Shown in pieces: positions 1 through 33,038 of a stretch of DNA of 33,038 nucleotides. The notes under the pieces are model-generated. The model had not been told where the DNA came from. It worked only from the letters and a program-made list of their open reading frames with translations, and made no database searches. The stretch lies in assembly GCA_030625575.1 (NCBI GenBank), contig DAOUQP010000009.1:1-33038 (forward strand), in the 5' to 3' direction. Position 1 is the first letter of the stretch. The number at the start of each line of letters is the position of its first letter. The DNA comes from Eubacteriales bacterium. Its GTDB lineage: Bacteria > Bacillota > Clostridia > Peptostreptococcales > Acidaminobacteraceae. Both the position numbers and the translations under genes were made by a program.

Positions 1-42
1 ATCAACGGAGAAAGCATCAGTTTATACAGCGAGAATATATAA
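1..42 (+). CDS. 3' end of an upstream gene (partial)
   Basis: An open frame enters from the left edge and stops with TAA at 40-42, giving 13 residues (INGESISLYSENI). The next gene starts at the following base, so the two are probably co-transcribed. Because that gene is TenI-like, this may be the end of another thiamine-synthesis gene, but the peptide is too short to identify. The frame could also be open by chance. Confidence 0.45.
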   Translation: MNGESISLYSENI

Positions 43-636
43 ATGCTCTGGCTTATAACAAATAGAAGCTTAGTGAAAAGCGGTGAATATTTTAAAACGA
101 TAGAAGAAAGCATCAGGGGCGGAGTTGATGTTATTATTCTGAGAGAAAAAGATCTGACTTTTCATGAATTATATTCTATTGCCACTAAGATTAAAAAAAA
201 TATTGAGAAAACTGATGTTAAACTCATAATAAATAGTAATTTAGACCTCGCAAAAGCAATAAAAGCGGATGGGTTTCATTGTAGTTATAAGGATTTTATA
301 AAGAAGCCTATTGTTTATCAAGGACTTACGGGAGTGTCGATCCACAGTGTTTCTGAGGCGATAGAGGCAGAGAGACTTGGGGCGAGTTATGTAATTGCCA
401 GTCATATTTTTCATACGAAATGTAAAGAAAATTTACCTCCAAAAGGAATTGAATTTATAACAGAGATAAAGAATCGGATAAATATTCCTGTTATTGCATT
501 AGGGGGTATTAATGTAAATCTTGTCAACGAAACATTGGAAGCTGGGGCGGACGGTATTGCTATAATGTCGGGTATCATGGGTAATTCAGAACCGTTCATT
601 CAAACTAGAAAGTATAAAAGTGTTATATTTGATTGA
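43..636 (+). CDS. tenI: TenI-like thiazole tautomerase / thiamine phosphate synthase family
   Basis: A 197-residue TIM-barrel protein of the ThiE/TenI family. Visible signatures are ILREKDL near residue 32, GVSIHS near 97, the TenI-type segment HTKCKENLPPKG, PVIALGGI near 149 and ADGIAIMSGI near 168. The CK..PP.G loop resembles TenI of Bacillus more than ThiE. The usual ThiE motif GVHLGQ.D is replaced by GFHCSYKD, which argues against a true thiamine-phosphate synthase. TenI isomerises the thiazole carboxylate phosphate in thiamine synthesis. ATG directly follows the stop of the preceding frame, which fits translational coupling; no strong ribosome site is seen. Family membership is firm; the choice of TenI over ThiE is inference from motifs. 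Confidence 0.82.
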   Translation: MLWLITNRSLVKSGEYFKTIEESIRGGVDVIILREKDLTFHELYSIATKIKKNIEKTDVKLIINSNLDLAKAIKADGFHCSYKDFIKKPIVYQGLTGVSIHSVSEAIEAERLGASYVIASHIFHTKCKENLPPKGIEFITEIKNRINIPVIALGGINVNLVNETLEAGADGIAIMSGIMGNSEPFIQTRKYKSVIFD

Positions 637-638
637 TT

Positions 639-693
639 TAAGGAAAATCTTTTATTTTTTTTTTAAAAAAATAAAGGATTTTCTTATTTTTTG
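639..693 (+). terminator. Rho-independent terminator after tenI
   Basis: A long AT-rich hairpin: the arm AAGGAAAATCTTTTAT (640-655) pairs with ATAAAGGATTTTCTT (671-685), with T/A tracts closing the inner stem. A T-run (687-692) follows. It separates the thiamine-type unit from the dcw operon. The near symmetry and A/T tracts would also allow function on the opposite strand. Confidence 0.85.
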
Positions 694-707
694 TCGAATA
701 TTATTAA

Positions 708-740
708 AAAGTGGTTTAAAGTGGATAGAAGTGGGGTACA
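708..740 (+). promoter_or_regulatory. Three MraZ-box direct repeats upstream of mraZ
   Basis: GTGG occurs at 711, 721 and 731, exactly 10 nt apart, each preceded by AAA or GAA (AAAGTGGTTT, AAAGTGGATA, GAAGTGGGGT). MraZ is known to bind phased direct repeats of this kind ahead of its own gene and to repress the dcw operon. The spacing equals about one helical turn, so all copies lie on one DNA face. No convincing -35/-10 pair could be placed; TATTAT at 699-704 is a possible -10 just upstream. Confidence 0.8.
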
Positions 741-762
741 TTCCCTATTAAGGGTGAGGATT

Positions 763-1194
763 ATGTTTATTGGTGAATATCAACATAATATAGATACAAA
801 GGGCAGAATCAACGTTCCTGCCAAGTTCAGAGAGGCGTTGGGCGAGAAGTTCTATCTTACAAAAGGATTGGACAATTCCCTATTTTGCTTTCCTGAAGTT
901 GAATGGAAGGTGTTCGAAGACAAATTGAAATCTTTGCCACTTACTAATCGCAATGCGAGGGCCTTTGTTAGATTGTTCTTTGCAGGAGCTACAGAATGTT
1001 CATTGGATAAACAAGGGAGGATTTTAGTTCCTCAAATATTGAGAGAACATTCTCAAATTGAAAAAGAGGTAATGATAATAGGCGTTGGTACGCGAGTGGA
1101 AATATGGAGCTTAGATAAGTGGAATGCTTACATTGATCCAGACAATATCAGTTATGATGAAATCGCCGAACATATGGCAGATTTAGGAATATAG
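763..1194 (+). CDS. mraZ: Transcriptional regulator MraZ
   Basis: A 143-residue protein of usual MraZ length with two tandem AbrB/SpoVT-like DNA-binding halves. Their hallmark DxxGR motifs are DTKGR (residues 11-15) and DKQGR (82-86), each followed by a hydrophobic-Val-Pro. It forms a ring-shaped oligomer that binds the direct repeats just upstream and tunes the dcw operon. ATG at 763 is chosen because GGGTGAGG lies at 752-759 and the protein then begins MFIGEYQH, as in the family. A longer frame from TTG at 691 would run through the operator. The stop is followed within 11 nt by rsmH. Confidence 0.97.
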
Positions 1195-1204
1195 AGGTGA
1201 GAAT

Positions 1205-2137
1205 ATGGAATTTAGCCATTACAGTGTTATGTTGAATGAAGTTGTTGAAGGTTTAATGATAAACCCTAATGGAATCTATGTTGATGGAACATTAGGTGGA
1301 GCGGGTCATTCGGTTGAAATCATCAAAAAACTAGATGATGGAATGCTTATAGGAATCGATCAAGATCAAGATGCACTTAAATTTGCTAGGCAGAAGTTAA
1401 ATGAGCATTCAGGTAAATTCATACTTGTTCATTCGAATTTCTCTCATATCAAAGAGATAATCGAGGATTTGGAATACGAAGAAGTTGATGGAGTATTGTT
1501 GGATTTAGGAGTTTCCTCATATCAACTGGATACTCCTGAAAGAGGATTTTCTTATAATCACGATGCAGAACTAGACATGAGAATGAATGCTGAAGAACCA
1601 CTAACTGCATACGAGGTGGTCAATACATATTCGTTGGAAGAACTTAGCAATATTATCAAAGAATACGGTGAAGACAGATGGCATTATAGAATTGCTCAAT
1701 TCATAGTCAATGAAAGAGAAATCAAACCGATTAAAACTACATTTGATTTAGTTGAAGTTATAAAAAAAGCTGTACCTAAAGGAGCAAGGAAAGACGGTCC
1801 TCATCCAGCGAAGAGGACATTTCAAGCTATCAGAATTGAAGTGAACAATGAACTCGGAATTATTGAAAAAACAATTAGAGACGCTGTTGATAAATTAAAA
1901 TCCGGTGGAAGAATTGCTATTATCACTTTTCATTCTCTCGAAGATAGATTAGTTAAAACTACCTTCAACGATTTGAAAAAAGATTGTATTTGTCCACCTG
2001 AATATCCAATATGCATTTGTGATCATAGGGCGGTAGTCAAGGTGATAACTAGAAAACCAATGATTGCAAGCATGAAAGAATTAGAGTTCAATCCACGCTC
2101 GCGCAGTGCGAAATTAAGAATTGCTGAAAAATTGTAA
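1205..2137 (+). CDS. rsmH: 16S rRNA (cytosine(1402)-N(4))-methyltransferase RsmH
   Basis: A 310-residue S-adenosylmethionine-dependent methyltransferase (older name MraW) that N4-methylates C1402 in the 16S rRNA decoding site. Visible motifs are GGAGHS near residue 31 (SAM loop), GIDQDQDAL near 50, LDLGVSS near 100, PERGFSY near 111, the substrate-binding HPAKRTFQA near 201 and ITFHSLEDR near 240. The length is typical. The ribosome site GAGGTGA overlaps the mraZ stop region. Second gene of the dcw operon, its conserved place across bacteria. Confidence 0.97.
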
Positions 2138-2163
2138 AACAGCTATTTGAAAGGAGGATTCAA

Positions 2164-2673
2164 ATGTCTACAATAAATAATTATGCGACTTATAATTACG
2201 ATGAAATGATGCATAAAGACATAGTTTACAAGTCTAAGAAAATAAATGATAAAAACGAAATAAAAAAAATTAAAGCGAGTATCATTAATAGATTATTTGC
2301 AGCATTGATGATTATTATGGTATTTGGATCTATGGCATACCTGTTGATTCGCTATGCTGAAATCAACGAAATCAAATATAAAAATTTTGAATTGAAACAA
2401 GAAATCGAATCTATATCGATTCAAGTCGAAGAATTAAAATACAGAATCGATTCAACAATGAGCTTAAATAATATCGAAAATTATGCAGTCAATAAATTAG
2501 GTATGCAGTATCCACAAGATTATCAAATAGTATATATAGAAACTCAAACAAAATATGCTTTGAATATTGAAAAAAGTGGAGAAGTGTTAGATAATGATTC
2601 TATAGCCATTAACGGAAGTGCAACAGAAGAGAAGAGCTTTGTTGCTTCAATTATTGATTGGTTTTGGAATTAG
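2164..2673 (+). CDS. ftsL: Cell division protein FtsL-like
   Basis: A 169-residue single-pass membrane protein. A basic cytosolic N-terminus (about 1-40) is followed by one hydrophobic helix (about 42-63) and an extracytoplasmic stretch rich in E, K, I and L (about 66-115) that looks like a coiled coil, then a short variable tail. FtsL with DivIC and DivIB forms the trimer that activates FtsW/FtsI at the septum. FtsL sequences diverge widely, so the call rests on topology, size and position between rsmH and the transpeptidase gene. A strong AAAGGAGG precedes the ATG. The tail ending IDWFWN is unremarkable in this family. Confidence 0.88.
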   Translation: MSTINNYATYNYDEMMHKDIVYKSKKINDKNEIKKIKASIINRLFAALMIIMVFGSMAYLLIRYAEINEIKYKNFELKQEIESISIQVEELKYRIDSTMSLNNIENYAVNKLGMQYPQDYQIVYIETQTKYALNIEKSGEVLDNDSIAINGSATEEKSFVASIIDWFWN

Positions 2674-2681
2674 GAGGACTT

Positions 2682-4655
2682 ATGAATAAAATGCTGAGAA
2701 AAAGAAATCAAAGGCTTACTTTTATTTTTGCTGTAGTAAGTCTTATTTTTTTTGTGTTGATAAGCAGACTATTTTTTGTTCAAGTATTTAATGCTGAAGA
2801 ATATCAAACTTTGGCATCCATGCAAAGGACTAGAGATATTTCCATACCAGCTATGAGAGGGTCTATCTATGATAGGAATGGTACAAAGCTAGCCTTTAGT
2901 ATTAAAACATTTACAATTTGGACAAGACCTAGTGAAGTGACTGATATAAATATAGCGCTTGATAGTATAAATAGTATAATTAAAATAGATATTGATGATG
3001 TTTTAGAAAAAATCGAAGCGGGAAATTCGATGATCAACATAAAAAGAGGTTTAAATAAAGAAAAGGCAGATGCAATTATAAACTTGGAATTAAAAGGTGT
3101 TTGGGTAACGGATGATATTCAAAGAGTGTATCCATATGAAAATTTCGCAGCTCACATTATAGGTCATACAACAATAGACAATCTAGGAATTGCAGGCCTC
3201 GAACAATCCTATAACGATGTCATGACCGGAATTCCCGGCAAATATCTTGTTAGTACCGATGCAAGTGGTAGACAGTTGGCGTTTGGAACCGATAAAAAAT
3301 ATGCGCCGATAGACGGGTACGATATTGTCTTGACGATAGATCGAATCATACAGCATTATTTGGAATCGGCATTGGAAGATGGCTATGATGAAAATGATCC
3401 CAAGGGTGTCATGGGTATTGTTATGGACACTAAAACTGGTGAAATTCTGGCGATGGCATCAAAACCGGATTATAATCTCAATGTGCCCAGGGATGCAAAC
3501 GACGATTATTATGATGTTGACCTGGATGAAATGAGCGACAACGAGAAAGTGGCATTTTGGTCCAGGACGTGGCGAAATCCTCTGGTAAGCGACTTGTATG
3601 AACCAGGAAGTGTATTTAAGCTGATAACTTCATCTGCTGGTTTAGAGGAAAATGTCGTAACTCCTTATACTAAATTTGATGCTCACGGGTATTTGATTGT
3701 CGATGGTGTAAAGATAAATTGTTGGTCCCATAGACATCCTCACGGAGTGCAGACGTTGACAGAGGGGCTTGAAAACAGTTGTAATCCAGTGTTTATGGAA
3801 ATAGAAATGATGCTGGGCAAAGAAGTGCTTTATGGTTATGTCGACAATTTTGGGTTTAATGAAAAGACGTATTTAGGATTGCCGGCAGAAACAAATTCAC
3901 TGCTTATTCCTCTTGAAAATCTTAATAATGTAGAAGCGGCTACTATGAGTTTTGGACAGGGAATATCTATAACGCCACTTCAGATGATTAGAGCTATAGG
4001 CGCTATTGCCAATAACGGGCTTATGATGCAGCCGTATATAGTTAAAGAAATAATCGATTCAAATGGTAATGTTATCGATCAATTCATGCCGGAAAAAATA
4101 AGACAAGTTATAAGCGAAAAAACATCTGTTGAAATGCGTTTGATGATGGAATCTGTAGTGGAGAACGGCTCGGGTGCAAATGCTAGAATTGATGGGATTA
4201 GGATTGGTGGAAAAACAGGTACAAGTCAAAAAAATGTGAATGGTCAATATAGTGATGATTTGTCCATTGCATCTTTTACAGCAATTGGACCGGTTGAAGA
4301 TCCGCAAATCGCGATATTGATCATCGTCGATGAACCTAGCTATAGTTCGTATGGTTCTGTGGTTGCCGCACCTATTGCAGGAAAAGTATTAGAAGATACT
4401 TTTAGATATCTTGGAGTCATGCCGGAAGAAGATGAAGAAGCATTTATAGAAGTTCCAGATTTAGTTGGGATGTCATATGAAGAGGCTTCTAAAAAATCAA
4501 AATCGATGAATTTAACTTTAAATGTTTCTTCAGATGAGGACATAGAAGAAGAATTTATTGTTATAGATCAATATCCAAAGGCGGGAAAAATGGTTAAAGA
4601 AAATGCTTTGTTGATAATAAAAGTTCAAAGGATGGTTGAAAGTGAAACTAATTAA
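2682..4655 (+). CDS. Septal peptidoglycan transpeptidase (class B PBP, FtsI/SpoVD type, one PASTA domain)
   Basis: A 657-residue class B penicillin-binding protein. One N-terminal membrane helix (about 12-33) precedes a dimerisation domain and the transpeptidase domain with S310-V-F-K313 (acylated serine), S366-C-N368 and K511-T-G-T514. A single PASTA domain starts near 590 (VPDLVGMSYEEA) and ends near 650. One C-terminal PASTA is typical of Bacillus SpoVD, but as the only transpeptidase gene here, beside ftsL and upstream of ftsW, it is probably the division enzyme. It cross-links new septal wall made by FtsW. ATG at 2682 is chosen because AGGAGG lies at 2672-2677. The reading frame overlaps murE by 14 nt. 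Confidence 0.93.
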   Translation: MNKMLRKRNQRLTFIFAVVSLIFFVLISRLFFVQVFNAEEYQTLASMQRTRDISIPAMRGSIYDRNGTKLAFSIKTFTIWTRPSEVTDINIALDSINSIIKIDIDDVLEKIEAGNSMINIKRGLNKEKADAIINLELKGVWVTDDIQRVYPYENFAAHIIGHTTIDNLGIAGLEQSYNDVMTGIPGKYLVSTDASGRQLAFGTDKKYAPIDGYDIVLTIDRIIQHYLESALEDGYDENDPKGVMGIVMDTKTGEILAMASKPDYNLNVPRDANDDYYDVDLDEMSDNEKVAFWSRTWRNPLVSDLYEPGSVFKLITSSAGLEENVVTPYTKFDAHGYLIVDGVKINCWSHRHPHGVQTLTEGLENSCNPVFMEIEMMLGKEVLYGYVDNFGFNEKTYLGLPAETNSLLIPLENLNNVEAATMSFGQGISITPLQMIRAIGAIANNGLMMQPYIVKEIIDSNGNVIDQFMPEKIRQVISEKTSVEMRLMMESVVENGSGANARIDGIRIGGKTGTSQKNVNGQYSDDLSIASFTAIGPVEDPQIAILIIVDEPSYSSYGSVVAAPIAGKVLEDTFRYLGVMPEEDEEAFIEVPDLVGMSYEEASKKSKSMNLTLNVSSDEDIEEEFIVIDQYPKAGKMVKENALLIIKVQRMVESETN

Positions 4656-6075
4656 TGTGATTAAGGGTTTAGAATATGATGGCGACATAGATGGAAATAT
4701 TGAAATCAAAGGAATTGCCTATGATTCTAGAAAAGTAGAAGAAGGATATATATTTGTTGCAATTAAAGGGTTTAAAGTAGATGGGCATGATTTTGTAGAT
4801 CAAGCAATAAAAAAAGGAGCGGCTTTAATAGTTGCTGAAAGAGAAATAGATTTAAATATAAAGTTTATAAAAGTTGAAAATTCAAGGATATCATTAGCCT
4901 TGATCAGCAAAAATTATTATGAGAATCCAACCCGGTCGATAAATTTAATAGGTGTGACTGGAACTAACGGAAAAACTTCAATCACATATATTGTTAGAGA
5001 TATGCTCACCAGTATGAATTTTGAAAGCGGACTTATCGGTACGATTCAAAATTGCATCGGTAATGAGATTGTTGAAACTAATTCTACAACTCCTGAATCT
5101 TTGGAACTGAATGAGTTGTTTTCTAAAATGAAAAACAAAAATATAGAACATGCAGTTATGGAAGTGTCATCGCATGCTTTGAGTTTATCTAGAGTCCATG
5201 GTTTAGACTTCGATATCGCGACTTTTACAAATCTGACACAAGATCATTTGGATTATCATGAGAACATGGATAATTACTTCAATGAAAAAAGGAAATTGTT
5301 TGAAACAGCAAAAAAAACCTTGATTAATATCGATGATGAATATGGTGAGAAATTATATAATGAATATAAGGAAAAATCGTATTCGTACAGTATAAATAAA
5401 GATGCGGATTTCAATGGAAGCTCTATTGAAATGTCATCTGCTGGAACATCGTTTGTTCTAACATATCAAAACAGGCGACATTTGATTTCTACACCATTCT
5501 ATGGCAATATATATGTTCTGAATGTTATTGCGGCTATAGGGAGTTTGGTGGCGTTGGGGCTGGATATAGATGATGTAGTTAAAGCGACTCAATCGATAAA
5601 ACCTGTGCTTGGTAGACTAGAGCAGGTTCAGAACGATTTGGGAATAAATATTCTTGTCGATTATGCTCATACACCTGATGCTTTGAATAATGTATTGACC
5701 ATAGGCAAATCTTTTACTGAAGGACGTTTAATCAGTGTCTTTGGTTGTGGTGGAGATAGAGATAAAACCAAGAGACCGAAAATGGGCAGGATTTCTGAAG
5801 AAATTGCCGATTTTACGATTATAACCAGTGATAATCCTAGGACTGAAGATCCAGAATTGATAATCAAGGACATACTGACGGGTATTCAAGAAAACTCAAA
5901 CAGATATACAGTGATTTCTAATAGAAAAATCGCTATTGAAAAGAGTATAGAAATTGCTAAACCCGGAGATACAATTATTATCGCAGGCAAGGGGCATGAA
6001 ACTTATCAGATAATAGGAACAGTGAAGAATCATTTCAGTGATGTCGAAGTGGCGCTAGAATATATAAAGGGGTAA
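4642..6075 (+). CDS. murE: UDP-MurNAc-L-Ala-D-Glu:meso-diaminopimelate ligase
   Basis: A 477-residue Mur ligase adding the third residue of the stem peptide. The ATP loop GVTGTNGKTS is at 104-113. The UDP-substrate region includes NSTTPESLE, and the carbamylated-lysine/metal region follows. D397-N-P-R400 is the signature of enzymes that select meso-diaminopimelate rather than lysine, so the wall is inferred to be mDAP type. GTG at 4642 is preferred: AAAGGA (4627-4632) sits 9 nt upstream, whereas TTG at 4636 is only 3 nt from it. The start lies inside the end of the transpeptidase gene, suggesting coupled translation. Confidence 0.95.
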   Translation: MKLINVIKGLEYDGDIDGNIEIKGIAYDSRKVEEGYIFVAIKGFKVDGHDFVDQAIKKGAALIVAEREIDLNIKFIKVENSRISLALISKNYYENPTRSINLIGVTGTNGKTSITYIVRDMLTSMNFESGLIGTIQNCIGNEIVETNSTTPESLELNELFSKMKNKNIEHAVMEVSSHALSLSRVHGLDFDIATFTNLTQDHLDYHENMDNYFNEKRKLFETAKKTLINIDDEYGEKLYNEYKEKSYSYSINKDADFNGSSIEMSSAGTSFVLTYQNRRHLISTPFYGNIYVLNVIAAIGSLVALGLDIDDVVKATQSIKPVLGRLEQVQNDLGINILVDYAHTPDALNNVLTIGKSFTEGRLISVFGCGGDRDKTKRPKMGRISEEIADFTIITSDNPRTEDPELIIKDILTGIQENSNRYTVISNRKIAIEKSIEIAKPGDTIIIAGKGHETYQIIGTVKNHFSDVEVALEYIKG

Positions 6076-6079
6076 AATT

Positions 6080-7459
6080 ATGAAATTTATTAATATTGAC
6101 GAAATATTAAAACCTTTGAATGCCAAGCTTAATAATGTTGATAAAAAGTCATCCATCGATGTAAATCATATTTGTATCGACTCTAGAACAATAGATGAAG
6201 AATCTATTTTCTTGCCTATTGTCGGAGAGAATTTTGATGGGCATCAATTTATCCAAAAAGCTTTCGATAAAGGAATCAAACTTTCCTTTTGTTCTAAGAA
6301 CCATTATGAAAATCATTATGAAACAATGAAAAATCTACCTTTGATTATTGTTGAAGATACATTGATGGCGCTTCAGAATCTAGCTAGATATGTTATCTCT
6401 TTATCAAATGCAAAAGTGGTTGCAATAACAGGTTCGACAGGGAAGACAACCACAAAGGATTTTATTTATGAAGTTCTAAGACAGAAATATAAAGTGGTCA
6501 AAACTTTAGGAAATTTCAATAATCATATTGGAATGCCTCTTACTATATTGGGGGCGGAAGAAGGCACTGAAATATTTGTCTTGGAAATGGGAATGAATCA
6601 TTTTGGCGAAATCCACAATTTGGCCAAGATCGCAAGACCGGACTACGCTGTAATAACAAACATCGGAACAAGCCATATTGAAAACCTCGGTTCTCAAGAA
6701 GGAATTTTAAAAGCAAAAATGGAAATTACAGATTATTTCAATGAAGACTGTACTTTGATTCTAAATAATGAAGATAAGCTTCTTGATGGTCTTTATCAAG
6801 AACCTTCTCGATATAAAAAAAGCAATTATGGATTTGATGATGGTGTTGATTATAAAATAACAGATATAGAATCGGATAATTATTTTCAGCATAATTATAG
6901 AATCAATCAAATGGAAATGAAATTAAGTGTACCAGGCAAACATAATGTTCTTAATAGCGCAAATGGTGTTATAATAGGTAAATTATTTGAAGTTGATGAT
7001 GATTCAATTAAAAAGGCTATAGAATCCTACCAAGGAGAAAAAATGCGCCTTAACGTGGTGAAAAATGAAAAAGGAATCATAATTATCAATGATGCTTATA
7101 ATGCAAGCCCAGATTCGATGAAAAGCAGCCTCGAAATGATAAAAAACATCGATGGAATGCGTAGAATTGTATTTTTAGGGGACATGTTCGAGATGGGTGA
7201 ACATTCCATTGAAGGACATCGTTTAGTTGGAGATTATGTCGACCTTGAGACGACTGATTTGTGTATAACGATTGGAGAATTTGCTAATCACATAGGTGAG
7301 CGTTTAATCGAGCGAGGATTTGAAGAAGAAAAGGTTTTTCATGTTGAAAGCTATGATGAAGCCGCGAAAATTCTAAATGATTATTTAAAAAAAGGAGATG
7401 CATTATTAATTAAGGGATCTCGTGGTATGATGATGGAAAAGATACTTGAAAAAATATAA
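6080..7459 (+). CDS. murF: UDP-MurNAc-tripeptide--D-Ala-D-Ala ligase
   Basis: A 459-residue Mur ligase that adds D-Ala-D-Ala to complete UDP-MurNAc-pentapeptide in the cytoplasm. The ATP loop is AITGSTGKTTTK (115-126), followed by NFNNHIGMPLTIL (typical of MurF), EMGMNHFGEI, and the C-terminal domain motif NDAYNASPDSM. The start is ATG four nt after the murE stop, with AAAGGGG at the end of murE as ribosome site. Length and order (murE-murF-mraY) are standard. Nothing unusual was noticed. Confidence 0.96.
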   Translation: MKFINIDEILKPLNAKLNNVDKKSSIDVNHICIDSRTIDEESIFLPIVGENFDGHQFIQKAFDKGIKLSFCSKNHYENHYETMKNLPLIIVEDTLMALQNLARYVISLSNAKVVAITGSTGKTTTKDFIYEVLRQKYKVVKTLGNFNNHIGMPLTILGAEEGTEIFVLEMGMNHFGEIHNLAKIARPDYAVITNIGTSHIENLGSQEGILKAKMEITDYFNEDCTLILNNEDKLLDGLYQEPSRYKKSNYGFDDGVDYKITDIESDNYFQHNYRINQMEMKLSVPGKHNVLNSANGVIIGKLFEVDDDSIKKAIESYQGEKMRLNVVKNEKGIIIINDAYNASPDSMKSSLEMIKNIDGMRRIVFLGDMFEMGEHSIEGHRLVGDYVDLETTDLCITIGEFANHIGERLIERGFEEEKVFHVESYDEAAKILNDYLKKGDALLIKGSRGMMMEKILEKI

Positions 7460-7475
7460 ATGATGAGGGATATGA

Positions 7476-8417
7476 ATGAATATAAATAATTTTGCGGTTT
7501 TGGCATCTATAGTTATAGTTATGCTTATGGGGCCAGTTTTTATACCGTACTTGGGAAAGCTGAAATTCGGTCAGATGATTAGAGAAGAAGGACCCAAGAG
7601 TCATTATCAAAAGCAAGGCACTCCAACAATGGGTGGAATCATGTTCATTGTTGCAATACTGATAAGTTCGGTTATTGCGGGGTTATTAAGCACTAAGTAT
7701 AATTTTGTATTGATCAGTTTGGTATTATTTGCAATTATAGGATTTGCCGATGATTATATAAAAGTCGTTTTAAAAAGAAATTTAGGGTTGAGAGCTTATC
7801 AGAAGTTCGCTATGCAGACGTTGTTTGCCTTGGTTATAGCGTATTTAACTTACGATATAGGGAGAAATATAATTATTCCGTTTACAAATACAACTATAGA
7901 TTTAGGCATTTGGTATTTTCCTTTTACTTTTATATTTCTAACTGCAATTACAAATAGCGTTAATCTAACAGACGGGCTTGATGGTTTATCAACTGGACTT
8001 AGCATAATTTATGCAATATTCTATTTTGCCTTGGCTTATATGACAAGTGAAATCGATTTGATGAATATTTCATTGATATTTATTTTTGCTCTGTTAGGAT
8101 TTTTATATTTCAATAAATATCCCGCTAAGGTTTTTATGGGGGATACGGGTAGTTTAGCTATTGGTGGATTTCTAGGTGGACTTGCATTAGTTACAAAAAC
8201 ACCTTTATTTGTACTGATTGTAGGAGGCGTATTTGTAATTGAAACATTATCTGTAATACTACAGGTTGCTTCTTTTAAAACCACTGGTAAAAGGATATTT
8301 AAAATGAGTCCATTACACCATCATTTTGAACTTAGTGGATGGTCGGAGAAAAAAATTGTCAGAGTTTTTTGGTTGGTTGGATTATTACTTACAATAGCAG
8401 GAATAATGATATATTAG
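7476..8417 (+). CDS. mraY: Phospho-N-acetylmuramoyl-pentapeptide transferase
   Basis: A 313-residue polytopic membrane enzyme, with about ten hydrophobic segments, that links phospho-MurNAc-pentapeptide to undecaprenyl phosphate to give lipid I. Conserved active-site segments are visible: GTPTMGGIMF near 49, the FADDYIK aspartates near 90, NLTDGLDGL near 163, the FMGDTGSLA aspartate near 219, and the C-terminal loop PLHHHFELSGWSE. ATG at 7476 follows GATGAGGGA; another ATG at 7472 is out of frame. The stop TAG abuts the murD leader. Confidence 0.97.
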   Translation: MNINNFAVLASIVIVMLMGPVFIPYLGKLKFGQMIREEGPKSHYQKQGTPTMGGIMFIVAILISSVIAGLLSTKYNFVLISLVLFAIIGFADDYIKVVLKRNLGLRAYQKFAMQTLFALVIAYLTYDIGRNIIIPFTNTTIDLGIWYFPFTFIFLTAITNSVNLTDGLDGLSTGLSIIYAIFYFALAYMTSEIDLMNISLIFIFALLGFLYFNKYPAKVFMGDTGSLAIGGFLGGLALVTKTPLFVLIVGGVFVIETLSVILQVASFKTTGKRIFKMSPLHHHFELSGWSEKKIVRVFWLVGLLLTIAGIMIY

Positions 8418-8426
8418 GTGAGAGAT

Positions 8427-9761
8427 ATGAATAATAAAAAAATCTTAATTGTAGGTCTTGGAAAATCAGGTATTGCTATGTTAAAAGTTTTTTCTGAACT
8501 TGGAAATATAGTAGATGTTTATGATGGTAAAGAAAAAGAAAAGATTGTGGATATCGGTTTAATTGAAAAATTTGCCGATAAGACTTTTTTTAATCATATA
8601 CCAGAAGAATTTGAATATGATTTGATTGCTATCAGTCCAGGAGTTCCTCTCGATATCGAAATTGTAAATAAAGCTAAAGAAAACAACATCAAGATTTTAG
8701 GTGAAATCGAACTTGCGTATTTACTTTCCAATGGAGATTTTATTGGCATAACAGGTACAAATGGAAAGACGACGACAACAACTTTGGTATATGAGATTTT
8801 TAAAGCTTATTTCGAAAATGTTGAACTTGTCGGTAATATAGGTATACCTGCCATTGAGAAAGTTGTTCAATCAGATGAGAGCAAATATTTTGTTGCGGAA
8901 CTGAGTAGTTTTCAACTTGAAACCATTGAAAAATTCAAGGTTAAGATCGGTGCGGTTTTGAATATTACACCAGATCATCTAAATCGTCACAAAACTATGG
9001 AAAATTATATTCAGACTAAACTCAGAATATTCGAGAATATTGATAAAAATGGATTTATGGTTTTAAACTATGATGATGAAATATTAAAAATGTACGGCAG
9101 CAAACATCAACAAACATTTTTCTTTTCTAGAAAAGTTGTTTTAGAGAACGGCTGTTATATTGAAGACGGAAATATATTTATTTCAAAAGAACAAAATAAG
9201 ACGAGTATTATGAGAATCAGTGATATTTATATTCCGGGTTCGCATAATGTTGAAAATGTATTGGCTGCAGCGAGCATTGCATTTTTAGTCGGTATCCCAC
9301 CTGAGATCATTAGAGATGTCATAAAAAATTTCAGAGGTGTAGAACACCGTTTGGAGATTTTTGAAGAAAAACTCGGTAGAATTTTTATTAACGATTCCAA
9401 GGCTACAAATCCAGATGCAACGATAAAAGCGATTGAATCAATGCATGAACCTACTATATTGATAGCTGGAGGGATGGATAAAGGTTCTGATTTCACCGAA
9501 ATGATACAAAGGTTTGGTCAAAACATAAAATATATGGTATTATATGGAGAAACTAAAAACATAATTGCAGATACTGCTGCAAAAAATGGATTCGGTGATA
9601 TAACAATAGTGAATAATCTGAATGAAGCTGTGAAAATTTCCATGGATATTTCCAAAGAAGGATATAATATTTTGCTTTCTCCGGCATGTGCAAGTTGGGA
9701 TATGTACCCTAACTTCGAAGTCAGAGGAAGACATTTCAAAGAGATTGTCGAAAAGTTGTGA
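8427..9761 (+). CDS. murD: UDP-MurNAc-L-alanine:D-glutamate ligase
   Basis: A 444-residue Mur ligase adding D-Glu to UDP-MurNAc-L-Ala. The N-terminal Rossmann-like UDP-binding domain begins KILIVGLGKSG. The ATP loop GITGTNGKTTTT starts at 107, the central domain carries ELSSFQLE and NITPDHLNRH, and the C-terminal domain carries INDSKATNPDA and SPACASWDMY. ATG at 8427 is preferred to GTG at 8418 because GGTGAG (8417-8422) is its ribosome site. The last base of the stop is the first base of the ftsW ATG. Confidence 0.96.
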   Translation: MNNKKILIVGLGKSGIAMLKVFSELGNIVDVYDGKEKEKIVDIGLIEKFADKTFFNHIPEEFEYDLIAISPGVPLDIEIVNKAKENNIKILGEIELAYLLSNGDFIGITGTNGKTTTTTLVYEIFKAYFENVELVGNIGIPAIEKVVQSDESKYFVAELSSFQLETIEKFKVKIGAVLNITPDHLNRHKTMENYIQTKLRIFENIDKNGFMVLNYDDEILKMYGSKHQQTFFFSRKVVLENGCYIEDGNIFISKEQNKTSIMRISDIYIPGSHNVENVLAAASIAFLVGIPPEIIRDVIKNFRGVEHRLEIFEEKLGRIFINDSKATNPDATIKAIESMHEPTILIAGGMDKGSDFTEMIQRFGQNIKYMVLYGETKNIIADTAAKNGFGDITIVNNLNEAVKISMDISKEGYNILLSPACASWDMYPNFEVRGRHFKEIVEKL

Positions 9762-10867
9762 TGGGTATGAAAAAGAATAATATTGATTATTTACTGTTAT
9801 TTATGATATTGATCCTGGTTGCCATAGGGATTACCATGGTTTTTAGTTCGTCATATTATTATGCATTAAATAAATGGCACGATAAATTTCACTTTTTGAA
9901 GAAAGAACTTATATGGGGTGCGATTGGACTTGTTGCAATGACGATAACAACAAACATACCATATAAAGTATATAAAATATTATCATGGTTTCTAGCTGGT
10001 GGAGCTATCGCTTTATTAGGAATGACTTTAGTTATGGGTGAATCTTATAACGGAGCTCAAAGGTGGTTGACATTAGCTGGATTTCAATTTATGCCTTCTG
10101 AAATAGCTAAAATTGCAATGATTATCTTTTTTGCACATATGCTAAGCAGTAAAAAATATTCTGTCAAGAAATTTTTAGATCTGTTTAAACCTTATTTGAT
10201 AGTTATTGCTGTAGTTTCATATTTAGTAATGATGCAACCGGATTATTCCACTATGGCAGTTATTGTCACTGTGCTTCTATCGATGATATTCGTATCTGGA
10301 GCGAAGATAGTTTATTTCATTCCTATGATTAGTATTGCTGGAGTTGTCGGATGGTATTTGATTGCCGAATCGTCTTATAGAATGAAACGATTTTTAACAT
10401 TCTTGGATCCTTTTAGCGACCCTATGGGTTCTGGATGGCAGATTGTAAACTCTCTTTATGCATTAGGTTCCGGAGGAATATTTGGAGTCGGATTAGGACA
10501 GAGTACTCAAAATAAACTGTATATACCCGAACCGCAAAATGATTTCATTTTAGCTACATTTGGTGAAGAATTCGGGTTTGTTGGAAATATATTTTTATTA
10601 GGTATTTTTCTTATACTCATTTGGAAAGGAATAAAAATCGCCAAAGAAACAAATGATAATTTTGGGAGCCTTTTGGCATATGGAATCACTTTTTTAGTTG
10701 CTGTACAAACCATTATCAACGTAGGTGTAGCAACTTCGTTATTGCCGGTAACAGGTATGCCGCTTCCGTTTATCAGTTTTGGAGGAACAAGTTTGGTCAT
10801 ACTGATGGGATCGATGGGAATACTGTTGAACATATCAAAATATACAGGGAATAAGGAGACTTTATAA
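9761..10867 (+). CDS. ftsW: SEDS peptidoglycan glycosyltransferase FtsW
   Basis: A 368-residue SEDS-family membrane protein with roughly ten hydrophobic helices. Family features include an early FSSSYYYAL segment, the AQRWL loop, QPDYSTMAV, the large extracellular loop with the conserved GSGGIFGVGLGQS stretch, NDFILATFGEEFGF, and a final GMPLPFISFGGTSL. It polymerises lipid II at the septum with its partner transpeptidase (2682-4655). The ATG at 9761 overlaps the murD TGA (TGATG) with only a weak ribosome site, implying translational coupling; ATG at 9767 is an alternative. SpoVE is a close relative, but the dcw position favours FtsW. Confidence 0.94.
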   Translation: MGMKKNNIDYLLLFMILILVAIGITMVFSSSYYYALNKWHDKFHFLKKELIWGAIGLVAMTITTNIPYKVYKILSWFLAGGAIALLGMTLVMGESYNGAQRWLTLAGFQFMPSEIAKIAMIIFFAHMLSSKKYSVKKFLDLFKPYLIVIAVVSYLVMMQPDYSTMAVIVTVLLSMIFVSGAKIVYFIPMISIAGVVGWYLIAESSYRMKRFLTFLDPFSDPMGSGWQIVNSLYALGSGGIFGVGLGQSTQNKLYIPEPQNDFILATFGEEFGFVGNIFLLGIFLILIWKGIKIAKETNDNFGSLLAYGITFLVAVQTIINVGVATSLLPVTGMPLPFISFGGTSLVILMGSMGILLNISKYTGNKETL

Positions 10868-11955
10868 TGAGAATTGTAGTTACAGGTGGAGGGACGGGAG
10901 GACATGTCTATCCAGCCTTGGCAATCATAGAAAGTATAAAAGCAGTAAAACCTGCTGTAGAAGTTCTTTATGTAGGAACTGGAAGAGGAATAGAAAGCAG
11001 GATAGTTCCTGATGCAGGAATTCCTTTTGAAATAGTAGACGTTGAAGGATTCAACAAAAAAGTCAGTCTGGATACATTTAAAAATTTGTATCTTTTATTT
11101 CAAAGTTTGTTTAGTGCAAATAAACTTTTAAAGAAATTCAAGCCTACTATGGTTATCGGCACCGGAGGGTACGTTAGTTTTCCTATTTTGTTTGTAGCGG
11201 CGATAAAAAAAATTCCGATTTTCATTCATGAACAAAATGTTTATCCTGGTGTTGCCAATAAATTATTAAGTAGATATGTAACAAAGCTTTTTATTAGTTT
11301 TCCTGATTCGATAGAGTATTTCAGAGTAAGAAGAGACAAGATAGTTTTAAGTGGAAATCCTGTTAGGAAAGAATTTGAACATATTGATAAGGATTCTTCA
11401 AAAAGAAAACTCGATTTAAACGATAATAAAAAGATAATCCTATCTTTTGGTGGTTCTGGTGGAGCCAAGAAGTTCAATCAACTGGCTGTTGGAATCGCTA
11501 AAGAATTGTCTGATAGAGAAGATATAATTATTTATCACGCCACCGGTAAACGGTATTATGAAGAATTCAACAAGATTGATAATCTACCTAAGAATTTGAA
11601 ATACTTTGAATATATCGATGACATGCCTCTGTATATGGGAGCGGCCGATTTTGTAATTGCAAGAAGTGGTGCGATTACGTTGGCTGAGATTTCAACTTTG
11701 GGTTTACCATCTATATTGATACCATCGCCTAATGTTGCGAACAATCATCAGATGAAAAATGCCAAAGCTTTCGAAAGGGCTAAAGCTGCACTTATAATCC
11801 AAGAGAATGATTGTGATTTACAAAAAACTGCATTTCAGTTAAAAAACATTTTAGACAATGAGAACCTTTTAAGTGAGATGAGTGATAATTCTAGAAGAGT
11901 GTTATTGCATAATGCCGGAAGTATTATTGCAGACGAAATATTAAAAACATTTTAA
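10867..11955 (+). CDS. murG: Lipid II synthase, UDP-GlcNAc:undecaprenyl-PP-MurNAc-pentapeptide GlcNAc transferase
   Basis: A 362-residue GT-B glycosyltransferase, peripheral on the inner membrane face, that adds GlcNAc to lipid I. The N-terminal G-loop GGGTGGHVYPAL is at residues 7-18. The second glycine motif GTGGYVSFP and HEQNVYPG lie in the acceptor domain, and LSFGGSGGAKKFN plus the donor-binding RSGAITLAEIS lie in the C-terminal domain. The start overlaps the ftsW stop (TAATG) with AAGGAGA upstream, so the pair is coupled. Neither murB nor murC follows, unlike in many relatives. Confidence 0.97.
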   Translation: MRIVVTGGGTGGHVYPALAIIESIKAVKPAVEVLYVGTGRGIESRIVPDAGIPFEIVDVEGFNKKVSLDTFKNLYLLFQSLFSANKLLKKFKPTMVIGTGGYVSFPILFVAAIKKIPIFIHEQNVYPGVANKLLSRYVTKLFISFPDSIEYFRVRRDKIVLSGNPVRKEFEHIDKDSSKRKLDLNDNKKIILSFGGSGGAKKFNQLAVGIAKELSDREDIIIYHATGKRYYEEFNKIDNLPKNLKYFEYIDDMPLYMGAADFVIARSGAITLAEISTLGLPSILIPSPNVANNHQMKNAKAFERAKAALIIQENDCDLQKTAFQLKNILDNENLLSEMSDNSRRVLLHNAGSIIADEILKTF

Positions 11956-11965
11956 AGAGGTTTAG

Positions 11966-12673
11966 ATGAAAAAAGTAATATTTATTATAATTTTTCTAAT
12001 TATTTTAGGTTCAGGGACATATGTTTTTTTTCAATCAGATTATTTTCGCATTGAAAAAATCGAGATATTTGGGGAAGAAAAGTTATCTGAATTCGAGATA
12101 TTGAAATACGCTCAAGTAAAAAGAAAAATGAATCTGTTGTTGCTTGATACCGACGAAGTGAAAAAGAATTTGGAAAAACATCCTATGATTTATTCAGCAA
12201 CTATTGATAAAATCTATCCAAATCGATTGAGTATCAGTTATAATCTTAGAGAGCCTATATTTTCTATCTATTATTCAAATTGTTTTATAAGCATCGACAA
12301 AGAATTGTATGCTTTATCTGTAAATCAAAATGAAAAAGGATTAATGACCGTTTATGGACTGAATATCGAGAATTTTAATCTTGGACAAAAGATTAAAGCT
12401 TATGATGAAAATTTAATGGAAGCATTGGTTCTTTTGGTTAAATTAGTTAAAATATCCGATTTGAATTTTATACCATCAATTCATGTAGAGAATGGAGATA
12501 TATTTTTAATAATATATAAAGATTTCATTATAAACTTTGGGAATGGTAATAATATTGAAAATCGATTTAATGCTTTTTATAATATATATGTAGATTTAAG
12601 TGAATCGGATGTATCACAAGGGATAATTGATGTAAGTACAGATGGACTACCGATTTATAAACCATTTAATTAG
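11966..12673 (+). CDS. ftsQ: Cell division protein FtsQ/DivIB
   Basis: A 235-residue single-pass membrane protein. The N-terminal helix is about 4-22 and is followed by a POTRA domain (about 26-96, starting IEKIEIFGEEKLSEFEIL) and then the beta domain. It is a divisome component that binds the FtsL/DivIC pair. The short cytosolic N-terminus (three residues) is smaller than in Bacillus DivIB. A ribosome site AAAGAGG lies 5 nt upstream. Placement after murG is standard. Sequence conservation is modest, but the POTRA pattern NPR-type core (YPNRLSI) is clear. Confidence 0.92.
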   Translation: MKKVIFIIIFLIILGSGTYVFFQSDYFRIEKIEIFGEEKLSEFEILKYAQVKRKMNLLLLDTDEVKKNLEKHPMIYSATIDKIYPNRLSISYNLREPIFSIYYSNCFISIDKELYALSVNQNEKGLMTVYGLNIENFNLGQKIKAYDENLMEALVLLVKLVKISDLNFIPSIHVENGDIFLIIYKDFIINFGNGNNIENRFNAFYNIYVDLSESDVSQGIIDVSTDGLPIYKPFN

Positions 12674-12682
12674 GAGATAATT

Positions 12683-13405
12683 ATGAAGAAGAAAAGCAAA
12701 AATTATTTATTGATTGGTATTATAAGTATGATTCTCGGCATTATAATTTCTGTTCAATTCAGAGTGGTTCAAGGTAATTTTTTAGAAGGATCGAATCCTT
12801 TTACAAGATTGCAGGAATTAAATAATGCATATACTAGTGTTTTAGCTGAAAGAGATGTACTTCTATCAGAGATCGATGAATATCAGACTAAATTGAATGA
12901 GATTGAGAGCGATGCTTCTAGAGATAACTATTTGATCAAGAATTTAACGAATGAACTTGAAGAGTATAAATTGCTTGGCGGGTTTTTAGATGTCAATGGA
13001 GAGGGTATACAAATCATTCTTGACAACCCAGTAAACGATATCAGTAAATCATCAGATGCCAACATTATCTATGAATATGATTTAATAAATATACTTGTAA
13101 ACGAGCTCAATGCTGCAGGAGCGGAAGCAATTTCGATCAATGACGAGAGAATCATCAGTATCTCTGAAATAAGAACTGCGGGGAATGCGGTAGTTATTAA
13201 CAAGGTTCCACAATATCCGCCATTTATAATAAAAGCCATAGGAAGTAAAACAACTCTAGAAGGCGCTGTGAATCAAAGGTTCGGTATTGTTTCAACACTA
13301 AGAGAAATGGGATATTTTGTAGAAGTGAAAAAAAATGATCAGATTGAAATTTTGAAATATAATGGAATCATTGAATTCAATTACGCAAAGACTCTCAAAA
13401 ATTAG
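12683..13405 (+). CDS. DUF881 family membrane protein (YlxW/YlxX-like), first copy
   Basis: A 240-residue protein with an N-terminal membrane helix (about 8-28), a coiled-coil-like stretch (about 40-95) and an extracytoplasmic DUF881 domain. Recognisable DUF881 features are LDVNGEGIQIILDNP, LVNELNAAGAEAISINDERI and a late GYFVEVKKND. The function is unknown. In Bacillus the related ylxW and ylxX lie in the same division cluster next to sbp, so a role in envelope growth or division is only inference. It is about as long as the next gene and clearly paralogous to it. Confidence 0.88.
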   Translation: MKKKSKNYLLIGIISMILGIIISVQFRVVQGNFLEGSNPFTRLQELNNAYTSVLAERDVLLSEIDEYQTKLNEIESDASRDNYLIKNLTNELEEYKLLGGFLDVNGEGIQIILDNPVNDISKSSDANIIYEYDLINILVNELNAAGAEAISINDERIISISEIRTAGNAVVINKVPQYPPFIIKAIGSKTTLEGAVNQRFGIVSTLREMGYFVEVKKNDQIEILKYNGIIEFNYAKTLKN

Positions 13406-13413
13406 GTGATAAA

Positions 13414-14133
13414 ATGAAAAAAAAAGAGTCGAAAATAACGATTTTCATTCTCTTGATGATTTTGGGTTTTTTATTGATTACTCAATATAAACTAGTTCAA
13501 TCGGGAAATAAATACGTTTCTTTTAAAGATATCGAAACTTTGACGAGAAAGATTGAATCCAAAGAGATAGAAAACGATAAACTAAGAATAAAAATTGATG
13601 ATTTAGTCAGTCAGATTGGTGAATATGAAGTGTCGATATATGAAACAGGAGACATTGAATCGGTTTTGAAAATAGAACTTGAAAAATATAAAAAAGCATC
13701 TGGAATCGATGCTTTATATGGACCAGGTGTTGTTGTTATCGTTTCTGATGGGGATAGACAACTTTTGGATGATGAAAATCCAAATAATCTATTGGTACAT
13801 GATTTAGATATTCAAGCGCTTATAGATGATTTGTTGAATGCTGGAGCGGAAGCAATAGCTGTAAATGGTCAAAGAGTAATACCTCATATAACCGAAATAA
13901 TTTGCAATGGTCCTACAATTAAAATCAATGATGAGTTATATTCACAACCTTTCATTATTGAAGCTATAGGAAATAGAAAATACTTGGAAGCTGCAGTCAA
14001 CGCACCAGACAAATATGGATTTGTATTAAAACAGTGGGGTTTGTTTCTAGAAGTAAATACAAGTATCCATCTTGAATTACCTGGATATGACACCAAGATA
14101 AATTTTGAGTATATGAAATCAAAGGAGAATTAA
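13414..14133 (+). CDS. DUF881 family membrane protein (YlxW/YlxX-like), second copy
   Basis: A 239-residue paralogue of the preceding gene: N-terminal membrane helix (about 8-27), predicted coiled coil (about 35-90), then a DUF881 domain with YGPGVVVIVSDG, LLNAGAEAIAVNGQRV and PFIIEAIGN. The shared GAEAI(S/A)(I/V)N core and the matching C-terminal GYFVEV/GLFLEV element show that the two arose by tandem duplication. They are not near-identical, so the duplication is old. It sits 8 nt after the first copy and 2 nt before sbp. Biochemical function is unknown. Confidence 0.88.
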   Translation: MKKKESKITIFILLMILGFLLITQYKLVQSGNKYVSFKDIETLTRKIESKEIENDKLRIKIDDLVSQIGEYEVSIYETGDIESVLKIELEKYKKASGIDALYGPGVVVIVSDGDRQLLDDENPNNLLVHDLDIQALIDDLLNAGAEAIAVNGQRVIPHITEIICNGPTIKINDELYSQPFIIEAIGNRKYLEAAVNAPDKYGFVLKQWGLFLEVNTSIHLELPGYDTKINFEYMKSKEN

Positions 14134-14135
14134 TT

Positions 14136-14468
14136 ATGATAATTGCTATTATTGGAATTATTTTGGGAGTAATTGTTGGATATTATATTCCCATCACAGC
14201 TTCAGGAGTTTTTAGTATATATTTCTCAGTAGCAATTTTGGCTGCTATAGATTCATTGTTTGGAGGTATTAGAGCGAATCTTGAAGAACGATTTGACTCG
14301 ATTATTTTTATTTCCGGTTTTTTTGGAAATTCAATTTTAGCATTTGCATTGGCTTATATAGGTGATCAATTAGGCGTGCCTTTGTATTATGCTGCAGTAT
14401 TTGCTTTTGGTACTAGATTGTTCAATAACTTTTCGATTATCAGACGACATATGCTTAAACGTATTTAA
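14136..14468 (+). CDS. sbp: Small basic protein Sbp (DUF1290)
   Basis: A 110-residue integral membrane protein with three to four hydrophobic segments (about 1-17, 22-43, 55-77, 82-95) and a basic tail (RRHMLKRI). The motif AILAAIDSLFGGIRANLE is typical of DUF1290/Sbp. Its function is not established; it is conserved in the Firmicutes dcw cluster beside the DUF881 genes. The ribosome site AAGGAG overlaps the end of the preceding gene. It appears to be the last gene of the mraZ unit, since a fresh promoter follows. Confidence 0.9.
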   Translation: MIIAIIGIILGVIVGYYIPITASGVFSIYFSVAILAAIDSLFGGIRANLEERFDSIIFISGFFGNSILAFALAYIGDQLGVPLYYAAVFAFGTRLFNNFSIIRRHMLKRI

Positions 14469-14492
14469 AAAAATGTATATAGTTGTTACTAC

Positions 14493-14520
14493 TTGGAATT
14501 GAATTGTGTTATCATATACT
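14493..14520 (+). promoter_or_regulatory. Sigma-A-type promoter of ftsZ
   Basis: TTGGAA (14493-14498), a 16-nt spacer and TATACT (14515-14520) lie in the 105-nt gap after sbp. The start of transcription would fall near 14527, leaving a leader of about 47 nt before the ftsZ ribosome site. No operator-like repeat was seen. Confidence 0.75.
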
Positions 14521-14573
14521 ATAAGGAAATCAGATAATTATTTATTAAAATAGATGTAGGGAGGAAAGATATA

Positions 14574-15686
14574 ATGTTAGAATTCGATACAGATAATAGA
14601 GTATTTGCACAGATTAAAGTTGTTGGAATTGGTGGTGGCGGTAATAATGCCGTTAATCGAATGATTGACAATCAATTGAAAGGTGTAAAATTTATAGCAG
14701 TGAATACAGATCAACAAGATTTACATTCCTCTAAAGCCGAATTAAAAGTTCAAATTGGAGAAAATATCACTAAAGGGCTGGGAGCGGGTTCGAAACCGGA
14801 AATTGGAGAAGAATCAGCTGTTGAAAGTAAAGATAAAATCCAGCAAATTTTAGTAGACACGGATATGCTTTTCATTACTGCAGGTATGGGTGGTGGAACC
14901 GGTACAGGCGCTGCGCCGATAATTGCTGAAGTAGCAAAAGAAATGGGAATTTTAACTGTTGGTGTTGTTACTAAACCCTTCACTTTTGAAGGAAGAAAGC
15001 GCATGAAAAATGCAGTGGTTGGAATTGATAGATTAAAAGAAAATGTAGACACTTTATTAGCGATTCCAAATGATAAACTGTTGGAACTTGTAGAGAAAAA
15101 AACTTCAATTGTAGATGCGTTCAAAGTTGCCGATGATGTTTTAAGACAAGGCGTTCAAGGTATTTCAGATTTGATTGCCATTGATGGTCTTATCAACCTC
15201 GATTTTGCGGATATTAAAACCATTATGGTCGGTAGTGGAATAGCTCATATGGGAACCGGAAGAGCAACAGGAGACTCTAGAGCAATTGAAGCTGCAAAAC
15301 AAGCGATTTTAAGTCCATTGCTTGAAACTACAATACAAGGAGCTAATGGAGTTTTAGTAAATGTTACAGGTGGGGAAAACTTAGGAATTCATGAAGTTAA
15401 TGATGCGGTTCAATTGATAACTGAAAGTGTCAATGAAGATGCTGAGATCATATTTGGTGCAGTCATTGACGATAATATTGGAGATGAACTGAAAATAACT
15501 GTTATTGCTACACGTTTTGAAGATGGCAAACCGAAAAATGCATTAATTGAGGATGATTTAGTATTGAGACGAGATGAAATAGATATACCTGAAATATTCG
15601 AGAAAAAATCTGTTCATTTAGATTCTATTGAATTAGAAGAAGAGGAAGAAGAATCAGATCGACCGCCATTCTTAATTAGACGATAA
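14574..15686 (+). CDS. ftsZ: Cell division GTPase FtsZ
   Basis: A 370-residue tubulin homologue that assembles the cytokinetic ring. The N-terminal nucleotide domain begins [16 protein letters not shown], the tubulin signature GGGTGTG is at 106-112, and FTFEGRKR follows. The C-terminal half carries the T7-loop region ([13 protein letters not shown]). A short acidic linker (EEEEEES) leads to the conserved tail DRPPFLIRR, which binds membrane tethers such as SepF (encoded at 22557). It has a strong ribosome site (GGGAGGAAAG), its own promoter, and a terminator at the stop codon, so it can be made independently of the dcw operon. No ftsA precedes it. Confidence 0.98.
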
Positions 15687-15709
15687 GGCCATTTTGGCCT
15701 TAATTTTTT
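15684..15709 (+). terminator. Terminator overlapping the ftsZ stop codon
   Basis: The perfect stem TAAGGCC (15684-15690) / GGCCTTA (15696-15702) with loop ATTTT is followed by ATTTTTT. The first three bases of the stem are the ftsZ TAA, so a terminating ribosome would cover it. nrdR's ribosome site begins 2 nt after the T-run, leaving no room for a promoter downstream of the hairpin. Confidence 0.85.
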
Positions 15710-15724
15710 GAGGAGTTGAGAATT

Positions 15725-16189
15725 ATGAAATGTCCTTATTGTGGTTATGAAGAGTCAAAAGTAATTGATTCAAGACCGACTGATGATGGGTATGTTATCA
15801 GAAGAAGAAGAGAATGTATGGAATGTGCTAAACGATATACGACTTATGAACGAGTAGAAGAAGTCAATCTAATAGTTGTCAAAAAAGATGGAACAAGAGA
15901 ATCGTTTAATAGAACTAAAATATTGAATGGTTTGATTCGCGCTTGTGAGAAACGACCTGTTTCCATTGAACAAATGGAAGATGTAGCTAATCGTATTGAA
16001 CAATATTTGATAAATAGTATGGAAAAAGAAATTCCATCATCAAAGATCGGTGAATTGCTGATGGAAGAATTGAAACTACTGGATGAGGTTTCATATGTTA
16101 GATTCGCATCGGTGTATCGTCAATTTAAAGATTTGAATACCTTTGTTGATGAATTATCAAAAATGTTAGCCGAAAAGAAGGATAAATAA
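15725..16189 (+). CDS. nrdR: Transcriptional repressor NrdR
   Basis: A 154-residue repressor of ribonucleotide reductase genes. The N-terminal zinc ribbon has C3, C6, C31 and C34 with the basic patch [11 protein letters not shown], and an ATP-cone domain (about 46-136) senses ATP/dATP. Family length is about 150. ATG at 15725 is chosen because AGGAG (15711-15715) is 9 nt upstream and the zinc ribbon begins at once; an in-frame TTG at 15716 is less likely. Its targets are not in the window, and no NrdR box was found near it. The last base of its stop is the first base of the pgeF ATG. Confidence 0.96.
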
Positions 16190-16959
16190 TGATAAGTAAA
16201 GAATATAAAAATCTAAAAATATTACAATTTAATCATATGAATACTTTACATGGTATTACGACTAGGCAAGGTGGTATCAGTAAAAAAGGATTTGAAAGTT
16301 TGAATTTAAGCTTTTACAGTGATGACAGTAAAGAAAACATTGACGAAAATTATAAAATATTTTTTGATGCTCTGAATATAGATAGAAATAAGACTGTAGC
16401 TACTCATCAGACACATTCTGATCATATTGTTAAAATCGATTCTGTGAATCAGTTCAAAATTTACGAAGATACAGATGGGTTTATCACTGATGTGCCTGGA
16501 ATAACTTTGATGACTTATTATGCTGATTGCACACCGCTGTATTTTTATGATTCTGTGAAAAAAGTTGTTGGAATAGCTCATTCGGGATGGAAAGGAACAG
16601 AGCAAAAAATCGGCGCTAAAATGATTGATTTTTTTGTCGACGAGTTTGGAAGTCAAGTAGAGAATATATTGGTTGGAATCGGTCCGAATATAAGTCCTAG
16701 AGCATATGAAGTAGATAATGATTTTCTTGAGAATTTTGAAGATAAAGAGTTTTTCAAAAATTACATACATCATACGGACGAAAGGATATTTTTTGATATG
16801 GTAAAAAGCAATAGGGATATGTTATTAAATAAAGGTATTCTTAAAGATAACATTGAATTATCTGGTCATTGTACGTATAATGAATCACGGTTGTTTTTTT
16901 CACATAGAAGACAAGGTATAGAATCAGGAAGAATGAGCGGATTTATTCGCTTGGATTAG
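16189..16959 (+). CDS. pgeF: Peptidoglycan editing factor PgeF (YfiH/YlmD, laccase-domain)
   Basis: A 256-residue protein of the YfiH/YlmD family. The expected metal/active-site residues are present: H76 (in QTHSD), C114 (YADCTPLYF) and H131 (AHSGWKGT), followed by GPNISPRAYEV and a C-terminal GHCTYNE..FFSHRR. In Escherichia coli the homologue prevents misincorporation of serine into peptidoglycan precursors; other members act on purine nucleosides. Which activity applies here cannot be read from sequence. TAATG overlap with nrdR implies coupled translation. Position matches ylmD in the Bacillus ylm cluster. Confidence 0.92.
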   Translation: MISKEYKNLKILQFNHMNTLHGITTRQGGISKKGFESLNLSFYSDDSKENIDENYKIFFDALNIDRNKTVATHQTHSDHIVKIDSVNQFKIYEDTDGFITDVPGITLMTYYADCTPLYFYDSVKKVVGIAHSGWKGTEQKIGAKMIDFFVDEFGSQVENILVGIGPNISPRAYEVDNDFLENFEDKEFFKNYIHHTDERIFFDMVKSNRDMLLNKGILKDNIELSGHCTYNESRLFFSHRRQGIESGRMSGFIRLD

Positions 16960-16967
16960 AGGGAATT

Positions 16968-18272
16968 ATGAAAAAACATGTAATAAAAGAAGTTAATGAA
17001 AATAGTATTGCAGAAGAATTGGGCATTCAGCCTAATGATTTGTTGGTGAGTATAAATAATCGATCGATTGTGGATGTTATCGATTACCTCTACCTATCTG
17101 CCGATGAATATGTTGAACTTTTGATAGAAGATCAATATACTCATGAGCAGGTTTTATTTGAAATAGAGAAAGATTATGATGAAGATATTGGATTGTCTTT
17201 TGTAAATCCGTTACTGGATGATGCAAAAAGATGTTCCAACAATTGTATATTTTGTTTTGTAGATCAGTTGCCGAAAGGAATGAGGAAAACTCTTTATTTT
17301 AAAGATGATGATTCAAGACTCTCATTCATGCACGGTAATTTTGTAACTCTGACAAATGTAAGTTATGAACAATTAGATCGAATTGTAGAATATCATATCA
17401 GTCCTATCAATATTTCGGTTCATACAACTGATCCGAAATTAAGGGCGGAGATTTTGAGAAATCGCCATGCTGGAGACGTTCTTGACAAGATGAAGATTCT
17501 TGCAAACGGCAATATCACTATGAATGTTCAAATTGTATTGATGCCGGGTATCAACGATGGTGAAAAATTAAAGCAGACCATAGATGATTTGGAAATATTA
17601 TATCCACATGTCAACTCGATAGCGATTGTTCCTATCGGTCTTTCGAAATTTAGAGAGGGATTATTTGAAATCGAGCCATTTACAAAAGAACTATCGCTAA
17701 AAACAATAAATCAATTAGAGGTTGTTCAAGGCGAAACGCTAAAAAGAATTGGAACGAGATTTGCATTTCTATCAGATGAGTTTTATGTCAATGCAGAACA
17801 TCCACTGCCTGAATATGAAGCATATGAAGGATTTATCCAGTTGGAAGACGGCATCGGACTTATGAGGAAATTTCAGACAGAGATATTGGAGTATATGACA
17901 GAGAGTTCTTTAAAAGGAAAATATTTAATGATATCGGGAATTTTGGCAAAAGATTATCTAACCTTGTTGATGAAAAAGATTACTGATAGAAATGACGGAT
18001 TGACTATAGACGTCATAGGTGTAAAAAATGATTTCTTTGGAGAAATGATTTCTGTCAGTGGACTAGTGACAGCGCAAGATATATTGAAGCAAGTAAACAA
18101 TATCAATGACTATAATGCTGCTTTTATTCCAGATGCTATGTTGAAAGCGGATGAAGATATATTTTTGGATGATATGAGTTTAGTTGAATTAAATAATAGA
18201 CTTGAGAGTAAAGTAATAAAATTACCAGTTGATGGAAAGAAATTCCTTCAACAATTAAAGGAGCTGAGTTAA
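16968..18272 (+). CDS. PDZ domain plus radical-SAM-like DUF512 protein
   Basis: A 434-residue protein. Residues about 5-75 look like a PDZ-type domain (IKEVNENSIAEELGIQPNDLL). C89-x3-C93-x2-C96 (CSNNCIFC) is the radical SAM iron-sulfur motif, followed by FVDQLPKGMRKTLYFKDDD, a hallmark of DUF512 proteins. The C-terminal part (about 220-430) is the DUF512 domain. The family is widespread in Clostridia and Cyanobacteria, usually next to der. Its substrate and reaction are unknown. The start ATG is 8 nt after pgeF with AGAGGGA as ribosome site, and the next gene starts at the base after its stop. Confidence 0.9.
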   Translation: MKKHVIKEVNENSIAEELGIQPNDLLVSINNRSIVDVIDYLYLSADEYVELLIEDQYTHEQVLFEIEKDYDEDIGLSFVNPLLDDAKRCSNNCIFCFVDQLPKGMRKTLYFKDDDSRLSFMHGNFVTLTNVSYEQLDRIVEYHISPINISVHTTDPKLRAEILRNRHAGDVLDKMKILANGNITMNVQIVLMPGINDGEKLKQTIDDLEILYPHVNSIAIVPIGLSKFREGLFEIEPFTKELSLKTINQLEVVQGETLKRIGTRFAFLSDEFYVNAEHPLPEYEAYEGFIQLEDGIGLMRKFQTEILEYMTESSLKGKYLMISGILAKDYLTLLMKKITDRNDGLTIDVIGVKNDFFGEMISVSGLVTAQDILKQVNNINDYNAAFIPDAMLKADEDIFLDDMSLVELNNRLESKVIKLPVDGKKFLQQLKELS

Positions 18273-19589
18273 ATGAGTAAACCGATTTTAGCAATTGTTG
18301 GTAGACCTAATGTAGGGAAATCTACTTTGTTCAATAAAATTGCAGGGAGAAGGATTTCAATCGTTGAAGATTATCCAGGTGTGACAAGGGATAGAGTTTA
18401 CGCTGAGGGAGAATGGTTGAATAGAAAGTTCACAATGATCGATACAGGTGGACTAGAACCTGAATCAAAAGATATTATCGTTAGTCAAATGAAAAAACAA
18501 GCAGAAATTGCTATTGAACTTGCCGATGTTATTTTATTTTTAGTAGATGCAAAAGACGGAATTACTACAGCTGATGAAGAGATTGCGCAATTGCTTAGAA
18601 TGACAAAAAAACCAATTCTCTTGGTTGTGAATAAATCAGATAAACCAGTTCTTCCAGATTCTTTTTATGATTTTTATACATTGGGACTAGGAGAACCAAT
18701 TGCTATATCTTCAGTCAATGCATTGAATTTAGGAGATCTTCTTGATGAAGTTTTAAAACTGTTTCCTGAAGAAGAAGAAACTGCAGATGAAGAAGAAATG
18801 ATAAAGGTGGCAATTATAGGAAAACCGAATGTAGGGAAATCATCTTTGTTGAATAAAATTTTTGGTGAAGAACGTGTGATTGTAAGCCCTATAGCTGGAA
18901 CGACTAGAGAATCCATCGATACTGAGATTGAAATAGAAGGAAAGCATTATCGGTTCATTGATACTGCCGGCATAAGAAAAAAGAAAAAAATCGATGAAAA
19001 CGTCGAGAGATATTCAGTTCTTAGGAGTTTTACATCTATTGAACATAGTGATATTTGTCTATTGTTGATCGATGCAGTCGAAGGGGTAACTGAACAAGAT
19101 AAAAAAATTGCAGGGTATGCACATGAAGAAGGCAAAGGGATTATCATTGTAGTGAACAAATGGGATACCATTGAAAAAGATAATTCGACTTTCAAAAATT
19201 ATACAAAAGAAATAAAAAATGAACTTGCATTTCTTAATTATGCAGAAGTAGTTTTTATTTCAGCGTTAACCGGTCAAAGAGTTGACCAGATCATTAAAAT
19301 GATCGATTATGTTCATCAAAATCAAACATTTAGAATATCAACCGGTTTATTGAACGATATAGTCAATGAAGCAATTATGTTGAATCAACCTCCATCAGAC
19401 AAGGGTAAACGTCTAAAAATATATTACGTTACTCAGGTAGGGGTTAAACCGCCGAAATTTATTGTTTTTGTAAACAGCAGTGATTTAGCTCATTTTTCAT
19501 ATATGCGTTATCTTGAAAACAAGTTGAGAGAGAATTTTAATTTTGAAGGAACACCAATTGTTTTATCAATAAGAGAAAAACGAAGTTAA
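18273..19589 (+). CDS. der: Ribosome biogenesis GTPase Der
   Basis: A 438-residue protein with two tandem GTPase domains and a C-terminal KH-like domain. G1 motifs are GRPNVGKST (10-18) and, in the second domain, GKPNVGKSS; the G3 motifs are DTGG and DTAG, and the G4 motifs are NKSD and NKWD. An acidic linker (EEEETADEEE) joins the domains. Der (EngA) is needed for assembly of the 50S subunit. AAGGAG (18257-18262) inside the end of the previous gene drives its ATG. Nothing unusual was seen. Confidence 0.98.
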   Translation: MSKPILAIVGRPNVGKSTLFNKIAGRRISIVEDYPGVTRDRVYAEGEWLNRKFTMIDTGGLEPESKDIIVSQMKKQAEIAIELADVILFLVDAKDGITTADEEIAQLLRMTKKPILLVVNKSDKPVLPDSFYDFYTLGLGEPIAISSVNALNLGDLLDEVLKLFPEEEETADEEEMIKVAIIGKPNVGKSSLLNKIFGEERVIVSPIAGTTRESIDTEIEIEGKHYRFIDTAGIRKKKKIDENVERYSVLRSFTSIEHSDICLLLIDAVEGVTEQDKKIAGYAHEEGKGIIIVVNKWDTIEKDNSTFKNYTKEIKNELAFLNYAEVVFISALTGQRVDQIIKMIDYVHQNQTFRISTGLLNDIVNEAIMLNQPPSDKGKRLKIYYVTQVGVKPPKFIVFVNSSDLAHFSYMRYLENKLRENFNFEGTPIVLSIREKRS

Positions 19590-19602
19590 TGGAGTGATTT
19601 CA

Positions 19603-20607
19603 ATGAAAATAGGTATATTAGGATTTGGTAGCTGGGGAACAAGTCTTTCAGTTTTATTGAGTGACTTAGGTCATGAAGTTACAATTTACGGACGCAACAA
19701 AGAGTATATTGATAAAGTCAAGGAAACAAGAGTCAGCGAGAAGTATTTGCCTAATATTAAAATAGACAAAGATATCGAATTGACAAATGAGTATAAACAG
19801 GCGATTGACGGTAAAGAAATCATAATAATTGCAGTTGCTTCTCAAGCTGTTAGAAAAGTACTTGAGAAAGCAAAAGAGTTTATTGTCGAAGAACAGATTA
19901 TTGTGAATCTTGCCAAGGGTATAGAAATAAGTTCATTAAAAACAATCTCTCAAATTGTTGGAGAATATTTACCTTTGAATAAATATGTTGTTTTATCAGG
20001 ACCTTCACATGCTGAAGAAGTGGCAAAAAAATTGCCGACAACTCTTGTTGCAGCTTCAACTGATATGGAAGTTGCACAAATAATTCAAGATAATTTCAGT
20101 TCGGAATTCTTGAGAATTTATACGAATCATGATGTGATCGGTGTTGAACTGGGAGGTTCTTTAAAAAACATCATAGCTATAGGTGCCGGTATTGCAGATG
20201 GATTAGGATTTGGAGATAACACAAAGGCTGCTCTTATGACTAGGGGAATGAATGAAATAGCATTACTCGGTGAAACCATAGGAGCATCAAAAGAGACATT
20301 TAGAGGTCTCTCCGGCATTGGAGATTTAATTGTAACTTGTACAAGTATGCATTCAAGAAATAGACGGTGTGGAATACTTATTGGGCAGGGCTATTCGGTG
20401 GATGAGGCCATTGAAAATATTGGAATGGTTGTCGAGGGAATATATACTATTAAATCAGCTTATGAGTTGTCAAAAAAATTGGGTGCGGAAACACCTATCA
20501 CAGATGAATTGTATAAAGTGATATATGAAAATAAAAATCCTAGTGAATCGGTGATGCAATTGATGCTGAGGAAGAAAAAACACGAAACTGAAAGTAATAG
20601 TTGGTAG
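19603..20607 (+). CDS. gpsA: Glycerol-3-phosphate dehydrogenase [NAD(P)+]
   Basis: A 334-residue soluble enzyme making sn-glycerol-3-phosphate for phospholipids. An N-terminal Rossmann fold (KIGILGFGSWGTSLS) precedes the substrate region with LSGPSHAEEVA and the catalytic-lysine segment GGSLKNIIAIGAGI..GLGFGDNTKAAL, then LSGIGDLIVTC. ATG at 19603 follows GGAG (19591-19594) with 8 nt spacing; an in-frame GTG at 19594 would overlap that ribosome site. The der-gpsA adjacency is common in Firmicutes. Confidence 0.97.
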   Translation: MKIGILGFGSWGTSLSVLLSDLGHEVTIYGRNKEYIDKVKETRVSEKYLPNIKIDKDIELTNEYKQAIDGKEIIIIAVASQAVRKVLEKAKEFIVEEQIIVNLAKGIEISSLKTISQIVGEYLPLNKYVVLSGPSHAEEVAKKLPTTLVAASTDMEVAQIIQDNFSSEFLRIYTNHDVIGVELGGSLKNIIAIGAGIADGLGFGDNTKAALMTRGMNEIALLGETIGASKETFRGLSGIGDLIVTCTSMHSRNRRCGILIGQGYSVDEAIENIGMVVEGIYTIKSAYELSKKLGAETPITDELYKVIYENKNPSESVMQLMLRKKKHETESNSW

Positions 20608-20642
20608 ATAATCAAGCTAATATCTTATAAATGGTGATAAAC

Positions 20643-21833
20643 ATGAAAAAAAAATTTACTTCATTAAAAATTATATTGTTTTTTCTATTATTGATTTTTG
20701 CTGGTTATTATCTTTTCGTTAATAATTTTCTCAATCATGATATTTCCTATCCGTTAGTCTATGGAAATATTGATATTTCTATTGAAGCCGATGGTTTTTT
20801 AATAAGAGATGAAAAAATCATCACCACTAATAGCAGCGGACAAGTCCAGTATTTTGTTGCTGAAGGAGAAAAGATTAAAAATAATCAATTAGTTGCTCAA
20901 ATACAAATTAATACTGTTGATGAACAAAATACGGATGAAGGAAATACAATGATGTTGCCTAGCCCTAGCCAAAACGTTAGCGTTAGCATTGAAGACCTTA
21001 ATTATGATATTGCTTTTATTTTTTCTAAAATAAAGGAATCGATTAGTAATGCTAGATATTCAGAGATATATGGTTTAAAAGAGGAATTGAAGCTTAAACT
21101 TGATAAAAGAATAAGATTGAGTGCTTTAGATATACAACAATACAATAATATAACAGTATCGGAGAAAACATCTGATGCAGTAACACAATCAGTGGCTCCG
21201 ATGTCTGGAATAATCAGCTACTATATCGATGGTTATGAAAATATTTTGCAAGATATAAATTTGTATCAAATTGATTTCAATTTAATGAATAAACAGATTA
21301 TGGATGTCAAAAATTTCTCGACTCAATTTGTCAATGAAGGTGATATACTATATAAAGTGGTTGATAGCAATCACTGGAAGTTTATTGCGCTGGCAGATAA
21401 ATTTTATCAGGATTTTTTTGATGTAGGTGGAATAGTTCAAGTTGATATAGGCGAAGAGAAAGTCAGTGGTGAAGTTGTTGATATCATTGATCAAGGGAAC
21501 AATATTGCTGTTTTGCTTAATATGAATCATATAATAAGTGATTTTCAAAAAATTAGAAAGATACAAGTTGATTTGCTTCCTATTAATTATAAAGGGTTGA
21601 AGATAGAAAATAATTCGCTGGTGAAAGTTGATGGTGAATATGGTGTTTATATTTTAAATGTAAATAACAAAGCGGTATTTAGATTGGTTAAAATTATTGG
21701 ATACGATGAGAATTATGCAATAGTTGTGAATAACACATTTAAAAAAATAATTAACGGGGAAACAACAAATGTCAATACCGTGAAACTCTATGATGAAGTT
21801 TTAAGAAATGGTGAAAGATACATTAATAATTAA
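20643..21833 (+). CDS. HlyD-like membrane-anchored adaptor protein
   Basis: A 396-residue protein with one N-terminal membrane helix (about 7-29). It has a barrel-sandwich/lipoyl-like segment (GFLIRDEKI..SSGQVQYFVAEGEKIKNNQLVAQI, about 48-88), an alpha-helical middle, the second half of the lipoyl-like fold (SGIISYYIDGYE near 187) and C-terminal beta-rich domains. This is the pattern of HlyD/membrane-fusion adaptors, but no ABC or RND transporter gene is adjacent. Similar proteins occur at this place in clostridial ylm clusters. Its function is unknown and a division or envelope role is only suggested by context. ATG at 20643 is preferred because GGTGAT (20633-20638) is just upstream. Confidence 0.78.
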   Translation: MKKKFTSLKIILFFLLLIFAGYYLFVNNFLNHDISYPLVYGNIDISIEADGFLIRDEKIITTNSSGQVQYFVAEGEKIKNNQLVAQIQINTVDEQNTDEGNTMMLPSPSQNVSVSIEDLNYDIAFIFSKIKESISNARYSEIYGLKEELKLKLDKRIRLSALDIQQYNNITVSEKTSDAVTQSVAPMSGIISYYIDGYENILQDINLYQIDFNLMNKQIMDVKNFSTQFVNEGDILYKVVDSNHWKFIALADKFYQDFFDVGGIVQVDIGEEKVSGEVVDIIDQGNNIAVLLNMNHIISDFQKIRKIQVDLLPINYKGLKIENNSLVKVDGEYGVYILNVNNKAVFRLVKIIGYDENYAIVVNNTFKKIINGETTNVNTVKLYDEVLRNGERYINN

Positions 21834-21846
21834 TGAGGAGATATTA

Positions 21847-22545
21847 ATGGAATATATTAAAGAAAATTTGGACAGAGTTAGAGAAAATATTAAAAAAGCT
21901 TGTGATAAAGTAAATAAAACTCCTGAGGATATTACTTTGATTGCTGTTACAAAAACTATTGATGAGTCTATAATAAATGAATCTTTAAAATATGATATTA
22001 CTGATATCGGTGAAAATAAAGTGCAAGAAGTGCAAAGAAAGTACGACTTGATAACAAAACCTGTTAAATGGCATCTTATAGGGCATTTACAGCGCAATAA
22101 AGTCAAGTATATCATTGATAAAGTTGATTTGATTCATTCTGTAGATTCTGAAAGACTAGCTGAAGAGATAAATAAAAAGGCGATTGGAATAGACCGCACT
22201 ATGGATATTCTTATACAACTAAATATTTCTAGGGAAGAAACAAAATTCGGACTGGACCGCAAGGAATTCGATGCATTGATTCTATCTATCAGCAAAATGT
22301 CAAATATCCGTGTCAGAGGATTGATGACAATGGCACCATATTATGAAAATCCGGAAGATGCGAGATGGATTTTTAGAAAAATGAAAGAAATTTTTGAAGA
22401 ATTAAAGAATAATGATTATAATAATATTAAGATGGATTATCTTTCTATGGGAATGACGAATGATTATGTTGTAGCTATAGAAGAAGGAGCAAATATCATT
22501 CGCGTAGGAACAGGAATTTATGGAGCAAGAGACTACAGTAAATAG
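21847..22545 (+). CDS. ylmE: YggS/YlmE family pyridoxal-phosphate-binding protein
   Basis: A 232-residue single-domain PLP-binding TIM-barrel protein related to alanine racemase's N-terminal domain. K36 in LIAVTKTID is the expected PLP lysine; further signatures are GENKVQE, WHLIGHLQRNK, VDSERLAEEI, GLMTMAPY and the phosphate loop LSMGMTNDYVVAIEEGANIIRVGTGIYG. Family members help control vitamin B6 and amino-acid pools and have no known catalytic turnover. ATG at 21847 follows GAGGAG (21835-21840). It lies directly ahead of sepF, as ylmE does in Bacillus. Confidence 0.95.
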   Translation: MEYIKENLDRVRENIKKACDKVNKTPEDITLIAVTKTIDESIINESLKYDITDIGENKVQEVQRKYDLITKPVKWHLIGHLQRNKVKYIIDKVDLIHSVDSERLAEEINKKAIGIDRTMDILIQLNISREETKFGLDRKEFDALILSISKMSNIRVRGLMTMAPYYENPEDARWIFRKMKEIFEELKNNDYNNIKMDYLSMGMTNDYVVAIEEGANIIRVGTGIYGARDYSK

Positions 22546-22556
22546 GGGGGATGTAT

Positions 22557-23039
22557 ATGGCTGAAAAATTTGTAGATAAAGTAAAGTTTTTTATGGGACT
22601 TGATAATGAGGAATCTGAAGAAAATGATACGGAATTGAAAGAAGATAATTTAGTAGAAACGGAAACATTGGATTTTATTTCAAAAGAAACTCAAAATATG
22701 TATGATAGTGAAATAAATAAAAAATTTGATGAACCAAAGGTGGTTTCTATGAACAATGATGAAAATAAAGTTAATGTAACAATAATTAAGCCAGAAGATT
22801 TTAACGATTCTGCAAATGTTGTAAATAATTTAAAAAGCGAAAAACCTGTAATTATAAATTTAGAATCGTTGGATATTGATGTTGCAAGGAAAATATTCGA
22901 TTTTTGTTCAGGAGCATTATATGCTCTTAACGGTAAAATTTTTAAAATTTCAAAGAACATTTTTCTTTTAGCACCTGAAAATGTAGATATTTCGGGCAAT
23001 TTAAATAAATCCGTTGAATCAGATTATGAGATGGAATAA
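22557..23039 (+). CDS. sepF: Cell division protein SepF
   Basis: A 160-residue protein. An N-terminal amphipathic start (MAEKFVDKVKFFMGL) can bind membrane, an acidic linker (about 18-60) follows, and the C-terminal SepF domain (about 70-150) contains VTIIKPEDFNDSANVVNNL, KPVIINLESLD and a glycine-bearing helix (DFCSGALYAL). SepF polymerises and tethers FtsZ to the membrane by its C-terminal tail. With no ftsA in the window, it may be the main FtsZ anchor, though ftsA could be elsewhere. AGGGGGG at 22544-22550 favours ATG 22557 over 22551. Confidence 0.95.
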   Translation: MAEKFVDKVKFFMGLDNEESEENDTELKEDNLVETETLDFISKETQNMYDSEINKKFDEPKVVSMNNDENKVNVTIIKPEDFNDSANVVNNLKSEKPVIINLESLDIDVARKIFDFCSGALYALNGKIFKISKNIFLLAPENVDISGNLNKSVESDYEME

Positions 23040-23051
23040 GGATGTGTTGAT

Positions 23052-23312
23052 GTGGTAACTATTAAAGTAGCAGTTTATTATTTTGTTAGGGTTATAAATA
23101 TGTTGATTCTAGCACGTGTATTAATGTCGTGGTTCGTCAAGGATTTAAGAAATCCTATAGCAATGTTTATTTATCAGATTACAGAGCCGATTTTATCACC
23201 AATTAGAGATCTTTTAAAGAAACTTGGAATTGGCGGCACTATGTTGGATTTTTCACCTATCGTTGCACTTCTTCTTATTCAATTTATCGCTAGCATAATA
23301 TATAATTTGTAG
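23052..23312 (+). CDS. YggT family membrane protein (YlmG)
   Basis: An 86-residue membrane protein of the YggT family with two hydrophobic helices (about 4-26 and 62-85) flanking the conserved loop ARVLMSWF...NPIAMFIYQITEPILSPIRDLLKK. The start codon is GTG, chosen because AAGGATG (23038-23044) lies 7 nt upstream and no in-frame ATG precedes. Homologues (Bacillus YlmG, plastid YLMG) are linked to membrane shape and division, but the mechanism is not known. It fits between sepF and ylmH as in Bacillus. Confidence 0.92.
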   Translation: MVTIKVAVYYFVRVINMLILARVLMSWFVKDLRNPIAMFIYQITEPILSPIRDLLKKLGIGGTMLDFSPIVALLLIQFIASIIYNL

Positions 23313-24062
23313 ATGAATAAAGAAGAAAAGATTAGTCTTAATCATATAGAAGAATTAATTGAACAAGCAAAGAATAATTATTCTGTTAAGTATACTGATT
23401 TTATTCCACCTAGTCTTTGGCCTGTGGTTGAAAAAAAATTATCATCGAGTGACTTCATAATTGAAAAAATTATTCTCAATCAGTTCTGTGAATATGGAAT
23501 TTTAGCTATGCATCCAGAATATATAGAAATATTTGAGAGCGATATGCCAATTAAAGTAATGAAGATCGATATATTGAACCAGACCGATATCACTCACCGC
23601 GATGTGCTTGGTGCAGTACTGAATTTAGGAATAAAAAGAGAAAAAATAGGTGATATCTTCATTAAGGATAAAGAAATATATTTGATTGCCATAGAAAATA
23701 TGGCTCAGTATATCAAAAACAACCTTATCAAGGTAAAGAATTCTCCGATTAGTATAAAAGAAGTTGATTTTGAGAAAATTAAAGATTTTACACCAAATTA
23801 TAAAGAGAAAATTATCTCTGGAAGCTCTCTTCGCTTTGATTTAGTGTTGTCAAAGATTTTTAATCTCAGTAGAAGTGATGTCCAAAGATTGTTTTTAAAT
23901 AATAAAGTGAAACGAAATCACATAATAACCAATAAATACAAAAGTGATTTAGACGAAGGTGATATTGTATCATTAAGAGGGTATGGACGCTTCAAACTAG
24001 TTGAAGTACTCGGGACGACAAGAAAAGGAAACATTCAAATAAAAGTTAATCTTTTTTATTGA
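23313..24062 (+). CDS. ylmH: YlmH family S4-domain RNA-binding protein
   Basis: A 249-residue protein. The N-terminal two thirds form the YlmH domain (FIPPSLWPVVEKKL, GAVLNLGIKREKIGDI). The C-terminal S4 RNA-binding domain (about 165-235) includes SLRFDLVLSKIFNLSRSDVQ and DEGDIVSLRGYGRF. In Bacillus YlmH binds the 50S subunit and is connected with rescue of stalled ribosomes; earlier work named it for its place in the division cluster. The start ATG directly follows the yggT stop. divIVA, the usual next gene, is absent; the ileS promoter begins at the base after the stop. Confidence 0.94.
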   Translation: MNKEEKISLNHIEELIEQAKNNYSVKYTDFIPPSLWPVVEKKLSSSDFIIEKIILNQFCEYGILAMHPEYIEIFESDMPIKVMKIDILNQTDITHRDVLGAVLNLGIKREKIGDIFIKDKEIYLIAIENMAQYIKNNLIKVKNSPISIKEVDFEKIKDFTPNYKEKIISGSSLRFDLVLSKIFNLSRSDVQRLFLNNKVKRNHIITNKYKSDLDEGDIVSLRGYGRFKLVEVLGTTRKGNIQIKVNLFY

Positions 24063-24091
24063 TTGACGAAAGAGATAATATTAGATATAAT
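24063..24091 (+). promoter_or_regulatory. Sigma-A promoter of the ileS T-box transcript
   Basis: TTGACG (24063-24068), a 17-nt spacer and TATAAT (24086-24091) form a nearly perfect promoter that begins immediately after the ylmH TGA. Transcription should start near 24098 and run into the T-box leader. The strength of the consensus fits a leader whose control is by termination rather than initiation. Confidence 0.9.
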
Positions 24092-24097
24092 TCTAGT

Positions 24098-24341
24098 AAA
24101 TTAAAAAGGCTTTGATAGAGGCAAGTAATATTTAATAAGTTTTTAGAGAGTCGATGTATGGTGAAAATCGACAGCTTAAAAATATGAAAAATCACTCTTG
24201 AGCTGATTTGTGAAATCATAGTAGCAAATACCGGTTGATTCACCGTTATAAAATCATATAAGATATTGTGATTTCAATAAATCAGGGTGGTACCGCGGAA
24301 AAATTTCGTCCCTATACGTTTAAGTATAGGGATTTTTATAT
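24098..24341 (+). ncRNA. Isoleucine T-box riboswitch leader of ileS
   Basis: The 14-nt T-box element AGGGTGGTACCGCG lies at 24284-24297. Its TGGT is suited to pair with an uncharged tRNA ending in ACCA. Stem I carries the distal elements AGAGAGTCG and GGTGAAAATCGAC (about 24145-24172). The likely specifier is ATC (Ile) at 24191-24193 in the context GAAAAATCACTCTTGAG, typical of isoleucine leaders. A terminator stem TCCCTATAC/GTATAGGGA (24309-24332) plus T5 ends the element 15 nt before ileS. Uncharged tRNA-Ile would favour the antiterminator and so raise ileS expression. Confidence 0.95.
24309..24337 (+). terminator. T-box regulated terminator
   Basis: A 9-bp perfect stem TCCCTATAC (24309-24317) / GTATAGGGA (24324-24332) with loop GTTTAA is followed by TTTTT (24333-24337). 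Its 5' strand includes the CGTCCC segment that competes to pair with the T-box in the antiterminator, as is standard for this riboswitch class. Confidence 0.92.
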
Positions 24342-24356
24342 TTAAGGGGTGGAAAA

Positions 24357-27300
24357 ATGTATAAAGAACTAAGTAAAGAAAGCAATAAAGAAAAAGAATT
24401 GGAATTAAGTAAATATTGGGAAGAAATCGATCTTTTACATCAAAGTGTGGAATCGAGAAAAGAAAATGATGGATTTGTCTTTTATGATGGCCCACCGACA
24501 GCAAATGGAATGCCGGGTCTTCATCATGTCGTGGCAAGATCGTTGAAAGACTCAGTATGCCGCTACAAAACAATGCAAGGTTATCAAGTGAAGAGAAAAG
24601 CTGGATGGGATACACATGGACTACCTGTTGAAATTGAAGTCGAGAAAAAACTCAAGCTTTCTAGCAAACAAGACATTGAAACGTATGGTATTGAAGCTTT
24701 TAATAAACAATGTAAAGATTCTGTTTTTGTATATGAAGAAGCATGGAGACAACAAACAGAAAGAATGGCTTATTTAGTAGATATCGATGATCCGTATGTT
24801 ACTTTGAACAACGAGTATATCGAATCGGTTTGGTGGATACTCAACAAATTCTTCGAAGAAGGTTATATTTACGAAGGACATAAAATACTACCGTATTGCG
24901 CTAGATGTGGAACAGGACTTGCAACACATGAAGTGGCGCTTGGATATCAGGAAATCAAATCTGAAACTGTTTATGTTAAATTTAAAAGAAAAGACATGGA
25001 TGAATATTTCTTGGTATGGACAACCACACCTTGGACGTTGGCATCCAATGTTGCGTTGACTGTTCATCCAAAAGAAACATATGTAAGAGTCAAGCAAGAA
25101 GGAACAACATATATCATTGAAAAAACTTTATCGAAAGTAGTAATGGGCGATGATATTGAAGTTGTCGATGAATTTTTGGGAAAAGAGTTGGAATATGTTG
25201 AATATGAGCAATTGATGCCATTTTTAAAGCTAAACAAAAAAGCATTCTATGTGACTTTGGGTGACTACGTTACTACTGGAGACGGAACAGGTATTGTTCA
25301 TACAGCACCTGCTTTTGGTGAAGATGACTATAATATCGGTAGAAAATACGATTTGCCTGTACCTCAACCAGTTGATGCGGACGGTAAATATACCGAGACA
25401 CCATGGAAGGGTACATTTGTTATCGATGCAGACCCTGAAATCGTCAGGTGGCTTAGAGAAGAAGGAAAACTTTATAAAAAACAAAAGATGGTACATAACT
25501 ATCCACATTGTTGGAGATGTAAAACACCATTATTATATTCAGCAAAACCAAGCTGGTATATCGAGATTACTAAATTAAAAGACAAACTGATTGAAAACAA
25601 CAATACTGTCAATTGGTATCCTGATTATGTAGGAGAAAAAAGATTTGGAAACTGGCTGGAGAATTTAAACGACTGGGCGATTTCCAGAAGTAGATATTGG
25701 GGTACTCCTCTTAATATTTGGAGATGTGAATGCGGTCATACAGCTTCAGTGGGCTCGATTCAAGAGTTGACTGAAAAGGCGATTGAAGATATCGATCAAA
25801 GCATTGAACTTCACAGACCTTATGTAGATGATATACATCTTACTTGTGATAAATGCGGCGGAGTGATGACAAGAGTTCCTGAAGTAGTGGATGTTTGGTT
25901 TGATTCAGGGGCAATGCCTTTTGCTCAGCACCATTATCCATTTGAACATAAAGAAGATTTCGAGGAATTATTCCCAGCAGACTTTATCTGTGAAGGTATC
26001 GATCAAACAAGAGGATGGTTTTACTCGCTTTTAGCAATTTCTACATTTGTAATGGGAATATCTCCTTATAAAAATGTTCTGGTAAACGATTTGCTTCTTG
26101 ATAAAGACGGTAAGAAGATGTCTAAATCAAAGGGAAACACAGTTGATTCATTTGATCTGTTCGACAGATACGGCGTCGATGCTGTTCGTTGGTATTTGAA
26201 TTATGTTTCACCGGCGTGGTCTCCTACAAAATTTGATGAAGATGGTCTTAAGGAAGTAAACAGCAAATTCTTTAGAACGTTGGAAAATGTTTATAATTTC
26301 TTTACACTATATGCGAACATCGATGGAATAGATGCTACAGACTTCCATGTTGAACATAAGGAAAGACCAGAACTCGATCAGTGGGTTTTATCTAAATTAA
26401 ATAATCTGACAAAGGCGGTCACTGCTGATTTAGAAGTATACGATTTAACTAAAGCGGTTAGAAAAGTTCAAGAGTTTGTAAGTGAAGACTTATCGAATTG
26501 GTATATCAGAAGAAGCAGAAGAAGATTCTGGAGTACTGAACTAGATCAAGATAAAAAATCTGTTTATAATACTACCTATGAAGTTCTTGTAGATTTGGTA
26601 AAATTGGTTGCACCGATCGCACCTTATATTTCTGAACAAATTTATAGAAATTTAACTGATGAAGTATCTGTTCATTTAGCAGATTATCCAGAAGTCGATG
26701 AAGAATTAATCGATGAAAAAATAGAAACTAGAATGGACTTGGTTAGAACGATAGTAGGGCTGGGTAGAGCCGCTAGAGAATCAGTTAAGATCAAAGTTAG
26801 ACAGCCGATTCAAAAGGTATTTATAAATGGCAAGGACAAGGTTTTGATTGAAGATTTATCACCTTTGATTATGGAAGAACTGAATGTAAAAGAAGTAGGC
26901 TTTGTGGATAATGTGAAAGAGTACATGAACTTTTCATTAAAACCTAACTTTAGAGCCTTGGGACCAGTATTGGGTAAGGATATGGGGTTATTCTCCAAAG
27001 CACTGCAAAATGTCGACCCTGGTGCTGTTGTAAAAGCTTTTGATGAAGGAAAAACTGTTACTATCAAGCTTAGTGATGAAAAGTCAGTGGAAGTAGATAG
27101 TGAGCAATTAGTGGTAAATATCTCGTCAAAAGAAGGATTCACAGTTGAAATGGAGAATAATGTATTTGTCATCCTAGATACAACATTGACTGATGAATTG
27201 GTAAACGAAGGATATGCTAGAGAATTTATTTCTAGGGTTCAACAAATGAGAAAGAGCAACGACTTTGAGGTTTCTGACAACATTAAGATTTATTATGATT

Positions 27301-27452
27301 CTTCAGAGGAATTCTCGAATGCATTGAAATTATATGAAGATTACATCAAAGATGAAACTCTTGCTGTAGAGATTAATCCTTTAGGTGATAAAACATACGA
27401 AGAACACAATTTAAACGGTCATGAGACAAAATTATTCCTTGAGAGAATATAG
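24357..27452 (+). CDS. ileS: Isoleucyl-tRNA synthetase, type 2 (GLHH active-site variant)
   Basis: A 1031-residue class I synthetase charging tRNA-Ile. The lead-in GPPTANG (45-51) is canonical, but the HIGH motif reads G54-L-H-H57. KMSKS is at 587-591. The editing (CP1) domain includes VWTTTPWTLASN and GDGTGIVHTAPAFGEDD. The C-terminus lacks the terminal zinc-finger module of type 1 bacterial IleRS, and the length and AGWDTHGLPVE region fit type 2 (eukaryote-like) enzymes. Type 2 enzymes are generally mupirocin-tolerant, and bacterial variants with the swapped GxHH motif are reported to be highly resistant. It is controlled by the T-box upstream. Confidence 0.97.
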   Translation: MYKELSKESNKEKELELSKYWEEIDLLHQSVESRKENDGFVFYDGPPTANGMPGLHHVVARSLKDSVCRYKTMQGYQVKRKAGWDTHGLPVEIEVEKKLKLSSKQDIETYGIEAFNKQCKDSVFVYEEAWRQQTERMAYLVDIDDPYVTLNNEYIESVWWILNKFFEEGYIYEGHKILPYCARCGTGLATHEVALGYQEIKSETVYVKFKRKDMDEYFLVWTTTPWTLASNVALTVHPKETYVRVKQEGTTYIIEKTLSKVVMGDDIEVVDEFLGKELEYVEYEQLMPFLKLNKKAFYVTLGDYVTTGDGTGIVHTAPAFGEDDYNIGRKYDLPVPQPVDADGKYTETPWKGTFVIDADPEIVRWLREEGKLYKKQKMVHNYPHCWRCKTPLLYSAKPSWYIEITKLKDKLIENNNTVNWYPDYVGEKRFGNWLENLNDWAISRSRYWGTPLNIWRCECGHTASVGSIQELTEKAIEDIDQSIELHRPYVDDIHLTCDKCGGVMTRVPEVVDVWFDSGAMPFAQHHYPFEHKEDFEELFPADFICEGIDQTRGWFYSLLAISTFVMGISPYKNVLVNDLLLDKDGKKMSKSKGNTVDSFDLFDRYGVDAVRWYLNYVSPAWSPTKFDEDGLKEVNSKFFRTLENVYNFFTLYANIDGIDATDFHVEHKERPELDQWVLSKLNNLTKAVTADLEVYDLTKAVRKVQEFVSEDLSNWYIRRSRRRFWSTELDQDKKSVYNTTYEVLVDLVKLVAPIAPYISEQIYRNLTDEVSVHLADYPEVDEELIDEKIETRMDLVRTIVGLGRAARESVKIKVRQPIQKVFINGKDKVLIEDLSPLIMEELNVKEVGFVDNVKEYMNFSLKPNFRALGPVLGKDMGLFSKALQNVDPGAVVKAFDEGKTVTIKLSDEKSVEVDSEQLVVNISSKEGFTVEMENNVFVILDTTLTDELVNEGYAREFISRVQQMRKSNDFEVSDNIKIYYDSSEEFSNALKLYEDYIKDETLAVEINPLGDKTYEEHNLNGHETKLFLERI

Positions 27453-27458
27453 TCATTT

Positions 27459-27490
27459 AATATAGCTGGGGAAAACCCAGCTATATTTTT
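27459..27490 (+). terminator. Rho-independent terminator after ileS
   Basis: A 12-bp perfect stem AATATAGCTGGG (27459-27470) / CCCAGCTATATT (27476-27487) with loop GAAAA runs into TTTT. The next gene's ribosome site AGGAGA begins at 27491, so any transcript of the next gene must read through or start inside ileS. Confidence 0.92.
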
Positions 27491-27502
27491 AGGAGAATGA
27501 AT

Positions 27503-28961
<1,459 letters not shown>

Positions 28962-28976
28962 TGCAACATGATTAAG

Positions 28977-29007
28977 TGGCTTAGGAAATATTTCTTAAGC
29001 CATTTTT
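28977..29007 (+). terminator. Rho-independent terminator after pyrR
   Basis: TGGCTTAGGAAA (28977-28988) pairs with TTTCTTAAGCCA (28991-29002) with one G-T wobble; TTTTT follows (29003-29007). It marks the end of the conserved chromosomal run. The 130 nt from here to the next promoter hold no recognisable gene. Confidence 0.9.
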
Positions 29008-29137
29008 ATATTGTAAATTTAATTGGCAGAATATGGGATTTGTATAGATAAATATTGGGAAAGAATAGAAAAATATACCTAATAATGTTAATGTAAGAAT
29101 ATAGATAGAAATTTTATATCATGGAGATTTCGTTTTA

Positions 29138-29183
29138 TTTACAAATATACTTATTTGGCTTATAATATAAGTATATTTGTAAA
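29138..29183 (+). promoter_or_regulatory. Palindromic operator-promoter of the abiE pair
   Basis: TTTACAAATATACTTAT (29138-29154) is repeated as its exact inverse ATAAGTATATTTGTAAA (29167-29183), a perfect 17-bp inverted repeat with a 12-nt spacer. The promoter is built in: -35 TTTACA (29138-29143) is the outer end of the left arm, and -10 TATAAT (29161-29166) lies in the spacer at 17-nt spacing. The right arm covers the expected transcription start. AbiEi-type antitoxins are known to repress their own promoters by binding inverted repeats, so this is the likely AbiEi operator. Confidence 0.88.
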
Positions 29184-29197
29184 GTGAGGTGATGGAT

Positions 29198-29791
29198 ATG
29201 AATAACCGTAAAAAATTAGAAAAACTCATTAAACAACACCATGGAACAATTTTAAGTGCTGATCTTGATAAGTATGAAATTCCGAGAACATACCTTTCGG
29301 TGTTGGTTGCTGAAGGAAAACTAGAGAGGGTCGACAGAGGAATTTATGTCTCATCAGATTCAGTTGAAGATGCGATGTTTGCAATGCAAAGCAAGTATTC
29401 TAAACTGATTTACTCTCATGAGACTGCACTCTATTTACATGGTCTGTCAGATCGGACGCCTTTTGAATATTCAGCAACTGTCCCCAGCGGGTACAAAGTG
29501 GTGGAAAATGTCTCAGAGCGGTTTAAAGTATATTACATCAAGAAAGATTTATATGCTATGGGTGTAACCGATACAAACACTTTATTTGGAAATGTTATAA
29601 AGGTATATAACCTTGAAAGAACAATCTGTGATATTGTACGGAGTAGAAATCGAATTGATATTCAAATTTTGAATGAAGCACTAAAGCGATTTGTAAAAAT
29701 AAAGTCGGCAGATTATTCGCTACTCATGGAATATGCAAAGAAACTCAATGTAGAAACAGTGATAAAGAATTACTTGGAGGTGCTCCTATGA
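29198..29791 (+). CDS. AbiEi-type antitoxin (type IV toxin-antitoxin)
   Basis: A 197-residue protein. The N-terminal winged-helix domain (about 1-50: HGTILSADLDKYEIPRTYLSVLVAEGKLERVDRGIYV) matches the AbiEi_4 antitoxin N-terminal domain. The rest (about 55-190) carries IYSHETALYLHGLSDRTP and VYNLERTICDIVR, typical of AbiEi C-terminal domains. It should neutralise the AbiEii toxin without direct binding and repress its own promoter. ATG at 29198 is chosen after GAGGTGAT; GTG 29189 and ATG 29192 overlap that site. It overlaps the toxin gene by 4 nt (ATGA). Such pairs act in phage abortive infection and plasmid or island maintenance. Confidence 0.92.
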   Translation: MNNRKKLEKLIKQHHGTILSADLDKYEIPRTYLSVLVAEGKLERVDRGIYVSSDSVEDAMFAMQSKYSKLIYSHETALYLHGLSDRTPFEYSATVPSGYKVVENVSERFKVYYIKKDLYAMGVTDTNTLFGNVIKVYNLERTICDIVRSRNRIDIQILNEALKRFVKIKSADYSLLMEYAKKLNVETVIKNYLEVLL

Positions 29792-30612
29792 GTGGTAAAG
29801 CCATGAGTTTAAAAGCAAAAATTAGAAATCTTGCAAAGAAGAAAGATATGTCAGCGCAAGTTGTATTGCAAAACTACATGTTTGAGAGATTTCTTGAAAG
29901 GTTGTCAAAATCGGACTATAAGGATAAGTTCATCCTGAAAGGTGGAATGTTGATTGCTGCATTGGTTGGCATTGATAATCGAGCTACAATGGATATGGAT
30001 GTAACGATTAAGAATTATCCATTCAATAGCGACGCATTGACAGAGGCTATCAAAGAGATTTGTAATGTAGAAGTCGATGATGATGTAGCATTTTCATTTT
30101 TAGGAATTGATTCTATAAGAGATGACGATGCATATGGCGGCTATAGAGTAAGCATGCAAGCTGATTATGAAACCATTATTACCCCAATGCAGATTGATAT
30201 TACTACAGGTGATGCTATAACACCAAAAGAAATTTTATATCTTTTCAAGATGATTTTTGAGGAAGAGACCATTTGTGTATGGGCATATAATATTGAAACG
30301 GTTCTGGCTGAAAAGGTTGAAACTATTTTGAGAAGGGGAGAGTTGAATACTAGACCAAGAGATTTCTATGATGTTTATATTTTAACCAAAACTCAGCCTT
30401 TTGATGGCTCACTATTCGCAGAAGCTATAAGAAAGACAACAGACCATCGAGAAACTGCCCATATTTTATATGAGACTCAAAAGAGGATTGAAGATCTTGA
30501 AAATAGTGAAACTTTGGAAAAAAGATGGCTGAAATATACCCAAAATTACAGATACGCTGAAGATATCTCTTATGAAGATGTGATTGAAGCGTTAAGAATG
30601 ATGATGCAATAA
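29788..30612 (+). CDS. AbiEii-type nucleotidyltransferase toxin (DUF1814)
   Basis: A 274-residue protein of the AbiEii/AbiGii nucleotidyltransferase family. The core motif is present: FILKGGMLIAAL (G52-G53) and the metal-binding D69-x-D71 in RATMDMDVTI. Downstream ETVLAEKVETILRRGELNTRPRDFYDVYIL holds the other conserved charged residues. Members transfer nucleotides to RNA such as tRNA ends and halt growth; the target here is unknown. Catalytic residues look intact, so it may be active. GGAGGTG (29776-29782) gives a strong ribosome site inside the antitoxin gene. Confidence 0.93.
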   Translation: MSGKAMSLKAKIRNLAKKKDMSAQVVLQNYMFERFLERLSKSDYKDKFILKGGMLIAALVGIDNRATMDMDVTIKNYPFNSDALTEAIKEICNVEVDDDVAFSFLGIDSIRDDDAYGGYRVSMQADYETIITPMQIDITTGDAITPKEILYLFKMIFEEETICVWAYNIETVLAEKVETILRRGELNTRPRDFYDVYILTKTQPFDGSLFAEAIRKTTDHRETAHILYETQKRIEDLENSETLEKRWLKYTQNYRYAEDISYEDVIEALRMMMQ

Positions 30613-30747
30613 CTTCAATGGTACATATAGACAGAAAAAAATTTGATGGTTGAAAACTATAATAGCAGATTTGTTAACGTTTGAGATAGGTGAAAAAAAC
30701 TTAAACCAACTTAGTGGAAAACTAAGGGAATGAAATCCGTAAAAATA

Positions 30748-30776
30748 TTGACAAATTAAAGTTTGGGGAATATAAT
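30748..30776 (+). promoter_or_regulatory. Consensus sigma-A promoter of the ATPase gene
   Basis: TTGACA (30748-30753), a 17-nt spacer and TATAAT (30771-30776) match the sigma-A consensus at all twelve positions. Transcription would begin near 30783, about 15 nt before the ATG, leaving a very short leader containing AGAGGTGAG. The preceding 135 nt show only a small hairpin (CTTAGT/ACTAAG, 30710-30726) without a T-run. Confidence 0.9.
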
Positions 30777-30797
30777 CCTTATTAAGAGGTGAGTGAG

Positions 30798-31991
30798 ATG
30801 ATTCCAAGAACAGAATGCTTAGACTTTCTCATACGGTCAAAAGATAAACAATTGATTAAAGTGATCTCAGGAATAAGAAGGTGTGGAAAATCAACATTAT
30901 TTGAGATTTATAAAGATTACTTACTTGATCAGGGTATAGATCAGGAACAACTTATATTTATCAATTTTGAAGATCTTCGTTACAATCATTTGCGAGACTA
31001 TATGAAACTTTTTTTATATGTAATGGAAAGAGTTCAACTAGATAAAATGAACTATATTTTTTTAGATGAGATTCAGCATGTACCGGAATTTGAACGAGTT
31101 GTTGATAGTCTGTTTATACAAAAAAATGTAGATATTTATATTACTGGATCAAATGCATATTTTATGTCTAGCGAATTGGCAACACTTTTGTCCGGGAGGT
31201 ATATCGAATTAAAAATGTTGCCTTTATCATTCAAGGAGTATTGTAGTGGCACAGATATTCAAAAGTCAATCACGGAAAAGTATCGAGATTATCAAATAAA
31301 CAGTTCTTTTCCATATGCAATAAGTATTATGAATGACAAAAAATTGGTTATAGATTATCTGGAAGGAATATTTAATACAGTTATTCTCAAAGATGTTGTT
31401 GCAAGAAACAAGATTGCTGATGTAGTGATGTTGGAAGATGTGGTGAAGTTCTTGTTTCATAATATCGGTAATCAAACATCTATAACAAGAATTGCTAATA
31501 CGATGACTTCAGATGGCAGAAAAATCGATCCAAAAACAGTAGAAAAATACATTAGAGCGTTGACTGAGAGTTTGATTATCTACAAAGCAAAAAGATACAA
31601 TATCAAGGGTAAGCAGTACCTGAAAACTTTGGAAAAATACTATGTAGTTGATATAGGTCTACGTTATATGTTGTTGGGAATGAGTCAAACAGATGTAGGA
31701 CATATTCTTGAGAATGTTGTTTATCTTGAATTAATACGCAGAGGATACGATGTATATGTCGGCCAATATGGTGATATGGAAGTTGATTTTGTGGCAATGA
31801 ACGAACATGGGATAGAATATTTTCAAGTAGCTGCTACAGTAAGAGACGAAAAAACATTGAATAGAGAGCTTAAACCATTACTTAAAATCAATGATCATTA
31901 TCCAAAATATTTATTGACTTTAGACGAAGATCCTGAAGGTGACTATTTAGGTGTTAGAAGAATGAATGCACTAGATTATTTCCTGAAATAA
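30798..31991 (+). CDS. AAA-family ATPase with DUF4143 C-terminal domain
   Basis: A 397-residue protein. The N-terminal AAA_14 domain carries Walker A G25-IRRCGKS32, Walker B with LDE at 89-91 (YIFLDEIQHV) and the sensor region YITGSNAYFMSSELATLLSGRY. The C-terminal DUF4143 region (about 195-390) includes a helix-turn-helix-like stretch (TSITRIANTM) and a nuclease-like end GYDVYVGQYGDMEVDFVA. These proteins are abundant and mobile in Clostridia and Bacteroidetes; their function is not settled. The GTG at 30789 is rejected because AGAGGTGAG serves ATG 30798. It has its own promoter and is apparently monocistronic. Confidence 0.93.
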   Translation: MIPRTECLDFLIRSKDKQLIKVISGIRRCGKSTLFEIYKDYLLDQGIDQEQLIFINFEDLRYNHLRDYMKLFLYVMERVQLDKMNYIFLDEIQHVPEFERVVDSLFIQKNVDIYITGSNAYFMSSELATLLSGRYIELKMLPLSFKEYCSGTDIQKSITEKYRDYQINSSFPYAISIMNDKKLVIDYLEGIFNTVILKDVVARNKIADVVMLEDVVKFLFHNIGNQTSITRIANTMTSDGRKIDPKTVEKYIRALTESLIIYKAKRYNIKGKQYLKTLEKYYVVDIGLRYMLLGMSQTDVGHILENVVYLELIRRGYDVYVGQYGDMEVDFVAMNEHGIEYFQVAATVRDEKTLNRELKPLLKINDHYPKYLLTLDEDPEGDYLGVRRMNALDYFLK

Positions 31992-32324
31992 TCGAAATCT
32001 ATGGGTGACATGGAAAGCTCCGAAAAACTAGCATAAATTTCGTGAAAATTTCTCTTAGTGAATTATTATTCATTTTACAGGTTATGGTGACGTTTAATGA
32101 CAATCAGACATTCGAACATTTTAGAATTTATTAATTTGAAATCAGATAAAAAATACTAATAACGTGAAGATATGTTTTTTCTTAAAATTGGGTATTAATA
32201 TCAAGTATTATATATTTAAAAATTGGAATGTTTTTCTTTACAAATATAGGTTTTGCGGAGAATAAAGTCAATGTTGTATAGAATAAGGCGAAAATTGCTT
32301 CTGAAACTAAAAGGGGGATATACA
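31992..32324. other. 333-nt non-coding gap
   Basis: This gap between the ATPase and the last gene is very AT-rich. It holds no frame longer than about 20 codons with a ribosome site and no clear terminator. Two weak promoter-like elements occur: TTTACA at 32237 and TAGAAT at 32279-32284, neither with a good partner. TTTACAAATATA at 32237-32248 exactly repeats the outer 12 bases of the abiE operator arm. I see no tRNA or structured RNA. Confidence 0.6.
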
Positions 32325-33038
32325 TTGAAAGCTATACATATTCTTAAAGTAATAGGGAGGATTTTCGATAAATTCATTAAGTATTTGGTAAAAGGAAGTT
32401 GGAAACGAATTATTATTTTGGTGGCAATCATTATCTTCGCATTGATGCTTGTTAATTTTGCAGCCTACGAATTCGGATTCTTTGATTATTGGATTCAGCA
32501 GCCATCCAGTAACCCGGAAGAAACTGTTCAAAGTGCAATTGAAAACCAACTGGAAAAAGAATATACACTAAATGTAGAGATAGAAGAAATTAAAATTGAT
32601 GAAGCTGAAACTGAGCGCGTTGTCGAAAGATACTTGGGAAGTGAATTGGCAGAAAAAAGAGGATGGACAGAAGAGGATCTGCTAGAACGGTTTGTAGTTG
32701 TATATGCAAAATATGATGCGGAATATGATCATACGAAGACTTTTCTTGAGGACGGATATTTAGAGCAATACTTCTATCTATTACAAGACAAAAAAAGTGG
32801 AGAATGGACTATTGTAGATAATTCAAGTCCTTCAACAGTCAATAGGGATTTGTTGTATTTGGATCAAGGTGCGATTGATGGAAGAATTCATATCGACAAG
32901 ATTGATGAATTGTTCAATGAAAACGATATTGATGGTTTAGAAGAGTATATGTCATCATTGAATTTAAAAGAGCTGCTGGAAACAGGTGCAGAACTTGGAG
33001 AAGAAAGCAGAATCAACAGTGCTGGAATGTTCCTAGCT
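32325..33038 (+). CDS. Membrane-anchored protein of unknown function (5' part, runs off the window)
   Basis: An open frame of 238 codons without a stop reaches the right edge. The best start is TTG at 32325, with AAGGGGG (32311-32317) 7 nt upstream; no in-frame ATG lies near the start. The product has a basic N-terminus (about 1-28), one membrane helix (about 29-48: IIILVAIIIFALMLVNFAA) and an acidic extracytoplasmic domain. That domain has a compact beta-like region (about 75-165) containing VVVYAKYDAEYDHTKTF and YLEQYFYLLQDKKSGEWTIVDN, a pattern seen in small NTF2-like or DUF4829-like lipoprotein domains. This is a loose resemblance only; function is unknown. Confidence 0.75.
   Translation, partial: MKAIHILKVIGRIFDKFIKYLVKGSWKRIIILVAIIIFALMLVNFAAYEFGFFDYWIQQPSSNPEETVQSAIENQLEKEYTLNVEIEEIKIDEAETERVVERYLGSELAEKRGWTEEDLLERFVVVYAKYDAEYDHTKTFLEDGYLEQYFYLLQDKKSGEWTIVDNSSPSTVNRDLLYLDQGAIDGRIHIDKIDELFNENDIDGLEEYMSSLNLKELLETGAELGEESRINSAGMFLA

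Follow-up and report, generated by a model that had tools for sequence, protein, structure and literature searches.

A palindrome that encloses the abiE promoter of a member of the Clostridia is a probable AbiEi operator, with a second copy near the end of abiEii in some relatives

The window, by which we mean the whole stretch of 33,038 bases that was analyzed, contains an abiE operon whose promoter is laid into a palindrome (Table 1). The abiEi and abiEii genes overlap by 4 nt (29788 to 29791), as in the abiE operon of S. agalactiae (PMC3985639), and the AbiEii profile of Pfam was aligned to the second gene over profile positions 1 to 235 of 238. The product of the first gene is 31% identical to the AbiEi protein of S. 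agalactiae and matched its solved structure (6y8q) by sequence with an E value of 7e-29. A structure model of the protein (pLDDT, 88.8; built from a 26-sequence alignment) had the same entry as its best solved-structure match (TM, 0.87), followed by M. tuberculosis Rv2827c (1zel; TM, 0.61). By fold and sequence, AbiEi of the window appears to consist of an N-terminal winged helix-turn-helix domain and an antitoxin C-terminal domain. After abiEii lies a gene for an AAA_14/DUF4143 ATPase (30748 to 31991; PADLOC candidate PDC-S01), which has a promoter match of its own at 30748 to 30776 (12 of 12 consensus bases).

Table 1. Features of the abiE locus in the window and distal operator copies in related loci
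Feature	Position	Strand	Basis or remark
Dyad of 46 bp, two perfect 17-bp arms	29138-29183	.	putative AbiEi operator
Left arm	29138-29154	+	bases 1 to 6 double as -35; all 22 aligned operators have C5 and C13
-35 hexamer TTTACA	29138-29143	+	promoter search; 45 of 63 operators have a -35-like hexamer at this distance from the axis
Spacer, 12 nt	29155-29166	+	second half is the -10
-10 hexamer TATAAT	29161-29166	+	begins at dyad axis; 50 of 63 operators have a -10-like hexamer no more than 0.5 bp from it
Right arm	29167-29183	-	mirror of left arm; spans the transcription start predicted from the -10
Leader, 14 nt, likely ribosome-binding site GAGGTGATGG	29184-29197	+	precedes ATG at 29198; sequence
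abiEi, antitoxin and putative autorepressor, 197 aa	29198-29791	+	Pfam AbiEi_4; PADLOC AbiEi; PDB 6y8q
abiEii, putative nucleotidyltransferase toxin, 274 aa	29788-30612	+	Pfam AbiEii, E 2e-43; PADLOC; ORF list
Distal copies in relatives	L010 2937-2982; L194 3000-3045		own-operator match; L010, Fusibacter ferrireducens; L194, Acetoanaerobium noterae
Distal copies in relatives, position given	L011 2935; L013 2933; L014 2968; L016 2936; L043 2937; L196 2960		
Further distal copies in relatives	L046, L050, L122		

An inverted-repeat search recovered two arms of 17 nt each, 100% complementary and 12 nt apart, at exactly the positions (29138 to 29154 and 29167 to 29183) where an earlier reading of the letters alone (here called the sequence-only reading) had placed a perfect 17-bp palindrome. 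Among perfect inverted repeats with a gap of up to 20 in the 33,038-base window, this one alone has arms of at least 13, the next-longest having arms of 12 and 11. About 0.0002 such repeats would be expected per window from its base composition, and when the 120 bases that precede the abiEi start were dinucleotide-shuffled 100 times, no shuffle equaled the palindrome.

A promoter-like site of the sigma-70 type, found independently of the palindrome, occupies positions 29138 to 29166 and is composed of TTTACA, 17 nt, and TATAAT (11 of 12 consensus matches). As the sequence-only reading had it, the -35 lies within the left arm, of which it forms the first six bases, and the right arm covers the transcription start, which is predicted from the -10 position at about 29172 to 29174. 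Its further statement that the -10 fills most of the 12-nt spacer needs correction: the hexamer (29161 to 29166) takes up 6 of the 12 bases, the right half. Inverted repeats that overlap the -35 and the predicted start, with the -10 between the arms, are the arrangement of an S. agalactiae-type operon. A promoter on the opposite strand was considered and rejected, since the minus-strand -10 slot has one of the six bases of TATAAT. If the whole palindrome were transcribed, the RNA would fold stably (-15.7 kcal/mol), so that it might be an RNA hairpin or terminator rather than a DNA site. We regard this as very unlikely, because the predicted start inside the right arm leaves the operon's own mRNA without the left arm, no T run stands behind the palindrome, and the upstream gene already has a terminator-like hairpin (28974 to 29005). 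Besides that hairpin, the region from 28800 to 29500 holds one pair of repeats only, and a second pair of the Rv2827c type is absent from it.

Conservation was evaluated using a close set of 23 loci, the window included, with AbiEi proteins at least 52% identical; one locus (L018), where no in-frame ATG, GTG, or TTG was found, was added by hand, which gave 23 relatives. The palindrome is kept in 21 of these, with at least 13 of 17 pairs and in the same 46-bp register. A search for the palindrome beside close abiE homologues, which the sequence-only reading had named as a way to refute its proposal, thus came out in favor of it. The symmetric site is gone in one of the two other relatives (L017); in the second (L021) there is likewise no symmetric site, the left arm being altered and the right arm complete (17/17). 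In the former, Proteiniclasticum ruminis ML2 (positions 1300 to 1510), the operator is missing though abiEi is 70% identical; immediately upstream is an imperfect inverted repeat of 18 bp with 22 nt between its arms, which an insertion may have left behind.

The 22 operators of the window and the 21 keepers were aligned, with L017 and L021 excluded. Positions T1, T2, A4, C5, A6, A7, A8, A12, C13, and A16 are invariant, as are the mirror positions G34, G42, T35, T40, T31, and A45; the remaining mirror positions exceed 90% except for the outermost, and the first half of the spacer is variable. Although the right arm is neither a -35 nor a -10, its counterparts of C13 and C5 (G34 and G42) do not vary, which counts for an operator. 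The -10 slot agrees with TATAAT at 5 or 6 of 6 bases in 18 of the operators and at 4 of 6 in four. Pairing was found in 91.4% of 374 cells, compared with at most 59% in slid registers. Eight cells, at four pairs, were altered on both sides, against a shuffled mean of 1.7 and with 0 of 500 shuffles as high; because the close loci share ancestry, these shuffle counts are not probabilities. Chance symmetry in AT-rich promoter DNA is what the base composition of the intergenic stretch (about 76% A+T) might suggest, and near matches to a single arm are common in the genome, where they are not enriched. Set against the expectation of about 0.0002 per window and the paired changes in a dyad that most relatives keep, this explanation has a negligible probability.

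Seven close relatives that were fetched later (L113, L194, L196, L199, L212, L216, and L217) carry a dyad of 13 to 17 pairs and were left out of the counts, because their listing took in dyad-bearing loci only. In Clostridium luticellarii (L026; positions 1501 to 1974), a perfect operator (17/17) precedes an AbiEi of 158 codons without a stop, from which a segment including the recognition helix is missing. The toxin gene is only partial in the best tblastn segment of nine loci (L009, L012, L013, L017, L018, L021, L025, L026, and L047), which may represent broken toxins beside intact antitoxins or split alignments.

For a survey of the family, 165 AbiEi genes were gathered, 142 of which had at least 165 bp of upstream sequence, no N, and a match beginning by residue 20; 107 loci were left once AbiEi proteins at least 80% identical had been removed. 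The best dyad 25 to 60 bp before the start was scored, and the stretch 105 to 140 bp upstream served as a control. At least 12 of 17 pairs were found at the promoter in 62 of 82 non-redundant loci (control, 9 of 82), and base shuffles reached this level in 90 of 3,280 cases; the other 20 loci scored lower. Divided by distance, the loci at this level were 13 of 14 close ones (control, 0 of 14; shuffles, 25 of 560) and 49 of 68 intermediate ones (control, 9 of 68; shuffles, 65 of 2,720). The most distant AbiEi group gave no signal (3 of 25 versus 2 of 25 in the control). Arm sequences diverge widely across the family, and the pairing is retained.

The register of the dyad is locked to the promoter. 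We called 63 operators, namely, the 62 loci with at least 12 of 17 pairs and one locus with 97 bits, all selected on symmetry and not on promoter match. A hexamer with at least five TATAAT matches begins no more than 0.5 bp from the axis in 50 of them, and a hexamer with at least four TTGACA matches begins 23 to 23.5 bp before the axis in 45, ties between equal-scoring hexamers having been resolved in favor of the expected position. The spacing between the two is 17 in 43 of the 50 operators having both hexamers. At 11 bp from the axis, 89% of left arms and 90% of right arms have a C; at 19 bp, the shares are 79% and 78%, respectively.

The specificity of the site was evaluated with a core pattern of 12-bp half-arms and an allowed gap of 18 to 22. 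Exact matches were present in 5 of 391 genomes of the class, including that of the window, and all five had a 20-nt gap and an AbiEi match within the same locus. When the window's own genome was searched for the full core with up to two mismatches, only the palindrome had all 14 core bases; the other matches had two mismatches each and in total fell below the control (10 versus 23 per strand). Single-arm sites did not point to a regulon, being rarer (own genome, up to three mismatches) than those of a reversed-pattern control (41/44 versus 54/61). A lone left half-arm, TTTACAAATATA, was noted at 32237 to 32248 of the window, 3' of the ATPase gene, with no partner arm seen. On one viral contig (L220; 3513 to 3556), the same half-arms stand 22 nt apart, and no AbiEi or AbiEii match was found in the 5.1 kb analyzed.

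Five further AbiEi-like genes are present in the window's genome (G000, contigs C32, C154 [two genes], C121, and C30). The gene on C32 (L070) has its own dyad of 14 of 17 pairs with quite different arms, which suggests that operators may be insulated from one another within one genome. Among 62 operators, differences in the outer half-site track AbiEi residues 27 to 37 (partial r, 0.25) and equally track residues 146 to 158 (partial r, 0.27), in permutations that leave shared descent in. Since the operator differences fit the C-terminal segment as well as the recognition helix, co-evolution is not cleanly separable from shared descent, and a recognition-helix code is a lead at most. Among the loci listed, those with an IPTxYL(T/S)R helix (L058, L060, and L083) bear GTTG in one arm or in both, and the AbiEi of S. 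agalactiae has the helix IPTIYLTR and the operator GTTGC. A strict rule linking this helix to GTTG was rejected because L076 (IPRVYLTR) has TGTTGC too.

The mapped abiE promoter of S. agalactiae is spanned by a repeat, perfect over 11 bp and continuing to 23 bp with 4 mismatches, and AbiEi binds the repeats and represses through them (PMC3985639). The protein produced two shifts, one shift in the absence of either repeat, and none in the absence of both, and single-repeat variants were still repressed; because the -35 is inside IR1, the IR1 deletion took out the -35 (PMC3985639). This 2014 paper terms the binding non-cooperative and remarks on similar repeats upstream of other abiE loci (PMC3985639). 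A later account of S. agalactiae describes two AbiEi monomers, positively cooperative binding, and DNA bending (PMC7319586). In S. suis, AbiEi binds equivalent repeats, both of which are required for repression (PMC11062541). On the need for both arms, the published accounts for S. agalactiae (PMC3985639) and S. suis (PMC11062541) disagree.

The window's site resembles IR1 and IR2 of S. agalactiae (PMC3985639) in its dyad over the promoter, the -35 in the left repeat, the 17-bp promoter spacing, and the C that each arm has 11 bp and again 19 bp from the axis; the S. agalactiae -10, when placed from the printed repeats and spacing, begins half a base pair from the axis. It differs from them in its pairing and length, with 17 perfect pairs over 46 bp (S. 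agalactiae: 11 perfect pairs, 19 of 23 overall, over 49 bp), and in its outer block, which is TTTAC rather than GTTGC. As in ICESsuHN105 of S. suis, there are two repeats in the abiE promoter, which in that element are bound by AbiEi and needed for repression; S. suis AbiEi also binds oriT and the sezAT promoter (PMC11062541), whereas no second full 14-base core is present in the window's genome. In M. tuberculosis rv2827c-rv2826c, inverted repeats over the promoter are likewise bound by an AbiEi-like protein, but there the repeats are 23 bp long and come in two pairs, each with 13 bp between its members, and binding shows negative cooperativity (PMC7319586); the window has a single pair. The overlap of operator and promoter, described in the sequence-only reading as tighter than that of a simple upstream operator, is real but not special, since it is the published AbiEi arrangement of S. 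agalactiae (PMC3985639). The S. agalactiae-type AbiEi operator is already a known kind, and the window, judged by its sequence, is a further instance.

Taking these results together with the S. agalactiae analogy, we consider it very probable that AbiEi represses its own type IV abiE toxin-antitoxin operon through the palindrome. Against this count the two close relatives that have no symmetric site, the 20 of 82 non-redundant loci with fewer than 12 of 17 pairs, the lack of signal in the most distant AbiEi group, and the perfect operator of L026. The proposal of an AbiEi operator over the -35, the -10, and the predicted start was strengthened by the conserved dyad, the paired arm changes, and the recurrent geometry, and its extra details (one face and a dimer) were not. 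The site could instead be the operator of another regulator that controls abiE, with AbiEi not binding to it, a reading for which the equally good fit of operator differences to the AbiEi C-terminal segment leaves some room. It is a very improbable one, given that abiEi is preceded by the dyad in many genera as well as on two viral contigs, that no other site in its genome has all 14 core bases, and that the AbiEi proteins of S. agalactiae (PMC3985639) and S. suis (PMC11062541) bind equivalent repeats.

The arm centers are indeed 29 bp apart, but this distance corresponds to 2.76 turns at 10.5 bp per turn and not to the three turns on which binding to one face had been based. C13 and G34 are 21 bp apart (2.0 turns) and C5 and G42 are 37 bp apart (3.5 turns), so the two blocks do not all lie on one face, and one-face binding is not supported by the spacing alone. 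The suggested dimeric or cooperative AbiEi does not agree in its first part with the published binding of one monomer per repeat; cooperativity has been reported both ways (none in PMC3985639, positive in PMC7319586). In the operator proposed here, each arm most likely receives a single AbiEi monomer, which docks via its winged helix-turn-helix. Each arm may be read as two blocks, an outer TTTAC, which on the left arm doubles as the -35, and an inner ACT about 10 to 12 bp from the axis. Once bound, possibly with the cooperativity and bending described for S. agalactiae, AbiEi would hide the -35, the -10, and the start, and we propose that sigma and RNA polymerase would thereby be excluded and the operon repressed. 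A drop in AbiEi would open the promoter, and antitoxin and toxin would be resynthesized together.

A second palindrome at the end of abiEii was detected in relatives by a scan for extra operator copies. For the downstream tests, a locus needed a called dyad upstream and sufficient downstream sequence, which left 36 loci in one set and 75 in the other, both including the window. In the 36-locus set, which consisted of loci with an intact toxin ORF, the stretch from 20 bp before to 250 bp after the abiEii end was compared with the locus's own operator. A match of at least 24 of 34 arm bases occurred in 8 of 36 loci and in none of 36 in either the upstream or the in-gene control; at 20 or more, there were 14 loci, versus 5 and 4 in the respective controls. 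Seven of the 8 copies begin 10 to 49 bp past the abiEii stop, and that of L122 begins 10 bp before it. In the 75-locus set, the higher threshold was reached in 8 of 24 close loci (8 of 23 relatives when the window is not counted) and in 2 of 51 distant loci, with all ten copies located 843 to 876 bp beyond the abiEi end.

Thirty arm shuffles per locus hit a score of 24 at least once in 8 of 24 close and 4 of 51 distant loci but never 26, whereas all eight close loci with a distal copy score at least 26 of 34; these eight are non-independent and by eye represent perhaps five lineages. For the two distant copies, the own operator surpassed all 62 others by a narrow margin (24 versus 22 and 25 versus 22). 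The -10 slot of all ten distal copies has at most 4 of 6 TATAAT matches. In L196, L010, L043, L011, and L013 (the last being outside the 75-locus list), the copy is followed by a GC-rich hairpin that has a T-rich tail and by eye resembles a terminator. No downstream copy is recognizable in the window, where the best match scored 20 of 34 and shuffles reached up to 23. A literature search, which covered few subscription journals, returned no relevant paper on an operator copy at the abiEii end.

We tentatively raise the possibility, which we think less probable than its opposite, that AbiEi in this clade acts from a pair of operators: the one inside the promoter and the distal copy, which lies at the abiEii end and lacks a good -10. 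The two sites might bridge the 1.5-kb operon as a loop, or the distal site might act as a roadblock or a titration sink. If this were true, the distal site would have been lost from, or never present in, the operon of the window.

The repressor-site layout known from S. agalactiae appears to extend to a broad set of AbiEi loci in the class and to some beyond it. It provides a rule for finding candidate operators: the -10 begins at the dyad axis, and the outer recognition block is at the same time the -35. Less expected is the distal site of relatives, which offers a testable addition to ideas on how the level of type IV systems might be set.
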